Virus record (IMG/VR): IMGVR_UViG_3300025520_000006
Location: 1 to 58,137 of that record
Strand: one strand, 5' to 3'
From: a virus
Length of the DNA stretch: 58,137 nt
Positions 1 through 58,137 of this stretch are shown piece after piece; position 1 is the first letter of the stretch; every line of letters starts with the position of its first letter. The translations under genes and the position numbers were made by a program. Below the pieces are notes generated by a model. The model saw only the letters and a list, made by a program, of their open reading frames with translations. It had not been told where the DNA came from and ran no database searches.

Positions 1-2
1 AA

Positions 3-128
3 AAGCCGATGAAATGCGAGCCCGTCGCCGGGCAGGTGTGGGAGTGGATCTGTCAGGCGCACTGGCGGCAGGTCCGTCGAGATCGCCGGCGCGCCTATGC
101 ACGTGTGCGCAAGATCTGGCATGGCGGA
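3..128. repeat. Left copy of the terminal direct repeat (circular overlap)
   Basis: Bases 3-128 are identical to bases 58012-58137 (126 bp). If bases 1-2 are included the match is 128 bp with one mismatch at base 2. A repeat of about 127 bp at contig ends is the usual signature of an assembler closing a circle, so the window is best read as one circular molecule of about 58,011 bp. It could also be a short true terminal redundancy, but the reading frame runs through it without a break, which favours a simple overlap. Confidence 0.93.
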
Positions 129-263
129 GACGGTCGAGGCATGACGCTCGGCGAGATAATGGCGCATCCGAAATGGGGCAACCGTGCCGTTCACCGCGCA
201 GCAAAGGACCGCTTGTGGGAGCGGATCAAGCGCGAGGCGATCGAGCGGGCGGCTGGGATATGA
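9..263 (+). CDS. 3' part of a small cysteine-rich protein spanning the circle join
   Basis: These are residues 19-102 of a 102-residue protein whose start is at 57964, on the other side of the join. The full product begins with a CC-x3-C cluster, continues with a Cys and a C-x3-HW segment, and ends in a basic helical region. This pattern suggests a small zinc-binding, possibly nucleic-acid-binding protein. It is the penultimate gene of the rightward early operon. The ATG at 9 is internal and not the real start. I do not recognise a named family. Confidence 0.75.
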   Translation: MKCEPVAGQVWEWICQAHWRQVRRDRRRAYARVRKIWHGGDGRGMTLGEIMAHPKWGNRAVHRAAKDRLWERIKREAIERAAGI

Positions 264-275
264 GGCGGCGGGGCA

Positions 276-959
276 ATGAGCAAATCTGACAGGCGCGGCG
301 CAAAAAAAATCATAAATGACGAATTGGCGAGAATGGTCAAACATGGTGGCATTTCAGCTATTAAGTCGGCGCGGCGCGCTAATCTGACGGGGCAAAAGTC
401 AGATCAAAAGCTAACGTTGTCAGATTATGAGATTGCGCTGATCACCGAGTCAGCGGACGTGCCAGGCCGTCTCAGCGAAGAAAGGGCGGCGCTCCTCCTC
501 GCCGGCATCGTCATCAGCGCAGAGCCAGCTCAATGGTCTATCCATCATGTCAGGGTTCGGCTTAAGGAGGCCGCGCGCGGGTGTGAGAGGATAGTCGGCA
601 GGGTCGGGCCGAGAGCCGATCGCGGTTTTTGGCCGGCAACCATCACGGAGTGGGCGGACAAAGTGAGCCGCCTCTCCGGGGCCGGCCGACCGGTCACGGA
701 AATAGACGCGGCGGGTGATGAGCATGACGTCGCTCGTATCGAAGAAGCGATTCAGTGGCCTATGCGCTATCTTTCGAAGCCTGGTCTCGAGACGGTAATC
801 AAGACGGTGCAAATGTGGATGTGGTGTGAAGCCGTCGATGAAGCGTTCCAGGACTTCTACAAGGGCCTCGGTGCCTCGCGCCGAACCGCCTATCGTCGCC
901 TTGATGATGGATTCAGGCAGATCCTCGACGGTGTGATCGCCGATGGCGTCGATCTCTAA
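276..959 (+). CDS. Early protein with C-terminal helix-turn-helix-like region (DUF6362-like)
   Basis: A 227-residue protein, last in the rightward early operon, 12 bp after the preceding gene. The N-terminal 60 residues are basic. The C-terminal third has a tryptophan/alanine-rich helix followed by a G-x-SRRTAYRR segment, as seen in the DUF6362 family of alphaproteobacterial phages, where it resembles a recognition helix. Its place as the last early gene before the late region makes a late-transcription regulator possible, but that is inference from position only. Family assignment is from motif memory and moderate. Confidence 0.7.
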   Translation: MSKSDRRGAKKIINDELARMVKHGGISAIKSARRANLTGQKSDQKLTLSDYEIALITESADVPGRLSEERAALLLAGIVISAEPAQWSIHHVRVRLKEAARGCERIVGRVGPRADRGFWPATITEWADKVSRLSGAGRPVTEIDAAGDEHDVARIEEAIQWPMRYLSKPGLETVIKTVQMWMWCEAVDEAFQDFYKGLGASRRTAYRRLDDGFRQILDGVIADGVDL

Positions 960-1418
960 AAAGTAGCCGCTGAGCGGTTAATGACGGCCAATCATGATGC
1001 TCGATTTTCGCGAATCGGCATCCCTCAAACACCGTTTTTGACGCGCGCGCGATCATTTCAGCAATCTCTGTCAATACAAAAACAGCAACTGAAACCAACA
1101 AAATATTGTGCGACGCAAACAGATTGATATCAGCAGTTTATAGACTGAATAACGGACGGATATTGCGATGCAGCACAAAAAACAGCTTATACTCTGGCAC
1201 AAAATAGGGCCATCTCGCGCGCATCTCATCCTCCCTTCTTATGCAGTACGCAGACTCGGTCCTGCCGCCGTCCGAGCGGAGCGGGCGCCTCAAGCGCCCC
1301 GCGCAGCGCCTCCAGGTACAGGGAATCGACTCCAGATAATGAATGAAGTTTTGCGCGTTCCGCCTTATACGGAATCTGAAAGGAAAGGCGCGCGCGCCTC
1401 AGCGCGCGCTTTCATGCC
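960..1418. other. Non-coding junction between early and late operons
   Basis: About 460 bp without a convincing gene. The first 200 bp are AT-rich compared with the surroundings and would suit a late promoter; a TATACT hexamer lies at 1190-1195, but no good -35 element sits at normal spacing. A GGGCGC/GCGCCC hairpin lies near 1287-1303 and a strong hairpin at 1384-1412. Short frames here have phage-atypical composition and no recognisable domain. By position this is where a late promoter and any leader-acting control would be expected. Confidence 0.5.
1384..1412 (+). terminator. Strong GC hairpin, possible terminator before the HNH gene
   Basis: An eight-base alternating GC stem (1388-1395 with 1402-1409) has a six-base loop and is flanked by AAAG on the left and TTT on the right. 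It ends 7 bp before the HNH gene at 1419. The T-tract is only three bases, so it could be a terminator or attenuator or just a structured leader. Confidence 0.4.
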
Positions 1419-1775
1419 TTGCGCTTAAAGACGATCAAGTCGCGCCTCAGACCAGCAGAGCAGACACGTGCAACATTCCGCCCAACAGAAGGCGGAAAGA
1501 ACGCAGCCCACTATCAGAGCGAAGCGCATCGTAATTGGCGGCTCGCCGTTCTTAGAAGGGACGGGTTCGCTTGCGTTAAGTGCGGCGCGCATGGTCACGG
1601 CGTCCGCTTGATCGCAGACCACAAAATAGAACTGGAAGACGGCGGCGCCGCGCTCGACCCGGATAATGGCGAGACGCTGTGCGTGCCATGTTCGAACGTC
1701 AAAACGGCGCGCGCCAGGCGGGCTAGGCTCGAGTGCACGCCAGCGGCCACCCCCCAGGGGGGATCAAATCTCTAG
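1419..1775 (+). CDS. HNH endonuclease upstream of terminase
   Basis: A 118-residue protein with a typical small phage HNH fold: a WRLAVLRRDG helix, C-x2-C (CVKC), an ADH motif supplying the metal-binding histidine, DxDNGETLC, and a second C-x2-C. In HK97-type phages an HNH protein of this kind acts with the terminase in cutting DNA for packaging. A second HNH gene and the terminase genes follow it. The 3' end carries an unusual C6-A-G6 palindrome (1750-1762) within the coding sequence. Confidence 0.85.
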   Translation: MRLKTIKSRLRPAEQTRATFRPTEGGKNAAHYQSEAHRNWRLAVLRRDGFACVKCGAHGHGVRLIADHKIELEDGGAALDPDNGETLCVPCSNVKTARARRARLECTPAATPQGGSNL

Positions 1776-1804
1776 GGCGATGGGGCCAGCCTACCGGTAT
1801 GGGG

Positions 1805-1832
1805 CTCACGCGGAGATTTTTTTTAGCGTGAG
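1805..1832. repeat. Inverted repeat with T8 loop
   Basis: CTCACGC (1805-1811) pairs with GCGTGAG (1826-1832) across a 14-base loop containing eight consecutive T residues. It lies between the HNH gene and the tRNA cluster. The T-run is in the loop, so it is not a standard terminator. The surrounding 1776-1926 holds nothing else I can name. Confidence 0.4.
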
Positions 1833-1926
1833 GAAAAATCAGCTCGATCTCTATAACGCGATGAAAAATTGGATTACGGGAATCGTCATGGGCAGCACCG
1901 ACGCCACGCCACGACCGACGACCGAT

Positions 1927-2002
1927 CTGGGCGTAGCTCAGGTGGTAGAACACCGCGCTTGGGACGCGGATGTCGTCGGTACGAGCCCTGCCGCCCAGAC
2001 CA
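1927..2002 (+). tRNA. tRNA-Pro (anticodon TGG)
   Basis: The acceptor stem CTGGGCG/CGCCCAG is perfect, the anticodon stem CCGCG/CGCGG encloses the loop CTTGGGA (anticodon TGG), and CCA is encoded at 2000-2002. The D stem and T stem each have one mismatch, and the T loop begins TAC where TTC is usual, so it is somewhat divergent. It would read CCA codons, which are rare in GC-rich hosts. Confidence 0.82.
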
Positions 2003-2018
2003 TCATTCGACAGCAACA

Positions 2019-2041
2019 CTAGACGATCCGGCTTCGTCTAG
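2019..2041 (+). other. Spacer hairpin between tRNA genes
   Basis: CTAGACGA (2019-2026) and TCGTCTAG (2034-2041) form a perfect 8-bp stem with a 7-base loop between tRNA-Pro and tRNA-Gln. It probably shapes processing of the tRNA transcript. It is not followed by a T-run, so it is not an obvious terminator. Confidence 0.45.
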
Positions 2042-2060
2042 CGGCGGTGCCTAAGAGTTT

Positions 2061-2136
2061 TCTGGGGTCGCCTAATTGGTAGGGCAACTGACTTTGAATC
2101 AGGAGGTTGGGGGTTCGAGCCCCTCCCCCAGAACCA
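2061..2136 (+). tRNA. tRNA-Gln (anticodon TTG)
   Basis: The acceptor stem TCTGGGG/CCCCAGA is perfect. The D stem is GCCT/GGGC and the anticodon loop is CTTTGAA (anticodon TTG). The T arm GGGGG-TTCGAGC-CCCTC is good, the discriminator is A, and CCA is encoded at 2134-2136. It reads CAA. An HNH open frame starts inside this gene and continues through its 3' end. Confidence 0.92.
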
Positions 2137-2624
2137 AAACATGCAAGAAATGCGGCTTGCTCAAGCCGCTCGCCGACTATGCTATCGATAGAAAGGCGAA
2201 AGACGGTCGTCAGGGCTGGTGCCGGCCATGCAAGGTTATATCAGTGGGTGCCGCACCTAGCGCCAAGACCCGTTGCCGGTCTCGAAGAACTAAAGAACAA
2301 GGGCGCGCGCGTTATCACCGAGAGAAGTTGCGCTTCAATATCGGGCGGCGCATTCGGGCTTCGATCGCGGGGGCAAAAACAGCGAGTTGGCCTTCGGTTC
2401 TCGGGTATGGCGTTGCCGAGTTGCAAGCTCATCTTGAAGGCCTATTCAAACCAGGGATGTCGTGGGAAAATTACGGCATTCACTGGCACATAGACCATCG
2501 AAGGCCGGTTGCTAGTTTTGGGGCGATGGCGATCGGCGACGAGATGTTCTCGGAGTGCTGGGCGCTGTCGAACCTGCAACCACTTGAAGCGGTAGAAAAT
2601 CTTCGAAAGGGTTGCCGCCTTTGA
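2076..2624 (+). CDS. HNH endonuclease lodged between tRNA genes
   Basis: The frame is open for 182 residues and is bounded by ATG 2076 inside tRNA-Gln and a stop at 2622-2624 inside a tRNA remnant. The recognisable protein begins near 2139 with a C-x2-C zinc knuckle (CKKCG), then a paired C-x2-C (WCRPCK). The C-terminal half carries the phage HNH signature: GMSWENYG, HIDHRRPVASF, ALSNLQPL, and a terminal NLRKG. No convincing start codon or ribosome site is seen between 2137 and the zinc knuckle, so the true start is uncertain. The family includes free-standing homing-type nucleases. Confidence 0.75.
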   Translation: MVGQLTLNQEVGGSSPSPRTKTCKKCGLLKPLADYAIDRKAKDGRQGWCRPCKVISVGAAPSAKTRCRSRRTKEQGRARYHREKLRFNIGRRIRASIAGAKTASWPSVLGYGVAELQAHLEGLFKPGMSWENYGIHWHIDHRRPVASFGAMAIGDEMFSECWALSNLQPLEAVENLRKGCRL

Positions 2625-2662
2625 AGCGGCAGACCTTGGTTCGAATCCAGGAGCCGGAGCCA
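2614..2662 (+). pseudogene. 5'-truncated tRNA (anticodon-arm to CCA only), Gln-like anticodon TTG
   Basis: The anticodon stem GCCGC/GCGGC encloses the loop CTTTGAA (anticodon TTG, 2621-2623). The T arm CTTGG-TTCGAAT-CCAGG is good, followed by a 3' acceptor strand and CCA (2660-2662). No D arm or matching 5' acceptor strand (TCCGGCT expected) exists upstream, where the HNH coding sequence ends. The stop codon of that gene overlaps the anticodon. It looks like a tRNA whose 5' half was replaced by the HNH gene. Confidence 0.7.
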
Positions 2663-2939
2663 ATTTCCACAGCGACGCTCCTCCGACAGGTTGTGGTCGA
2701 AGATTCTCGGGGCGCATCGGCAGAGTGGAGGGATGGTCTCCTAGATGCCGAAGTGGAGGCGAAACTGGTCAGTAGGCAGAGGTGGGCGGCGACGGTCGCT
2801 GAGAGCTCTGAGTGAGCGCTGCCAAATGCCAGCCACACTCGCGGTCCTTAGCCGCCGCAACAGGGCCGCGGCGCCGCCAGCTGGGAAACCGCTGGCGGAG
2901 AGATTCGGTCTCCCCCTCTGCTTCGGCATGGGGAGGCTT
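2663..2939. other. Hairpin-rich spacer between tRNA remnant and tRNA-Gly-like gene
   Basis: 277 bp with no supported gene. Perfect inverted repeats include CCGCCAGC/GCTGGCGG (2874-2881 with 2891-2898) and TCGGCA/TGCCGA (near 2714-2748). A TTCG-capped stem flanked by CCCC/GGGG lies near 2910-2936. Parts resemble tRNA D- and T-arm sequence (GGCAGAGTGG near 2717; GATTCGGTC near 2902), so decayed tRNA genes are possible. I could not fold a complete tRNA from it. Confidence 0.4.
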
Positions 2940-3013
2940 GCGGAAGTAGCTCAGTGGTAGAGCAGCGGCCACCTAGTCGCGTGTCGTTGGTTCAATCCCA
3001 ACCTTCCGCTCCA
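2940..3013 (+). tRNA. tRNA-Gly-like gene with a six-base anticodon loop
   Basis: The acceptor stem GCGGAAG/CTTCCGC with discriminator T and encoded CCA (3011-3013) carries glycine identity features (G1-C72, C2-G71, U73). The D stem GCTC/GAGC is perfect, and so is the T arm GTTGG-TTCAATC-CCAAC. The anticodon stem GCGGC/GTCGC has one G-T pair and leaves a loop of only six bases, CACCTA. If U33 was lost, the anticodon would be ACC (glycine, GGT codons). Function is uncertain because of the short loop. Confidence 0.65.
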
Positions 3014-3021
3014 AGTTCGAG

Positions 3022-3228
3022 ATGAGGCGGTTCCGTGAGGAACTCGCGCTGCTCGGCCAGCGTCACCTGGCCGGCTTAAGGCTGAATGGGCGTGACGGCT
3101 CGATCGGCCATCTCGAATTCAATTTCGCTGCGGGTTCCAAGCGCCCGCGGATCCCGGCATTCAGACCTGGGCGCGCGAATGGCCCTACGCCGCAAGCAGA
3201 GGTCGCCGGGGCAATTCGAGCGCTGTGA
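3022..3228 (+). CDS. Small hypothetical protein after the tRNA cluster
   Basis: A 68-residue basic frame starting 9 bp after tRNA-Gly CCA. There is no recognisable domain and no strong ribosome-binding site. It fills the gap between the tRNA cluster and the next gene in the same direction, which is the main support. It may be spurious. Confidence 0.3.
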   Translation: MRRFREELALLGQRHLAGLRLNGRDGSIGHLEFNFAAGSKRPRIPAFRPGRANGPTPQAEVAGAIRAL

Positions 3229-3240
3229 GGACCGCAGCGA

Positions 3241-3510
3241 ATGATGTTCTACGTCGGCAAGATGGTTGACGAGAGATACCGGTTTCGCCCAATCGCGACT
3301 GCGCAGTTTGTCCGAAAAGGAACGGTCGCTGACCTCTGGTTCGCCGGCGGTAAAATCTATCGCGCGGTGTGGCGCTCAAACGGCCGATGCGTCGCATGGT
3401 TCATGGAGCCTGGACAGCGACGAAAGAAGCCCGCCGGATTGTATGATCCAGAGGCGTGGCGACCGGTAGCTCTTGGCATTGGCGATGGCGGACGGCGGCA
3501 ACGCGGCTAA
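3241..3510 (+). CDS. Small hypothetical protein before the small terminase subunit
   Basis: An 89-residue protein with ATGATG at its start and a TGAGGA ribosome-site-like sequence about 8 bp upstream. The composition is ordinary, with several aromatic residues in the first 60, and no domain is recognised. It sits directly before the small terminase gene in the same direction, with a 9-bp gap. Confidence 0.45.
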   Translation: MMFYVGKMVDERYRFRPIATAQFVRKGTVADLWFAGGKIYRAVWRSNGRCVAWFMEPGQRRKKPAGLYDPEAWRPVALGIGDGGRRQRG

Positions 3511-3519
3511 CGGTGAACG

Positions 3520-3969
3520 ATGACAGTGAAGAAACGCGGTCGGCCGGCGTTCAAGCCGACGCCGGCCATTCGCCGAAAGGTCGAGCAGTGCGTATTCGGC
3601 GGAATGCCGAAGACCGAAATCGCCGCCGGGCTCGGCATCGACGAAAACACGCTGCGGAAGCATTTCGAGCACGAGCTCCACATCGGATTGAGCCGCCGCC
3701 GAGTCGAGGTTCTGGACTTGCTTTTCAGCGCAGCCCGCAAAGGCAACGTGACGGCGCAGAAGAAGCTCGAGGAGATGGGCGCGCGCGCCGCCGCAGAAGC
3801 CAACTTTCACGATCGGCCTGAAAATGAGCCTCGCCAGGCAGACGCCGTCTCGAAGGCGCCGAAGCTCGGGAAGAAGGAATCGCAGCAGATCGAAGCAGAA
3901 AATGCCGGCCTCGGCACGGATTGGGGTGACGATCTGCACATTGGCGCCGGCGGCCGTCTACCGAACTGA
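3520..3969 (+). CDS. terS: Terminase small subunit (helix-turn-helix)
   Basis: A 149-residue protein with a GRPAFKPT opening followed by a helix-turn-helix: MPKTEIAAGLGIDENTLRKH (residues 29-48), then an RKGNVTAQKKLEEMG helix. This is the pattern of small terminase subunits in alphaproteobacterial siphoviruses, which bind the packaging site and hand DNA to the large subunit. Its stop overlaps the start of the large subunit by one base, as expected of co-translated partners. Confidence 0.82.
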   Translation: MTVKKRGRPAFKPTPAIRRKVEQCVFGGMPKTEIAAGLGIDENTLRKHFEHELHIGLSRRRVEVLDLLFSAARKGNVTAQKKLEEMGARAAAEANFHDRPENEPRQADAVSKAPKLGKKESQQIEAENAGLGTDWGDDLHIGAGGRLPN

Positions 3970-5687
3970 TGGCGGACTGGTCAACGGCTTGTCCGGATTG
4001 GGAGCGCCGCCTCCTCGCCGGCCAGTCGCTAGTCCCAAATCTCCCGCTTTTCACCGAGGAGGCAGATCGCGCGGAGCGCGTCTTCAAGAGGCTTCGCATC
4101 CCGGATCTTATCGGGACGCCGACGATGGGCGAGGTAGCTGGCCCTTGGCTGTTTCCGATCGTCAGGGCGATTTTCGGATCCTACGACGTCGACACTAATC
4201 GGCGAATGATCCAGGAATTCTTCTGGCTCATCGCGAAGAAGAACACGAAGACCAGTTCCGGCGCCGCGATCATGGTCGAGGCGCTGATCCTCAATCGCCG
4301 GCCAGAAGGTGAGTTCAATCTCGTCAGCGCGACGAAGGAGATAGCTGACATTTCGTTCCGCCAGGCATCTGGAACGATCCGGACTGATCCGGAGCTCGAC
4401 AAGACTTTCCAGGTCCAGAAGCACATTCGAACGATCACGCATCGGAGAACCGGAGCGACGCTAAAGGTCAAAGCTGCCGACACCGACGTGATCACCGGCG
4501 GCAAGGGCTCGACGCTGATTGACGAATTGCATGTCCTTGGATCGAAGAAGGACGCAGCAGACATCCTCGTCGAGATCCGCGGCGCGCTGGCGGCGCGTCC
4601 TGACGGCTTCCTGATCATCATCACCACGCAGTCGAAGGCGCCGCCGGAAGGCGTCTTCAAGAGCGAGCTCGGCAAGGCCCGCCTCGTGCGCGACGGTAAG
4701 CTGTCGCTGCCGCTTCTTCCGATCCTTTACGAACTGCCGGGGCGGCTCCAAGACGGCGACGGCTGGAAGGATCGCCGCTACTGGTCGGCTGTTAATCCGA
4801 ATCTGGGGCGCTCGGTCGACGAGGCGTTTCTCGAACGGTCGCTGCTGACGGCGGAGATCGAGGGCAAAGAAGAGCTGGCGCTCTTCGCCTCGCAACATTT
4901 CAATGTCGAGATCGGCTTGAAAATGAGATCGGATCGATGGGCCGGCACCGATTATTGGGAGAAGGCTGTCGAACCAGCGGTGACGCTCAAGCGAATCCTC
5001 GAATGCTGCGAAGTCATCACGATTGGCATCGATGGCGGTGGTCTCGATGATCTGCTGAGCCTCTATGTCATCGGGCGCGAGGCTACACCGAATAAGGACG
5101 TCAGGTTCCGCCGCTGGTTCGGATGGGGACACTCCTGGGCATTTAGCGATCCCGTAAACAAGGGCGGCGTATTGGAGCGACGTAAATCGGAAGTCGCGAA
5201 GCTGCGCGATTTCGAGGCGGTTGGCGAACTGACAATCTTCACGCGCATGGGCGACGACATCGAGGAGATGGTCGCCATCATCAAGACGGTCTTCGATTCC
5301 GGTAAGCTGGCAATGATTGGGCTCGATCCCGTTGGCGTCGGGGCCGTCGTGGACGCGATCGCCGATGCCGAGATCCGGAGCGACGGCGACGAAGAGATGA
5401 TCGTCGCGGTTTCGCAGGGCTACAAGCTGATGGGCGCCATCAAGACGGCGGAACGCAAGCTCGCCGACGGAACGCTCGTGCCCGCGGAGCAAGCCATCAT
5501 GGCGTGGGCGGTCGGCAATGCCCGCAACGAGCAAAAAGGCAACGCCATGATGATCACGAAGCAAGCGAGCGGAACGGCCAAGATCGATCCGCTCATGGCG
5601 ATGTTTGACGCGATCGCGCTTATGAGCACAAATCCAGAAGCTTCGGACGCCATTCCAGACGATTATGAACTGGCGGTGTGGGCGTGA
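3969..5687 (+). CDS. terL: Terminase large subunit
   Basis: A 572-residue packaging motor of the Terminase_1 / HK97 type. The ATPase half has a Walker A-like segment near residues 90-98 (KKNTKTSS) and a Walker B with catalytic glutamate, LIDE (residues 183-186). The nuclease half begins with ITIGIDGGG (Asp355), the first acidic residue of the RuvC-like fold, followed by IGLDPVGVG and a terminal DPLMAMFDA. It pumps DNA into the prohead and cuts the concatemer. Length is normal for the family. Confidence 0.95.
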   Translation: MADWSTACPDWERRLLAGQSLVPNLPLFTEEADRAERVFKRLRIPDLIGTPTMGEVAGPWLFPIVRAIFGSYDVDTNRRMIQEFFWLIAKKNTKTSSGAAIMVEALILNRRPEGEFNLVSATKEIADISFRQASGTIRTDPELDKTFQVQKHIRTITHRRTGATLKVKAADTDVITGGKGSTLIDELHVLGSKKDAADILVEIRGALAARPDGFLIIITTQSKAPPEGVFKSELGKARLVRDGKLSLPLLPILYELPGRLQDGDGWKDRRYWSAVNPNLGRSVDEAFLERSLLTAEIEGKEELALFASQHFNVEIGLKMRSDRWAGTDYWEKAVEPAVTLKRILECCEVITIGIDGGGLDDLLSLYVIGREATPNKDVRFRRWFGWGHSWAFSDPVNKGGVLERRKSEVAKLRDFEAVGELTIFTRMGDDIEEMVAIIKTVFDSGKLAMIGLDPVGVGAVVDAIADAEIRSDGDEEMIVAVSQGYKLMGAIKTAERKLADGTLVPAEQAIMAWAVGNARNEQKGNAMMITKQASGTAKIDPLMAMFDAIALMSTNPEASDAIPDDYELAVWA

Positions 5688-7012
5688 AATTCTGGCAAGG
5701 TTGGTTTGGCGGCGCCGAGGCCTCGGATGACCGCTATATCGACGACTGGCTCAAAGGCATGGAACGCGGAATCGCGTCCGCGACTGGTCTGCGCGTGACT
5801 GTCGAGAACGCGTTGACGGTGCCGGGAATCTCTGGCTGCGTTCAGGTGCAATCCGAGGACATCGCCAAAGTTCCGTTGGAACTCAAGCGGCGGTCCGACG
5901 ATGGCTATGCGCCTGCGACCGAACACCGACTGTATTCGCTTCTGAAATATGGTCCGGCGCCGTGGCTCTCGCCCTATAAGTGGCGAAAGGCGATGGCGCA
6001 TGTTGTCATGACCAGAGGCAACGCCTATTCGCGCGTCTGGCGCGACAGCATTGGCATGACCGAGAAAATCACGCCGGTCCAAACCGGCCGTTGCTCGGTG
6101 CGATGGGCGGATGACGGCGAACCCTTCTTCGACATCACATTGAAAGGCGTCGTCGAGCGCGGATTGACCTGGCAAGACGTTATCCACGTCGGATACCGCG
6201 ACTCCGATCAATGCGCCGAAAACGGCGGCGTCATCGGCGTTTCGCCGATTGAGCAGAACAAGGAGACGGTGGCACTGATGATCGCGGCGGAGCGCTTCGC
6301 CGCGGCATTCTTCGCGAACGGCGCGCAACCGTCGATGATTCTCGAATATGACAAGAAGCTGCCTAATGACGAAGTCGCGAAGCGCATCCGCGCCGGCATT
6401 GAACGCGTCTATGGCGGGCTCGACAACAAATGGAAGGTCGCGATCCTCGAACTGGGGATCAAGATGCGCGAGACATCATTCGATCCGGCGAAAACGCAGC
6501 TGGTCGAAACCCGCAAGCTCGGCGGCGAGATGGCCTGCACGATGTTCCGCACGCCGCCGCACAAGATTGGCATTCTCGATAAGGCGACATTCTCAAATAT
6601 CGAGCAACAAAGCATCGACTATGTGACTGGGCCGCTTTCGTCGCTCGCCAAGTCGATCGAGTCGGCAATCACGATCGCGTGCCTGACGCCGCCGGAGCGC
6701 GAGATTTACAAGGTCGAACACAATCTCGAAGGCCTGATGCGCGGCGATCTGCTCAGCCGTTATCGCGCCTATGCTATGGGTCGTCAGTGGGGCTGGCTGT
6801 CGGTCAATGATGTGCGCGACCGCGAGAATGAAAATCGCATTGGGCCGCAGGGCGACGAATATCTTGTGCCGCTCAATATGATCCCGGCGAACGACGCCAA
6901 GCCGGACACGCCGGACCAGCGCGATGATCAAAACGCATGGATGGCGGGCGATGTCCGCTATGCGCTTCCGCAGGCGGCTGCGAAGGCCATGCGCATCTCC
7001 CCCACGATCTGA
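5678..7012 (+). CDS. Portal protein (HK97 type)
   Basis: A Phage_portal family protein of 442-444 residues. Typical features are VENALTVPGISGCVQVQSEDIAKVP near the start, the TRGNAYSRV strand, DVIHVGYR, and the helical SNIEQQSIDY segment. It forms the dodecameric ring through which DNA enters and leaves the head. The start is GTG at 5678 or, more likely, GTG at 5684, which overlaps the terminase stop in a GTGA arrangement. Confidence 0.95.
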   Translation: MGVKFWQGWFGGAEASDDRYIDDWLKGMERGIASATGLRVTVENALTVPGISGCVQVQSEDIAKVPLELKRRSDDGYAPATEHRLYSLLKYGPAPWLSPYKWRKAMAHVVMTRGNAYSRVWRDSIGMTEKITPVQTGRCSVRWADDGEPFFDITLKGVVERGLTWQDVIHVGYRDSDQCAENGGVIGVSPIEQNKETVALMIAAERFAAAFFANGAQPSMILEYDKKLPNDEVAKRIRAGIERVYGGLDNKWKVAILELGIKMRETSFDPAKTQLVETRKLGGEMACTMFRTPPHKIGILDKATFSNIEQQSIDYVTGPLSSLAKSIESAITIACLTPPEREIYKVEHNLEGLMRGDLLSRYRAYAMGRQWGWLSVNDVRDRENENRIGPQGDEYLVPLNMIPANDAKPDTPDQRDDQNAWMAGDVRYALPQAAAKAMRISPTI

Positions 7013-7026
7013 ACTGAGGTCACACC

Positions 7027-8037
7027 ATGGACGAGAATGAAGGCGCGCCGCCGGACGGCGGCGCGGCGGCGCTTGCTGCGACGCCGGCAACTTCGGAAAA
7101 CCCGTCGGCGCCCACGCCATCGCCTGCGCCCGGCGTGCGCCGCTATCCGCGCGTCGCCAGCGCCCTCACCGGTGAACCCTGGGCGATCGTTCCTTCCGAG
7201 CTCCATAAAATCGCGGCGATCGTTTCGCGCCATTCGATCGACGCCGGCAAGCAGGACGGCCCGCCCGCCTATATCAAACGCGACTATGAGGTGATGGCGG
7301 GGCCCAGTGCGCAGCGTCTCCCCGGCGCGAGTCGCGCCTTCCTGATCGACGGCGTCGCCATTCTGCCGATCACCGGCCCGATCTTTCCGCGGGCCAATAT
7401 GATGACGGAATTCTCGGGCGCGACATCGATCAGCACGCTGACCGACGATTATCGCAAGGCGCTGGAGAGTCCCGATGTCGGCGCCATCCTGCTGATGCTC
7501 GACAGCCCCGGCGGCGCCGTTTCCGGCGTCAACGCCTTTGCGGACATCGTGTCGGCTGGGAAGAAGAAGAAATACACCACGGCCTTCGTCGCCGGCGCGG
7601 CCGCGTCGGCGGCCTATTGGATCGCCAGCGCCGCGAGCGACATCGCGATGGAGCGAACCGCGATGGTCGGCTCGATCGGCGTCGTCGCCGCGATCCCGGC
7701 GCAAGTCGCGCCCGACGCCGACGGCGAGCTCTGGATCGAAATCGTATCCAGCAACGCGCCGAAGAAGCGGCCGGACCCGCTTTCCGAAGACGGGCGGGGC
7801 GAAGTCGTGTCGATGCTCGACGCGATCGAGGCGCAGTTCATCGCTGATATCGCGCGCGGCCGCGGCGTCTCGGTCGACAAGGTCAAATCCGAGTTCGGTC
7901 AAGGCGGCGTGATGATCGGCGCGGCAGCGGTGAAGGCGGGCATGGCGGACAAGGTCCAGAGCTATGACGCGACGCTCGCCGGGCTGCGCCGCATGGTCGC
8001 CAACAATCGAAAACTATCAGCCCTCAAAAGGGCCTGA
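7027..8037 (+). CDS. Prohead protease, S49 (SppA-like) family
   Basis: A 336-residue serine peptidase. The N-terminal 40 residues are low-complexity, rich in Ala and Pro. The core shows DSPGG (159-163) and the nucleophile loop GAAASAAYW with Ser194, followed by GSIGVV; the general-base lysine is expected in NAPKKRPDP (244-245). In this phage group S49 proteases process the capsid N-terminal scaffold domain. The gene lies between portal and capsid, the conserved position. Confidence 0.93.
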   Translation: MDENEGAPPDGGAAALAATPATSENPSAPTPSPAPGVRRYPRVASALTGEPWAIVPSELHKIAAIVSRHSIDAGKQDGPPAYIKRDYEVMAGPSAQRLPGASRAFLIDGVAILPITGPIFPRANMMTEFSGATSISTLTDDYRKALESPDVGAILLMLDSPGGAVSGVNAFADIVSAGKKKKYTTAFVAGAAASAAYWIASAASDIAMERTAMVGSIGVVAAIPAQVAPDADGELWIEIVSSNAPKKRPDPLSEDGRGEVVSMLDAIEAQFIADIARGRGVSVDKVKSEFGQGGVMIGAAAVKAGMADKVQSYDATLAGLRRMVANNRKLSALKRA

Positions 8038-8078
8038 GCTGGCGCATTCGCGCTTTTACTGGCCGAAAGGAGACTCCA

Positions 8079-9413
8079 ATGGCCGATATCGTGACCCTTC
8101 GCCAGAACCGCGCGAAGGCCTATGAGAAAATGGAAGCAAGCCTCGCCGCCGACGATTCCGACACGCGCCAGGCTGACTTCGACGCTGCCGCGGCGGAGGT
8201 CGAAGCGCTCGATCGTGAGATTGCCAACGCCGAACGCGTCCAGCGCCTGAAGGGCGACGGCGCGGTTGGCACGCTCGAGTCTGGCGATCCGAACGCGGTT
8301 CCGGCGCGCGGCTTCATGGCGAAATATCGCAACATGCCGGGGGCGAATGAAAGGCGTCCCGGCGCCATCCTTACGAGCGCGCAGTCTGCGGCCTTTGGCG
8401 ATCTGTTGATGGCGACGCGCCGCGCGAAAATCACTGGCCAGGTCGATCCCCTGCTGATTGAGGCGTCGCAGGGCGTGAATGAAGCTATCGCCGAGGATGG
8501 CGGCTTCCTCGTCGAGAAGGACATCGCCGACGGGCTGCTGATGCGCACCTTCGCTCAAGCCAATCTTGCGAGCAAGGTTCGTCGCATCCCGATCTCGGCG
8601 CGGTCCAACGGCGTCAAGATCAATGCGCTCAAGGACGATTCTCGCGCGACCGGCGCGCGTTGGGGTGGCATGCAGACCTATTGGATTGGCGAGGGCGACT
8701 CCCTCACCCCGACGCGTCCGAAGTTCCGCCAGATGAACCTTCAGCTCAAGAAGCTCGCCGGCATGCTCTATGCGACCAGCGAGGCTCTCGCCGACGCGAC
8801 GGCGCTGTCGTCGATCATCTCGGAAGCCTTCCCTGCCGAATTCTCTTTCATGATCGACGATGCGATCTTTGAAGGCGGCGGCGTGTCCAATCCGCTCGGC
8901 TTCATGAATGCCGGCTGTAAGGTGACGGTCGCCAAAGAGGCCGGCCAGGCCGCGAAGACGATCGAGTTCGAGAACATCACCAAGATGTGGGCGCGGTTGC
9001 CGGCGCGTTCGATGGCGAGCGCGGAATGGTGGATCAATCAGGACACACTGCCGCAGTTGATGGGCCTGAACATGGTCATCGGCACCGGCGGCATTCCGGT
9101 CTACTTGCCGCCCGGCGGGCTTTCGCAATCGCCTTACGGCACGCTGATGGGACGCCCGGTGATTCCGATCGAATACTGCTCGACGCTCGGCGCCGAGGGC
9201 GACATCGTTCTCGCCGATCCGACAAACTACGTCATGATCGACAAGGGCGATATCCAATACGCCACGTCCATCCATGTCGCGTTTGTGACCGATGAGCAGG
9301 CGTTCCGGTTTATCTACCGCTGCGATGGACAGCCTGTCGATGACAAGCCGGTGACTCCTTTCAAAGGAACGGACAAGCAGAGCACCTTCGTTACTCTCGC
9401 AACGCGAGCGTAA
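8079..9413 (+). CDS. Major capsid protein with N-terminal scaffold domain (HK97 fold)
   Basis: A 444-residue Phage_capsid family protein. Residues 1-65 are an acidic coiled coil (the delta or scaffold domain, expected to be removed by the adjacent S49 protease). The body has the AEDGGFLVEKDIADGL segment and the FDDAIFEGGGVSNPLGFMN-type loop of HK97-fold coat proteins. A good AGGAG ribosome site lies before the ATG, as suits a highly expressed gene. Confidence 0.96.
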   Translation: MADIVTLRQNRAKAYEKMEASLAADDSDTRQADFDAAAAEVEALDREIANAERVQRLKGDGAVGTLESGDPNAVPARGFMAKYRNMPGANERRPGAILTSAQSAAFGDLLMATRRAKITGQVDPLLIEASQGVNEAIAEDGGFLVEKDIADGLLMRTFAQANLASKVRRIPISARSNGVKINALKDDSRATGARWGGMQTYWIGEGDSLTPTRPKFRQMNLQLKKLAGMLYATSEALADATALSSIISEAFPAEFSFMIDDAIFEGGGVSNPLGFMNAGCKVTVAKEAGQAAKTIEFENITKMWARLPARSMASAEWWINQDTLPQLMGLNMVIGTGGIPVYLPPGGLSQSPYGTLMGRPVIPIEYCSTLGAEGDIVLADPTNYVMIDKGDIQYATSIHVAFVTDEQAFRFIYRCDGQPVDDKPVTPFKGTDKQSTFVTLATRA

Positions 9414-9420
9414 TCATTAG

Positions 9421-9447
9421 CGCGCGGCTCGACGGTCGCGCGCGTAT
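9421..9447 (+). other. Hairpin between capsid and decoration genes
   Basis: GCGCGCG and CGCGCGC form a 7-bp stem in the 58-bp gap after the capsid gene. There is no T-run. It may modulate message stability or expression ratio between coat and downstream proteins. Confidence 0.35.
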
Positions 9448-9471
9448 CGCTTCAAATTCAGGAGAAATCCA

Positions 9472-9945
9472 ATGTCGAATCTTACATTCGGCGAGCGTCA
9501 TGTCGTCAAGGGCCTCGACGCCGTCGCGGATGCTTTTGCCGGCACGGTCTATTCCGACGTCGTCAACATGGAAGCGTATGCCGCCGCTCGGTTCATCGTC
9601 CATAAGGGCGTCGGGACCACCGGCACATCGACGCTCACGCTCGAAGCCTGCGACGATGCGGCTGGCAACAATCCCGTCGCAATCCCGTTCAGCTACCAGG
9701 CCTATGCCGGCGCTGATGATGTTCCAGCCGACGTCGTGAACGCCACCGCGGCCGGGTTTGCGACAACTGCCGGCTCGAGCCAGCTTTATGTGCTCGAAGC
9801 GGAGTCGCAGCGCATGCCGGCGGCGAAGCCATGGTTGCGATTGAAGGCTGTCGAGGTCGCAAATGACCCCGTGCTCGGCGGCGTTCTTATCGAACTGCTC
9901 AAGCCGCGCTATGCGCGTCACGTCCCGGATACCGCGATCGCCTGA
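9472..9945 (+). CDS. Probable capsid decoration/accessory protein
   Basis: A 157-residue, beta-rich, Gly/Thr/Ala-rich protein with a good AGGAGA ribosome site. It lies immediately after the major capsid gene, where head-decoration proteins are usual. I see no catalytic motif. The role is inferred from position and composition. Confidence 0.65.
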   Translation: MSNLTFGERHVVKGLDAVADAFAGTVYSDVVNMEAYAAARFIVHKGVGTTGTSTLTLEACDDAAGNNPVAIPFSYQAYAGADDVPADVVNATAAGFATTAGSSQLYVLEAESQRMPAAKPWLRLKAVEVANDPVLGGVLIELLKPRYARHVPDTAIA

Positions 9946-10014
9946 TCGTCTGCGGGCTCACCCCTGTTTCGCTTTCACAGCGGCCCGTAAGGGTCGGAAC
10001 AAGGATTCTTCATC

Positions 10015-10722
10015 ATGACCACTCGTTCACGCTTCGCCGCCGGCGTCCTGACGTTCTTCGATCGCACGACGCGGGAAACCGTCCTTCCGGTTTCGCCAGT
10101 GTTTTTCGAAGATGATTTCCTTGGGCCGGCGCTCAACACCACGAAATGGACGGCGCTCGACACTGGCGCCGCGACGGAAGCCGTCGTGGCTGACTTGGCC
10201 AACGGCGCCGTCGGCCTCGCGCTTGACGCAACAAACGAAGTTCAGCTCGCCGGAATTTCTTGGAATGACCAGCGCACGCTGGCGCTCAACCAGGGCCTTA
10301 TTCTTGAGGCGCGGTTCCGTCTTTCTGTCCTCCCTTCAGCGGCGAGCGTGATTGCGGTGCTCGGGCTGCAGGGCGATCACAACGCCGCCGTCGACACGGT
10401 CGCGGAGTCCATTTGGTTCCGCGCCGACGGCAATGGGCAGATCACGGTCGAGAGCGACGACACGAGCCATGAAACGTCGAAAGTCGCCACTGGCGTCACC
10501 GTCACCACGGCGGATTGGGTCATTGGCAAGATCGACTGCACAGACATTGCCGATGTGAAGTTCTTCATCAACGGTAACCGCGTGGCCGAAGGCACGACCT
10601 TTAATATGAGCCAAGTCGCCGGGCTGGCGTTGCAGCCCGTGGCGCGTGTCAGTAAGAGCGCCGCGACGTCGGTGGGAACGATGCAGGTCGACTATATCCG
10701 CGCTTGGATGAACCGGGCGTAA
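10015..10722 (+). CDS. Virion protein with concanavalin-like (jelly-roll) fold, probable head decoration
   Basis: A 235-residue protein. The segment FFEDDFLGPALNTTKW (about 30-45) and the repeated strands ending in DYIRAW resemble LamG/concanavalin-like beta-sandwich domains that phages place on the head surface. It lies between capsid and connector genes. A carbohydrate-binding decoration role is an inference. Confidence 0.6.
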   Translation: MTTRSRFAAGVLTFFDRTTRETVLPVSPVFFEDDFLGPALNTTKWTALDTGAATEAVVADLANGAVGLALDATNEVQLAGISWNDQRTLALNQGLILEARFRLSVLPSAASVIAVLGLQGDHNAAVDTVAESIWFRADGNGQITVESDDTSHETSKVATGVTVTTADWVIGKIDCTDIADVKFFINGNRVAEGTTFNMSQVAGLALQPVARVSKSAATSVGTMQVDYIRAWMNRA

Positions 10723-10728
10723 TCGACG

Positions 10729-11358
10729 ATGTTCGCTGTCTCCGTCCCCGCGTCGGATCGCAGTCTTCTGACGCTCGACGAGCTTCGCGTCGCTCTCGAT
10801 CTCGACGGGTCAGAGAGCGACGTGAAGCTTTTGTCGATCGGGCTGGAGATTTCCGACGCGATTGCGGCGGCTTGCCGGGTTCCTGTCGACGGGATTATTC
10901 CGGCGACGCTCCGCCGTGAAACCATCATCGATACGATGCGACTGTGCCACGATCAGGAGCAACTGATCATGACGCGGCGCTTTGTCGACACGGTTTCCAG
11001 CATCACGGTCAACGGAATACCTCTTGATCCCGCGGAGTTTGAAATCGACAAGGCGGCGGGACTGGCGCGGCGCCTGTCGTCGTCAGGCTATTACACACGC
11101 TGGCCGAGCGGGATTGTCGTCATGACCTATACCGCTGGGTTCGAGGCGGTCCCAAGCGCTTTGAAGGACGCGGCGAAATTGGAGCTTGTCGCGAGATGGT
11201 CGCTGTCCGATCGAGATCCCGCCATCAAAAGAGATCGCACGCAGGGACTTGGAGAAACTGAGTATTTTCCAAGCTCCTCAGAAACGACGAATTCGCCGCT
11301 GATCTCCCCGGATGCGCGCGCAAAAATCAGCCCATACAGCTATCAGCCGGTGGTGTAG
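10729..11358 (+). CDS. Head-tail connector protein (gp6 / phiE125 gp8-like)
   Basis: A 209-residue protein. LLTLDELRVALDLDGSESD, the helical ISDAIAAACRV segment and a later GIVVMTYTAGFEAVP strand are characteristic of the adaptor that docks below the portal in HK97-like phages. Position after the decoration genes and before the neck genes agrees. Confidence 0.8.
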   Translation: MFAVSVPASDRSLLTLDELRVALDLDGSESDVKLLSIGLEISDAIAAACRVPVDGIIPATLRRETIIDTMRLCHDQEQLIMTRRFVDTVSSITVNGIPLDPAEFEIDKAAGLARRLSSSGYYTRWPSGIVVMTYTAGFEAVPSALKDAAKLELVARWSLSDRDPAIKRDRTQGLGETEYFPSSSETTNSPLISPDARAKISPYSYQPVV

Positions 11359-11361
11359 GAC

Positions 11362-11775
11362 ATGATCAGGCCGGGACTCTATACCATCGCCGATTACGCC
11401 GTCACCACGGCGGTTGCATCTCTGGCGCTCTCGCCGCTCGCCGATCTCGAAGGCATGGCGGAACTGTCGATCGAGTTCAATTTCGCCTATGGCAGCGGCG
11501 GCACAAGCGTGAAAGCGTGGCTGCAGACCTCGCTGTCGCAGGGCGTGCGCTGGCGCGATCTCGCCTGTTTCTCAGCAACTACGGCGTCGAAGAACCGCGA
11601 CTTCAGCCTGCGGCGCACCGCCGATACAGGCTTCTGGACGCCGGGCAGCGGGACGCTCGCCGATGACACGGTCGCGTCGAGCATCGTCTTTGGCGACAGG
11701 CTGCGCCTCCTGGTGACGTCTGTTGGAACCTATGCCGGCGGAACTGTGCTTTCGGCGCGCGCGGCCGCCGCGTGA
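11362..11775 (+). CDS. Small virion protein in the neck gene cluster
   Basis: A 137-residue beta-rich protein of unknown exact role, commonly found between the adaptor and head-closure genes in alphaproteobacterial siphoviruses. It begins 3 bp after the adaptor stop and its own stop overlaps the next gene. No motif gives a function. Confidence 0.6.
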   Translation: MIRPGLYTIADYAVTTAVASLALSPLADLEGMAELSIEFNFAYGSGGTSVKAWLQTSLSQGVRWRDLACFSATTASKNRDFSLRRTADTGFWTPGSGTLADDTVASSIVFGDRLRLLVTSVGTYAGGTVLSARAAAA

Positions 11776-12158
11776 ATATTCATCTTGCGCGGCTCAATCG
11801 CGATCTGAAGCGAAAAGGCGAGCGCATCAAACTGCGGCGCTACGCCGGCACGAACACGCAGATTTTCACGGAAGTCGACTTGCTGGCGTTCGTTCGGGGA
11901 TATTCGCCGCAACAGCTCGCGGCCGGCAGCGGCATTCAGGCGGTTGACAGCTTCGTGATCCTGTCGCCGACCGCATTGTTCGCTGCGCAATGGCCCGGCG
12001 GGCAACAGCCTCTGGAGCCGCCATTCAACCCAGATCCGCATCTGCCGAAGAAAGGCGATCGCGCCATCATTCAAGGGCGCACACGAACCGTGGAAGTGGC
12101 GTCGCCGATCTATGACGGCGACGAATTGGTCAGGATTGAAATGAGGGTTCTCGGGTAG
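11772..12158 (+). CDS. Putative head-closure protein
   Basis: A 128-residue protein with a GTG start that overlaps the previous stop (GTGA). Features are a basic N-terminus (LNRDLKRKG), beta strands, and a KKGDRAIIQGRTRTVE segment near residues 97-112, as in head-completion proteins that seal the connector. The assignment rests on gene order and fold-like features. Confidence 0.6.
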   Translation: MNIHLARLNRDLKRKGERIKLRRYAGTNTQIFTEVDLLAFVRGYSPQQLAAGSGIQAVDSFVILSPTALFAAQWPGGQQPLEPPFNPDPHLPKKGDRAIIQGRTRTVEVASPIYDGDELVRIEMRVLG

Positions 12159-12162
12159 GCCG

Positions 12163-12822
12163 ATGATCTCGACCAAATACGCGCCTTTCGATCGCGATGT
12201 GCTGTTCGATCTTGGCGGCCTGTCTCCGGAAGAGCAGAGCAAGGCGTTTGCGGCTTTCGCCCGTCAGGAAATCGCCATTGCCGATGCGCAGAACGAACGC
12301 GCGCTTGGGCGCGCCGTTTCATATGAAACCATCGTCGATCAGCGCCGTGGCGCCGCGCTCGAGAGCGTCTCGCCAAATGGCGTGATCCTCGCGAACTTCG
12401 ATCTCGGGTCCGACGTCGTCGAGTGGATTTGGGCAAAGCTGATCGCTCGGTCGCCAGTTCTTTCCGGCGCCTTCATAAAATGGATGCTCGTCTATGCCGA
12501 TGGCGTCGAAGTTGACGGTCCGGAAAGCATTCCGCCCGATGCACAGGAAATCGTGATTTTGTCGGCCGTCCCATATGCGCGGAAGATCGAACGCGGAAGC
12601 TCGAAGCAGGCGCCGGATGGCGTGTTCGAAGCTCTCGCGGCAATGGCCGCCCAGCGCTATGGCAATCAGGCGAGAATCCGCTTCTCGTATCGTTCGCCGA
12701 TTGGCGGCGGCACGCCGTTGGACAAATGGGCGACCGGCAATGCGGCGAAGGCTGGTCGCAAGCAGCGCCAGCAACTCTCCAAGAACACGCGCCAGCCGGC
12801 GATCATCATCCAGTTTCGCTGA
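12163..12822 (+). CDS. Tail-completion/neck protein (HK97 gp10-like position)
   Basis: A 219-residue protein between head closure and tail terminator. It contains a RSPVLSGAFIKWMLVYADG segment resembling gp10-type proteins, where substrate-like loops start SPVxTGxxRxS. The C-terminus is basic and ends in a beta strand. Role inferred from order. Confidence 0.65.
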   Translation: MISTKYAPFDRDVLFDLGGLSPEEQSKAFAAFARQEIAIADAQNERALGRAVSYETIVDQRRGAALESVSPNGVILANFDLGSDVVEWIWAKLIARSPVLSGAFIKWMLVYADGVEVDGPESIPPDAQEIVILSAVPYARKIERGSSKQAPDGVFEALAAMAAQRYGNQARIRFSYRSPIGGGTPLDKWATGNAAKAGRKQRQQLSKNTRQPAIIIQFR

Positions 12823-12831
12823 TGAGGGTAA

Positions 12832-13245
12832 ATGGCCTCTCTCGCCGTCATGAACGCCGTGGAAGCACGATTGCGCGCCGGCTGGAGCCGCGCGCCGATC
12901 GTCAGCGAAGCGAATACCGAGGGCGCTCAGCCCCTTGATGGCGGGCCGTATCTTACCGTCACCTACCCGGTCGCGGACGAAACGCAAATCAGCGTCGGCG
13001 CGCCTGGGGCCAACGCCTATCGGGAGGAAGGCGCGATCCGCTTCGTGCTGTCCGTGCCGTTCGGCACCGGGCTCTTGCAATGGGCCGCTTGGATCAACGA
13101 GCTGCGCGATTTGTTTCGCGGCAAGGTGTTCGACGGCGTCGTGACGTGGGAGTCTCCACCCTTCGCCGTCAATGACGATACGGAAAACGCGACGCGCTTC
13201 GAACTCAGTTTTGCGGTCCCGTATCGCTACGACGTCTTTGCCTAA
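12832..13245 (+). CDS. Tail terminator protein
   Basis: A 137-residue protein with the helix-strand layout of tail terminators of the DUF4128-like group: MNAVEARLRAGWSRAPI at the start, GPYLTVTYPV and FELSFAVPYRYD strands. It caps the tail tube at the chosen length and joins the tail to the head. It lies directly before the tail tube gene. Confidence 0.7.
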   Translation: MASLAVMNAVEARLRAGWSRAPIVSEANTEGAQPLDGGPYLTVTYPVADETQISVGAPGANAYREEGAIRFVLSVPFGTGLLQWAAWINELRDLFRGKVFDGVVTWESPPFAVNDDTENATRFELSFAVPYRYDVFA

Positions 13246-13358
13246 TTCGGCTTCGGCCGTCCGCCCATACACGCCCTTGGGCAAGGCGTTGGAGCGCTGT
13301 GAAGCGCCTCGTCCCGCGGTCCGTCGTGAGACGCCCGCAATGAGAAGGAAGCCCTCCT

Positions 13359-14285
13359 ATGCCGATTGCGCCGACCAGCCGCACGCGCGTCGCCTATATT
13401 GCCGAATCCGCCTTCGGCACGACGCCATCAACGCCGACATTCCTCGAAATTCGCCGCACCAGCGGCAATCTTCGCACGCGAAAAACAACCGCGGTTTCCG
13501 AGGAAATCCGTCTCGACCGCAACGTGCGCGCAGAATATCAGCTCGCCCAGGACGTCGAAGGGTCATATGATTTCGAGCTGACCTATGGCTCCTATGACGA
13601 TATCCTGGAGGCGGCTGTCGGCGGAGCATGGAATACGAACGTCCTCGTCAACGGGTCCGTTGAAAAAAGCCTCACCTTCGAGGAGACGATCGATGTTGGC
13701 GGCGGTAGCTTCGCCTATCACCGCTTCACCGGCGTCGAGGTCGACTCGCTGTCGCTGAACTTTACCGCACGCCGAGGCGTCACCGGCTCCGTTACCCTGC
13801 AAGGCAAGCAGGAAGCGCTCGATACGGCGATCATCTCCGGGGCCACCTATACGGCGCCGAACACGAACGTCATCGAAACGGCGAACAGCGTCGCGTCGCT
13901 GGCGGTCGCCAGCTTGTCGCCGGTCCCGATCGTGCGCAGCCTCTCGCTCAATATCGCCAACAATCTGCGCCGGCATGAAGTTCTGGGCTCGCTCTATACG
14001 AACAGCTTCGGCTCTGGCCAGTTGGACGTCACCGGCACGCTGGAAGCGTATTTCACGTCCAACGCGCTCTATCAGGCGGTGCTCGACCATGGCACGGGCG
14101 CGCTGGCGCTGACGATTGGTTCGGTGACGGCCAAGAAATACACGATCTCGCTTCCCGTCATTCAGTTTCTCGACGGGGCCAAAAGGCTCGGCGGGAAGAA
14201 CGATGACGTCATGGTGTCGATCCCGTTCCGCGCGGTCGCTGACTCGGCGCCGAAGTCGATCTCAATCACGAGGGCCGTTGCGTAA
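13359..14285 (+). CDS. Major tail tube protein
   Basis: A 308-residue protein. RVAYIAESAFGTTPSTP at the N-terminus, followed by a conserved EIRLDR strand and GSYDFELTYGSYDDILEAAVGG, is the typical pattern of tail tube proteins in this phage group. It polymerises around the tape measure protein to make the non-contractile tail. An AAGGAAG ribosome site precedes the ATG. Confidence 0.88.
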   Translation: MPIAPTSRTRVAYIAESAFGTTPSTPTFLEIRRTSGNLRTRKTTAVSEEIRLDRNVRAEYQLAQDVEGSYDFELTYGSYDDILEAAVGGAWNTNVLVNGSVEKSLTFEETIDVGGGSFAYHRFTGVEVDSLSLNFTARRGVTGSVTLQGKQEALDTAIISGATYTAPNTNVIETANSVASLAVASLSPVPIVRSLSLNIANNLRRHEVLGSLYTNSFGSGQLDVTGTLEAYFTSNALYQAVLDHGTGALALTIGSVTAKKYTISLPVIQFLDGAKRLGGKNDDVMVSIPFRAVADSAPKSISITRAVA

Positions 14286-14482
14286 TGAAACAGGTCGAAA
14301 TACTGACCACGTTCAGTGGCTATCCAGACGATACCGTTGCCTCGGAGACGACTTATGTGGCCGGCGCCAAGCCAAAACTTCAGGACGCGTTCGCCGACCT
14401 CATCATCAAAAAGGGCCTCGCCAGGGAAATCGTCGATCATCCCGCCCGTGCCGCCAATGTGAAATCGGAGTCAGCACCGTGA
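14285..14482 (+). CDS. Small protein between tail tube and assembly chaperone
   Basis: A 65-residue product. Its ATG overlaps the tube stop by one base, and its stop overlaps the GTG start of the chaperone. Short proteins of unknown role are usual at this place. No domain recognised. Confidence 0.65.
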   Translation: MKQVEILTTFSGYPDDTVASETTYVAGAKPKLQDAFADLIIKKGLAREIVDHPARAANVKSESAP

Positions 14483-14880
14483 AGCTTTCGAACATCAAAA
14501 GAAATGTCGCCGCCGAGAAATCCGGGCGCTGGATCGACGTCAAACTGCCTGAGTTTGACGGCGTGTCCTTTAAGGTGCGCGGCCTCGGCAATCCTGATTA
14601 CGAGGCGCTGAAAGCAAGGCTTTTTGAGACGCGCTCCCCGGCGGATCGGGAGAAAGACCTCACCGCCGATGAAATCGCGCAGTTGCTCAGCGAAACGATT
14701 TTGCTCGGCTGGCGCGGCATCCTGAATGATGACAATACGCCGCTGGTCTTCGATCTGCCAACGGCCATGAAGCTACTCGCAGACCAGGATTACGGCGACT
14801 TCCGATCCGCTGTAATCTGGGCGGCGCAGAACGTCGGCCGTGACCGCTACGCCAGCGCGGAGCAAGACGCAAAAAACTAA
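14479..14880 (+). CDS. Tail assembly chaperone, short form (gpG-like)
   Basis: A 133-residue protein with a GTG start in a GTGA overlap. It binds the tape measure protein and recruits tube subunits during tail assembly. The last sense codons read GCA AAA AAC before the TAA stop, which sets a canonical A-AAA-AAC slippery heptamer at 14871-14877. A long frame without stops follows in the -1 register, so a fused longer form is expected. Confidence 0.85.
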   Translation: MKLSNIKRNVAAEKSGRWIDVKLPEFDGVSFKVRGLGNPDYEALKARLFETRSPADREKDLTADEIAQLLSETILLGWRGILNDDNTPLVFDLPTAMKLLADQDYGDFRSAVIWAAQNVGRDRYASAEQDAKN

Positions 14881-15212
14881 CCGACGCTCTGCGCTGGACG
14901 CTGGAATGGGGCGGCTCTGCGGAATGGCTCGCCGAGGCGGCGCAAGAGCACGGGATTGTGCCGAAGGCGATCGCCGACCGCGTCGACCCTGCCAAACATC
15001 TTCTCATCGTTTGGCGAGCATTCTGGGCGCTGACGAATGATCGGCCCTTCGGCGCGCTCGGCGGGTTAGGCTACATCCCCTTTATCGCGATCGACCGCTA
15101 TGCCGAGCGCTACGGCATCTCCGGCGTTGATGAATTCGAGCGGTTCCAAACGCTGCTGCGCCAGATGGACGACGCCTACCTGGCGTGGATCGGCGAGCAT
15201 AAGGACGATTGA
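14479..15212 (+). CDS. Tail assembly chaperone, -1 frameshift form (gpGT-like)
   Basis: Slippage by -1 at 14871-14877 would make the ribosome re-read base 14877 and continue from CTA ACC through to the stop at 15210-15212. This adds 111 residues to the 133-residue short form, for 244 in all. The added part starts LTDALRWTLEWGG and includes FWALTNDRPFG and GYIPFIAIDRYAERYG. The second part has no start codon of its own at a sensible position, apart from a GTG at 14958 in mid-domain. The layout matches the lambda gpG/gpGT arrangement. Confidence 0.85.
14871..14877 (+). promoter_or_regulatory. -1 programmed frameshift site A-AAA-AAC
   Basis: The heptamer lies in the correct register (gcA AAA AAC) and is followed at once by the zero-frame stop TAA. 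The -1 frame is open on both sides of it. This is the canonical form of the slippery site in tailed-phage tail chaperone genes. Confidence 0.88.
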
Positions 15213-15215
15213 CGC

Positions 15216-18200
15216 ATGGCCGTGACGCTGGAAGTCATCAGAACGCTGACGACACGGGCGCGCACGGAAGGCGTTGATGCGGCGCGTCGCGAGCTGGAGT
15301 CCTTCGCCAAAGCGCAGGACGGCGTCTCGAAAAGCAATGATAACGCCGCGCGCAGCGTGCTGTCGGCAGCGAAGTCTTTTGATGCGCTCGAGCGCTCGGT
15401 TGATCCGGTCGCCAAGGCGAACGCGCGCCTCTCCGCAGAGCAGGCCAAAGTCCAACGGGCGCTCAACGAGGGGTCTGTCTCAGCTGAGCGCGCGGCGAAG
15501 GTGCTCAGCCTTCTTGGCGCCCGCCATGAGGCGGCGATCGCGCTAACGCAACGTCATGCAGGCGCGACCAGTGATTTTACGGCGCGCCTGTCGGAGTGGA
15601 ACAAGCAGACGAATTCCGTCGCCGCGCGCATGTCGCAGTCGACGCAAGCGACGAACGACAACGCCAAGGCTGTCGGCCTTGCGCGTCACGAATGGGTCAA
15701 TCTCGGCCGACAGTTTCAGGACGTCGGCACGATGGCGGCGATGGGCGCAGCGCCCATGCAGATTGTGACGTCGCAGGCTGCTCAGATCTATGACGTGCTT
15801 GCCTCGAGTCGAGGCGGGACAAACGCCGCTTTGAAGGAACTCGGAACTGTCGCGCTGCGGTACGTGGTAAGCCCCGTCACGCTGCTCGCTGGCGCGCTGG
15901 GCGTCGCTGGCTATGCTGCCTATCAGTTTGCGGAACAGCAGAACGCTTTGCAGCGCGCGCTCAACGGTACAGGGCGCGCCGCCGGCGTCACGGCGGCGCA
16001 GCTGCGTGAACTTGCTTCAGCGCGGGCCGGCGGACTTAGTGTTGGCGAAGGGATTGGCCTCACGGGCCAATTCGCATCGGCGGGTGTTGCCGGACCGAAC
16101 ATCAAGACGCTGGTTTCTGACGCGCTAGCCTTTGCGCGCGCATTCGGCCTCGATATCGAAAAGGCCGGCGATGAAATCACCCAGATCGTTTCCGAGTCCG
16201 GCCTCGGTGCGTTCGAAAAGCGTTTCGGCGCGGTGTCGTTTTCAACGAAGGAAATGATCCGCTCGCTTGAGGTGTCGGGGCGGCATATCGAGGCCCAGAC
16301 GGAGAAGACGCGGCTCTTTGACGAAGAGGTCAAAAAGGCCAAGGACACATCGTCAGAACTTGAGAAAATCTGGCGATCGATCCGCAATTGGGCGACGACG
16401 CCCATCGCCGGGCTCGGGCCCTCGCTTGGTCGCATGTCCGCGGGCCCGACGCTGCAAGAGCAGCTTGCGTCCGCCCGCGGGGAATTCTTCAATCTGCGCG
16501 CCCAGCGTAACGGCGACGCCAGCTCTTTCCCGGGTGAATCCGCTGCAGAGGCGCGCGTTCTGGAGTTGGAGCGCCAGATCCAAGCTGAGCGCGAGAGGAC
16601 CGCCCAGGCGGCGCGCGAAGCCGATCTGAACCGCCGTTCGCAGATCGCCGGGCCGATTATCGACCGTCTGACGCCCGATGCAACGCGCCTGCGCGGGCTC
16701 AAAGAGCAGCTTGACGCCGTCAAGCCTCTGACCGAGACGGCGGAGGGATTGGAGAAGCTTGGCGACCGGGCCGGTGCGGCGCGGACTGTCGTTGAGCAGC
16801 TTACCTATCAGATCGACAATTTCCAGACCGCCGCCGACGTCATGCGGCAGGATAATGCGATCGCGGTTGCCGAGATTTCGGCGCGCACCTATGCGCAGCG
16901 CGAAGCAGTCGCGATGGAAAAGGCGCGCATTCAGGTTTTGCGCGAAACCGGCGATGTGAACCGCGCGGCGCTCGCCGCTGAAAACGAGCGCGCCAAGATG
17001 CTGGCGGAATCGGCCCGCAAGGTCGACGAGCTCGCCCGCACGTCTTCTGACAATCTTCGCCTATCGAAAATGCTGCCGTTCGATCGGCGCATGGCGGAAA
17101 TCGATATCGCCGAGCGTGATTTCCGGCGTGACAACATCCCGAATGCAGCGTCGCCGATGGCGGCGCAGTTCAATACAGCGGCCGACGCCGCGCATCGCGT
17201 TGCGGGCGCGTTCGATGGGCTGGCGAACAAGATCGGCGGCGCCGGCGGCAACGTCCTGCCGTTTTTCGCGGGCGGCCGCTCGCCGAGCGGGGCCGACCCG
17301 CGTGGGCTGTCGGACTTCATTCGCTCGGAAGCGGCGCGGATGGGGATCGATCCCAACGTCGCGCTGCGGGTTGCGCGCAGCGAGGGCTTGGGCAGCTTCA
17401 CCGGCGACGCCGGATCGTCCTTCGGCGCGTTCCAACTGCACCGCGGCGGCATTGCGAAGGGCGGCAACGCAGTTGGCGGGCTCGGCGATGACTTCTTTCG
17501 CCAGACAGGGCTCGACCCAAGCAACCCCGCCAATGAGCGCGCGACGATCAGCTTTGCGCTTGAGCAAGCGAAGCGCATGGGCTGGGCGCCGTTCCATGGC
17601 GCGGCGCGGGCCGGGATCGGGCGGTTCGAAGGGATCGGCGCCAACGATAACGCCGGCCTCTTGGCGCGCACGGGCGGCGCCTTCAACGATCAGCGCGAGG
17701 CGGCCCGCTTCGAAGCGATGGTCAAGCCGCTTCAGGACGCCAACCGCGAGATCGAGCGCCAGCGCGCCGCGCTGCAATCGCAGGAATCCGCGCTCGGCCG
17801 GTCAACGGCGGAAGTCGCGAAGGCGTCGAAAGAGCAAGAGCTGCTCAATCAGATGCAGGCGCAAGGCGCGCCGCTGACCGATCAGCTGCGCGCGTCGATC
17901 GGCGCGACGGCTGAGAATTACGGTCGCCTCGCCGCCGAGACGGAAGCCTTTGGAAACAAGCAGCGCCATCTTATCGAGAACCTAGACTTCATCCGCGGGT
18001 CCGCGCGCGACGCGCTCGGCGGCATTGCCAGCGACCTCCTACATGGAGCCAGTGCCGCGGACGCGCTCAACGGCGCATTGGAGCGGATTGCTGACCGGCT
18101 GCTGTCTCTCGCGACAGACCGCGCGATTGAGGGGATATTCGGTAAAACCGGATCGGCGAGCGGCGGCATTCTGGGCGGGCTTGGCAGTCTTGTCGGCGGA

Positions 18201-18650
18201 CTGTTTGGCGGTGGGACCGGGACAGTCGCCCCGTTCGCAGACGGCGGCATTGTCGGCGCTCCTGGCGGCAAGCGTGTCAACGTGCCGATGTCGGCGTTCA
18301 TCGGCGCGCCGCATTTCGCCAGCGGCGGCGCCGTTCCGGTGATCGCCCATGCTGGCGAGGTCATCCTGAATGCGGCGCAGCAGCGCAGCGTCGCGGCGGC
18401 GCTCACGGCCGCGCGCGGGTCAACAAGCAATGACAATCGCGGAACCGGGCCAATGGCGCCCACCCCTGTCACCGTCAATCTGATCGGCGCGCCGCAGGGC
18501 ACGAAGGTCCAGGAGACGCGCGACTCCAGTGGCGGGCGCCGGATCGACGTCGTTATGGATGAACGTATCGCCGCCGCGATGGGATCGCCGCAGGGCGTTG
18601 AGGCGGCGGGCGCCAATTACGGCATGAGCCGTAAGGTCGCGCGTCGCTGA
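15216..18650 (+). CDS. Tail tape measure protein with lysozyme-like domain
   Basis: A 1144-residue protein that sets tail length. The N-terminal half is a long coiled coil (MAVTLEVIRTLTTRARTEGVDAARRELESF onward), with a hydrophobic stretch near residues 210-240. Around residues 690-810 there is a transglycosylase/lysozyme-like domain (IDPNVALRVARSEG with a candidate catalytic Glu near 722, SSFGAFQLHRGG), probably used to breach peptidoglycan during DNA entry. The C-terminus is Gly-rich with the ADGGIVGAPGG and HAGEVILNAAQQ motifs of lambda-type tape measures. The gene starts 3 bp after the chaperone stop. Confidence 0.93.
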   Translation: MAVTLEVIRTLTTRARTEGVDAARRELESFAKAQDGVSKSNDNAARSVLSAAKSFDALERSVDPVAKANARLSAEQAKVQRALNEGSVSAERAAKVLSLLGARHEAAIALTQRHAGATSDFTARLSEWNKQTNSVAARMSQSTQATNDNAKAVGLARHEWVNLGRQFQDVGTMAAMGAAPMQIVTSQAAQIYDVLASSRGGTNAALKELGTVALRYVVSPVTLLAGALGVAGYAAYQFAEQQNALQRALNGTGRAAGVTAAQLRELASARAGGLSVGEGIGLTGQFASAGVAGPNIKTLVSDALAFARAFGLDIEKAGDEITQIVSESGLGAFEKRFGAVSFSTKEMIRSLEVSGRHIEAQTEKTRLFDEEVKKAKDTSSELEKIWRSIRNWATTPIAGLGPSLGRMSAGPTLQEQLASARGEFFNLRAQRNGDASSFPGESAAEARVLELERQIQAERERTAQAAREADLNRRSQIAGPIIDRLTPDATRLRGLKEQLDAVKPLTETAEGLEKLGDRAGAARTVVEQLTYQIDNFQTAADVMRQDNAIAVAEISARTYAQREAVAMEKARIQVLRETGDVNRAALAAENERAKMLAESARKVDELARTSSDNLRLSKMLPFDRRMAEIDIAERDFRRDNIPNAASPMAAQFNTAADAAHRVAGAFDGLANKIGGAGGNVLPFFAGGRSPSGADPRGLSDFIRSEAARMGIDPNVALRVARSEGLGSFTGDAGSSFGAFQLHRGGIAKGGNAVGGLGDDFFRQTGLDPSNPANERATISFALEQAKRMGWAPFHGAARAGIGRFEGIGANDNAGLLARTGGAFNDQREAARFEAMVKPLQDANREIERQRAALQSQESALGRSTAEVAKASKEQELLNQMQAQGAPLTDQLRASIGATAENYGRLAAETEAFGNKQRHLIENLDFIRGSARDALGGIASDLLHGASAADALNGALERIADRLLSLATDRAIEGIFGKTGSASGGILGGLGSLVGGLFGGGTGTVAPFADGGIVGAPGGKRVNVPMSAFIGAPHFASGGAVPVIAHAGEVILNAAQQRSVAAALTAARGSTSNDNRGTGPMAPTPVTVNLIGAPQGTKVQETRDSSGGRRIDVVMDERIAAAMGSPQGVEAAGANYGMSRKVARR

Positions 18651-19075
18651 TGGCGGTCCCTGTTTGGCCGTCCGAGCTTCCGCAACGCGTCTTGCGCGAC
18701 GGCTACAGCGAAAAGCTGCGCGACGGGCGCCTGTTCTCGCGCACGCAATCCGGGCCGGGCAAGGTGCGCCGACGCTATTCGTCGGCCGTGTTGCCCGTGT
18801 CCGCGTCTACCATCGTCACTTATGCGCAGAAATCGCGTCTAGAGCGGTTCTGGATCGAGGAAACGGCTTACGGGTCGCTCCCGTTCATCATGCCGGACCA
18901 GACGCATGACGGGCTCCCGCTGCTTGATGGCGGCGGCCTTCCGGTTCTGGACGGCGGCGGCTTGCCGATCTTGGTGACGGCCAACTGGCTGGTGCGCTTC
19001 GCGCAAGAGGTGCCGCAGTTCACGCCGTGGGGTCTGCAATTTACAGCCTCTTTCCAACTTGACGTGCTGCCGTAA
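18650..19075 (+). CDS. Minor tail protein (tail-tip, lambda gpM-like position)
   Basis: A 141-residue protein immediately after the tape measure, sharing one base with it. A near-repeat LLDGGGLP-VLDGGGLP-ILV occurs at about residues 90-108. By order it should be the first tail-tip component beneath the tape measure. Function inferred. Confidence 0.7.
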   Translation: MAVPVWPSELPQRVLRDGYSEKLRDGRLFSRTQSGPGKVRRRYSSAVLPVSASTIVTYAQKSRLERFWIEETAYGSLPFIMPDQTHDGLPLLDGGGLPVLDGGGLPILVTANWLVRFAQEVPQFTPWGLQFTASFQLDVLP

Positions 19076-19587
19076 TGGCCGTCATTCCGCTCACAGTTCG
19101 CACGGCGATGTATGCCGAGCACAGCGAAGAGGTCGAAGTCGCGCTCGTCACGATCACACACGCCGATCTTGACGCGCCGGTGCGGGTATCAAGCGACCCG
19201 ACGTCGCGGCTGAGCACGGACCCGCTGCGCTACGGAACGTCCTCGCGCGGCAATGAATATGACTTCGTGCTGATGTCGGCGATCGTCCCGGATGACCGCA
19301 AGGGGACGCCACCGCGTGTCGCGCTGGTCTTCGACAATGTCGAATCCAACTTTATCGAAACGGCGCAGTCTTTCATCAATCCGGCGCATGCAGATATCGA
19401 GCTGGTTCTGGCCTCGGCGCCGGACACGGTGATCCAGGCCTATCGCGGGCTGCGCATCGTGCGCTGCACGTTCGACGACGCCTCGGCGACGTTCGATCTG
19501 TCGCGCGAGCCGTTCACGACTGAGCCGTTCGGCGCGCGGCAAGACAAACCAAGATTCCCAGGCCTGCACGGGTTGGCGAGCGCATGA
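19075..19587 (+). CDS. Tail-tip protein, DUF1833 family (lambda gpL-like position)
   Basis: A 170-residue protein. The segment DPLRYGTSSRGNEYDFVLMSAIVPDD is characteristic of DUF1833 phage tail proteins. It sits between the first tail-tip protein and the NlpC/P60 peptidase, as in lambda-like tip clusters. Confidence 0.82.
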   Translation: MAVIPLTVRTAMYAEHSEEVEVALVTITHADLDAPVRVSSDPTSRLSTDPLRYGTSSRGNEYDFVLMSAIVPDDRKGTPPRVALVFDNVESNFIETAQSFINPAHADIELVLASAPDTVIQAYRGLRIVRCTFDDASATFDLSREPFTTEPFGARQDKPRFPGLHGLASA

Positions 19588-19781
19588 CCGACGACCTTGT
19601 GGTTAAAATGCAGACGGCGATCTCCGGCCTCCCTGTCGATAAGGTCGCCAGCTTCCACGCGCGGTTTCTCGCATATCTTGAGGCGGGGCTTGTCGACGAT
19701 CTGCGCGCGCTCAGCGATGTAGAGTTCGGCGATTGCGACGCGATGGCGTTGCAGGTCGTCTGGCGCGAGCGCCGCCCCTGA
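19584..19781 (+). CDS. Small protein in the tail-tip cluster
   Basis: A 65-residue, acidic, helical protein. Its ATG overlaps the previous stop (ATGA), and its own stop (19779-19781) overlaps the ATG of what looks like the original start of the NlpC gene, duplicated here as ATGCACTGGAGC. No domain recognised. Confidence 0.7.
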   Translation: MTDDLVVKMQTAISGLPVDKVASFHARFLAYLEAGLVDDLRALSDVEFGDCDAMALQVVWRERRP

Positions 19782-20004
19782 TGCACTGGAGCAGTGAATG
19801 ATAATTGTCGTTCCCGGTTTTTGCGGCGTGATCGCGGGGTTTATGCTTGCCGCGCTATGGATCGGCCTGTCTATGCTGGTCGGGTTTCAGCAGCCGGACC
19901 CAGACCAGCTTCTAGGGCTGGTAATGGTTTGCGCGGTCGTCGCGCCAATTATCGCGGTCGGGATTGTGATGTCCCTCGAACTCAAATCATAAATGCACTG
20001 GAGC
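19781..20004. repeat. 12-bp direct repeats flanking the inserted membrane gene
   Basis: ATGCACTGGAGC occurs at 19781-19792 and again at 19993-20004, 212 bp apart. The first copy would start a 6-residue frame that soon meets a stop; the second starts the peptidase. The layout is what a short insertion with duplication of the target leaves behind. Confidence 0.75.
19798..19992 (+). CDS. Small membrane protein inserted in the tail-tip cluster
   Basis: 64 residues with two predicted membrane helices (about 1-26 and 38-60). It is bounded by a 12-bp direct repeat: the first 12 bases of the NlpC gene occur both upstream (19781-19792) and at the actual NlpC start (19993-20004). It may be a late insertion. 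Candidate roles are a superinfection-exclusion or envelope-modifying protein; this is inference. Confidence 0.6.
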   Translation: MIIVVPGFCGVIAGFMLAALWIGLSMLVGFQQPDPDQLLGLVMVCAVVAPIIAVGIVMSLELKS

Positions 20005-20403
20005 GCGCGCTACATCGGTCTGCCGTGGCTCCCTGGCGGGCGCACGCGCGACGGCGTCGATTGTTGGGGGCTAATGACCCTCGTCTACGCCGAGGTCGCC
20101 GGTGTCCCGCTTGACCCCCTCAACGGGCTTTACGTCACAGCCGAAGAGCGCGAGGACATCGCGCGTATCGTCGATGGGCAGTGCGCGCATGGGCCGTGGG
20201 TCAAGGTCGAAGCGGGCGACGAGCGCGAAATGGATATCCTGCTGTTCCGCTGTTTCGGGCTGCAAAGCCATGTCGGCGTCGTCTGCGGCCGCGGGCTGAT
20301 GCTGCACGCGACGTCCGGCAAGGACAGTTCAATCGAGCGCTATGCGGACGGACGATGGCTGCCGAGGCTCATGAGCGCATGGCGTCACGAGGAGCTGGCG
20401 TGA
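19993..20403 (+). CDS. NlpC/P60 tail-tip peptidase
   Basis: A 136-residue cysteine peptidase. The catalytic cysteine lies in DCWGL (Cys24), and His93 (QSHVGVV) and His105 complete the NlpC/P60 site. Such proteins (lambda gpK type) are tail-tip components that cut cell-wall peptides during infection. Its stop overlaps the next GTG start. Confidence 0.9.
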   Translation: MHWSARYIGLPWLPGGRTRDGVDCWGLMTLVYAEVAGVPLDPLNGLYVTAEEREDIARIVDGQCAHGPWVKVEAGDEREMDILLFRCFGLQSHVGVVCGRGLMLHATSGKDSSIERYADGRWLPRLMSAWRHEELA

Positions 20404-22898
20404 GCGCGCCCAGCGGCGCGCGCATCATCGCGCAGCCCTATCTCGATGGCGGCCGGCGTCTCGACGCGGTGGCGCCGGCGGGATCGACGATATTTGAGAT
20501 TGTCGCTATCGCCATCCCCGGCGTGCCTGAGCCGCTGTTGCCGCATGTGCGCGTCACCATCGGCGAGACGGTCATCCCGCGCGAAATGTGGATGCGAGTC
20601 CGGCCGAAGCCGACGACGATCGTCATCGTGCGGGTTGCGCCTGGCAATCGTGGCGCGCTGCGGGCAGCGCTCTCCATCGCGGTTGGCGTCGCGGCGCTCG
20701 CGGTCGGGCAGGTCTGGGCGGCGCCGCTCGCCGGCGCGCTCGGCTTTGGCGGCTCGGCGCTCGCCACGGGCATCGCCCAAGGCGTGCTCAGCGGCACGGT
20801 GCTGCTCGCCGGCACGTTCCTGATCAACTCGCTTGTGCCGCTGCGCCAGGATCAGGCGCAGGGCGCGGGCATCGCGCAGAGTCCGACATACGCTATCCAG
20901 GGCTTTCGCAACGTCGCCAATCCCGACGGCGTCGTGCCCTGCGTGATGGGCAAGGTTCGCTTCGCACCGCCATATGCGGCGCTGCCCTATACGGAAGTCG
21001 CCAACGGCGAGACCTATATCCGCGCGCTGTTCCTCGTCGGCTACGGCCCGGTCGCCATTCGCGACATCAAACTCGGCGACACGCCGATCGAGAATTTCAA
21101 GGAAGTCGAGGTCGAGGTCCGCGAGGGCTACCCCGACGACGAGCCGGTCACGCTCTACCCATCGCAGGTGCTCGAAGAACGCCTGTCGATCGACCTCAAT
21201 CAGGCCTATGTCGGCACCTACGGACCGCACACGCGGTTCACGGCGTCCGACGCCGACGAAGTCTCGCTCGATATTGCCTTCGCCAACGGCCTCTTTTGGA
21301 TGCGCACGGTCGTCGCTGGGTCGACATCGACGACATTTCCGCTGCCGCTGACAGTGACGGTCCGCATCCGCATGCGGCTGAACGGCGTCGGGTCGTGGAC
21401 GACGGTTACGGATTGGTCGATCTCGGCGTTCACGCAAAAGCCCTATAGCGCTTCCTATCGCTGGCGGCTCCCGGCGCGCGGCCGCTACGAAATTGAGGTG
21501 ACGCGCCTCACCGCCGACCTCGACGAACTGAACGCGTGGCAGCAAAATGACCAGTTCGTTTCGGTCTCGCTTTGGTCGGCGATCCGCAGCTATCGCCCGG
21601 AATATCCGCTGAACTTCAACCACCCGCTGGCCGTGATCGCGGTGCGGGCGCGCGGCTCCAAGCAACTGAACGGTGTCATCGACAATCTGAATTTGGAAGC
21701 CTCGCGCGTCTGCCTCGATTGGGACGGCGCAGATTGGGTCGAACAGGAGACGCAAAACCCTGCGGCGCTGCTGCGCTACGCGATGCAGGGACCGATGGTC
21801 GCCTATCCGCTTGAGGATGACGAAATTGATCTTGCGGGTCTCGAAGACTTCCACGACTTCTGCGCGGACAAGAGCCTCACCTATAACCGCGTTCACGATT
21901 TCGAGCAGTCCGTGTTCGACGCATGGAGCGACATCGCGGCGGCCGGTAGAGCCTCCCCGCGAGACGACGGCGAGCGCTGGGGCGTCGTTATCGATCGCAC
22001 GCAGACGATCACCATGCAGCACATTACCGCGCGCAACTCCTGGGGCTTCTCCGGCGCGCGCGATTACGTGCGCCTCCCCGACGCTTTCCGTGTCAAGTTC
22101 TATGACGAGACGAACAGCTACAAAATGGCAGAGCGCGTCGTGCCGTGGCCGGGGTTCCTTGGCGAGCCGGTCATCACGGAAAGCATCGAGCTCCCCGGCG
22201 TAACCGCCCCGGATCAAGTCTGGATCGAAGCGCGACGCCGGCAATACGAGCTGATCCACAGGCGCGACGTTTATTATGCGACGATGGACTTCGAGGGTGC
22301 CTGCGCGCGCCGCGGCGATCTCGTTTTGCACAGCCATGATGTGCTGAAGCGCACAAACATTTCGGCGCGGGTCAAATCGGTGTCGGGAACAGCCGTCACG
22401 CTCGACGACTTCGTGACGATGGAGGACGGCAAGACCTACGCTCTCCGCTTCCGCAAACTGCCAGATTCGGAAGGCGACGATCTCAGCATTTTGCGCAGTG
22501 TGACGACGGTTGTGGGCGAGCACGACACGGTTTTCATCACCGGCTCCGGTGTGCTGCCCAACGTCGGCGATCTGGCAATGTTCGGCGAGTCCGACAGCGT
22601 CACCAAGGAAATGATCGTTCGCGAAGTTGAGGGCGCCGAGGATCTGGCGCGCCGCTTCACGCTGGTCGACCACGCGCCGCAGATCGAAACGCTCGCCGAC
22701 GCGGAAGTGCCGCCGGATTGGAACGGGCGCTTTGGCGAGATCGCATGGCCGTATCTGCAATGGGGATCTGGCGACGTTCTGTCGTGGGGTGACGAGCTGC
22801 TTTCGTGGGGCACGGCGCTCGACACGCCCGGTCTCAAATGGGGGCCTAACAACCGACTGACATGGGGCGGCGATGATCTGCTCTGGGGGAACGCATGA
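20400..22898 (+). CDS. Tail-tip/host-specificity protein, TipJ-like
   Basis: An 832-residue protein with a GTG start in a GTGA overlap with the peptidase gene. The early MWMRVRPKPTTIVIVRVAPG segment and two hydrophobic stretches (about residues 85-145) are typical of TipJ/gpJ N-termini. The remainder is beta-rich, ending in tryptophan-rich repeats of the type LQWGSGD / LSWGDE / LKWGPN. It is the central tail hub that contacts the receptor. The frame is open upstream to 20181, but that part overlaps the peptidase gene and is not needed. Confidence 0.88.
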   Translation: MSAPSGARIIAQPYLDGGRRLDAVAPAGSTIFEIVAIAIPGVPEPLLPHVRVTIGETVIPREMWMRVRPKPTTIVIVRVAPGNRGALRAALSIAVGVAALAVGQVWAAPLAGALGFGGSALATGIAQGVLSGTVLLAGTFLINSLVPLRQDQAQGAGIAQSPTYAIQGFRNVANPDGVVPCVMGKVRFAPPYAALPYTEVANGETYIRALFLVGYGPVAIRDIKLGDTPIENFKEVEVEVREGYPDDEPVTLYPSQVLEERLSIDLNQAYVGTYGPHTRFTASDADEVSLDIAFANGLFWMRTVVAGSTSTTFPLPLTVTVRIRMRLNGVGSWTTVTDWSISAFTQKPYSASYRWRLPARGRYEIEVTRLTADLDELNAWQQNDQFVSVSLWSAIRSYRPEYPLNFNHPLAVIAVRARGSKQLNGVIDNLNLEASRVCLDWDGADWVEQETQNPAALLRYAMQGPMVAYPLEDDEIDLAGLEDFHDFCADKSLTYNRVHDFEQSVFDAWSDIAAAGRASPRDDGERWGVVIDRTQTITMQHITARNSWGFSGARDYVRLPDAFRVKFYDETNSYKMAERVVPWPGFLGEPVITESIELPGVTAPDQVWIEARRRQYELIHRRDVYYATMDFEGACARRGDLVLHSHDVLKRTNISARVKSVSGTAVTLDDFVTMEDGKTYALRFRKLPDSEGDDLSILRSVTTVVGEHDTVFITGSGVLPNVGDLAMFGESDSVTKEMIVREVEGAEDLARRFTLVDHAPQIETLADAEVPPDWNGRFGEIAWPYLQWGSGDVLSWGDELLSWGTALDTPGLKWGPNNRLTWGGDDLLWGNA

Positions 22899-24145
22899 CA
22901 ACCGATCTGAAAGCGCTAACGGCGGATACTTCAATCCCAGATACCGCTCTCATCTTCGGGGCTGATGATCCGACCAGCGCTCAGCCGAGCGTCTATCCGA
23001 TCGACGACGTGAAAGCGAAAGTGCTCGAGGCCCCAGCGGAATTGGAGGCATCAACAACGGCCGCTGCCTCGCTGAATGTTCCGCACGGCGTCGCGCCAAC
23101 ATCTCCGGTCGATGGCGACATTTGGACAACGACAGCAGGCATCTACGCGCAGCTGAACGGCACGACCAGCCAAATTGCGATCGCGGCGAGCATGGCGTCG
23201 ACCTACGCGAAACAGATCGTCATCCAGGTTTTTACCTCGAACGGCACCTACGCCCCTACCGCAGGAATGAAGCTTGCCGAGGCGTTCGCGTTCGCGGGGG
23301 GGGGTGGCGGCGGGTCTGGCGCGCGGCGGGCGGCGGGCGCGATCGCATCCGGAGGCGGAGGCGGCGGAGGTGGCGGTAAAGCGTGCGGGAAGTTTACTGC
23401 CGCGCAGATCGGCGCATCGCAAACGGTCACGATCGGCGCAGCGGGAACCGGCGGCACAGCGCAGACGTCGGATTCCACGGCGGGCAATAACGGCACAGCG
23501 GGCGGCGCGACGTCGCTCGGGTCGCTGCTCTATGCGGGCGGCGGTGGCGCTGGCTCGGGCGGCGGCCTCGCGGCGGGATCGGGTGGCGGTGGCGGGGGCG
23601 GCACCGTCAGCATGGGGGCGAGTGCGAACGCAACCGGCGCAACGGGCGGTTTCGGCGCGTTTACGATCGGAAGCGGCGGCAGTGCCGCAGCGGGGGCCGG
23701 CGTTACGTCGGGCTCGGGCATCGGCTCCGGCGGCGGCGGCGGTCCGGCAGCAGGAACGATTGGGACCGCGGGCGGCGCCGTCAACACGGAAGCCGGAGCG
23801 ACCGGCGGCGGCTCGGGCGGCGGCATCACGGCGGCCGATGCGATGAGCAGCGGCGGCGCGGGCGGCACGACTTACGTTAGCGGCGCGGTGGTCGCGGCGG
23901 CAGGCGGAGCAACTGGCGTCGCGGGTTCCGCCGGCGCGACATACGCAAACTCGACCGGACCTCTCGACCGGGCCGGCGCAGGCGGCGGTGGCGGCGGGTC
24001 GCACGCGACGACCCCCGGCGCAGGCGGCGTTGGCGGCCTAGGAGGCGGCGGTGGCGGCGGAGGCGGCGCGGTGCGGAACGGCGCGAACTCCGGCGCCGGT
24101 GGCAACGGCGGCGCCGGTCTGATGATCATCGTTGAATATTTCTAA
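22895..24145 (+). CDS. Polyglycine tail-tip adhesin
   Basis: A 416-residue protein overlapping the preceding stop (ATGA). Residues 1-105 form an ordinary tail-attachment region (SPVDGDIWTTTAGIYAQLNG). From about residue 130 to the end it is dominated by long glycine runs separated by short variable segments, and closes with MIIVEYF. This resembles polyglycine-sandwich adhesins such as T-even gp38 and the GGxG tail proteins of other siphoviruses, in which the loops bind receptors. A nine-G homopolymer lies at 23296-23304. Confidence 0.8.
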   Translation: MTTDLKALTADTSIPDTALIFGADDPTSAQPSVYPIDDVKAKVLEAPAELEASTTAAASLNVPHGVAPTSPVDGDIWTTTAGIYAQLNGTTSQIAIAASMASTYAKQIVIQVFTSNGTYAPTAGMKLAEAFAFAGGGGGGSGARRAAGAIASGGGGGGGGGKACGKFTAAQIGASQTVTIGAAGTGGTAQTSDSTAGNNGTAGGATSLGSLLYAGGGGAGSGGGLAAGSGGGGGGGTVSMGASANATGATGGFGAFTIGSGGSAAAGAGVTSGSGIGSGGGGGPAAGTIGTAGGAVNTEAGATGGGSGGGITAADAMSSGGAGGTTYVSGAVVAAAGGATGVAGSAGATYANSTGPLDRAGAGGGGGGSHATTPGAGGVGGLGGGGGGGGGAVRNGANSGAGGNGGAGLMIIVEYF

Positions 24146-24154
24146 GGAACGAAA

Positions 24155-26737
24155 ATGACTGAAGGAACGTCTTCGACTAACCTTTCTGTATCGGGCCGTC
24201 TTGACGAGTTTCTCGGCAATGCCGACCCCAACGGAACAGGCATGCAGGGGCCGTTTCGCGCTTCTGCTGCGAGCGTCGCCGCGCAGATTGCAGGCGGGAT
24301 TGCGCTTGAGGCGACGCCGCTTGGCGTTGAAACCAAAAGCCTCTCGACGCCGCCAGTCTCTCCAGTAACCGGCAACCGTTATGTCGTCGCGGCGGCGCCG
24401 ACCGGCGCCTGGGCGGGGCACGCAAATGACATCGCGACATGGGGCGGATCGGCCTGGAGTTTCATCACGCCGTCCGCCGGCTACGTCGTCAACGTCCTCG
24501 ATCTCGGGCAGCTCTATTATTACAACGGAACGTCGGGCGCATGGACCGCGTTCTTCGCCGATACGCTGTTTTTTGCGACATGGGCGGCGCTGAGCGCTGT
24601 CACGGGCACGAAGGCTGGCCAGGCGGCGCAGGTATTTGACGACGCGAGCACGCACACCGATCCGGTCGTCGGCGGAACTGTCGACAACGAGGGGCTCTAT
24701 TCATGGTCGACGTCTCCCGCCGGCTGGCGGCGCGTCGCCGACAACTCCGTCACCAACATGGCGCCGCTATCGTCGCCGGCGTTCACGGACGCGCCGACGA
24801 CGACCGTTCCGCCGCGCGAAGACTACTCGACGCGAATCCCAACCACCTCGTCGGTCGCCGACGAAGCCGGCGCTGAAATCCGCTCGGTCACAAACAACAT
24901 CCTGCGCTCGGAAGAGCTGGACAACGCGATCTGGAACAAGTCCGGCGTCACCGTCTCGGCGAACAGCGCGGTCGGGCCAGACGGCGCGTCGTCACTCGAC
25001 AAGGTTCAGGAAGACTCCTCGACCGGCGCGCATACGATCTTCCGGGCGATCGCCGCTGTCGCGGTCGGCACGCGAGTTACGGTCTCGTGGCATGTCCGCG
25101 CTGCGGAGCTTGATAAATTCGTGATGGCCGCCGTCAACGGATCGGTCGCCTACCAGGCCCGGTTTGATCTGACCAACAAAACCGCGACGCCGACGACGCT
25201 GACCGTCAATCTCGTCGCCGAGATTCACGAAGTGTCCTCCGGTCTTTTCCGGTGCTCGATTTCCTATGTCGTCACCGACGGTGCCGCCGCGAACACGTAT
25301 TCGCTCACTTTGGTCAATGTTTCGAACGCCACGTCCTATGCCGGAACGCCGGGGAACGGCATTCACGCAGGCTATGCGCAGGTCGAATACAGTCCTGTGC
25401 TGCGGCCCTACGTCAAAACCACGTCGGGCGCCGCCTCGAAAAGCTTTGCGCTGCGCAAGCCTTATGTGCGCCGCTACCTCGCCAACACGAACGGTTTCGG
25501 CTGCGACGACGACAGCAATATCTGCTACATCGTCGCCATCGGCGGACAATCCAACGGCGATGGCCAGGGGACGGATTCGCTTGTCGCGACCTCGGCGCTC
25601 TACTCCGGCAACGCGTTGATGCTGGCGGGATCGACCTATGGTCCGCACGCCAAAGGCCAGCGCGCCGCCGCCTTCACCGATCTGATCGAAGTCACTGCCG
25701 GCGCATCGAAAGAAACCGCCTGCAGCGGCTTGGTGAGTGGAATGATCAGCCGTGTGCAGAGCGAAGTGGGCAAGACAATTCGCGTATTGGCTTTTGCGCA
25801 TGCGCTCGGCGGAACGGCATATGAGCAGTTGAAACGCGGCGGCATCGGGTCGCTGGATTTTCGCTCATATCAGTGGTTCCTGACGGCGCTCGAAGACGCG
25901 GCGGAGACCGCGCGTGCGAATGGTTGGCGCCCGGTGTTTCTCATCCATAACTGGATGGGCAATGAGGTGAATCAAAACACGCCCGCCGAGCAGTGGGCGA
26001 CGTTCATGTGCCAGAACTACCGGATGATGGATGAAGACATTCGTCGCATCACCGGGCAGACGGAGAATTGGGTCTCCTTCATTGATCAGGTGAGTTATGT
26101 CGGCAACGCCGCCAACGCCTCGGCGTTCGCGCCGACGATCGTTGAAGGCAACCGCCTCGCGGCGCTGCGCAATTCCCGCATTAAACTCGGCAATCCGACC
26201 TATCAGCTCGAAAGAAGCGCGGCGTCCAACGCGATTCACTTTTCATGTGTCGGTCAGAACCGACGCGGGCAGGCGTTGGCGCGCGCCGTCTGCGCCGAGA
26301 TGTTCGGAACAGGCTACGAGCCCTTCGCGATGCGCAAGGCCTACCGCAGCGCGGCGGCGGAGATCACCGTCGAGTTCGCGGGATCGATGGCCGGCAGTCT
26401 CGTGATGGACACGAGCGACGCGATTGTGACCTCAACGGGCCTGCCGAGCGGAAATTATTACGGGTTCCGCTTCGACGATCGAAGCGGTGCATCGCCGTCG
26501 ATCACCGGGCACAGCATTTCGGGCCGCAGCCTCCTTCTGACGTTGTCTGCAACGCCCTCGGCGAACCACGCGTGGCGCTTGGCCTATGCAACCGAGCGCA
26601 ATCCGAGCGTCATCACGGACGGCCCGGCGACCGGCGCGCGCGGCTGCCTGCGCCTCGATACCGCCCATACGATGCTCTACTCGCTGAGCGACGATTACGA
26701 TTGGTGCCACCCCGGCATTCTCGAAGTGGCGAAGTGA
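24155..26737 (+). CDS. Tail spike with DUF2793 attachment domain and SGNH carbohydrate esterase
   Basis: An 860-residue protein. Residues about 45-200 match DUF2793 (SPVTGNRYVVAAAPTGAWAG; YYYNGTSGAWTAF). From about 455 to 715 there is an SGNH/sialate-O-acetylesterase-like domain: IGGQSNGDG with the nucleophile Ser near 466, AHALGG, and a C-terminal catalytic histidine in AIHFSCVG. It would deacetylate a surface glycan on the host. It is the last gene of the tail operon. Confidence 0.85.
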   Translation: MTEGTSSTNLSVSGRLDEFLGNADPNGTGMQGPFRASAASVAAQIAGGIALEATPLGVETKSLSTPPVSPVTGNRYVVAAAPTGAWAGHANDIATWGGSAWSFITPSAGYVVNVLDLGQLYYYNGTSGAWTAFFADTLFFATWAALSAVTGTKAGQAAQVFDDASTHTDPVVGGTVDNEGLYSWSTSPAGWRRVADNSVTNMAPLSSPAFTDAPTTTVPPREDYSTRIPTTSSVADEAGAEIRSVTNNILRSEELDNAIWNKSGVTVSANSAVGPDGASSLDKVQEDSSTGAHTIFRAIAAVAVGTRVTVSWHVRAAELDKFVMAAVNGSVAYQARFDLTNKTATPTTLTVNLVAEIHEVSSGLFRCSISYVVTDGAAANTYSLTLVNVSNATSYAGTPGNGIHAGYAQVEYSPVLRPYVKTTSGAASKSFALRKPYVRRYLANTNGFGCDDDSNICYIVAIGGQSNGDGQGTDSLVATSALYSGNALMLAGSTYGPHAKGQRAAAFTDLIEVTAGASKETACSGLVSGMISRVQSEVGKTIRVLAFAHALGGTAYEQLKRGGIGSLDFRSYQWFLTALEDAAETARANGWRPVFLIHNWMGNEVNQNTPAEQWATFMCQNYRMMDEDIRRITGQTENWVSFIDQVSYVGNAANASAFAPTIVEGNRLAALRNSRIKLGNPTYQLERSAASNAIHFSCVGQNRRGQALARAVCAEMFGTGYEPFAMRKAYRSAAAEITVEFAGSMAGSLVMDTSDAIVTSTGLPSGNYYGFRFDDRSGASPSITGHSISGRSLLLTLSATPSANHAWRLAYATERNPSVITDGPATGARGCLRLDTAHTMLYSLSDDYDWCHPGILEVAK

Positions 26738-26738
26738 C

Positions 26739-26918
26739 CTACTCGACGGGGGCGAAGGCGCCGCGGTAGGTGACGTCGCCAACCGCTTCGATCGCCTTCA
26801 GGACATTGTCCATCTCGGCGCGCGCCATTCTGACAGGCTTCGGCTCGCGCCCTTCGTCCAGCGCTTTCGAAATATAGGCTGTGACCATCTGGTCAAGAAT
26901 GATGTCGCGGTCGGTCAT
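26739..26918 (-). CDS. Isolated reverse-strand gene in the late region (moron candidate)
   Basis: A 59-residue helical protein. The chosen ATG (26916-26918) has a strong AGGAGA ribosome site 8 bp upstream; the frame continues upstream but without a site. It is one of only two genes facing left within the late block and has its own promoter-like sequence, so it may be expressed from the prophage. No domain recognised. Confidence 0.75.
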   Translation of the reverse strand: MTDRDIILDQMVTAYISKALDEGREPKPVRMARAEMDNVLKAIEAVGDVTYRGAFAPVE

Positions 26919-26945
26919 AATGCGTCTCCTAAAAATGAAGCGCGC

Positions 26946-26974
26946 ATAAAGCCATAGCTGTAACGTTTTGGCAA
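26946..26974 (-). promoter_or_regulatory. Promoter candidate for the reverse-strand gene
   Basis: On the minus strand, TTGCCA (26974-26969) is followed after 17 bp by CTTTAT (26951-26946). The -35 matches the sigma-70 consensus in five of six places; the -10 is weak. The expected start lies about 20 nt before the ATG. Confidence 0.4.
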
Positions 26975-27025
26975 GAATCCGCCGCCGGGCGGCTCCCGGC
27001 AACTCCCCCGCAAAGGACTACCGAC

Positions 27026-27274
27026 ATGACCGAAGCCGAACAGGCGGCGCTCGATCTGCTTGCCGAACAGCGCCAAACGATGGTTGCGCTGCACACGATG
27101 ACGATCGAAAAGAACAGCGAGATTTCGTCGCTGAAAGAGCAGCTCGCCACCTTTCAAACGGCGGACGCGCAAACCGCCGTCGCGCAGGAGCGCGAATGGT
27201 TCGACGCGTTTCGCGATGCTGTCTTTCCGCCGCCGGCGCCGATGGAGCAGCCGACCGAAGAAGTCGCCGGCTAA
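27026..27274 (+). CDS. Small coiled-coil protein at the start of the lysis region
   Basis: 82 residues, mostly one predicted coiled coil (AEQAALDLLAEQRQ to QREWFDAF), ending in a proline-rich tail. An AAAGGA ribosome site precedes the ATG. It is the first rightward gene after the tail operon. Role unknown. Confidence 0.6.
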   Translation: MTEAEQAALDLLAEQRQTMVALHTMTIEKNSEISSLKEQLATFQTADAQTAVAQEREWFDAFRDAVFPPPAPMEQPTEEVAG

Positions 27275-27302
27275 CCCACCGCTCTACGAGCCGGAGGCGC
27301 GC

Positions 27303-27374
27303 ATGTTTCGCGTCGCTTTATGGTCCGTCGCCGCGATGCTGATTGCGGCGACGGTCCTGCACTACGCGATCTGA
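27303..27374 (+). CDS. Membrane microprotein 1 (23 aa)
   Basis: Encodes a 23-residue peptide that is almost entirely one membrane helix (MFRVALWSVAAMLIAATVLH). A GGAGG ribosome site lies 7 bp upstream. Its stop overlaps the ATG of the next microprotein. Too short for homology; supported by ribosome site, overlap and hydrophobicity. Confidence 0.5.
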   Translation: MFRVALWSVAAMLIAATVLHYAI

Positions 27375-27460
27375 TGCGTGCGCGGCTGTTCTGGGCGGCG
27401 GCCGGCGTTGCTCTGGTCCTGACCGTCGCCCGATTCCTCTACCAGTTGAGGCGGCTATGA
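27374..27460 (+). CDS. Membrane microprotein 2 (28 aa)
   Basis: A 28-residue peptide with basic ends (MRAR, LRRL) and a hydrophobic centre, as in a single-pass membrane peptide. It starts at the ATG overlapping the previous stop (TGATG), and its stop overlaps the next start (ATGA). Confidence 0.5.
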   Translation: MRARLFWAAAGVALVLTVARFLYQLRRL

Positions 27461-27594
27461 TCCTGAACGCTCTTGCGCTCATCGGCGGGCTGTGGGTCGG
27501 CGCAAAAGCGGTCAGCTTCATGCGCTGGCATTTCTTCACCAATCGCGACGGCAATTCTGGTCGCTCCGGCCACCACTACAGCGAGGAGCGATGA
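27457..27594 (+). CDS. Membrane microprotein 3 (45 aa)
   Basis: A 45-residue peptide. Residues 1-20 are hydrophobic (ILNALALIGGLWVGAKAV) and the rest is polar. ATGA overlap with the previous gene; overlaps the next by 4 bp. Confidence 0.5.
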   Translation: MILNALALIGGLWVGAKAVSFMRWHFFTNRDGNSGRSGHHYSEER

Positions 27595-27710
27595 TGTTTC
27601 CGCCCGATATCGAGCGCAACGCCAAGCTGCTCTTACTCGCCGTCATCTTGATCTTCGTCGCCAGCCACGCGTGGCAGATCGCCAAGGCGGTCTACCGCAT
27701 CGCCTTCTGA
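27591..27710 (+). CDS. Membrane microprotein 4 (39 aa)
   Basis: A 39-residue peptide, MMFPPDIERNAK followed by one membrane helix (LLLLAVILIFVASHAW). GAGGAG ribosome site a few bases upstream. ATGA overlap with the preceding gene. Confidence 0.55.
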   Translation: MMFPPDIERNAKLLLLAVILIFVASHAWQIAKAVYRIAF

Positions 27711-27721
27711 AGGAACGCGAG

Positions 27722-27802
27722 ATGATCGAGCTTTCCTGCGTCGTCGCGCTTGCGATGATCTTTATCGTCGTCGAGCGCTGGATCGAGTTCAACCGCGCCT
27801 GA
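27722..27802 (+). CDS. Membrane microprotein 5 (26 aa)
   Basis: A 26-residue peptide with a hydrophobic N-terminal helix (IELSCVVALAMIFIVV) and a polar end. GAAGGAA ribosome site upstream. Its stop overlaps the next gene. Confidence 0.5.
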   Translation: MIELSCVVALAMIFIVVERWIEFNRA

Positions 27803-28005
27803 TGATCCCCGTCCCTCAAGATGCAGAGATCGTCTGGCGATGCTTTGTGATCGCCAAGCACCGGGATGGGGTCGGTATTTCCGACATCATCGCGCGATCG
27901 CGGCGCGAGCGCATGCCGATGACGCGCGCCGACGTTCTCCAAATCCTGCGCCGCTATGTCGATCGGTTAGACAATGACGTGCGGCAGACGCGCGCCGCCC
28001 GCTAA
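27802..28005 (+). CDS. Small basic protein with helix-turn-helix-like features
   Basis: 67 residues: IVWRCFVIAKHRDGVGISDIIARSRRERMPMTRADVLQILRRYVDRL resembles a short DNA-binding helix-turn-helix. Its ATG overlaps the stop of the last microprotein. It directly precedes the endolysin gene. Function unknown. Confidence 0.55.
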   Translation: MIPVPQDAEIVWRCFVIAKHRDGVGISDIIARSRRERMPMTRADVLQILRRYVDRLDNDVRQTRAAR

Positions 28006-28053
28006 CCACCAAACTCCGCCCACCAAAACCCTGACTAATAGGAGAAAGCGCCA

Positions 28054-28938
28054 ATGTGGCCGCTGCAGCGAGACTGTGACTCGTTCTATGGACGCCCGAT
28101 CAATCGCGACGGCTCGATCAGCCGAGCGTGGGAATCGGTCAACCTCGTCACCATCAAGCCGCCGTTCACGGTCTATTACGGCACGACGCCGGTCAAAGGC
28201 ATTCGCATTCATCGCCGATGCGCCGAAAGCCTGTCGCGCGTGCTCGATCGGATCTGGGTCGCCGCCGGGCGCCAGCAATCGGTTGTCGACGCCTGGGGCG
28301 CGAGCAAGTTCGCCGGTTCATGGGTCGTGCGCAACAAGCGCGGCGGCGGGACGCTGTCGATGCACGCCTATGGCTGCGCGATCGATCTCGATCCGGGGCG
28401 CAACGCCTTTCACTCGACGCGGCCGAACTTCGCGAAAATGCCGGCGTTCAAAGTCGTCGAGGCGTTCGAAGCGGAGGGCTGGGTCTGGGGTGGGCGCTGG
28501 TCCGGTCGCTCCTGCGACGGCATGCACTTTCAGGCGGCGCGCACGACGGCTGTGACCGCCCGCCAATTGCGCGCGGCGGGTTCGCGCGAGGTCGCCGCAA
28601 TTGATTCCGCCAAGACGACGGGGGTCGGGATGATCGGAAGCGGCGCGATTGGTTGGGGCATCCTGTCGCAAACCAACGATGCGGCCCAGCAGGCGATCGG
28701 CGTCGCCAATACAGTCGCGGACGGCCGCGCCACGCTCTCCACCTTCGAGGCCAACTGGCAAATCATCGCGATCATTGCGCTCGGATGCCTTGCTTTGGTC
28801 TTCGCTTGGCTTTGGTGGCGCGCGCAGCAGGCGGGTCTCTACGCCAGAATCGACAACGCGCAGACCGGAACGCGCGGCGACCAGGTGCTCGAAGACTTCC
28901 CACAGGAAGGCGACGTGGCGGATGGCATTAAATTGTAG
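28054..28938 (+). CDS. Endolysin, peptidase M15 (VanY-like), with C-terminal membrane helix
   Basis: A 294-residue protein. The zinc site of M15 D-Ala-D-Ala peptidases is complete: MHAYGCAIDLDP (His104, Asp111) and DGMHF (His158), with WVWGGRW before the last ligand. Residues 160-230 are a linker, and about 235-255 form a single membrane helix followed by a soluble tail. It should cleave peptidoglycan cross-bridge peptides. An AGGAGA ribosome site precedes the ATG. Confidence 0.9.
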   Translation: MWPLQRDCDSFYGRPINRDGSISRAWESVNLVTIKPPFTVYYGTTPVKGIRIHRRCAESLSRVLDRIWVAAGRQQSVVDAWGASKFAGSWVVRNKRGGGTLSMHAYGCAIDLDPGRNAFHSTRPNFAKMPAFKVVEAFEAEGWVWGGRWSGRSCDGMHFQAARTTAVTARQLRAAGSREVAAIDSAKTTGVGMIGSGAIGWGILSQTNDAAQQAIGVANTVADGRATLSTFEANWQIIAIIALGCLALVFAWLWWRAQQAGLYARIDNAQTGTRGDQVLEDFPQEGDVADGIKL

Positions 28939-29005
28939 CTCGCTGCGGTTGGGCGGCTGACGAATCCGCGCCCAGCGGTCTCTGGGCACAATAAGGAGAA
29001 GGCAG

Positions 29006-29281
29006 ATGCAACCAGCTGTCCGAGCGAAGTTCCGCTGCGACTCAATCACTCACCTGATCACGCATGTCTATGATCAGGATGCAAAGCAGTCATATCCGAC
29101 GCCGGCGCGCACAATCACCATGTCGCCGGTTTACGGGAACGGCGATCCTAACCATGAAAACACGAAATTCTGGCAGGCCTCGCCGGGCGGTCGCTTGGAG
29201 CTGAGCGTCGTCAATGCCGCCGCAGTAGAGCGCTTCGAGGTCGGCAAGGAATACTATCTCGACTTCACGCCAGCGGATTGA
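29006..29281 (+). CDS. Conserved small phage protein in the lysis region
   Basis: A 91-residue protein with an AAGGAGAAGG ribosome site. The layout includes ITHVYDQDAKQSYPTPARTITMSPVYGNGDPNHENTKFW split by strands, and an ending EVGKEYYLDFTP. It resembles small beta-rich proteins found near phage lysis genes, but I cannot name a function. Confidence 0.7.
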   Translation: MQPAVRAKFRCDSITHLITHVYDQDAKQSYPTPARTITMSPVYGNGDPNHENTKFWQASPGGRLELSVVNAAAVERFEVGKEYYLDFTPAD

Positions 29282-29287
29282 TCATCA

Positions 29288-29313
29288 CGCGCGCAGTCTT
29301 CGGGCTGCGCGCG
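29288..29313 (+). terminator. GC-rich hairpin after the small lysis-region gene
   Basis: A perfect 9-bp stem CGCGCGCAG/CTGCGCGCG with an 8-base loop, 7 bp after the stop at 29281. The downstream ACTTCTTTG is only moderately T-rich. It may act as a partial terminator or protect the 3' end. Confidence 0.45.
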
Positions 29314-29351
29314 ACTTCTTTGCAAAAAAAACGCAAACAAGAGAGGCTGAC

Positions 29352-29450
29352 ATGTGCGGAGGCGTTGACCCACGGCCGACGATCGGGACCGTTATCGGCA
29401 TTCTCGTCTGCCTATTCTTGGTCTGGTTTCTGATCTGGGGGCGTCCGTGA
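29352..29450 (+). CDS. Membrane microprotein 6 (32 aa)
   Basis: A 32-residue peptide: a short polar lead (MCGGVDPRPT) and one membrane helix (IGTVIGILVCLFLVWFLIW). An AGAGAGG ribosome-site-like sequence precedes it, and its stop overlaps the GTG start of the next gene. It fits the series of single-helix peptides in this lysis region. Confidence 0.55.
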   Translation: MCGGVDPRPTIGTVIGILVCLFLVWFLIWGRP

Positions 29451-29749
29451 GCGTGAAAGCAACTCGCGTCGACGATATCGACGAGAAGGACGGGCCACCG
29501 GGGGCGTTCGAATTCTTCGATACGGCGGATCGAAAAGACGCAGGCATAATTTTCATCTGTCCATGCGGCTGTAGGAGCCATGGCGCGCTCGAATTTAGGC
29601 CGTCGCCGTCACCGTCATGGGAATGGAACGGCGACCGCGAAGCCCCAACACTGACCCCTAGCGTTCACGATCAAATCACCTTGCGCGACGGGAGCAAGCG
29701 GACGCACTGGCACGGCTACCTGACCGCCGGCGTATGGGAGTCATGCTGA
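29447..29749 (+). CDS. DUF6527-like protein
   Basis: A 100-residue protein with a GTG start overlapping the microprotein stop. ICPCGCRSHGALEF (a metal-binding CxCGC cluster), EAPTLTPSV and a terminal THWHGYLTAGVWES match the DUF6527 pattern found next to phage lysis genes and in some mobile elements. Molecular function unknown. Confidence 0.78.
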   Translation: MSVKATRVDDIDEKDGPPGAFEFFDTADRKDAGIIFICPCGCRSHGALEFRPSPSPSWEWNGDREAPTLTPSVHDQITLRDGSKRTHWHGYLTAGVWESC

Positions 29750-29750
29750 A

Positions 29751-30209
29751 ATGATCTGGCTGCTCACCAAAGTCTTTTCGCCGCTCGCGCCGATCTTCCA
29801 CTTCATCGGCGATCATCGCTACGGCAGCATCGCTGTGCTGCTCATCGTCGCAGCCGCCGCGGCGTGGGTCTATGTGCCCGTCGCCGGCCGCAAGATCGCC
29901 GGCGGGCTCATCGTCGCCGCCGTCGCGGCGGGCTTTTTCGACTGGGGCTACTCCTACCGCGCGGCGATCGATCGCAAAGCATGGGCGCAGGCCGAAAAGG
30001 CCCGGGCGGACGCCGAGGAAAAAGAAGAGAAGCGCCGCGAGGATGCGGTCGACTCCGCGGCGACATGGGCGCGCGAAGAGGCGAGACGGTTGGCGTCCGA
30101 AGAAGAGAATCGCGCAAAGCAAAGCAAGGAGATCGATGATGCGGCTCGTAATAGCCATCGCCCTGGCCTCAGCCTTCCTTTCGTCCTGCAACTCGGCAAA
30201 ATACGCTGA
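29751..30209 (+). CDS. Inner-membrane spanin (Rz-like)
   Basis: 152 residues: two predicted membrane helices (about 26-43 and 49-66) followed by a long charged coiled coil (about 75-125). This is the build of an inner-membrane spanin, although one helix is more usual. The Rz1-type lipoprotein gene begins inside its 3' end in another frame. Together they would fuse inner and outer membranes in the last step of lysis. Confidence 0.78.
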   Translation: MIWLLTKVFSPLAPIFHFIGDHRYGSIAVLLIVAAAAAWVYVPVAGRKIAGGLIVAAVAAGFFDWGYSYRAAIDRKAWAQAEKARADAEEKEEKRREDAVDSAATWAREEARRLASEEENRAKQSKEIDDAARNSHRPGLSLPFVLQLGKIR

Positions 30210-30540
30210 CCATGCGCCGGTCGTCGTGTTGGCGACGCCGAAGGCGCAGCCCCCGAAAAAGCTGACGAAGCCCTGCGCTGGCAATGCGCGCCTGCCGCAT
30301 CGCGCGCTAGACGAAGGCGAGACGGCGAGCCTGTGGGGGCGCGATCGCAAAGCGAACGCCGACTGCGGCCCGCGCCATAGCGCGCTCGTCAAATGGCTGC
30401 ACAGGCGCGACGCCGGCCTTGCCCGCCAGCCGCTACCCGAGCCGCCCAAAGAGCCGGAAGAGCCTGCGCCCGTCGCGGCTGAGCCGGTCTTCCGCAACCC
30501 GCTCGCCGGTTTGTTCGGCGGCAACGCAAGCGAGGAATAA
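30136..30540 (+). CDS. Outer-membrane lipoprotein spanin (Rz1-like)
   Basis: A 134-residue protein beginning inside the Rz gene (74-bp overlap). It has a signal peptide and lipobox (AFLSSC, lipidated Cys at 17-18), then a proline-rich mature region. The ATGATG start has an AAGGAGAT ribosome site. A nested lipoprotein gene is the hallmark of the Rz/Rz1 pair. Confidence 0.85.
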   Translation: MMRLVIAIALASAFLSSCNSAKYADHAPVVVLATPKAQPPKKLTKPCAGNARLPHRALDEGETASLWGRDRKANADCGPRHSALVKWLHRRDAGLARQPLPEPPKEPEEPAPVAAEPVFRNPLAGLFGGNASEE

Positions 30541-30547
30541 TCTGATC

Positions 30548-30829
30548 ATGCCGACGCAGACTTGCCACAGCCTTTCTCGGATGATCATCGACAGCATGTT
30601 TCAGACCACCTCAGACAAGCTCGCCTGGGTTGCGGCAGCCGGTGGGGCGTCAGCGCCGGCGTTGGCCGATTATCTGCACGGCATCAACAGCGCCGCGGTC
30701 TGGCTCGGGCCGCCGCTCGCCGCCATCTTCGTCTTCTCGAAGACGATCCTGGTTTGGGTGCAGATCGCGAAAGAGCGACAAGGAAAAAACGGCGGCGCGG
30801 CCGGCGATCCGCATCATCATCCGGATTGA
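30548..30829 (+). CDS. Holin candidate
   Basis: A 93-residue protein with two hydrophobic segments (DKLAWVAAAGGASAPALADYL and the longer AAVWLGPPLAAIFVFSKTILVWVQI) and a charged, histidine-ending tail. This is the size and topology of class II holins. It follows the spanins, 7 bp after Rz1. No other obvious holin is present unless one of the membrane microproteins serves. Confidence 0.65.
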   Translation: MPTQTCHSLSRMIIDSMFQTTSDKLAWVAAAGGASAPALADYLHGINSAAVWLGPPLAAIFVFSKTILVWVQIAKERQGKNGGAAGDPHHHPD

Positions 30830-30855
30830 TCAATTCAGGCCGGCATATCCGAAGA

Positions 30856-31143
30856 TCACGACGCCTTCCTTTTCTTGCCGCCACGCTTCTTCCGCAGCGC
30901 TCTTAAATCCCACGGGCCGAGCCGCCGGCGGAAGATGTAGCCATTCGACTGACCGATGTCAGCGACCCATCGCGACTCGCCGATCTTGGGGCCCGCGCTG
31001 GCGCAGAGGCCAGCGTAGTCTTGCAAGGGGACAATAAATTCCGGTGAGTCCGAGCCAACCGCTGCGCTATTGCCTCCCATGCAGACGACATACATAACTT
31101 CCCTGTCCTCCCCAACGCCTTCCGGCTTTTTTGGCTCGCTCAT
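30856..31143 (-). CDS. Reverse-strand small protein beyond the lysis genes
   Basis: A 95-residue protein with a highly basic C-terminus (RALRKKRGGKKRKA). The ATG at 31141-31143 is chosen for the CAGGAG ribosome site 10 bp upstream. It converges on the lysis operon, which is read through it as antisense up to the terminator at 31165-31194. A prophage-expressed accessory gene is possible. No domain recognised. Confidence 0.6.
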   Translation of the reverse strand: MSEPKKPEGVGEDREVMYVVCMGGNSAAVGSDSPEFIVPLQDYAGLCASAGPKIGESRWVADIGQSNGYIFRRRLGPWDLRALRKKRGGKKRKAS

Positions 31144-31164
31144 TTCATCACGCTCCTGAATCAA

Positions 31165-31194
31165 CCCCGTCGGCTCCGGCCGGCGGGGTTTTTT
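31165..31194 (+). terminator. Rho-independent terminator of the late operon
   Basis: A ten-base-pair stem CCCCGTCGGC/GCCGGCGGGG with one T-G pair and a TCCG loop is followed by TTTTTT. This is the best terminator in the window and lies where rightward late transcription should end, before the attachment site. Confidence 0.88.
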
Positions 31195-31214
31195 GGCGTT
31201 TTGGGGCGGAAATT

Positions 31215-31236
31215 ATGCATTTTCTATGCATGACGC
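31215..31236. repeat. Paired ATGCAT palindromes before the small attP-side gene
   Basis: ATGCAT occurs at 31215-31220 and again at 31226-31231, separated by TTTCT, just upstream of and overlapping the start of the next gene. It may be an operator-like site or coincidence. Confidence 0.3.
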
Positions 31237-31445
31237 CAACGCCCTATACTCTCCCGCTCCGGATCCGCAAGAGCGGCGAATCCTTCGTCGTCGAAGACTC
31301 CGGCGGCGTCGCGCTCGCCTATGTCTATTTCGAAGACGAGCCGACCCGGCGCGGGCTGGTCAGGCGGCTCTCGGCCGACGACGCCAAGTGCGTGGCGCAG
31401 GCGATCGCCCGGGCGCTGACGGCGACGGCGCCGAACACCGAGTGA
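31230..31445 (+). CDS. Small conserved Rhizobiales-type protein next to attP
   Basis: A 71-residue protein: PLRIRKSGESFVVEDSGGVALAYVYFEDEP followed by RRLSADDAKCVAQAIARAL. Small proteins with this layout (a beta hairpin ending in YVYFEDEP and a helix ending in IAR) are common on chromosomes of Rhizobiales. The start could be the ATG at 31215. Its place beside the integration site suggests it was picked up from a host. Confidence 0.7.
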   Translation: MTPTPYTLPLRIRKSGESFVVEDSGGVALAYVYFEDEPTRRGLVRRLSADDAKCVAQAIARALTATAPNTE

Positions 31446-31451
31446 ACAAAC

Positions 31452-31469
31452 TGTGCCGACTCTTGTGCC
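31452..31469 (+). promoter_or_regulatory. Arm-type repeat, left of attP core
   Basis: Two TGTGCC half sites at 12-bp period (31452 and 31464). The same arrangement occurs 84 bp to the right of the core. Proposed binding site for the arm-binding domain of the integrase. Confidence 0.5.
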
Positions 31470-31541
31470 CGCGCGAACCGCTTTCGTTTGCGCCACATGC
31501 GCGCTATGCGCGCGCTTCGTTCTCTCACAAGTCATTGATCT

Positions 31542-31603
31542 TGGCGGAAGGGGTGGGATTCGAACCCACGGTGGAGTTGCCCCCACGCCGGTTTTCAAGA
31601 CCC
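31542..31603 (-). other. attP: attP core: copy of the 3' part of tRNA-Ser(UGA)
   Basis: The minus strand reads from the anticodon loop (CTTGAAA, anticodon TGA) through a long variable arm, the T arm GTGGG-TTCGAAT-CCCAC and the acceptor strand to CCA. No 5' half is present. Many integrases use such a tRNA 3' segment as the crossover region, so that integration regenerates an intact host tRNA. The integrase gene is adjacent. The exact crossover point cannot be read from the phage alone. Confidence 0.88.
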
Positions 31604-31652
31604 GTCAACTTTTGCGGGTTTACTATACGTAACACATTGTATAACCAGGAAT

Positions 31653-32717
31653 TCATGCAGACTCCACTTCTCCAAACCGGCGGTCATGTGCCGTATTTTG
31701 TGCCGACCCCCGCTTCGCGCGCTCGACCTCTTCCGGCGTGAGGAACTCCAGATAGATCTCCGTCGTCTTCACGCTCGTGTGGCCGAGGATCTTCGATAGG
31801 TCGTAGATTGACCCGCCCTTGCGGAGATATTCGACCGCGTAGAAATGGCGCAAGTCGTGGAAGCGAAAGCGCGAGAACCCTCGCCCGGCTTTGGCCTCTC
31901 GCCCCATTAATGAGCGTCGCAGATGCGTGAAATCGGAGGCGGCCTGGCTGAAGGGCGCTCCGTCCTCGCGGCAGAAAATAAGGGTTGATCCTAGCGCGAC
32001 CGGCTGTGCCGAGATATGTGCCGACGCCTCGTCCGAAAGCGGAATGACTCGGCGCTTATTGCCCTTGCCGATCACTTCGAGCGTATCGGCAGCGCGATTG
32101 AATCCTCTGCGCTGGGCAGTTACGAGTTCGTTCTGCCGACATCCGGTGAGCCGAGCGGCTCGGATTAGGGCGCCGAAGGCGCGGCTCGCTGCGCCTATCA
32201 CGGACTCGACGTCCGCAGGCTCCGGTAGGACGATCGGATCGCGGCGTTCCTTAATCAGGCGGCGCTTGGATAGCGTAGGATTGCCCTCGCGCCAGCCTTG
32301 CGCCTCGGCGTAATCCAGCACGCTGGAAACGGCCGTAAGATCGCGGCGCACCGTCGCCGGCGACACTTCAGCCTTCCGAGCAGCGATCAGCGCAGCGATA
32401 GCTGGTCCGTCGATCTCGTCGATCGCGAGTCGCTCGAGATGTGGGCGCGCCTTGGCGAGTGAATCGGCATAGCGCGAAGCGGTAGTCGGCGCGAGGTTGG
32501 AGAACTCGTGTTCGGCCCAGGCCGTCACGACCTCGAGCCATGGTCTTCGACGCTCCCCGCGCCAGCGCGCCGCCTTGATCTCCTCGATCTTCTTATCGCG
32601 CAGTCGCCGCGCAGTTTTGACATCGCCCGTTCGTAGGCTTTCTCGATGTTCGACGCCCCGGATGGTGGCGCGCAACCACCAGATTCCGCTGCGTTTATAG
32701 AGGTTTTCCTCAGACAT
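31653..32717 (-). CDS. int: Tyrosine integrase
   Basis: A 354-residue site-specific recombinase. The N-terminal 60 residues form an arm-binding-type domain, the SAM-like core-binding domain lies at about 62-145, and the catalytic domain follows. Catalytic residues are Arg194 (TGCRQNEL), a lysine in GKGNKRR (218-221), His287 and Arg290 (FHDLRH), His313 (LGHTS) and Tyr322 (TEIYLEF). It acts at the neighbouring attP. Its 5' end overlaps the excisionase-like gene by 193 bp in another frame. Confidence 0.95.
   Translation of the reverse strand: MSEENLYKRSGIWWLRATIRGVEHRESLRTGDVKTARRLRDKKIEEIKAARWRGERRRPWLEVVTAWAEHEFSNLAPTTASRYADSLAKARPHLERLAIDEIDGPAIAALIAARKAEVSPATVRRDLTAVSSVLDYAEAQGWREGNPTLSKRRLIKERRDPIVLPEPADVESVIGAASRAFGALIRAARLTGCRQNELVTAQRRGFNRAADTLEVIGKGNKRRVIPLSDEASAHISAQPVALGSTLIFCREDGAPFSQAASDFTHLRRSLMGREAKAGRGFSRFRFHDLRHFYAVEYLRKGGSIYDLSKILGHTSVKTTEIYLEFLTPEEVERAKRGSAQNTAHDRRFGEVESA
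31687..31705 (+). promoter_or_regulatory. Arm-type repeat, right of attP core
   Basis: TGTGCCG at 31687-31693 and 31699-31705 (12-bp period), inside the 3' end of the integrase gene. It mirrors the pair at 31452-31469 across the core. A third pair with the same period is at 32005-32023. Confidence 0.5.
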
Positions 32718-32902
32718 TCGGCCTCCCGCTCGGAAATGAACCGACGCAATTTGGCTGGGTCGAAAGTCCAGAGCGTGCCAATTTTGGCCGCTCCAGGCAA
32801 ATCGCCTCGCGCCGCCAGCGCCTGGACGCCGCGGTGCGAGATGCCCAGCATGGCGGCCGCCTCTTCGGCGCGGATCCGCTGTGGGGCAGGGCGGTCGTTC
32901 AT
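32525..32902 (-). CDS. xis: Excisionase-like DNA-binding protein
   Basis: A 125-residue protein. Residues 7-55 form a MerR/excisionase-type helix-turn-helix (RAEEAAAMLGISHRGVQALAARG, then WTFDPAKLRRFI). The C-terminal half is basic, low in complexity and overlaps the integrase start in another frame, so it may be partly a coincidental extension. The ATG at 32902 has a GGAGCGG ribosome site. Directionality factor for integrase is the likely role. Confidence 0.75.
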   Translation of the reverse strand: MNDRPAPQRIRAEEAAAMLGISHRGVQALAARGDLPGAAKIGTLWTFDPAKLRRFISEREAECLRKTSINAAESGGCAPPSGASNIEKAYERAMSKLRGDCAIRRSRRSRRRAGAGSVEDHGSRS

Positions 32903-33165
32903 GGGAACCGCTCCAGCGGCTCCGGCCAGCGCCATGATCCTAAGAAGATATCGTCGACTCGCTTTTTTGCGCCGTCGAGCGTGCTTAGGGCTCCGACGCG
33001 GCGCAAAGTCTTCGTATCGTTCGGGTCCATGCACCACAGATAAAATGGGCCATCTTCAAAGAAGCATTCTATGGTCGCGAGCTCGTGGCCAAGTTCGTTC
33101 CTGAGCACGAAATATCTCCAGCTCTGATTTTCCGGATCTGAATCAATTTCATTCCATGTCGTCAT
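32899..33165 (-). CDS. Small leftward early protein
   Basis: An 88-residue protein with WRYFVLRNELGHELATIECFFEDGPFYLWCMDPND split by strands, then a basic helix. Its stop overlaps the excisionase start (ATGA), and its ATG lies 17 bp inside the preceding gene. No family recognised. Confidence 0.7.
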   Translation of the reverse strand: MTTWNEIDSDPENQSWRYFVLRNELGHELATIECFFEDGPFYLWCMDPNDTKTLRRVGALSTLDGAKKRVDDIFLGSWRWPEPLERFP

Positions 33166-33577
33166 GGCGGGCCTCCAATGATTTAAGGACCACGCGATAT
33201 TTTCCGTAGGCGACCTGCTCGATCTTGCCGCGTCGCGCGAGACAGGCGAGGGCATTCCACAGCGGCTTGCGGTCCTGATCGGTGAAACCGATAGCGGCGC
33301 CGATATCGTCGACGCTCATGATTTCTCCGGGTCGACTGGCGATCGAGCGATGCACGCGCCGCGTTAAGGTATCCGCACCAGCATATCGTGCGACAAACCG
33401 CGCCAACCGGATGACGTCGACGTCGATCTCTGGCACGACCATCTGTCGAATATGCGCGCCATGGGCGCGTGCAGAGCGATAGGCAGGCGCGGCGACATGC
33501 GGATCCAGCATCTCGAGCAGCTCGCCGATGATCTGGCCCAAGGCCGCGATCTCTTCATTTGTCGCACGCTCAGCCAC
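33149..33577 (-). CDS. Leftward early protein with winged-helix-like C-terminus
   Basis: A 142-residue protein from a GTG at 33577 that overlaps the previous stop; the longer upstream frame is unlikely because it overlaps the ASCH-like gene for over 150 bp. The N-terminal part is helical (EIAALGQIIGELLEML). Residues about 85-135 resemble a winged helix (GEIMSVDDIGAAIGF, WNALACLARRGKIEQV). Possible regulator. Confidence 0.65.
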   Translation of the reverse strand: MAERATNEEIAALGQIIGELLEMLDPHVAAPAYRSARAHGAHIRQMVVPEIDVDVIRLARFVARYAGADTLTRRVHRSIASRPGEIMSVDDIGAAIGFTDQDRKPLWNALACLARRGKIEQVAYGKYRVVLKSLEARHDDME

Positions 33578-34217
33578 GAACCGCCTCCTTCGCGAGCGTG
33601 TCGATATTCGCCGCGACCAGGCGGAAGGTAATGGCGGCGACCCATGGATTTGCGTCCCACGCCTCGGCGCCGTGAAGCGCTTCCCATAGATCGGCGTACC
33701 AATCTCTCGCCGTTGCCCATTCGGCGCCGCCAAGCCGCATGCTCACCATCGATCCGAAGATGCGTCCGGTGGCCTTCCCCTTGAAAGCTCCTTCAGCGAC
33801 CGCGTCTGCCTCGCTGATATCCTGTAGCCGCTCAACCTTCACTGACTCGACGACCAGCGTGAGGCGCGACGCCCAGCGCGGCATATGGATGGAGGGGCGC
33901 AGCTTGCGATGTTGCGCCTTGACAGACTCAGGAAAGTCTCGGGGTAGGCAATCTATCGCTGCGAAATGCTCCCGCACGCCGCTCGCATCGACTGCATAAA
34001 CAGCATACTCACTATGTCCATCATCAGTGAGGTAATGTGCTTCTCGCACCAAGAGCCGATCGCCGCTAGCCCACCGCAGCGCCCTCTTGGCTTCGCGGAT
34101 ATCCGCATAAATGCCGTTGTCCTGCGGCTGCGGCTTCAAAACCCGCCGCGTCTGCGTCTTCCGCCCGTCGAGTAAGGCGCGGATCATTGGCGCTGAAAAG
34201 ATGATCGGGCGATCCAT
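33570..34217 (-). CDS. ASCH-related phage protein
   Basis: A 215-residue protein opening IIFSAPMIRALLDGRKTQTRR, with GDRLLVREAHY, MPRWASRLTLVVESVKVERLQDISEADAVAEG and WDANPWVAAITF. This pattern is common in phages and prophages and is related to ASCH/PUA-like domains, which bind RNA or modified bases. Precise role unknown. Confidence 0.85.
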   Translation of the reverse strand: MDRPIIFSAPMIRALLDGRKTQTRRVLKPQPQDNGIYADIREAKRALRWASGDRLLVREAHYLTDDGHSEYAVYAVDASGVREHFAAIDCLPRDFPESVKAQHRKLRPSIHMPRWASRLTLVVESVKVERLQDISEADAVAEGAFKGKATGRIFGSMVSMRLGGAEWATARDWYADLWEALHGAEAWDANPWVAAITFRLVAANIDTLAKEAVRG

Positions 34218-34220
34218 CGT

Positions 34221-34307
34221 TCACTCCGCTGCCACGAGCAAGGGAAGATCATTGACCGGCGTCTCAGGCTTCTGGCTCCGCTCGTCAGGAATGAAGTTCG
34301 CCGCCAC
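34221..34307 (-). CDS. Possible 28-aa GTG-start peptide after the short ASCH gene
   Basis: The frame reads VAANFIPDERSQKPETPVND then a short hydrophobic end, and stops 3 bp before the next gene. It overlaps the end of the ASCH-domain gene in another frame. It could be an independent peptide or the remains of the ASCH gene's C-terminus. Confidence 0.3.
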   Translation of the reverse strand: MAANFIPDERSQKPETPVNDLPLLVAAE

Positions 34308-34563
34308 GAAGCAACTCGCCAGGCGGCGGGCAGACAACGCCGATCCCCGCCATGAATTCCGCCGCGGCGTCGTATTCGTCTTTAGTCATGCCCTTCGACG
34401 CATGGATTGTGAGGCGATCGAGCGCCTTGCAGAAGCTCATGAATTTCAGCGCGCGCGGCGATCGGTTCTCAACGTCCTTGCCGCCATAGATCAGCGCCCA
34501 CGCCCACGGCTGGCGAACAGACAGCGCAAGTTGCGGGATGATGATCACAGAACCTTCCTCCAT
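34285..34563 (-). CDS. Short ASCH-domain protein, apparently truncated
   Basis: A 92-residue protein: LALSVRQPWAWALIYGGKDVENRS is the classic ASCH opening, then LTIHASKGMT. Family members usually continue past the PPPGELLRGG position with a GxVG strand and further sheet, but here the frame stops five residues later. The ATG at 34563 lies inside the preceding gene. Confidence 0.7.
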   Translation of the reverse strand: MEEGSVIIIPQLALSVRQPWAWALIYGGKDVENRSPRALKFMSFCKALDRLTIHASKGMTKDEYDAAAEFMAGIGVVCPPPGELLRGGELHS

Positions 34564-34772
34564 GTCGCTCCCGGCATCGCCGCTTCGATCATCAGAATGA
34601 AGTCGTTGCGATCGTCGTCGTTCGGGAAATAGAGGCAAAGCGGGAGCGCTCGATCGAGCTTCGGGCTTGCCGCGCGCCCCTTCTCGGAAACGACGAAGGC
34701 GACAAGTTCGTCGGCGCTGCAATGAGGCTTTTCCTCAAGAAACGCTTGGCAGCGGTCGCGTAGCGTAGCCAT
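34545..34772 (-). CDS. Small leftward early protein
   Basis: A 75-residue protein (78 if the ATG at 34781 is used). Acidic/helical: FLEEKPHCSADELVAFVVSEKG and a PNDDDRNDF segment. It overlaps both neighbours by a few bases (TGATG at the start). No function seen. Confidence 0.65.
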   Translation of the reverse strand: MATLRDRCQAFLEEKPHCSADELVAFVVSEKGRAASPKLDRALPLCLYFPNDDDRNDFILMIEAAMPGATWRKVL

Positions 34773-34993
34773 CAGCGCCACCTCGCCGCGTCGACGTCAC
34801 GGTCGCAGCGTGTTTTCATTTTCTCGCCGCGAGTCTCAAGCGCCCAATCGGCGTAGCGATGCAGCACGCTTTCAAAGCTGACGCAGGCCGTCATGGTTTC
34901 GAAGCGCAGCGCTGGTTTCGGGGTGGCCGTCTCGATTTGAGCGGCTGGCGCAATCGTCATGGCCAGCACAACGGGGAACAAGGGCGCACTCAT
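34772..34993 (-). CDS. Small protein with signal-peptide-like N-terminus
   Basis: A 73-residue product: MSAPLFPVVLAMTIAPAAQI resembles a signal or membrane segment, then an ETMTACVSFESVLHRYADWALE helix. The ATG overlaps the stop of the Gp37/Gp68-like gene (ATGA). Unknown role, perhaps periplasmic. Confidence 0.6.
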   Translation of the reverse strand: MSAPLFPVVLAMTIAPAAQIETATPKPALRFETMTACVSFESVLHRYADWALETRGEKMKTRCDRDVDAARWR

Positions 34994-35931
34994 GCCGCCT
35001 CCGGGAATTCTTGGACATCGAGATCCGCCGGCAGCGGGCGCTTGCCGACGTTCTGCTTGCCGAAGAACGGGACGCCGGCCGATCGGCACTGATTGAGCAG
35101 GTCGCGCGCGTTCGCTTCGAAGTTATTGTCGCGTGCATGCGCACCGGATTCGCCGCCGCATATGACCCAGCCGAGGCGGCTCGCTTTGCCTTGCGACGTC
35201 CAAATCTTGCCGTCGCGAAGATCATGTTGCGGGATGATCGTAGGGCATTGGTAGTGACAGGCCGGGACGGTCGTTATGCCCTCAAGCGCATTTATCAAAT
35301 GTTTGTCTTCGTCGTTGACGCGCATCTCCCGCGGAAGCTGCTTTGGGTCTTCGATCCATAGGCGGAGACTGATGGCCCCGAGCATCGGCTCGACGCTCAA
35401 TCCGACCCACGGGATGCAAAGCCTCGCCTTCAACGAGAGCAGGCGCGGGATGTCGCGGTCGGCCTCCTGCTGATTGCAGACGGTGATGATCAGTCCGGCG
35501 TGCTGCGGCCATGTCGACATGCCGATCTCGGCGATACGCCTCTCGACAACGCTGATGCGCTTCGTGACCATCTGAATCGAGAGGTGCCGGGCGCGGTTGA
35601 TTTCGATCCACGCCTCCTCGAACCATTCGACCGGCGCTTCGAGATCAAAGAGATCGCTCATGGACTGTGTGAAGACGCGGCGCCGGCGATCGACGAGACC
35701 GAAGTCAGAGAGGCTGCGCGACCATTCGGCGTGCTCGCGGTCGAGGCGACGGATGAGCGAGACGGCGCTCTTGATCTTCTTGCGCGGCGCGTTCAGTCCC
35801 CAATGTGCGCCGCCCGTGCGCTTGTCCCATGCCTCGGCATAGCAGAAGTCGCAGGCGGGGCTAACCTTCGTACAGCCCCACCAGAAATTCACGGTGGCGT
35901 CTGTCCAAATAATTCCAGTCTTCTTGCCCAT
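34990..35931 (-). CDS. Phage Gp37/Gp68 family protein (DUF5131, radical-SAM-like)
   Basis: A 313-residue protein with WTDATVNFWWGC-x6-C-x2-C (Cys20, Cys27, Cys30), then RVFTQSMSDLFD, WVGLSVEPMLG, WVICGGESG and VPFFGKQ. These are signatures of the Gp37/Gp68 family, whose cysteine cluster suggests a radical-SAM-like iron-sulphur enzyme. The substrate is unknown. Complete in length. Confidence 0.88.
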   Translation of the reverse strand: MGKKTGIIWTDATVNFWWGCTKVSPACDFCYAEAWDKRTGGAHWGLNAPRKKIKSAVSLIRRLDREHAEWSRSLSDFGLVDRRRRVFTQSMSDLFDLEAPVEWFEEAWIEINRARHLSIQMVTKRISVVERRIAEIGMSTWPQHAGLIITVCNQQEADRDIPRLLSLKARLCIPWVGLSVEPMLGAISLRLWIEDPKQLPREMRVNDEDKHLINALEGITTVPACHYQCPTIIPQHDLRDGKIWTSQGKASRLGWVICGGESGAHARDNNFEANARDLLNQCRSAGVPFFGKQNVGKRPLPADLDVQEFPEAA

Positions 35932-36152
35932 TACGCGTGGCCCTTTGCTGCGTGTGCGCGAAGATCGAAATCTTCATTCGGCCCCCATCCTTCGCCTTCC
36001 TTGAGCACGCGCAGATTGACCAGATAGCCTTGCGCAAGTTCGATATCGCAGATCGCGTAGACGAGATGCGTCCCGAAGCGAACGTGCTGCCTGGCGACAT
36101 GATCGACGCTGTTTTCGCCGCCCCAGGTATCGATGCGAACCATTTTGCTCAT
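35931..36152 (-). CDS. Small leftward early protein
   Basis: A 73-residue protein (VRIDTWGGENSVDHVARQHVRFG, ICDIELAQGYLVNLRVL). Its stop and the next ATG form TAATG. No family recognised, but composition and tight packing support it. Confidence 0.65.
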   Translation of the reverse strand: MSKMVRIDTWGGENSVDHVARQHVRFGTHLVYAICDIELAQGYLVNLRVLKEGEGWGPNEDFDLRAHAAKGHA

Positions 36153-36492
36153 TACTCGCCTCCGTTCATCTTCCTGCCGAGATCGGCGATGTATTCGGAG
36201 AGCAGACGTTTTGTCTCTTCGATGCCGAACGCCGCGATCATGAAGCTTTGGATGGCGAGCAGCATCGATGCACAGACAACTATGCTGCCGCCGAGATCCC
36301 CTTTGCGATCCGGCTTCGAGATGATCCGCAAGAAGCGATCGAACTGCTGCTGGTCCGACTCGGCCCGATGCTGTCCATGCGTCTCGACTCGTCCATGTAG
36401 CGATCGACGAGCTCGCGATGCGGCTTCAAGATCTCGGCAGCCATCGCGATCGTCGACAGCGCGGCTCGAAGTTCGATCTCGGCCGGGTTCAC
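36152..36492 (-). pseudogene. Gene split by an apparent one-base frameshift
   Basis: A GTG start at 36492 overlaps the previous stop (GTGA) and gives a sensible 40-residue start (NPAEIELRAALSTIAMAAEILK). After DSIG the frame becomes serine-rich nonsense and stops at 36280. The +0 continuation in the neighbouring frame (ESDQQQFDRFLRIISK ... FGIEETKRLLSEYIADLG) is sensible and ends at 36152. Adding one G to the GGG run at 36364-36366 would join both into a protein of about 113 residues with a hydrophobic helix near its end. Sequencing error, mutation or programmed shift cannot be told apart. Confidence 0.6.
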
Positions 36493-37703
36493 AGCGTCGC
36501 CCCATGGCTATCGAAACCGGATTCCCAACGCTTCAGCTTTTCCGTATCCTTGCGGACATCGAGCGGAGAATTCTTGCGGCTCTTGCCGGCCGCAGCAGCG
36601 GCGCGGCCAGCGTCGAAGATCTCGTCGGGTTGATCCGCGGGCGCGCCATCCTCACGCGTCTGATTATTGTCGGCCGCAGCGGAGTCCTCGGCTTTCGTGT
36701 CGGTTGCCGGTTTCCCGCCGACGTCTTCCGCTGCGGCCTCCTGATGCGGGTGGGAGGAATCCCCGGCATCAGATTTCTTGGCTTCTTCGTTCTCTCGCGC
36801 CTTTGTCTCCTCATCATGAGCCTTCGCTGCCTGCTTGATCTCGCCGGTGTCGGCGTCAATCGTCTCGCCAGCGCCGGCCAGCGCATCGAGGCGGCCAGAG
36901 AGCGTCGCCTTTATCACTGGAGCCTTACCCGCATTAGGAGCCGGGAAAAGCTCATCAATCGTCGCCTCACCATTCTTTAGCGCCGACTTCGCCCCGGTGA
37001 GCGTCGCCAGATGGTCGAGCGTGATTTCCTCGACGCCAGCCACTTCTAGCGCAGCAAAAATCCTCTCTTGCGAGACGCCGATCTTGAGGAACACCTGCAT
37101 CGCAGCGTCGCGACGCTCTACCAGCGTTTTGATATCGCCGCGGATGACGCTCTCGACCGCGAGATAGCCCTTGCGCGCCACTCCCTTCGGAATACCCATG
37201 AGAATTGCGTTTCGCCGGGCGATCGAGCATGCGGCGGCGCCGGCAAGCTGGATCATGTCGGCATCGATCCCCTTGCCGCGCTTCGCCTGAATCGTCCGGC
37301 GCACGCGCGCCGTCTGTGCGACGTTGGTCTCGAGGTCGTGGAAGACGCCTTCGGCCTCGACGTATCCCTCGATCCGGTCGACATGCACGACGCGCGCGCC
37401 GACGCGGCAATTTCCCCACTGGCTCGCCATGATTTCGGCGAAGCGGATGGATGGCCCGCGGATCGTTTTACCGCCCCGCGGCAGGGCATAGATGCAATCT
37501 GCTGCCGTCTCTTCGTCGAGTGTCGCGAGCGTATTGATGTTTGAAATCGCCCGCTGGATCGAGCGCGGCAACGCACGCGAGGTCGCGACTTGCTGATCAA
37601 TTTCGGCCCGCGCCAGGCTTACGGCAAGGCTCTCTTGCTGCTCATATCCGGACGGCAGCGAGCCGGTTGCGCTGTCGTCATGCGTCGTAAGATCGTTAGC
37701 CAT
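36489..37703 (-). CDS. Putative single-strand annealing/recombination protein
   Basis: 404 residues. The N-terminal 280 are well-structured: LPRGGKTIRGPSIRFAEI, VHVDRIEGYVEAEGVFHDLE, ADMIQLAGAAACSIARRNAIL. The last 120 residues are a charged, disordered tail (Ala/Glu/Asp-rich). It follows a YqaJ exonuclease and a coiled-coil gene, the place where lambda Red-like systems carry their annealing protein. Assigned mainly by context; the family is often left unnamed. Confidence 0.65.
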   Translation of the reverse strand: MANDLTTHDDSATGSLPSGYEQQESLAVSLARAEIDQQVATSRALPRSIQRAISNINTLATLDEETAADCIYALPRGGKTIRGPSIRFAEIMASQWGNCRVGARVVHVDRIEGYVEAEGVFHDLETNVAQTARVRRTIQAKRGKGIDADMIQLAGAAACSIARRNAILMGIPKGVARKGYLAVESVIRGDIKTLVERRDAAMQVFLKIGVSQERIFAALEVAGVEEITLDHLATLTGAKSALKNGEATIDELFPAPNAGKAPVIKATLSGRLDALAGAGETIDADTGEIKQAAKAHDEETKARENEEAKKSDAGDSSHPHQEAAAEDVGGKPATDTKAEDSAAADNNQTREDGAPADQPDEIFDAGRAAAAAGKSRKNSPLDVRKDTEKLKRWESGFDSHGATL

Positions 37704-37764
37704 TATCTATTCCCTTTCGCGATAGAAGCGCTTGTCGCTCGACGCCGATGATCAGACCGGCGGC

Positions 37765-38853
37765 TCAGTAGTTGATCTGGATGTTCGGGATCATTCGCTT
37801 CGCGATCAGCGTCACCGCCAATTTCGCGGCATCTTCCGGCACGCCGCCGGTGATGAGCGCAGCAACAGCAACGTTGTTGATCGAGGCCCGGTGTTTCCGG
37901 TTGGCTTCACGCTCGCGGGCCTCTTCCTCCTCACGTCTGCGCGCTTCCTCGGCATCGCGCTTCGCCTTAGCCGCCGCTTCTTCAGCGGCGCGTTTGGCGT
38001 TGTCCTCCGCCTCTTTGGCGCGTTGCTCTGCATCTTCCTTGTCTTTGCGCAGTTGCTCTTCGCGCGCGGCGGCGGCGGTGCGTTCGGCTTGGGCAGCCCT
38101 GTCCGCGGCTTTCCTTTCCTGGCGAGCCTTCTCTTCGGCTTCCTGCGTCGCCTTGTCGGCGGCGTCGCGCGCGATCTTGTCGAGACGCTCTTGCTCCTGA
38201 CGTGCCGCCTCCGCCTTGCGCAGGCGATCCAGCTCGGCACGGTCGGCCTCGCGCTTATCCGCCCTTGCAATCGCGTCGGTCAGACGGATGAGGGCCAGGT
38301 CCTTCTCGGCGGCGTAGTCGGCAATGAATTCCTCGCAGGCTTTCTGACTGATCTCGATAGTCTCGACGTCAGCCAATGCTTCGCGAAGAAGCGATGACGA
38401 ACAGTCGCCCGGTTCCCAACCGGCATGGCGCAGCCGCTCAATCGCTTGTTTGTGATCGGCGACACGGTTAGCCTCGACCTCTTCCCATGCTGTTAGCGGC
38501 GCACGGACTTCGTCGCGCCACTTGTCCAGGGTGTCGCGGATCTGCTTCCTGGCGGCGTCGATCTTCTTCGGGATTTCTTTTTGCGCCGCGGCGAGATCCT
38601 TGCCGACGGTTTCGAGGTAACTCTTCGATTGGCTGATCTTGTGCGCCATGGACGCAATTTCTTTGCGCCCCTTGGCCGTGCCGACGTCCGCCGAAAAGCC
38701 GTCGATCTCTTTCCGGATCGCATCGAGTACCGGATCGACGGCGCCGGTCGTCGTAAAGAACGCGAGCCTCCTGTTCTCAGGGACGGTGAGCGCGAGCGCG
38801 CCGTCTTTCGGGATGACGACGAACTCGGCGGGCTCGATGACTTCGGCTTCCAT
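37765..38853 (-). CDS. Coiled-coil protein of the recombination module
   Basis: A 362-residue protein with a short N-terminal domain (residues 1-60), then a helical region (SQSKSYLETVGKDLAAAQ), and an extreme Arg/Glu/Ala coiled coil from about 205 to 325. The N-terminal half resembles DUF1351-type phage proteins that accompany exonuclease/annealing pairs. Three bp separate it from the exonuclease gene. A scaffold for recombination proteins is plausible. Confidence 0.7.
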   Translation of the reverse strand: MEAEVIEPAEFVVIPKDGALALTVPENRRLAFFTTTGAVDPVLDAIRKEIDGFSADVGTAKGRKEIASMAHKISQSKSYLETVGKDLAAAQKEIPKKIDAARKQIRDTLDKWRDEVRAPLTAWEEVEANRVADHKQAIERLRHAGWEPGDCSSSLLREALADVETIEISQKACEEFIADYAAEKDLALIRLTDAIARADKREADRAELDRLRKAEAARQEQERLDKIARDAADKATQEAEEKARQERKAADRAAQAERTAAAAREEQLRKDKEDAEQRAKEAEDNAKRAAEEAAAKAKRDAEEARRREEEEAREREANRKHRASINNVAVAALITGGVPEDAAKLAVTLIAKRMIPNIQINY

Positions 38854-38856
38854 CGT

Positions 38857-39897
38857 TCAGCCCTTCTTGATCTGGACTGTGCGGTACTGGCTCGGCGCAA
38901 CGGAGTAACCGGCGCGGTAGATCGTCTTTGCTTCGAGCAAACGTCCGTCGGCGAGACGTGCGCGCGCAGCGTTGCCGAGTATCTGGATGATCTCGGCATC
39001 GAGCGGCTTCCGTTCCTTTGCCGCCGCGCTGCCATCGGCTTCGCGAGCTTTCAGTTTCTCGCGAATCTTCAGGATTTCGCCGATACGCTCGTTCCCGGCG
39101 AGACTAATCGTCGAGTCGTCGTCGTCAGCGTAGAGATCCGCGATCAGTGCGCCGTCGCGCGCGAAGTCGGGCGGCGGCGGCTCCCTTCGCTCGACCATCC
39201 CCCAAAAATCCGCGACGGCCGTTCTCACCTTTTTGAGAACGCCGTGGTGGATCGGCGCCTCGATCAGGTGAAAGTCGACGTTGAAGCCAACGGTCATCGC
39301 GCCGATGAACGCGCGCTCGGCGCCATAGAGAACGGCGTCCTGCGCGGACTGGACAACAATCCAGAGCGGCGGAGTGATCTCGCCATCTTCCTTCCACTTC
39401 TTGGAGAAGATGCTCGGCTCTATGTTTTTGATCTGCAGGGTCGCGCGACTGCCGTCGGGAAGTTTGATCGTCGCATCTGGCGTGCTCGCGATCCCCGCCG
39501 CGCGGTCGGCGAAAACTGACCCGCCAGGTATCGGATTAGAAACGATCGACCAATTTGGACGCAGCATCCGCGCCAGTTCGAGCGCTTTCTCCTCGAGAAA
39601 ATTCCCGCGCTCCATTGGCGGGAGATGGATGCTGTCGTCACGGATATCTGGCGCGCTGCGTTCGGCTTCGATCGCGCCGGTCTTGCGCATGAATAGCTCG
39701 TATGGCGTCATATATGGATGGATCCCAAGCAACGCCGAGCATTCAGACGCGCCGATGAACTTCGCGCGATTGCCGAGCCATTCCTCGCGAGAAGATGGAA
39801 CGATGCGCTCGATCCCCGGCGGCAGCGGCTCTAGCGTGTCGACGACGGCAGCGGCCGCTGAGCCCAACGACGTTTGTGGGAACGGTTTGATTGTCAT
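38857..39897 (-). CDS. YqaJ-type exonuclease (lambda exo-like)
   Basis: A 346-residue protein. The ATG at 39897 overlaps the previous stop (ATGA). FIGASECSALLGIHPYMTPYELFMRKTG, MERGNFLEEKALELA, a STPDATI strand and LQIKN are the active-site blocks of the YqaJ family of PD-(D/E)XK exonucleases. It would resect DNA ends for annealing by the downstream protein. Confidence 0.88.
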   Translation of the reverse strand: MTIKPFPQTSLGSAAAAVVDTLEPLPPGIERIVPSSREEWLGNRAKFIGASECSALLGIHPYMTPYELFMRKTGAIEAERSAPDIRDDSIHLPPMERGNFLEEKALELARMLRPNWSIVSNPIPGGSVFADRAAGIASTPDATIKLPDGSRATLQIKNIEPSIFSKKWKEDGEITPPLWIVVQSAQDAVLYGAERAFIGAMTVGFNVDFHLIEAPIHHGVLKKVRTAVADFWGMVERREPPPPDFARDGALIADLYADDDDSTISLAGNERIGEILKIREKLKAREADGSAAAKERKPLDAEIIQILGNAARARLADGRLLEAKTIYRAGYSVAPSQYRTVQIKKG

Positions 39898-40130
39898 GCC
39901 GCGATCCTCCGCTCTGACCACAGCGCGATTGCCTGCTTGAGGCCTTTGACGCCCAGCTTCTCGTAACTCGCGGAGAGACGGTTCTGCGCGGTCTTCTTTG
40001 AAATACCGAGGCTGGCGGCCGCAGCGTCGACCTTTGCGCCTTCCGCGAGCATGTCGAGAAGCGCTGCTTCCGCCGCGGTGAGCGCCTCCACGTCGAGGTA
40101 TGTTCTGTCCGCTTCGCGTTTTCGCATCAT
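39894..40130 (-). CDS. Small LuxR/sigma-region-4-type helix-turn-helix protein
   Basis: A 78-residue protein. LTAAEAALLDMLAEG, AASLGISKKTAQNRLSASYEKLGV is a GerE-like helix-turn-helix with the usual spacing. ATG-ATG start at 40130/40127. Likely a transcription regulator within the left operon. Confidence 0.78.
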   Translation of the reverse strand: MMRKREADRTYLDVEALTAAEAALLDMLAEGAKVDAAAASLGISKKTAQNRLSASYEKLGVKGLKQAIALWSERRIAA

Positions 40131-40549
40131 TGCCTCCCAACGCGCAGGCGCAGAAAAGAAAGCGCTGTCCTCGCGAACGCGTCGATCGCCAAGGCAAGCG
40201 CCCAGCCGCCGAAGGTGATCAAGATCGATAGCAAGACAAAGCTGGCTCCCTCGGAGCCGCCAGATTCTTGGGCCATCGCCGGCTCCGGTTCGAAGACGGC
40301 TAGGAACGAGATCGCGGCGCAAAAAGCGGCAGCTGTCGTTGCGATGTCTGTGATCTGATTTCGGCGTCGCCTGGCGCGCAGAGTCCTCGCCGCGTCGATA
40401 ACGGCAGGAAGATCGTCGCCAATGTCCTTCCCCAGATATCCCTGGGCGAAGAGACACAACGCGACGTCTGCTCTATCGTCGAGATTGACGTCTGGATAAA
40501 TAGCGGCAGCCATCGCCGCGATACGGTCTGATCTTGCGGCGGTCATCAT
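40127..40549 (-). CDS. Membrane protein of the left operon
   Basis: A 140-residue protein: an N-terminal soluble helical part (1-60), then two predicted membrane helices (about 68-90 and 103-128) and a short basic end. Tightly packed between neighbours. Role unknown; superinfection exclusion or membrane anchoring is possible. Confidence 0.65.
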   Translation of the reverse strand: MMTAARSDRIAAMAAAIYPDVNLDDRADVALCLFAQGYLGKDIGDDLPAVIDAARTLRARRRRNQITDIATTAAAFCAAISFLAVFEPEPAMAQESGGSEGASFVLLSILITFGGWALALAIDAFARTALSFLRLRVGRQ

Positions 40550-40902
40550 AGATCATCCTCCTTTGGCGCACTGAACTCCGCGTCCTCGGCTCCCTTCTGC
40601 CAATACGTCAGCCGAGAGGCGGGCTCGCAGGGCTTGTTGATGTGCATGACGGAATCTTCGTCGCTCAGCGAAAACGAAAAGATCGAAGAGCCGCCGTAGT
40701 AATGCGTCTGCCAGCCGTTCGCCGCCGGATCGCCCTTCACCGGAATGTCGATGCGCAGCATCTTCGCGCCGAAGCGCTCTTCTTCGCGCGTCCGCCCGGC
40801 GTGGCGCCGATGACCGAAGATCTCGACGATCGCCCATTCCCAACCATCGCCATTGACGGGCGATGGTTCGCTTTGTGCTGTAGTATCAGACATCTCTGGC
40901 AT
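40546..40902 (-). CDS. Conserved alphaproteobacterial phage protein
   Basis: A 118-residue protein with WEWAIVEIFGHRRHAGRTREEERFGAKMLRIDIP split by turns, then a HYYGGSSIFSFSLSDE beta region. This pattern recurs in phages of Rhizobiales and relatives, but I know of no function. A GGAGCGG ribosome site fits the ATG at 40902. Confidence 0.75.
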   Translation of the reverse strand: MPEMSDTTAQSEPSPVNGDGWEWAIVEIFGHRRHAGRTREEERFGAKMLRIDIPVKGDPAANGWQTHYYGGSSIFSFSLSDEDSVMHINKPCEPASRLTYWQKGAEDAEFSAPKEDDL

Positions 40903-40905
40903 ACA

Positions 40906-41121
40906 TCACCGCTCCGAAATTGCGCGCTCATATGCGCATTGCGCCTCTTTGAATTGGGCGAGCGCATCCCTTCGCAGCCTTTTGAAAAGTTCAATGTCTG
41001 CTAATTCGTCATGCGTTATCGGAACGCGGACGATCGGCGAATGCGGCTTGAAGACGAATGGCGGGAGAGCGGCTCTGATTCGCGCCCAATGCGCTTCGCA
41101 TGCTGCTGAAACTTGGCTCAT
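40906..41121 (-). CDS. Small leftward early protein
   Basis: A 71-residue helical protein (MSQVSAACEAHWARIRAALP, DELADIELFKRLRRDALAQF). ATGA overlap with the upstream gene. No family recognised. Confidence 0.65.
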   Translation of the reverse strand: MSQVSAACEAHWARIRAALPPFVFKPHSPIVRVPITHDELADIELFKRLRRDALAQFKEAQCAYERAISER

Positions 41122-41444
41122 CGAGCTTCCATTTGCTGTTCGCGTTCGATCTTCCGCTTCGCCGCTTCGGCCAACTCAAGGCAGGCGAGATGTCGCGATC
41201 GGCAATAGCTCCAGTGTGTGATCCGCTTGAGTTCGTTCGCCGCGCGCTCAAGCGCGCGTTCGCGGATTTCCACATGCGGCATGTCCCACGCTTCCTTGAC
41301 GCCGAGCCCCAGGGCGCGACCCGCCGTGTCGCGATACAGCCAATTGCTGTCCACGAGCCGCTGCACGGCCATTTCGTGGCACATTTCGAATGCGATCTGC
41401 GTCTCGCGCGCGATGCGCTGCAGCGCGGTGTTCATGGCGCTCAT
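41118..41444 (-). CDS. Small leftward early helical protein
   Basis: 108 residues from the ATG at 41444, which overlaps the stop of the upstream membrane peptide (ATGA). Mainly helical, with a histidine/cysteine patch (HWSYCRSRHLACLELAE) that might bind metal. Function unknown. Confidence 0.65.
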   Translation of the reverse strand: MSAMNTALQRIARETQIAFEMCHEMAVQRLVDSNWLYRDTAGRALGLGVKEAWDMPHVEIRERALERAANELKRITHWSYCRSRHLACLELAEAAKRKIEREQQMEAR

Positions 41445-41533
41445 GACAGCCTCACTGTCAGTGCCCAAAGCGAGAACAACCCGAAAGCCGCGATCGCGAC
41501 CGGAAGGCTCGCAACAAGGATTGCGTCAAGCAT
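41441..41533 (-). CDS. Membrane microprotein of the left operon (30 aa)
   Basis: A 30-residue peptide, MLDAILVASLPVAIAAFGLF and so on, consisting of one membrane helix. Its ATG lies 8 bp inside the end of the upstream gene and its stop overlaps the next ATG. The tight coupling on both sides supports translation. Confidence 0.55.
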   Translation of the reverse strand: MLDAILVASLPVAIAAFGLFSLWALTVRLS

Positions 41534-42212
41534 GGGAGTCGCCCTCTTCGATGAACTCACCGGCTTCATTCAGCGAATAGAACTTGCCGGCGACAATGCC
41601 GTTTTCGCCGACCTTGCTCGCGCGAATGGCGACGATGTTTCCGTTGGTGTCACGGCAGACGACGCAGATCGCGCCAGTCTCGGAAGCCATGGCGCGTGAC
41701 GCAAAACCAGCGGCAAGGGCGACGCCCCTCACGCCGGTTGCGCTCGCCGCGCCCCTATAGCCGGTTGCGCTCGCCGCGCCCCTCACGCCGGTTGCGCTCG
41801 CCGCGCCCCTCACGCCGGTTGCGCTCGAACCTTCGCCTTCCGGCTTGGCCCGCTCAAAAACCCACTTCACCGCGCGGGCGACAATGTCGCCGATGGAAAG
41901 CTCGACGCCGATGGTGATTGTCGAACTGGCGATCTTGGTGTCGCCACCATGGCGCCCGATCTCGCCACCTTGCTCGACTTCATGAAAGCGCGAACTTGCG
42001 GGCGGATAGTAATTTAACACGTCGAGCGGATATTCGCAGGCGTGGAAGCCGTTCTCGCAAGCGACGATCGGCCCTTCGACGGAATATGTTTTGCCTTGCT
42101 CGAATTGAAATCCGCGACAGGTCAAATCGCGATTAAAGCCTTTCACCGTCTTGATGACGGCAGGCTCCGGCTGAATATCGGCGCCGTCAGAATTTTTTGG
42201 CTTACGAGCCAT
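41526..42212 (-). CDS. DUF7666-like protein with nine-residue tandem repeats
   Basis: A 228-residue protein, first in the left operon. KTVKGFNRDLTCRGFQFEQGKTY and CENGFHACEYPLDVLNYYPP match the DUF7666-like phage family. In the centre, four copies of a nine-residue unit SATGVRGAA (one with Y for V) are encoded by a 27-bp tandem repeat. The start is taken at the second ATG, with GGAGGGG as ribosome site; a TTG at 42224 is also possible. Confidence 0.78.
   Translation of the reverse strand: MARKPKNSDGADIQPEPAVIKTVKGFNRDLTCRGFQFEQGKTYSVEGPIVACENGFHACEYPLDVLNYYPPASSRFHEVEQGGEIGRHGGDTKIASSTITIGVELSIGDIVARAVKWVFERAKPEGEGSSATGVRGAASATGVRGAASATGYRGAASATGVRGVALAAGFASRAMASETGAICVVCRDTNGNIVAIRASKVGENGIVAGKFYSLNEAGEFIEEGDSHA
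41722..41826 (-). repeat. 27-bp tandem repeat inside the DUF7666-like gene
   Basis: CCGGTTGCGCTCG recurs at 41734, 41761, 41788 and 41815 on the plus strand, exactly 27 bp apart, with nearly identical units between. It encodes the SATG(V/Y)RGAA repeats. The near identity suggests recent expansion and possible length variation. Confidence 0.85.
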
Positions 42213-42244
42213 CATCCCCTCCAAGGCAAGCGCCTATGGAGGCA

Positions 42245-42273
42245 AGGAAAGCACAGCTTTCATTCCCGCGCAA
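42245..42273 (-). promoter_or_regulatory. Leftward early promoter (PL) candidate
   Basis: On the minus strand, TTGCGC (42273-42268), a 17-bp spacer and TTTCCT (42250-42245). The rightward promoter has the same design (TTGCCT-17-TTTCCT), and in both the operator palindrome lies between and over the -10. Expected start near 42238, giving a 26-nt leader with a good ribosome site. Confidence 0.55.
42247..42261. promoter_or_regulatory. Operator OL1
   Basis: A perfect palindrome GAAAGC-ACA-GCTTTC over the leftward promoter. Read on the minus strand, it and the following bases match the rightward operator for 20 bp (43317-43336). Proposed repressor binding site. Confidence 0.8.
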
Positions 42274-42281
42274 GCAGAAAA

Positions 42282-42296
42282 GAAAGCGCGGCTTTC
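42282..42296. promoter_or_regulatory. Operator OL2
   Basis: A perfect palindrome GAAAGC-GCG-GCTTTC, 35 bp centre to centre from OL1. It also lies just upstream of a rightward promoter-like sequence (42304-42332), with its centre near position -50, where a bound repressor might activate. Confidence 0.78.
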
Positions 42297-42303
42297 ATTT
42301 TTC

Positions 42304-42332
42304 TTGACAGGCGCTTTTTTGCTGCCTACAAG
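42304..42332 (+). promoter_or_regulatory. Rightward promoter candidate between left operon and repressor
   Basis: A perfect -35 TTGACA (42304-42309), a 17-bp spacer and TACAAG (42327-42332). There is no coding sequence downstream on this strand before the 3' end of the repressor gene; the transcript would contain the three-way-junction element at 42402-42460 and run antisense to the repressor message. Confidence 0.5.
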
Positions 42333-42380
42333 CCCGAAGGGGACTCGCGCGGGATACAGACACCGAACGGAGAACTGAAA

Positions 42381-42488
42381 GATTCAGCTTAAATAACCTT
42401 GGTACTGGTGCTGACTCATTCTGGGTCAGGGGGGCGCTTTAAGGCGCCCCCTCCCAGTACACCTAGATTGCAGGTAATGATTCAGCTT
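42381..42488. repeat. Direct repeat GATTCAGCTT flanking the structured element
   Basis: GATTCAGCTT occurs at 42381-42390 and 42479-42488, placed about 20 bp outside each end of the three-way-junction sequence. Significance unknown. Confidence 0.5.
42402..42460 (+). ncRNA. Three-way-junction RNA/DNA element (candidate small RNA)
   Basis: Three nested helices close on each other: P1 GTACTGG/CCAGTAC (42402-42408 with 42454-42460), P2 TGACTC/GGGTCA with one T-G pair (42412-42417 with 42423-42428) and P3 GGGGGCGC/GCGCCCCC (42430-42437 with 42444-42451, loop TTTAAG). Only six bases are unpaired at the junction. There is no T-run, so it is not a standard terminator. It lies in a 349-bp gap without genes. 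The strand is set by the promoter-like sequence at 42304 but is uncertain. Confidence 0.5.
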
Positions 42489-42561
42489 CAGGATTGTTGA
42501 AGTTGAGAGATTAGGTTCTGTAAACAAGTAGACGTCTGAATCCGCAAACCAAACCGAGCTA

Positions 42562-43257
42562 CTACCCCGTATATTTACCGACGACGCGGTAGGCGGTTGT
42601 CCATTCCTTCTTCGGTAACGTTATTTCCTTTGGTGGGTTGAATTGCCGCACCACATATTCTTGGTCTGTCGACCGGATTAGCCTCTTGATGCTTGCTCGA
42701 AAATCGCCTTCAGGCTCCCCGGCGATAAAAATCGCGTCCTTATTTCGAATGGGCGTCAGCTTTGGATTCACCAGCGCCATGTCGCCTGGCTCATAGGCCG
42801 GCTCCATTGAGTCGCCAACCACGACAACGACGAAGGCATCGCGGATTCGCTCGAAAAACCATGGGCGCGGGACCATGTCGATTGGATCGGTTGAGACCAC
42901 CATCGCCCCAGGGCCTCCTTCGACAGCTGCGTAAACCGGCAGGTCTCGGCGCCCAAGAAGCTGCGGCGGCGGCCTGTAGTTGCGATCGTCTTGCAACATC
43001 TCGTCTGACACCTCGCGGAATTGATCCAGAGGGATCGGTTTGCCGATCGGCGGCCGGCCTGACCCTCTCACGATCCATTCGACGGGGGCGCCCGCGAGTT
43101 CGGCGATTCGGAGCAGATGCCGCTTGTCGATGTCACCGCCGCGCTCCCAGTTGCCGACAGCCCCTCTGGTGATGCCGAGCACCGCCGCGAGTTTGGCTTG
43201 GGTGAAGCCAAGAATGTCACGGCGGATGTGGATTATTCTGTCAGCTAGGGTTTCCAT
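42562..43257 (-). CDS. CI/LexA-type phage repressor (helix-turn-helix + S24 peptidase)
   Basis: 231 residues. Helix-turn-helix at about 19-38 (TQAKLAAVLGITRGAVGNWE). The S24 self-cleaving domain has VVVGDSMEPAYEPGD with Ser150 and RASIKRL with Lys191; the cleavage region is near AAVEGGPG (about 111-117). RecA-stimulated self-cleavage would induce the prophage on DNA damage. The gene lies between the two operator clusters, as lambda cI does. Confidence 0.93.
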   Translation of the reverse strand: METLADRIIHIRRDILGFTQAKLAAVLGITRGAVGNWERGGDIDKRHLLRIAELAGAPVEWIVRGSGRPPIGKPIPLDQFREVSDEMLQDDRNYRPPPQLLGRRDLPVYAAVEGGPGAMVVSTDPIDMVPRPWFFERIRDAFVVVVVGDSMEPAYEPGDMALVNPKLTPIRNKDAIFIAGEPEGDFRASIKRLIRSTDQEYVVRQFNPPKEITLPKKEWTTAYRVVGKYTG

Positions 43258-43293
43258 ACCGCCATCTTCGTGCTTCCGCCGCTTTCAATCATC

Positions 43294-43308
43294 GAAAGTT
43301 TCTCTTGC
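43294..43308. promoter_or_regulatory. Degenerate operator OR2
   Basis: GAAAGT-TTC-TCTTGC matches the GAAAGC-N3-GCTTTC palindrome in 9 of 12 arm positions. Its centre is 23 bp from OR1. It would be a weaker repressor site, perhaps controlling the repressor's own promoter. Confidence 0.45.
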
Positions 43309-43333
43309 CTGCAAAAGAAAGCTGTGCTTTCCT
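43305..43333 (+). promoter_or_regulatory. Rightward early promoter (PR) candidate
   Basis: TTGCCT (43305-43310), 17-bp spacer, TTTCCT (43328-43333), the same design as the leftward promoter, with OR1 spanning spacer and -10. The expected start, near 43340, coincides with the ATG of the Cro-like gene, and no ribosome site is visible, so that message may be leaderless. Confidence 0.55.
43317..43331. promoter_or_regulatory. Operator OR1
   Basis: A perfect palindrome GAAAGC-TGT-GCTTTC, 10 bp before the Cro-like start. It shares 20 identical bases with OL1 in inverted orientation, which strongly suggests one repressor binds both. Confidence 0.82.
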
Positions 43334-43340
43334 TGCTCTC

Positions 43341-43589
43341 ATGGATCGAATTGCAGACTCTCTCGAACGGGCAAAAGCCGCCGCTGGCGGCAACACAGGG
43401 CTGGCGCGCGCGATCGGAAACATCTCCGCGCAAGCGATCTCCCAGTGGAAGAAAGTTCCCGCTGAGCGCGTAATCGAAGTCGAGAGAGCGACGGGCGTTT
43501 CCCGCCGGGAACTTCGACCAGACCTCTACCCGCCTGAAAAACCAGAACAGTTGCCGTCCGCCTCCCCTTTCACGGAGGCTGCGCAGTGA
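43341..43589 (+). CDS. Cro/YdaS-type repressor
   Basis: An 82-residue protein. GGNTGLARAIGNISAQAISQWKKVPAERVIEVERATGVSRRELRPDLYP, broken by turns, matches YdaS-type Cro analogues: helix-turn-helix at about 15-35 and the RPDLYP block. First gene of the rightward early operon and divergent from the CI-type repressor. The ATG at 43341 is chosen because it fits the domain start and OR1; the upstream ATG lies within the promoter. Confidence 0.9.
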   Translation: MDRIADSLERAKAAAGGNTGLARAIGNISAQAISQWKKVPAERVIEVERATGVSRRELRPDLYPPEKPEQLPSASPFTEAAQ

Positions 43590-43756
43590 AGAACCACGTT
43601 CTGAACCCCGCCTTGATCGTGTCGGTTCATGGCAACGAACGCGGCGATCTGGAGATCGCAACGCGCGACCAGAGCAGTGATGGCGCGCCTGAAGATCGCG
43701 CCAAAGGACTTGCCTATCTCATTGAAGCGCTCGAGCGCTTGCGGGAGGCGCAATGA
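43586..43756 (+). CDS. Small protein after Cro (56 aa)
   Basis: 56 residues from a GTG overlapping the Cro stop (GTGA). VSVHGNERGDLEIATRDQS then APEDRAKGLAYLIEALERL. Its stop overlaps the next ATG (ATGA). No family recognised; the tight overlaps support it. Confidence 0.6.
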   Translation: MKNHVLNPALIVSVHGNERGDLEIATRDQSSDGAPEDRAKGLAYLIEALERLREAQ

Positions 43757-43896
43757 CAGATCGGAATGAAACGAATCTCAGTACGGCAGCGTCGCTGATC
43801 GTCATCGGCTGTCTCGGCATCACAATCGGGTTGTTCCTCTACTTCGCGGTAACGGCAGTCGACGACACCGTTCGAATGGCGTTTGGACCAAGCTGA
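43753..43896 (+). CDS. Small membrane protein after Cro (47 aa)
   Basis: 47 residues with a single membrane helix (AASLIVIGCLGITIGLFLYF). ATGA overlap with the previous gene. It is the last coding sequence before a 550-bp untranslated stretch. Role unknown. Confidence 0.6.
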   Translation: MTDRNETNLSTAASLIVIGCLGITIGLFLYFAVTAVDDTVRMAFGPS

Positions 43897-44445
43897 ATAA
43901 ATTTCCTCCTCCCAGGGGAAATGCGTGTGCCGCAGCGCTTGTGCGGCGACGATCGGGCATGGGCTGCGGGTTCTTTCCCTTTCTTACCGCTGCTCATGTT
44001 TGCACCAGCGCTGCGGTCGCTGGCCGGTAATGCCCGCACGCTAGCGCAGCGGCAAGCGCAGTCCCGTGAAACTCGGGGCGCCAGAATTCAGATCGGGAGT
44101 GCGGGACGTCGTGTGCTGCAAAGGGGCCCGAAAGGGTTGACGACGCACTCAGGCACGCGATGGCGGGACGCGCCGGTAAATCCCGCCGACTATTCACGGC
44201 TTCGTCGGTCACGCAACCGGCAGGGAACTCGAGAGTGATGAGGATCACGCATCGAGGATGCGGATGCGAGGGAGTTGTGCCCTCATCATCCGCGACCAGC
44301 GCGGAAGGCAAAGGTAACGCGTTCCTTCCGGCGTTGGCGTCTGAATTTGGCGACGCGCCGTGCTGCCAGGCGAATGCGCGTCGGAGAGTTGGGTTTTGGT
44401 TCAAGTCCCTCATGTCTGCATCAAACAGCATGAGGATTCGTAAAA
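43897..44445 (+). ncRNA. Hairpin-rich untranslated region, candidate structured RNA
   Basis: About 550 bp inside the rightward early operon with no convincing protein. Perfect or near-perfect hairpins follow one another: ATTTCCTC/GGGGAAAT; GCCGCA/TGCGGC (near 43930-43948); CCAGCG/CGCTGG (near 44008-44026); a long stem with GAGTG, CGTCGT / ACGACG, CACTC around a CCC-GAAA-GGG hairpin (about 44098-44151); GGCGGGA/TCCCGCC (44162-44187); GCGGATG-c-GAGGG / CCCTC-at-CATCCGC (44260-44293); CGACGCGC/GCGCGTCG (about 44352-44384). Two overlapping frames of 105 and 145 codons exist but look non-biological. Function unknown; a leader or antitermination RNA is one possibility. Confidence 0.45.
44260..44293 (+). 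other. Strong 12-bp hairpin in the untranslated region
   Basis: GCGGATG and GAGGG (44260-44266, 44268-44272) pair with CCCTC and CATCCGC (44280-44284, 44287-44293), separated by a small internal loop and a 7-base terminal loop. It is the most stable single element of this region. Confidence 0.6.
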
Positions 44446-44832
44446 ATGCGAAAAGGCGACGTAACGAAAATGAGCGCGCTTCTCGAAGCGAGTCAGTTGG
44501 TCAGATCGCTGGCGTCCCCGCCGATGGTGGGGGATACCGTGAAGCGACAGATCGCGCGCGCCGCCCGCCGCATTCCTTTTTGGTCAACATCCCGAGTGAA
44601 GTCAGTTTGGTATCGCGATGAGCGATATCGGATCAGCGCTGACGAGATCGCGCAGCTTCGGGACATCGCCGACATGCAACAAAAAGACGCGGGACATGAA
44701 GAGCTACAGAAACTCAGAGCACGAGTCGCCCGCCTCGAAACGCTACTTCGCATTTCGGATCCGCAATTCAATAGCGATCAGATTAATGCGCTTTGCCGAT
44801 CGGATCGCGGTGTTAATAGCGCCTTGGATTGA
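44446..44832 (+). CDS. Early right-operon protein with C-terminal coiled coil
   Basis: 128 residues: a basic N-terminal part (VKRQIARAARRIPFWSTSRVKSVWYRDERYRISADE) suggesting nucleic-acid binding, then a coiled coil (HEELQKLRARVARLETLL). A GAGGA ribosome-like sequence lies before the ATG. Conserved small regulators of this build occur in phages; no family named. Confidence 0.65.
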   Translation: MRKGDVTKMSALLEASQLVRSLASPPMVGDTVKRQIARAARRIPFWSTSRVKSVWYRDERYRISADEIAQLRDIADMQQKDAGHEELQKLRARVARLETLLRISDPQFNSDQINALCRSDRGVNSALD

Positions 44833-44835
44833 TGA

Positions 44836-45045
44836 ATGACGCGGCGGCCGCCCACAGCAATGTCGCCGCTCGAGCAAAATATCACCATCGCCGAATTGGC
44901 CTCGCGCATCGCGGAACTCGAGCGGATGCGCGACGAACTCCAAGACGCGAACAGTCGCTTGTTGGAGCGAGCTAGGACGGCCGAACTCAGGCTCGCTGAA
45001 TTGCAGACTGAAGGAGTAACTGCAGATGGCCAAGGCAGGACATAA
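44836..45045 (+). CDS. Short coiled-coil protein
   Basis: 69 residues, nearly all one coiled coil (ITIAELASRIAELERMRDEL, LLERARTAELRLAEL). It overlaps the next gene by 20 bp. The ATG at 44860 is an alternative start. Role unknown. Confidence 0.55.
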   Translation: MTRRPPTAMSPLEQNITIAELASRIAELERMRDELQDANSRLLERARTAELRLAELQTEGVTADGQGRT

Positions 45046-45529
45046 CGGCGTCGATCCTAAGGTTCTAGCGCGATGGACAGGTGAAGTTCTGCGCGTCTAC
45101 GACGATCTCGCCGCGCAGAAAATTGCGAACATGGACAAGTGCAAGGAGATCAGGGAGCCGCTAACTGATCTCTATGATGCCGCGAAAAACGCAGGCCTGA
45201 ACCTCAAGGCTTTCAAATCTCATATCAAGGTTGAACTTGCGCAGCGGGCCTACGAGCGCGCGGTTGCGAAGGCGGAACCGGAGGACGACGAGGATCTCGA
45301 GGCGTTCGAAGCGCTGCGCGCCGTCGCCGAAGCCGGAGATCTTTTCGACGCCGCAGTGCAGGCCAACGAAAAGAAAAAAGGCGGCGGCAAGAAGGCTACG
45401 GATGACGACGAGAAAGACGTTCGGCCTCGTCATCTCAAGGATCTCGAACAGCAGCGCGTCGAGGAGAACACGCGCCGGCTCGAGGAAGGAATCAGCGGTC
45501 TACCGAACGCGGACGCCACGGACGCTTAG
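45026..45529 (+). CDS. GapR/DUF2312-like early protein
   Basis: A 167-residue protein. The AGHNGVDPKVLARW opening, LTDLYDAAKNAGLNLKAFKSHIKVE and a long acidic/basic helical tail resemble phage proteins related to DUF2312/GapR, alphaproteobacterial DNA-binding proteins that recognise overtwisted DNA. Similarity is by pattern only. The tail (KKKGGGKKATDDDEKD) is disordered. Confidence 0.65.
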   Translation: MAKAGHNGVDPKVLARWTGEVLRVYDDLAAQKIANMDKCKEIREPLTDLYDAAKNAGLNLKAFKSHIKVELAQRAYERAVAKAEPEDDEDLEAFEALRAVAEAGDLFDAAVQANEKKKGGGKKATDDDEKDVRPRHLKDLEQQRVEENTRRLEEGISGLPNADATDA

Positions 45530-45555
45530 ATCGGTCAGTGTGGCTGGGGGATTAG

Positions 45556-46116
45556 ATGACCATCGTTTTAGCGATCGATGCCGCGACGAAGGTCGGGTTC
45601 GCGCTCGGCGAGGCCGGCAAGGCGCCACGATCATGGTCGCAGCGTCTAAAAGACGGCGACGACGATCCAGAACGGGCGTTCAAAAAGCTCGGTATTACAT
45701 TGCGCGATCTCTTCATGGTCGAGAAGCCAGATCTCGTCATCGTCGAGGCGCCAATTCAAATGGGGGCGATGATTGAAGCAGATAGCGCGGCCCCGCGCGG
45801 CTTCAAGTTCAAGAGCAACCCAGAAACAATCTATCTACTGACGGGGCTGGTCGCCGGCGTCTTCACGATATGCGGGCCCTACGGCATCAGATGCCGCAAG
45901 GCGAACGTGCAGGCCGTCCGCAAACACGTCGTCGGAAAAGCGCGTCCTGCAGATCCGAAGAAAGCGGTGCTGGAGAGGTGCTGGCAGATCGCCTATCTGC
46001 CGCGCGATTGCCGCGACGACAACCGTGCTGACGCCATTGCTTTGCACATCTGGGCGTCTGACCATCTCTGCAAGCCGGCGACGCGCGAGCTGCACCTGAT
46101 GCAGGAGCAGGCGTAA
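45556..46116 (+). CDS. RuvC-like Holliday junction resolvase
   Basis: A 186-residue protein. Acidic active-site residues of the RuvC fold: Asp8 (LAIDAATK), Glu64 (VIVEAP) and the C-terminal pair in DDNRADAIALH (Asp154-155, Asp159). It would resolve branched replication intermediates before packaging. A GGGGGA ribosome-site-like sequence precedes the ATG. Confidence 0.88.
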   Translation: MTIVLAIDAATKVGFALGEAGKAPRSWSQRLKDGDDDPERAFKKLGITLRDLFMVEKPDLVIVEAPIQMGAMIEADSAAPRGFKFKSNPETIYLLTGLVAGVFTICGPYGIRCRKANVQAVRKHVVGKARPADPKKAVLERCWQIAYLPRDCRDDNRADAIALHIWASDHLCKPATRELHLMQEQA

Positions 46117-46361
46117 TGGCATTCGTCGGCCGTGCACAGTTTAGACGGTTCCCGGAGATGGGCTGGGTTCGGCCGAGCCTCGCCGATCGCGTCATTAACG
46201 ATGTGCGCTCCGGTCTTGCGCTGGAGGAGATCGTTCGGCAGCGCGGGATCGAAGAGAAGAAGGTCGCTACGGTCATCGATCGCGCCTATCGCTATGGCTT
46301 CATCGAGGAGGATGAAGTGGCGTATGCGCTCGGGCTTCTTGCCAAGGAGCCGAGCCTATGA
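46116..46361 (+). CDS. Small helix-turn-helix protein
   Basis: 81 residues; VINDVRSGLALEEIVRQRGIEEKKVATVIDRAYRYG reads as a helix-turn-helix. It overlaps the resolvase stop by one base and the next start (ATGA). Likely a regulator. Confidence 0.65.
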   Translation: MAFVGRAQFRRFPEMGWVRPSLADRVINDVRSGLALEEIVRQRGIEEKKVATVIDRAYRYGFIEEDEVAYALGLLAKEPSL

Positions 46362-48046
46362 GCCAGCGGCGCTTCACCGACAAGCCGGAAATCGGCGGGA
46401 GCGTCTTCACGCTCGCCGACAATCATCCAGCGATGGTCGAGAACCGGACGCTCTTTCCGTCGACTGTCGTCGAGGTGAAGGAGACGGCGCCGGAACGGCT
46501 GCTCGTCTCCGGCGAGAACAACCGCAAGCTCGGAAAGACTGTCGAGAAAGGCAGGTTCGCAGGCTATGCGCTGTATCAGCTTTCGCTCGAAGAGAGGGCC
46601 ACCTGCCCTGCTGACTGCGAAATACGCGGCGCCTGCTATGGCAACTCGATGCAGATGGCCAGGCGCCATCGCATCGTCGATTCTGAGATCTTCTTCGGCC
46701 GGCTCGAGGAAGAGATCAAGTCTCTCGCCGCGCAGAACGTCGGCGTCCTGATCCGGCTGCATGTGCTCGGTGACTTTCCGTCCGTTGAATATGTGGCCTT
46801 TTGGCTCGACATATTATCGACCTACGAAAACGTGGCGTGCTTCGGCTATACCCATCGGCTGCCGGCGTGGCTCGAAGGCGACGAAATCGGCGACGCCGTC
46901 GAGAGCGTCAAAGACCAGTTTCCGGATCGTTTCCGCATCCGCTGGTCGTTTTCTGAGCTGCTCGCCGACGGCGCCAAAGTCGTCGACGAGACGCCGACGG
47001 ACGCCGTCATTGAGGATGAGATCGTCGGGCTGGTCTGCCCGGCTCAGACCGATGCGACGGCGTGCTGCGCGACGTGCGCCCTGTGCTGGCAGTCATCGGG
47101 AAATTGCGTCCTTTTCGTGAAGCATGGCAAGCAGCTCGGGCCGCGTAAGGAGCGCGCTGAGGAGCCGCAGCAAGAACCGGAGCCGGCGCCGACCGAGACC
47201 CTGCCGCCTGCGCCGGCGATGGTGCGGCGGATCCAGCGACTCGAGATCAAATACGACGTCAAACCGGCGATTGTCGGATCAATGCCCTCGACGCGGCTGG
47301 TCGACCCGGCGACCCTGCTCGTCGAGGACGCCTATCAGCGGCAGCTCTCGATCAAGTCAAAACGGCTGATTGAGAAGATCGTCGCCGAGTGGAGCTTTTC
47401 GAAGTTCAAGCCGCCAATCTGCGCCGAGACCGCCGAAGGTCTGTTCGTCATCGACGGCCAGCACACGGCGATCGCCGCCGTGACGCACGGCGGCATTCCG
47501 GCAATCCCCGTGCTGCTTGTGCCGCTGCACGACGTCAGCCAGCGCGCTGAGTCGTTTGTGGCCCACAACCGCGATCGCGTCGCGATGACGCCATTCGACG
47601 TCTTCCATGCCGAGGTCGCCGCCGGCATTGTCGGCGCCGCCGAGATCGCGCGCATCGCCCGCGAATGCGGCTGCGTGATCCCGCGCGCGCAGCCGGCGCG
47701 CAACTACGCGAAGCCCGGGCAGATCACCGCCATCAATGAGGTGGTCGAGATCTACAAGCACGCGGGCGCGAAGTCGCTACGGCGCATCCTCACTGTCGCG
47801 GCAATGGGCCGGCTGACGCCGATTACGGCGCGGCCGCTGCGCGCCATCCGTAGAATGTTCGAGGCGAAGGACGCCTATCCATGGGTCGCCAAATACAGCG
47901 ATGCCGAGATCGCTGAGGCGATGGCGGGGATCCCCGGCATCGACGGCGCGGCGAGGATTCACGCCGCGAAGACGGGCCAGGATGTCCAGCGCGCCTGCAT
48001 CATGCTGATCAAGGACTCGATGGAGAAACGGCGAGGCGTGCGATGA
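46358..48046 (+). CDS. Gp88-domain / ParB-like fusion protein
   Basis: 562 residues. The N-terminal 255 match the phage Gp88 domain: CPADCEIRGACYG (Cys83, Cys87, Cys93), RLHVLGDFPS, FGYTHRLP and a second cluster CPAQTDATACCATCALCW near 225-245. A Pro/Glu linker follows (about 255-285). From about 300 there is a ParB/DUF6551-like domain: RLVDPATLLVEDAYQR, FVIDGQHTAIAAV and VAHNRDRVAMTP. Separately known domains are joined here in one frame. Activity unknown; the cysteines suggest an iron-sulphur or zinc centre. Confidence 0.78.
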   Translation: MSQRRFTDKPEIGGSVFTLADNHPAMVENRTLFPSTVVEVKETAPERLLVSGENNRKLGKTVEKGRFAGYALYQLSLEERATCPADCEIRGACYGNSMQMARRHRIVDSEIFFGRLEEEIKSLAAQNVGVLIRLHVLGDFPSVEYVAFWLDILSTYENVACFGYTHRLPAWLEGDEIGDAVESVKDQFPDRFRIRWSFSELLADGAKVVDETPTDAVIEDEIVGLVCPAQTDATACCATCALCWQSSGNCVLFVKHGKQLGPRKERAEEPQQEPEPAPTETLPPAPAMVRRIQRLEIKYDVKPAIVGSMPSTRLVDPATLLVEDAYQRQLSIKSKRLIEKIVAEWSFSKFKPPICAETAEGLFVIDGQHTAIAAVTHGGIPAIPVLLVPLHDVSQRAESFVAHNRDRVAMTPFDVFHAEVAAGIVGAAEIARIARECGCVIPRAQPARNYAKPGQITAINEVVEIYKHAGAKSLRRILTVAAMGRLTPITARPLRAIRRMFEAKDAYPWVAKYSDAEIAEAMAGIPGIDGAARIHAAKTGQDVQRACIMLIKDSMEKRRGVR

Positions 48047-48738
48047 GCAAGTTGATGGGCCACATCGTCGAGATCGGCAAATACTACGCTCAGATGAGCG
48101 ATGAGCAGCAGTTCGCGCTGCAGACCCTGTTCGGGTTCGCCTGCAGCAAGACCTGCGCAGAAAACGAGGCGACGACGCAGATCGAGGAGCTGCCGTCGCC
48201 GTTGTCGCGCATGCCGCCGGTTTTATCAAAGTCGGTTCCGCCAGGGGAGATCGGCGAGACGGCGGAAGGCACGTTCTTCACGGATCTTGGCGGCACAACG
48301 CTGGCTGACGAGATTATGAACCTCTTGCCGAAGATGTTGGAGCAATATCCCAAGGGACCCACCATGAAGCAGGTGGCCTCCTGGATGGATGCTGACCCGA
48401 TAAATGTCCGGCAGGCGTTCACGAAGATCGCCTCCGACGGGCGCGCTGTGACGAAGCGGCGCGGCGACACTCACGCGCTGCATCTGACGCCGCTGGGCTA
48501 TGAAAGCCCGCCAGAGGACCTGACCGCGCCGCAGGCGCAGGTGCTGCGCGCGCTCGACGAAGCCGAGCAAGATGGCGTCTCCCCTTACATCACGTATAGC
48601 GGCCTTGCCACCTCCGCCGGCGTTTCGCAGGGCGGCATCAGAGCGATCGTCAGCGCTCTCGCGGCAAAAAAAGCGATCAAGATCGTCGAGCAGACTACGC
48701 AAGGCGTGATGGCGCAAGTTCTCCGGAGGCCGGCGTGA
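48043..48738 (+). CDS. Early DNA-binding protein with winged-helix segments
   Basis: 231 residues. Two winged-helix-like regions are visible: about 105-150 (PTMKQVASWMDADPINVRQAFTKIASDG) and about 165-215 (ITYSGLATSAGVSQGGIRAIVSALAAK). This suggests DNA binding, perhaps origin or regulatory. It overlaps both neighbours by 4 bp. Confidence 0.65.
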   Translation: MSKLMGHIVEIGKYYAQMSDEQQFALQTLFGFACSKTCAENEATTQIEELPSPLSRMPPVLSKSVPPGEIGETAEGTFFTDLGGTTLADEIMNLLPKMLEQYPKGPTMKQVASWMDADPINVRQAFTKIASDGRAVTKRRGDTHALHLTPLGYESPPEDLTAPQAQVLRALDEAEQDGVSPYITYSGLATSAGVSQGGIRAIVSALAAKKAIKIVEQTTQGVMAQVLRRPA

Positions 48739-49316
48739 CCTGGTTCTTCGAACCGCTGCCGCTGTTCTGCGCCGATCTCGTCGTCATGGATCCGCCGACG
48801 GAGTTCGCGTTGCGAAGCGAAAATGGCGTCAACAAAAGCGGCCAGGGCCATTACGCGGTCATGACCGACCAAGAAATTCTCGACATGCCGGTCGGACTGC
48901 TGGTCGGCGCCAATTCGTGGATATTCCTCTGGTCGAACGGGCCGAAGCTAGAATTCGGCTTTGCGTGTCTGAAGCGCTGGGGCTTCATCTACGTCACGGA
49001 GCTTGCATGGCGGAAGGTGTCAAAGAACGGCAAGCCGATGATGGGCCCCGGCTATGTCGCGCGCTCCAAGCATGAAAGCGTTCTGATCGGCAAGATTGGC
49101 AGGCCGCGCTATCGGAAGGCGATCGACTCGGAGTTTGACGGGGTTCGCCGGCAGCACAGCCGCAAGCCCGAAGAATTCTATCAGATGATCGATAACCGCT
49201 TCGCCCTGCCGTGGATGCGGAAGCTCGATTGCTTCGCGCGCCAGTCCCGGGCGGGATGGATCACCTTCGGCAACCAGCGGACGAAGTTCGATGCGGCTCC
49301 AGGGGTCGCGGCATGA
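48735..49316 (+). CDS. MT-A70-type N6-adenine methyltransferase
   Basis: 193 residues, GTG start in a GTGA overlap. The catalytic motif appears as DPPT (Asp19), where DPPW is usual; other MT-A70 blocks are MTDQEILDMPV, WIFLWSNGPKL, GYVARSKHESVLIG and RQHSRKPEEFYQMID. It probably methylates adenine in DNA. The W-to-T change in the active site is notable. The GcrA-type gene follows. Confidence 0.85.
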   Translation: MTWFFEPLPLFCADLVVMDPPTEFALRSENGVNKSGQGHYAVMTDQEILDMPVGLLVGANSWIFLWSNGPKLEFGFACLKRWGFIYVTELAWRKVSKNGKPMMGPGYVARSKHESVLIGKIGRPRYRKAIDSEFDGVRRQHSRKPEEFYQMIDNRFALPWMRKLDCFARQSRAGWITFGNQRTKFDAAPGVAA

Positions 49317-49912
49317 GCTGGACGCCGGAACGCGAAGCCAAGATGCGCGAGCTATGGGGACAGGGGATGTCGGCGTCGGCGGTCGCCGCACAGCTCGGGC
49401 CATGGTGCACGCGCAGCGCCGTGCTCGGGAAGGTCCATCGGCTCGGTCTTTCTGATCGAGCCGCAGCCGCGGCGCCGCCGCGATCCTTAGTCCCGCCGGC
49501 GAGTAAGCCGGTTGCGCCGGCGGCCATCACTGACGCGTTCTACGCGCAGCAGAAGCAACCAAAACCAAAGATGGGAAGACAACTCCCGCTTCGACAGGAG
49601 GAGGTTGCCAAACCTGTCCAGGCACCTGTGCTCATCGTCGACGACGAGGCCGTCATCCCGATATCCGCGCGCGTCACGCTCATGGATCTGCGCGAGTCCT
49701 CGTGCCGCTGGCCCATGGGGGATCCACAATCCGACGAGTTTCGCTTCTGTGGCGGCAAGGCGGTGATCGGCGGCGGCCCTTACTGCGCCTATCACGCCCG
49801 CGTTGCCTATGTCCCAATGGCGGCGCGACGAAAGCAGTTTAGCAATGAGCCGCGCGCCAATATGCGCGCCTCGCATGTCAAGCGCGGCTCGACGGCATGG
49901 GGGGATGGATGA
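49313..49912 (+). CDS. gcrA: GcrA-type cell-cycle regulator
   Basis: 199 residues from the ATG overlapping the methyltransferase stop. The opening SWTPEREAKMRELWGQGMS, AAQLGP and RSAVLGKVHRLGL is the GcrA DNA-binding domain; the C-terminal block SCRWPMGDPQSDEFRFCGG and PYCAYHARVAY is the GcrA sigma-70-interacting domain. In Caulobacter and relatives GcrA activates sigma-70 promoters with methylated GANTC sites. A phage copy next to an adenine methyltransferase suggests control of host or phage promoters. Confidence 0.92.
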   Translation: MSWTPEREAKMRELWGQGMSASAVAAQLGPWCTRSAVLGKVHRLGLSDRAAAAAPPRSLVPPASKPVAPAAITDAFYAQQKQPKPKMGRQLPLRQEEVAKPVQAPVLIVDDEAVIPISARVTLMDLRESSCRWPMGDPQSDEFRFCGGKAVIGGGPYCAYHARVAYVPMAARRKQFSNEPRANMRASHVKRGSTAWGDG

Positions 49913-50151
49913 GCCAATCGCAGGATCGGACGCCATCAGCGAACGAGCAGACGCAATTCACGCTCGACGACTTTCTCACGACGCTCATGGAACTTTCCTA
50001 TGAGGAGGAAAGCCAGTTCAAGGCCTTTGGCGCGACCTGGAGGAAGCGGCGCGCCGACATTCTCGATCGCTTCATCATCCTGCTCGACGTCGGCAGAGCG
50101 CGCGTAATTCCGGAGTTGCGCAAGACCGCCGAAAAATTGCGTGCCGGATAG
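49909..50151 (+). CDS. Small early acidic protein
   Basis: 80 residues; FTLDDFLTTLMELSYEEESQFKAFGATWRKRRADIL. ATGA overlap with the GcrA gene. No function recognised. Confidence 0.65.
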   Translation: MSQSQDRTPSANEQTQFTLDDFLTTLMELSYEEESQFKAFGATWRKRRADILDRFIILLDVGRARVIPELRKTAEKLRAG

Positions 50152-50176
50152 GTTTCACGGTGTTTTGGGGGCACCC

Positions 50177-50488
50177 ATGGATACAACAAACGCGCCAGTC
50201 CGCGCGCGCATTGTCGATCTCCTCCGCAGCGGGAAATCCGACGACGAGATAATCATCGAGGTTTGGGGCGAGCGGGCTGGCAATTTCTCGCAATGCCGCC
50301 ACACGATCCTTCTCGCGCGAGATGCACTGGAAATCGACGAACTCGGAGGGCCGGGCGTCAAATACAAGGGACCATGGCCGGTTTCGTATGTCCGGAACAC
50401 GGGGGAGCGCGTTTTCAGAGTCGCGCCGGGCCACGACGTTCCAGAAGGCAGTCTCGGTGCGCTCGGCTTTAAAATGGAGCGGCGCTGA
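50177..50488 (+). CDS. Small early protein, helix-turn-helix-like N-terminus
   Basis: 103 residues from the ATG at 50177 (GGGGG upstream). VRARIVDLLRSGKSDDEIIIEVWGER may be a short helix-turn-helix; the rest is beta-rich. One-base overlap with the next gene. Role unknown. Confidence 0.6.
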   Translation: MDTTNAPVRARIVDLLRSGKSDDEIIIEVWGERAGNFSQCRHTILLARDALEIDELGGPGVKYKGPWPVSYVRNTGERVFRVAPGHDVPEGSLGALGFKMERR

Positions 50489-50985
50489 TGGCCCTGCACG
50501 AGCAATGCCTTGGTGCAACCGATGAGTGGTTTACGCCACCGCACGTATTCGACGCGCTCGGATGCACGTTCGATATGGATGTAGCCCACCCTGGCGCGCC
50601 ATTCGCGCCATGGGTGCCGGCGCGCGCTGTCCTGACAAAGGAAGAAGATGGACTACTGCATCCATGGCGCGGGTTCGTCTGGATGAACGCACCTTTTGGT
50701 GGTCGCAATGGATTGCAGCCGTGGCTCGATAAATTCTTTGCCCATTGTGACGGAATCGCGCTCGCACCTGATCGGACATCGGCGCCCTGGTGGCAAGAAT
50801 ACGCGCCGCGCGCCGACGCCGTTCTGTTTGTTCGAAAGAAGATCAGGTTTCTTAGACGGGACGGGTCAGAGGGTAAGTCGCCGGCCCAAGGCACGACGCT
50901 CATGGCGCTGGGGAGACGCGGGTGCGCGGCCCTGGAAAACGCAAAGCTCTCCGGTCTCGGCGCGCTATTCGGGAGGGCGCGATGA
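50488..50985 (+). CDS. Phage Dam-type N6-adenine methyltransferase
   Basis: 165 residues of the phage DNA N-6-adenine methyltransferase family: DEWFTPPHVFDALG, FDMDVAHP, the catalytic WMNAPFGGR (Asn67), IALAPDRTSAPWWQEY and LFVRKKIRFLRRDG. It would methylate adenines in phage DNA, protecting it from restriction or altering regulation. Complete length. Confidence 0.9.
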   Translation: MALHEQCLGATDEWFTPPHVFDALGCTFDMDVAHPGAPFAPWVPARAVLTKEEDGLLHPWRGFVWMNAPFGGRNGLQPWLDKFFAHCDGIALAPDRTSAPWWQEYAPRADAVLFVRKKIRFLRRDGSEGKSPAQGTTLMALGRRGCAALENAKLSGLGALFGRAR

Positions 50986-51248
50986 AAGAGAAAAACCCGC
51001 AGCGCATCACAGACAAATATATCGCGCGTGATGGAGGTCCGCCGGGCGCAATAGCTGAGGCCCCGAAGAACACGAATGAGATCAGCTATGCCGAAGCGGC
51101 ATGGAGAACCAACGCCGATAAAATTCGGAATTGTCTGAGATCTGAGCGATCCAAAAAATTCATTCTTGCCGCGGAGTGCTTTGAGGAGGTTGGCTTCGCG
51201 ATCGGACGCGATTCAGGAAAAGCGTTTGTTGGAAAGGCGCGTCGATGA
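50982..51248 (+). CDS. Small early protein
   Basis: 88 residues from the ATG overlapping the Dam-type gene (ATGA). Basic N-terminus, then ISYAEAAWRTNADKIRNCLRSERS and KFILAAECFEEVGFAIG helices. Overlaps the primase start. No family. Confidence 0.6.
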   Translation: MKEKNPQRITDKYIARDGGPPGAIAEAPKNTNEISYAEAAWRTNADKIRNCLRSERSKKFILAAECFEEVGFAIGRDSGKAFVGKARR

Positions 51249-52474
51249 GCGACGCCGCGATGGAGGACTGGATCAGTCGCGCTAGGGAATCGGCGCCGCT
51301 CGAAGTCGCGCAGGCGCTCGGCGCGAAACTGAAGCGCGCCGGATCGGCGGAGCATATCGGGCCGTGCCCGGCGTGCGGAGGGACAGACAGATTCAGCATC
51401 AACACTAAAGACCGCGTCTTTAACTGCCGGGGGTCAGGTGGAGGTGACGTCATCACCATGGCGGCACATATCCTCGGGCTCGATGCGAAAAAGGACTTTA
51501 TCGCGGTCTGCGAATCGATCCTGCAGGAGCCGCCGCCGCGCGGCGAAAGCCGCAGCATCGAACCTGATCCCGCGATCCAGAAAGAGCGCAAGGAAGAGCG
51601 CCGCGACGCGGCGATCGAGCGTGACCGGCAGGATAGCGCGAAGCTCCTCGAGCATATCGAACGCGCCACGTCGCTTTTTGAAAAAGGAATGCCGATCGAA
51701 GGGACGATCGTCCAAGACTATCTGGAACGGCGCGGCATAAATTATGCGCACTTCCCGCATGCGGACCTGCGTTTCATCCCAAATCTCTCATATCGCGGGT
51801 TTGCAAATCCGCCTGGCGCTCGCGACGAAAACGGCGATGAACTGCCGGACGAAGAAGTAGAGCTCGGCCGCTTTCATTGCATGGTGGCTGCGGCGCGTGA
51901 TGCGCGCGGCCGCATAACCGGCGTCCATCGCACCTACATCGATCCATCTGCCCCGATCAAACTGCGCGCTCCCGGCGACAGGACGCGCAACAAGGCGAAG
52001 AAGGGCACCTTCCAAATGGGCGGCGGGCTGATCATGCTGCAGCCGCCTACGGACCTGCTCGCCGTCGGCGAGGGCATCGAAACATCCCTGGCCTGGCTGG
52101 AAATGGCGCGCATCGGCGAGTTCGGGGACGACTTCGCGCATGCCGGCGCCGCCGCCGCTTACTCGCTCGGAAACCTTTGCGGAAAGGCGGCGGGAACAAT
52201 CCCGCACCCCAATCCGCCACGCGGGCGCAGAAACGCGACATTGCCGAACGACGATCCTGATCTGTCGAGCCCCGCGATCTGGATTCCGAAGGGCGTAAAA
52301 AGGCTGGTCCTGCTCGGCGACGGTGACAGCGAGCCGGCCTGGACGCGCGCGATGTTGCGCCTTGGGGGCCAAAGGTTCAGGCGCCTCGGTCTAGATGTCT
52401 TCGTGCATTTCGCGCCCGACGGTTCGGATTGGAATGACGTGCTCTTCGCCTCCCGAAGATTGGAGGCGGCGTGA
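51245..52474 (+). CDS. Primase (CHC2-type zinc finger + Toprim)
   Basis: 409 residues. Zinc-binding region CPACGGTDRFSI ... FNCRGSGGGD (Cys41, Cys44, Cys61), a helical middle, then Toprim motifs AVGEGIETSLA (Glu near 274) and LVLLGDGDSE (about 358-367) and SDWNDVL near the end. Synthesises primers for phage replication and works with the helicase-like protein encoded downstream. Confidence 0.9.
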   Translation: MSDAAMEDWISRARESAPLEVAQALGAKLKRAGSAEHIGPCPACGGTDRFSINTKDRVFNCRGSGGGDVITMAAHILGLDAKKDFIAVCESILQEPPPRGESRSIEPDPAIQKERKEERRDAAIERDRQDSAKLLEHIERATSLFEKGMPIEGTIVQDYLERRGINYAHFPHADLRFIPNLSYRGFANPPGARDENGDELPDEEVELGRFHCMVAAARDARGRITGVHRTYIDPSAPIKLRAPGDRTRNKAKKGTFQMGGGLIMLQPPTDLLAVGEGIETSLAWLEMARIGEFGDDFAHAGAAAAYSLGNLCGKAAGTIPHPNPPRGRRNATLPNDDPDLSSPAIWIPKGVKRLVLLGDGDSEPAWTRAMLRLGGQRFRRLGLDVFVHFAPDGSDWNDVLFASRRLEAA

Positions 52475-53151
52475 AACCTCGTCGCCCTCGCGCTATTGAT
52501 CTCTATTGTGGCGCCGGCGGGGTGGCGTTGGGGCTCGCGCGCGCCGGCTTCGAGGTTGTCGGTTGCGATCTCTTGCGCCAGCCGCATTACCCTTTCCAAT
52601 TCGTCCAGGCCGATGCTCTGCGACCGCCATTCGATCTATCGAGGTTCGATCTGATCTGGGCTTCGCCGCCATGCCAGGCGCACACCGCGATGCGCCGCAT
52701 GCACAACGCTAAAAAGCATGTCGATCTGATCGCGCCGACGCGCGAGCTGCTGCGTGCGAGCGGGCAGCTCTACGTGATCGAGAACGTCGAAGGCGCGCCG
52801 CTGGTCAATCCCGTCATGCTTTGCGGGACGATGTTCGGGCTCGGAATCGATGGCGCCGAACTCCGCCGTCACAGGCTCTTCGAAACGAATTTTCCCTTGC
52901 AAAAGCTGGCCTGCGCCCATGGCGCCGAACCTGCCGTGATTGGCGTCTACGGCGGACACGTCCGCAACCGGAAACGAAGGGAGGGATCGCACGCCAGGGG
53001 AGTTGCCGACTTCTCGCCGGACGATGGCCGCAAGGCGATGGGCATCGACCACATGACGCTCGCAGAGCTGTCAGAAGCCATTCCGCCAGCTTACGCGGAA
53101 TACGTCGGCCTCGCCGCGCGCCAGGCCATGATGCTGAGGCGCGCCGCATGA
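52471..53151 (+). CDS. C5-cytosine DNA methyltransferase-like protein
   Basis: 226 residues, GTG start in a GTGA overlap. DLYCGAGGVALGLARAGF (motif I), SPPCQ with catalytic Cys68 (motif IV) and IENVEG (Glu104, motif VI) are present. It is short: little room exists for a target-recognition domain, so specificity may be reduced or supplied otherwise. Ends with the PPAYAEYVG block common in phage members. Confidence 0.87.
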   Translation: MKPRRPRAIDLYCGAGGVALGLARAGFEVVGCDLLRQPHYPFQFVQADALRPPFDLSRFDLIWASPPCQAHTAMRRMHNAKKHVDLIAPTRELLRASGQLYVIENVEGAPLVNPVMLCGTMFGLGIDGAELRRHRLFETNFPLQKLACAHGAEPAVIGVYGGHVRNRKRREGSHARGVADFSPDDGRKAMGIDHMTLAELSEAIPPAYAEYVGLAARQAMMLRRAA

Positions 53152-53285
53152 TCGAGCGCATCGCCTATCGCTTCAAGTCAGGCCGTCTCGTCATCATCAC
53201 GATCGAGCGGAAACCGTCGCGCATGGTGAGACGGGCCCGGGCGCGCGCCAAGGCGGCGCGCCTGAGATGGAGGCCGGCAGCATGA
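53148..53285 (+). CDS. Very basic 45-aa protein
   Basis: 45 residues: MIERIAYRFKSGRLVIITIE, then a strongly basic arginine/alanine tail. Overlaps both the C5 methyltransferase and the helicase gene by 4 bp. Likely nucleic-acid binding. No family. Confidence 0.6.
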   Translation: MIERIAYRFKSGRLVIITIERKPSRMVRRARARAKAARLRWRPAA

Positions 53286-54607
53286 CCGTCCTGGCGTCGT
53301 TCGATCTGCCTCCCGTCCTTTCGCTTGAAGAATTTGAGAGAGAAAGCGCGCCTTACTTCGCGCCGCCGCCGTACGTCTCGAAGTTCGGCGCCGTGACCTG
53401 GGCGGATATGGATCTCCCGGGTCCAGAGCATGAATGGCTTATCAAGAATGTGATCACGCGGGGTGAGCGCTCCATGATGGTTGGGGCCTCACAGTCCGGG
53501 AAATCTTTTCTCGTGATCGATCTCGCCATGGCGATCGCGAGAGGCGTGCCCTGGCTCGGGAACAAAGCCATGCGCGGCGGCGTCGTCTTTCAGGCCGGAG
53601 AAGGCGGCCGCGGGATCAAGAAGAGGATCAGAGCCTATCGGCTCGAGCACGGTCTGAGCCCGGAAGACAAAATACCGTTCGTGTTGCTCCCAAAGACGGT
53701 CGACCTATTCGCCGGCGACGCAGCGGCGAACCTGCTCATCGAGGAGACCAAGCATTGGGCGTCGACATTCGATTGTCCGCTCGAACTCGTCGTCATCGAT
53801 ACGCTGTCAACGGCGACCCCTGGTGCAGACGAGAACAGCTCGAAGGATGTTTCTCCGGTTCTGGCGCGCTGCGAACGTATCGCATCAGAAACGCGGGCAT
53901 CGGTGCTTCTCGTGCATCATATGAATTCCGGCGGCCAGAAGCCGCGCGGGCACACATCCATCATGGCCAATCTGGACTCGGTGCTAAAGGTCGAGAAGCT
54001 CGAAGAGATGGATATCGACCGGCGCGCAGTTCGCGAAATCGAGATCGCAAAGCAGAAGGACGGCGAGTCCGGCAAGAAATGGCGTTTCGTGCTGCCGGCC
54101 GTCGAGATCGGGCGCGACGGAGACGGCGAGCCCATCACGAGCTGCGTGGTACGTCTCCCGAACGTAGATGGCGAGCCCGGGGAGACGTCGAAGGCGACCG
54201 ACGCCGGTATCAGGCTGACGCCGCAGTGCGAGGTGTTCTTGCGCGCGATCTATCGCGCGCTCGCCGATGGGGGCGAGAATGCGCCTGTGGTTCTCGGCCT
54301 GCCGAGCGGCACAAGGGTCGTGCACTGGAGGGTGCTCGCCGAAAAGTTTGCCGAGATGGCGTTCGACGGCGCCGACGAAGAGGATCCGAAGAAGCGCGCC
54401 AATGCGCTGTCGCAGGCGATGAAGCGGCATGGCGAAAAGCTGATGCAACTCAACATCATCATGCGGCAGAAGCCTTTCGTATGGCTCACAGGAAGAAAGG
54501 TGAGGGGCTTTTCGCGCCGCGCCGACAGCGCCTCTGAAAAGTCGCGGCCGAGTGAAGCGCCGCCGCCTAGCCCGGGCCCAGCCGATCAAGAGGAGGTGTT
54601 CTTCTGA
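53282..54607 (+). CDS. RepA/DnaB-like RecA-fold helicase
   Basis: 441 residues. Walker A GASQSGKS (68-75), Walker B LELVVIDT (Asp173), VLLVHHMN sensor. Residues 1-60 form a short lead, and the C-terminal 120 residues include a helical domain and a proline-rich end. Of the AAA_25/RepA helicase group that unwinds DNA at phage origins. Upstream primase and position support replication. Confidence 0.87.
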   Translation: MTVLASFDLPPVLSLEEFERESAPYFAPPPYVSKFGAVTWADMDLPGPEHEWLIKNVITRGERSMMVGASQSGKSFLVIDLAMAIARGVPWLGNKAMRGGVVFQAGEGGRGIKKRIRAYRLEHGLSPEDKIPFVLLPKTVDLFAGDAAANLLIEETKHWASTFDCPLELVVIDTLSTATPGADENSSKDVSPVLARCERIASETRASVLLVHHMNSGGQKPRGHTSIMANLDSVLKVEKLEEMDIDRRAVREIEIAKQKDGESGKKWRFVLPAVEIGRDGDGEPITSCVVRLPNVDGEPGETSKATDAGIRLTPQCEVFLRAIYRALADGGENAPVVLGLPSGTRVVHWRVLAEKFAEMAFDGADEEDPKKRANALSQAMKRHGEKLMQLNIIMRQKPFVWLTGRKVRGFSRRADSASEKSRPSEAPPPSPGPADQEEVFF

Positions 54608-55017
54608 TGCGTGCGCAGTCTCATGTCGAGGAGATCGTTTCCCTCCGTCGGCGCCTTGATGAGGCGCTTGAGGAAAATCGGTATCTCAAAGCACTTATGA
54701 CCCCAGATCGCAATGCGGCGGGTCGCCTATATCTCGGGTTGCAGCCCCAGGAATGGTTACTTTTGGATATCATGAGATCCATGAGTCCTGCGCCTGCGGC
54801 TTATGAGCAGCTTATCGCGCGGGTCAAATCAAGATCTGACGATCCTCTCGGTCTCATCAAGCAGCGAACGTATTCATTACGCAATAAATTGCGGCGACAC
54901 AGGATCTCTATCCGTACCGTCTACGGCGAGGGCATCTGTTTGGACGTCGAGAACAAGGAGCGTCTCGACGCGCTTTTATCAGAGAAGGCTTCAAAGGCCG
55001 GAGGCAAGCCATCATGA
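54607..55017 (+). CDS. OmpR/CtrA-type winged-helix DNA-binding protein
   Basis: 136 residues: an N-terminal coiled coil (HVEEIVSLRRRLDEALEENRYL), then a winged helix in which LQPQEWLLLDIM, IKQRTYSLRNKLRRHRI and TVYGEGICLDV follow the pattern of response-regulator output domains (helix, recognition helix with LRxKL, wing with TVxGxGY). No receiver domain is present. A stand-alone output domain may compete with host regulators; inference. Confidence 0.72.
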   Translation: MRAQSHVEEIVSLRRRLDEALEENRYLKALMTPDRNAAGRLYLGLQPQEWLLLDIMRSMSPAPAAYEQLIARVKSRSDDPLGLIKQRTYSLRNKLRRHRISIRTVYGEGICLDVENKERLDALLSEKASKAGGKPS

Positions 55018-55400
55018 GCGAGAAGACGCCTTGGCGCACGCCTGAGGACGGTGTGCTTTTTGCGGTCGCATGCATGCGCGAGACAGCCGCCAGAATTTAT
55101 TCGACGCCAGTTTCTGGGCGCGGCGAACGGATCGCGCGCGATGCGCAGATCGAAGTTCTTTTGGCCGTTATCGCTGAATTAGGGCCGTCGGATCAGAAAC
55201 ACGATCCGGATGAGGGGTTCGCAATCGTCGGCGTGATCCACGGCGACGAGATCGCGAGGCGCAACGCCAGCAAGGCGCTGACCGCGAAGTCACTCGGTTA
55301 CACCGGTGATCAATGCCCCGATTGCGGCAACTTCACCATGGTGCGGAACGGCGTCTGCCTGAAGTGCAACACCTGCGGCGCCACGACGGGGTGCTCATGA
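55014..55400 (+). CDS. Protein with detached class II ribonucleotide reductase zinc tail
   Basis: 128 residues. Residues 1-75 are helical and unfamiliar (TPEDGVLFAVACMRETAARI). The last 35 match the C-terminus of B12-dependent ribonucleotide reductase NrdJ: GYTGDQCPDCGNFTMVRNG, CLKCNTCGATTGCS. In NrdJ this cysteine-rich tail helps re-reduce the active site. No NrdJ catalytic domain is encoded in the window, so it might act on the host enzyme. Confidence 0.8.
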   Translation: MSEKTPWRTPEDGVLFAVACMRETAARIYSTPVSGRGERIARDAQIEVLLAVIAELGPSDQKHDPDEGFAIVGVIHGDEIARRNASKALTAKSLGYTGDQCPDCGNFTMVRNGVCLKCNTCGATTGCS

Positions 55401-56977
55401 ACGCGATCGTCCCGCGCCAGAGCATCGAGCATATCGTCGCGTGCCGCGACAAGGCCCTCCATCTATATGAGGACGCGTACCGCGCCCTCGAGCTCGCCGA
55501 CCGAGCGGTTACCGCCGCTCACGAAATGGCGCGACAGGCCGCGCCGCTGGAAATTAACTCCTACACTTGCGACCGCGTCCCCGAGATCTCCGAATTCGAA
55601 AAAGCTATCGCTTTGCCCGACCGCGATCGCTTCTTGCGCACCGCGCGCAAACTGACCGACGTCCGGTGCTGGGGCCACATCGTCAAGATGACGGACCTTG
55701 AGCGCTTGATGGACGTCGAAGCGAAAGAGAAGCTTCTCGCCCAGATGGCCTATGTGCCCGATCGCGTCGACCGCGACGGCGAACTGATCACCGAAGAAGA
55801 AGTCGGCCGAGGAATGCCGCCGCTCACCGTCGACAACGTCTATGCGACGCTTGAGCAGTTCCGCGGAAATCTCGGCATGATCTTCCGCCGCGGCATCGCC
55901 AACGCCTTCTCAAAGCTCGATCGACGGTTCAAGAGCCATGACGGCTTCAAGATCGGCTCGCGCATGATTATGACGCGGCTGTTCAACGATAACGGCTGGA
56001 TGAATTGGGGTCGCGATCGCGAAGTGCTGATAGACGTCGAGCGCGTCTTCTACATTCTCGACCACATGGACGACGACGCAGGCGCCGTGAATAACTCAGG
56101 CGAAATCGAGCGGTCCTTCAAGTCCACGCTGCACATGTTGGAAAGCGAGCGCGGCGGCTGGAGTCCGCATCAAAGCCTGCACGAGAACGCCTATTTCAAG
56201 GTGCGCTGCTTTATGAACGGCAACGCCCACCTCTGGTTCACCCGCAAAGACCTGGTGGAGAAGGTCAACAAGCTGCTCGCCGAATATTACGGCGAAGTGA
56301 TCGGCGACGGCCAGACAGCGGAAGAAGACCCGCTGCAAAATCGTAAGATGACGCCGGCGCGTAACTTCGGCTTCTTTCCGACGCCGCCAGACGTCGCCGA
56401 CCACCTGTTTCGCGAGACGTCGGTCCTTCGCGGCCGCGGCCATCCGCAAATGCGCATCTTGGAGCCGTCCGCTGGCACCGGCGTGCTGGCGCGCCGCTGT
56501 GTCGTCTCGATCAGCAACCTTGATGATTGGAGCGGCGGCCGGGAACGGCACGCCAAGGATTACCGCTTCGACAATCTCGTCGATTGCGTCGAGATCCAAC
56601 CCGAGTTGGCTAATCGGCTCGCCGATGAGGGCATTTACAATCACGTCGTCTGCGGGGATTTTCTCCGGGTCAGTCCAGACCCGATCTATGATCTTGTGGT
56701 GATGAACCCGCCCTTTGATCGCGAGCGCGACATCGACCACATCACGCACGCTTTCAAGTTCCTGAAACCCGGCGGCCGACTCGTCGCTATCATGGCGGCC
56801 GGTGTCGAGTTCCGCGAGACCCGCAAGGCCGCGGCGTTCCGCAAGATGGTCGAAGCGAACAAATCGGGGCGTTGCGGCCGATATCTGTTCGAAGACTTGC
56901 CGCCCGGCTCGTTCGCTGACGCCGGCACCTATGTCAACACGGTCATTGTCAGAATGACGAAGAAGATGATGGCATGA
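55397..56977 (+). CDS. DUF4942 + N6-adenine methyltransferase
   Basis: 526 residues from the ATG overlapping the previous stop (ATGA). The N-terminal half (about 130-300) is DUF4942-like (LGMIFRRGIANAFSKLDRRFKSHDGF, YFKVRCFMNGNAHLWF). The C-terminal half is a class I methyltransferase with ILEPSAGTG (about 353-361) and the adenine-type motif NPPF (about 436-439). Fourth methyltransferase-like gene of this operon. A PD-(D/E)XK-like nuclease gene follows immediately. Confidence 0.88.
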   Translation: MNAIVPRQSIEHIVACRDKALHLYEDAYRALELADRAVTAAHEMARQAAPLEINSYTCDRVPEISEFEKAIALPDRDRFLRTARKLTDVRCWGHIVKMTDLERLMDVEAKEKLLAQMAYVPDRVDRDGELITEEEVGRGMPPLTVDNVYATLEQFRGNLGMIFRRGIANAFSKLDRRFKSHDGFKIGSRMIMTRLFNDNGWMNWGRDREVLIDVERVFYILDHMDDDAGAVNNSGEIERSFKSTLHMLESERGGWSPHQSLHENAYFKVRCFMNGNAHLWFTRKDLVEKVNKLLAEYYGEVIGDGQTAEEDPLQNRKMTPARNFGFFPTPPDVADHLFRETSVLRGRGHPQMRILEPSAGTGVLARRCVVSISNLDDWSGGRERHAKDYRFDNLVDCVEIQPELANRLADEGIYNHVVCGDFLRVSPDPIYDLVVMNPPFDRERDIDHITHAFKFLKPGGRLVAIMAAGVEFRETRKAAAFRKMVEANKSGRCGRYLFEDLPPGSFADAGTYVNTVIVRMTKKMMA

Positions 56978-57771
56978 GCAAGATCTTCACGAAAGAGGTC
57001 GATCTATGCGCCGCGTTCCTCGCCGAGGTCGAAAGACAATCGAGCAAGCGCCACGCGGCGCAGGACCGATGGACGGCGTATGCGGAAACCGCAGGCTTCG
57101 ACATCGTCCTGGTCCGCAAGGCCGATGGCGTCCAGATCGGCATCGAGGCGAAGCTCACACTCAATACGGCGGTCGTTTCACAGGCGCTCCAAGGCTCCGA
57201 CAGCTGGCGCAAAGGCGTCGATGGCCCAGACTATCGCGCCGTGCTGGTCCCGGAGGACGCCACCAAAGGCCTCGCGGTGTTCTGCAGGCCCATTGGGCTG
57301 ACTGTGCTGACTTGCGGCGTGCCGCGCAAACACGTCGAGAGCCGGCTTTTCGATCCTCCGCTGCCGCGCGTTGACGATCCCTACGACTATTTCAGCGACG
57401 AATACTGGCATCAGTGGTGTCCGGTTCATCGTCTACCTCTACCTGAATATGTGCCAGACGTAGCCGCCGGCGCTTCGGGGCCGATCGCTTTGACGACATG
57501 GAAGATCAAAGCGATCAAGATCGCCATCTTGCTGGAGGAGCGGCCGGTGACGCGCGCCGACTTCAAGTACCTCGATCTTTCGCCGACGCGTTGGATGACG
57601 CCGGCGATCGCCTGGCTCGTGCCTGCGCCTGGCGCGCGCGGCTACGTCGCCGGCCCCTATCTCCCCGACTTCAAGGCGCAGCACCCCAGAGCCTACGACG
57701 AGATCCTCGCTGACAAAGAGAAGTGGGAGCCGAAGGCGCTCGCGCAGTCGAAACAGGAGGCGCTGCTGTGA
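56974..57771 (+). CDS. PD-(D/E)XK-like nuclease or adaptor protein
   Basis: 265 residues. FDIVLVRKADGVQIGIEAK contains the D ... E-x-K layout of restriction-type nucleases (Asp43, Glu58, Lys60). The middle is beta-rich, and residues about 170-235 may form a winged helix. ATGA overlap with the methyltransferase gene suggests a functional pair. Substrate unknown. Confidence 0.7.
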   Translation: MSKIFTKEVDLCAAFLAEVERQSSKRHAAQDRWTAYAETAGFDIVLVRKADGVQIGIEAKLTLNTAVVSQALQGSDSWRKGVDGPDYRAVLVPEDATKGLAVFCRPIGLTVLTCGVPRKHVESRLFDPPLPRVDDPYDYFSDEYWHQWCPVHRLPLPEYVPDVAAGASGPIALTTWKIKAIKIAILLEERPVTRADFKYLDLSPTRWMTPAIAWLVPAPGARGYVAGPYLPDFKAQHPRAYDEILADKEKWEPKALAQSKQEALL

Positions 57772-57971
57772 GCGCCGACAAGCACGATTGGGAAGACTTC
57801 GCGCCGTTCAAGCGACGGTGCAGGCGCTGCCGCAAAGAGCAGTGGATCGTGGAGAACAAGTTCCCTGATGTCGGTGAACCGAAGTTCCAATGGATCACCC
57901 TGCATCGCGAGCAGACGGGCGACTGCGATTACAGCCTTTGGAGCCGGATCGTGAGGTGGTGGAATGGATGA
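57768..57971 (+). CDS. Small zinc-ribbon-like protein
   Basis: 67 residues, GTG start overlapping the nuclease stop. RRCRRCRKEQWIVENKF with a later Cys (TGDCDYSLW) may bind zinc. It overlaps the next gene. Role unknown. Confidence 0.6.
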   Translation: MSADKHDWEDFAPFKRRCRRCRKEQWIVENKFPDVGEPKFQWITLHREQTGDCDYSLWSRIVRWWNG

Positions 57972-58137
57972 GCGCATCCGCTGCTGCGTCCCGTTCTGCC
58001 GACGGACGCACAAGCCGATGAAATGCGAGCCCGTCGCCGGGCAGGTGTGGGAGTGGATCTGTCAGGCGCACTGGCGGCAGGTCCGTCGAGATCGCCGGCG
58101 CGCCTATGCACGTGTGCGCAAGATCTGGCATGGCGGA
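57964..58137 (+). CDS. 5' part of the small cysteine-rich protein spanning the circle join
   Basis: The ATG at 57964 overlaps the previous gene by 8 bp. It encodes MDERIRCCVPFCRRTHKP and then continues in the same frame as the piece at 9-263; when the circle is closed the product has 102 residues. Cysteine and histidine spacing suggests zinc binding. Confidence 0.78.
   Translation, partial: MDERIRCCVPFCRRTHKPMKCEPVAGQVWEWICQAHWRQVRRDRRRAYARVRKIWHGG
58012..58137. repeat. Right copy of the terminal direct repeat
   Basis: This is the second copy of the repeat at bases 3-128. It lies inside the 5' part of a small gene that starts at 57964 and finishes at 263 once the circle is closed. Confidence 0.93.

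Follow-up and report, generated by a model that had tools for sequence, protein, structure and literature searches.

A hairpin-rich non-coding region in the early operon of an alphaproteobacterial phage as a possible anti-Shine-Dalgarno regulatory RNA module

What is carried by 549 bases of a phage's early operon in which no gene is evident? The window analysed here (the whole 58,137-base virus sequence) has the layout of a temperate phage, its host is an alphaproteobacterium, and the stretch in question sits in the early right operon. Most of the remaining operon genes abut or overlap, unlike bases 43897-44445, and the compactness noted in the preliminary description was thus seen again. The same description had proposed that the region is a structured RNA with a job. 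The features of the locus are shown in Table 1. The 128-aa protein encoded directly downstream is helical, and a fold search with it returned only weak matches to EspR-like HTH proteins (E at least 0.75). Elsewhere in the window, an ORF at 41526-42224 (-) encodes SATGVRGAA-type repeats, bases 41923-42472 are among the best-folding stretches of the 58 kb on both strands, and a tRNA-like gene without a called anticodon lies at 2940-3013, near tRNA-Pro and tRNA-Gln.

Table 1. Features of the early right operon and of the hairpin array in the window.
Feature	Position	Strand	Remarks
CI	42562-43257	-	Diverges from the Cro/YdaS-like gene; early right operon of cI/cro type
Cro/YdaS-like gene	43305-43589	+	Two small ORFs come next; the 47-aa membrane ORF is the second
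47-aa small membrane-protein ORF	43753-43896	+	SD GGGAGG; stop abuts the array
Hairpin array	43897-44445	+	Structured spacer in the rightward early RNA; 549 bases; fold and inverted-repeat tests
H1 hairpin	43901-43922	+	ATTTCCTC-ctccca-GGGGAAAT; inverted repeat; holds the anti-SD motif, partly in the stem
Anti-Shine-Dalgarno motif	43905-43913	+	CCTCCTCCC; sole copy in 58 kb, both strands searched
Long nested stem-loop group	43922-44059	+	Inverted repeats 43929-43947, 43958-43998 and 44001-44048
145-codon open frame	43994-44431	-	No SD; homology to the minus-strand gene of the relatives is not recognisable
Stem with GAAA-capped core	44107-44162	+	Core CCCGAAAGGG at 44127-44136; fold and inverted repeat
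Middle GC-rich hairpins	44229-44330	+	Inverted repeats 44229-44295 and 44302-44330
H4-like hairpin	44351-44383	+	Loop has CTGCCAGG, as has the H4 loop in L005 and L051; likeness judged by eye
H5 hairpin	44408-44435	+	3' arm contains the SD (GAGG) of the next gene
Start-codon hairpin	44437-44452	+	UUCGUA-AAAA-UGCGAA; counterpart of a small hairpin of the relatives
128-aa gene, phrog_27989 type	44446-44832	+	ATG 3' of the array; positional marker in relatives

Within the region, five ORFs of 105, 145, 153, 66 and 52 amino acids were present. All of their codon scores lay between -0.36 and -0.04, the range of wrong frames, compared with 0.156 for the lowest 5% of true genes. None of the three longest matched a Pfam or PHROG family above chance, and the longest stop-free run of the region was of chance length (P = 0.34). 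All of these results are non-coding in character and agree with the earlier view that no believable gene is present.

The + strand of the region folded to -254 kcal/mol with a dinucleotide z of -3.88, better than all 100 shuffled sequences, while the - strand of the same 549 bases gave a z of -2.66 in the shuffle test. Eight inverted repeats scoring at least 9 were counted against an expected 4.15 ± 1.34 (maximum of 7 in 60 shuffles), and the hairpin-rich nature first attributed to the region was confirmed. When the phage's own 549-nt windows served as the yardstick, with composition removed by regression, the + strand fold took 11th place among about 423 strand-windows, with an unremarkable - strand, so the window alone carries a real but moderate signal, chiefly of the rightward RNA. 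The GAAA-capped core inside a longer stem, pointed out in the preliminary description, was located (Table 1); no family match was obtained for this hairpin, and the suggestion of a ribozyme-like element found no support. No Rfam family matched the region 43897-44445, and the sub-threshold matches in the window to SAM-III and other families were regarded as chance. A scan of 43200-45100 for sigma-70 promoters of the consensus type found none.

H1 of the window begins just 3' of the stop of the membrane ORF and is weak, with a local z of -0.9 and a stem that swapped arms reach in 15% of cases. At the other end of the array, bases 44400-44460, which hold the SD hairpin and the start-codon hairpin, gave a z of -3.9, and none of 200 shuffles was as good. 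With the array sequence as the query, no homologue was found in phages, and 385 genomes gave only chance-like matches of 30-48 nt; the array of the window therefore has no sequence relative with which covariation could be tested within it. A neutral spacer, in which GC-rich DNA forms hairpins by chance and only the position is common to the relatives, would fit this result and the 11th rank among the strand-windows. It is quite improbable in view of the dinucleotide z, the twofold excess of inverted repeats, the unique anti-SD motif at a shared place, the hairpins over the SD and the start codon, and the compact operon around it.

The next gene (44446-44832), used as the probe, led to 65 loci, nearly all of them from Rhizobiales. 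A tblastn search with the 128-aa protein matched two Rhizobium phages, and a three-protein alignment search gave 42 viral contigs and 21 genome loci, of which the named ones were nearly all Rhizobiales. The 128-aa, 167-aa and 562-aa proteins alone as probes produced no close relatives, and CI gave the closest kin (L078). The 128-aa protein of the window is about 24-35% identical to the proteins of the relatives, which makes the window a distant member. A small membrane ORF was found at the corresponding place in those relatives whose loci were read.

Most of the loci showed a row of strong hairpins directly 5' of the phrog_27989-type gene. The median fold z of the 340 bases upstream was -4.0 (+) and -2.9 (-) in 43 non-redundant loci. 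Over 400 bases, 176 hairpins were counted in 46 loci versus 72 in 63 nearby genic pieces, and for the strongest hairpin class the counts were 81 and 7, respectively. In phiLM21 (L188) the array and a minus-strand gene precede an unrelated + gene (gp24), and in RHph_TM3_3_3 they precede a very distant one. In these contexts the array looks like an independent unit, and its place before an unrelated gene in phiLM21 argues against cis control of the phrog_27989-type gene specifically. Many phages and prophages of Rhizobium-like bacteria share the hairpin array at this position; a literature search of incomplete coverage found no paper describing it in phages.

The recurring parts of the relatives' arrays were a 5' hairpin (H1), middle hairpins (H2/H3), a terminator-like hairpin (H4), an SD-covering hairpin (H5) and a start-codon hairpin. 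H1 lies at about -370 to -250 and combines a long GC stem with a CU-rich loop, which is often exactly CCTCCTCCC. This loop was seen in 31 hairpins of the + strand, 26 of which lay in the upstream zone, and in none of the - strand. Motifs of this kind occurred in 27 of 47 loci, most of them in a strong hairpin's loop, and were absent from about 20 of the 47. In a test that started from the motif alone, with no search for stems, the motif-anchored stems had a median pairing of 9.0, compared with 4.0 when arms were swapped between loci. H4 lies at about -130 to -65, often with a GACG...CGTC stem. H5 overlaps or abuts the Shine-Dalgarno site in many loci, and the start codon is inside a small hairpin, UCGGA-AAUG-UCCGA, in most relatives.

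An alignment of 21 loci contained two of the middle hairpins (H2/H3) in which 96% of the cells were paired versus 85% in shuffled data, and pairing fell to about 30-55% when the partners were slid. These middle hairpins showed 42 two-sided changes versus 9.6 expected. The search for homologues and covariation that the preliminary description had called for thus gave nothing by the array sequence itself and a positive result for the two middle hairpins of the relatives. At A3 columns ~336-346, a loop occurs as CCG[TTGGCG]CGG or CCG[CGCCAA]CGG, as if inverted between the arms; both orientations were seen on comparing L008 with L014, L019 and L028. The array of the window is about 200 bases longer than those of the relatives, and its middle part is without a recognised counterpart. 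Judging from its position and parts, it is likely, but not proven, to be a divergent homologous copy of the relatives' arrays.

The wobble pairs of the relatives' hairpins were used to ask which strand folds, since a G-U pair is tolerated in a folding RNA and reads as A-C on the opposite strand. The G-U to A-C counts were 19:1 for H1, 15:3 for H4 and 6:22 for the middle hairpins, with 30:39 in genic controls; these are small numbers from related sequences, in zones that were set after the arrays had been viewed. When the loci were thinned to the strictest cut, the counts were 7:1 for H1, 5:13 for the middle hairpins and 10:1 for H4, a weaker bias in the same direction. The RNase P control gave a clear signal of 234:9 (on aligned sequences, not with the hairpin finder of the array test). 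This class-wise test on interior pairs replaced a first G-U versus A-C test on all inverted repeats, which was dropped because RNase P gave no signal in it (100:87). The wobble bias suggests the rightward RNA as the place of action of H1 and H4, and the leftward RNA as that of the middle hairpins. A covariance model of H4 contained no base pairs and was left unused.

Known RNA systems offered two close comparisons for H1. In the ar14 RNAs, which are hairpins, the stems are described as hypervariable and the CCUCCUCCC loop, which pairs with ribosome-binding sites, as ultraconserved (PMC10746234, PMC7143759, PMC3927594). The ar14/NfeR1 family (RF02344), with SmelA075/SmelA099 and the cuckoo family of alphaproteobacteria, shares with the relatives' H1 both the CCUCCUCCC loop and variable, co-varying stems. 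The compensating stem changes that mark ar14 were found in the relatives, as given by the arm-swapping result above; the window is a single sequence. Two relatives, L040 and L010, were tested against Rfam, having been picked because the motif is present in them. Both gave ar14 matches on the + strand, with E values of 3.3e-7 (L040) and 3.3e-3; the scores were 44.7 bits for L040 and 26.7 bits for L010 against a gathering cut-off of 58.8 bits, with none for the window. L010 also matched CcsR1 (RF02791) on the + strand, directly 3' of a small gene (E 1.2e-4), and the CcsR1 scores were 26.8 bits for L010 and 21.4 bits for L040 against a cut-off of 65.3 bits, again with none for the window. The earlier statement that no RNA family can be recognised therefore stands for the window and not for L040 (ar14) and L010 (CcsR1), whose matches are sub-threshold.

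Differences from these families were also seen. An ar14 RNA has three motif hairpins, whereas the window has one and the relatives usually have one or two; ar14 is an sRNA gene with its own promoter, while the array lies inside a phage early operon, with further hairpins 3' of the motif and, in relatives, an overlapping antisense gene. CcsR1 resembles the array of L010 in its CCUCCUCCC-motif hairpins but is a stress-induced RNA described from the Rhodobacter chromosome, in contrast to the phage context here. Taken with the sequence of the window, these comparisons lead us to tentatively favour a regulatory RNA module of ar14/cuckoo-like anti-SD type, carried by the rightward early transcript and covering the ribosome-binding site with its 3' end, as the best, if slightly less than even, explanation of the region. 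It draws on the position, the array, the covariation and the strand-specific motif of the relatives, and on the motif and the hairpins over the SD and the start codon in the window itself.

The main rival of an anti-SD module is a terminator or attenuator comparable to lambda tR1, situated after cro and before the early gene that follows, in which the hairpins would pause or stop RNA polymerase and antitermination would allow read-through. The operon position matches that of lambda tR1/nutR, which lies between cro and cII, and the wobble bias of H4 favours the rightward RNA. In the relatives the H4 tails are T-enriched (3.6 T in 9; at least 5 T in 4 of 18), T tails occur in some loci, and the H4 of L054 is a textbook terminator with a TTTTTT tail. 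L078 has, in the corresponding interval (reverse complement ~9540-9680), the canonical terminator GCCGGGGCTACGGCCCCGGCTTTTTC and a second small palindrome, with no long array. A GC hairpin followed by a T run is thus present in L054 and L078 but absent in the window, where the array is composed of many hairpins, none of them with a T tail, and a terminator scan shows no excess. H1-H3 of the relatives are likewise without T tails, and the anti-SD loops are left unexplained by termination, which we consider a rather unlikely account of the region. An antitermination RNA of the put type had also been suggested. In HK022, the put RNA is short, with two stem-loops; it is located near the promoter and acts on the elongating polymerase. 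It is comparable in being a structured RNA of an early phage transcript but differs from the array, which is about 550 nt long and follows cro and two small genes; in this comparison, made by description only, no evidence favouring put-type antitermination was met.

A small gene on the opposite strand also had to be weighed. In about 35 relatives the array is overlapped by a gene of 64-112 codons on the minus strand, which starts 46-54 bases from the ATG of the + gene and is mostly preceded by an SD-like AAGGAG or GGAG. Its codon-position counts (1707, 1385 and 2469) and a median dN/dS of 0.45 identify this frame as a gene. In phiLM21, the conserved frame lies on the - strand at 13562-13771 of the record, yet gp23 is annotated on the + strand over the array, which is probably a misannotation. 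A conserved protein frame, named in the preliminary description as the finding that would speak against a structured RNA, therefore exists in relatives, on the opposite strand, and is not detectable in the window. If a gene of this kind, present or recent, had diverged beyond recognition in the window, the hairpins could be a side effect of it. The 145-codon frame of the window has G+C contents by codon position of 0.65, 0.58 and 0.64, close to the 0.67, 0.56 and 0.65 of the relatives' gene, and with such similar composition codon statistics have no power on this frame. The frame gave no HMM match to the relatives' gene even at E 100, it is without an SD, and its length is expected by chance. 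In relatives, the paired arms change together while the encoded protein changes too, as in L023, where the peptide changes along with the arms, so the hairpins are not merely a by-product of the protein; L006, L027, L046 and L052 retain hairpins without the minus-strand gene. A hidden minus-strand gene as the source of the hairpins is accordingly improbable.

An ar14/cuckoo-like module would work as follows. The rightward early (cro) transcript would contain the region as a structured stretch that codes for no protein, and regulation would most likely be post-transcriptional, at the level of translation. The anti-SD motif of the 5' hairpin, of the ar14/cuckoo (CcsR) type, may pair with ribosome-binding sites, either in cis with those of neighbouring cistrons or, once the RNA has been processed, in trans. 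With the SD and start codon of the next gene enclosed in the final hairpins, translation of that gene would stay low until these hairpins are opened. In relatives, a terminator-like hairpin precedes the gene, and the array would also be overlapped by a leftward transcript, which has hairpins of its own and carries the small gene; the two strands may be opposed in this way. For the relatives, a structured RNA with a job, as first proposed, is backed by the shared position, the covariation and the motif stems; we infer the homology of the window's array, the production of its RNA and every functional step.

A broader proposal, which we regard as doubtful, is that a two-strand regulatory RNA element, with rightward anti-SD and terminator-like hairpins and leftward small-gene hairpins, forms a lysis-lysogeny or early-gene switch in temperate phages of Rhizobiales. 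The array is unusual in that each hairpin can be assigned tentatively, from its wobble pairs, to the RNA of one strand, and any annotation that the region has received is as hypothetical proteins. If the anti-SD reading is true, temperate phages of Rhizobiales would have, at the lambda-like decision point of their genomes, anti-SD hairpins of the kind with which the hosts silence many mRNAs, and the use of a host riboregulatory code by phages would be directly testable.
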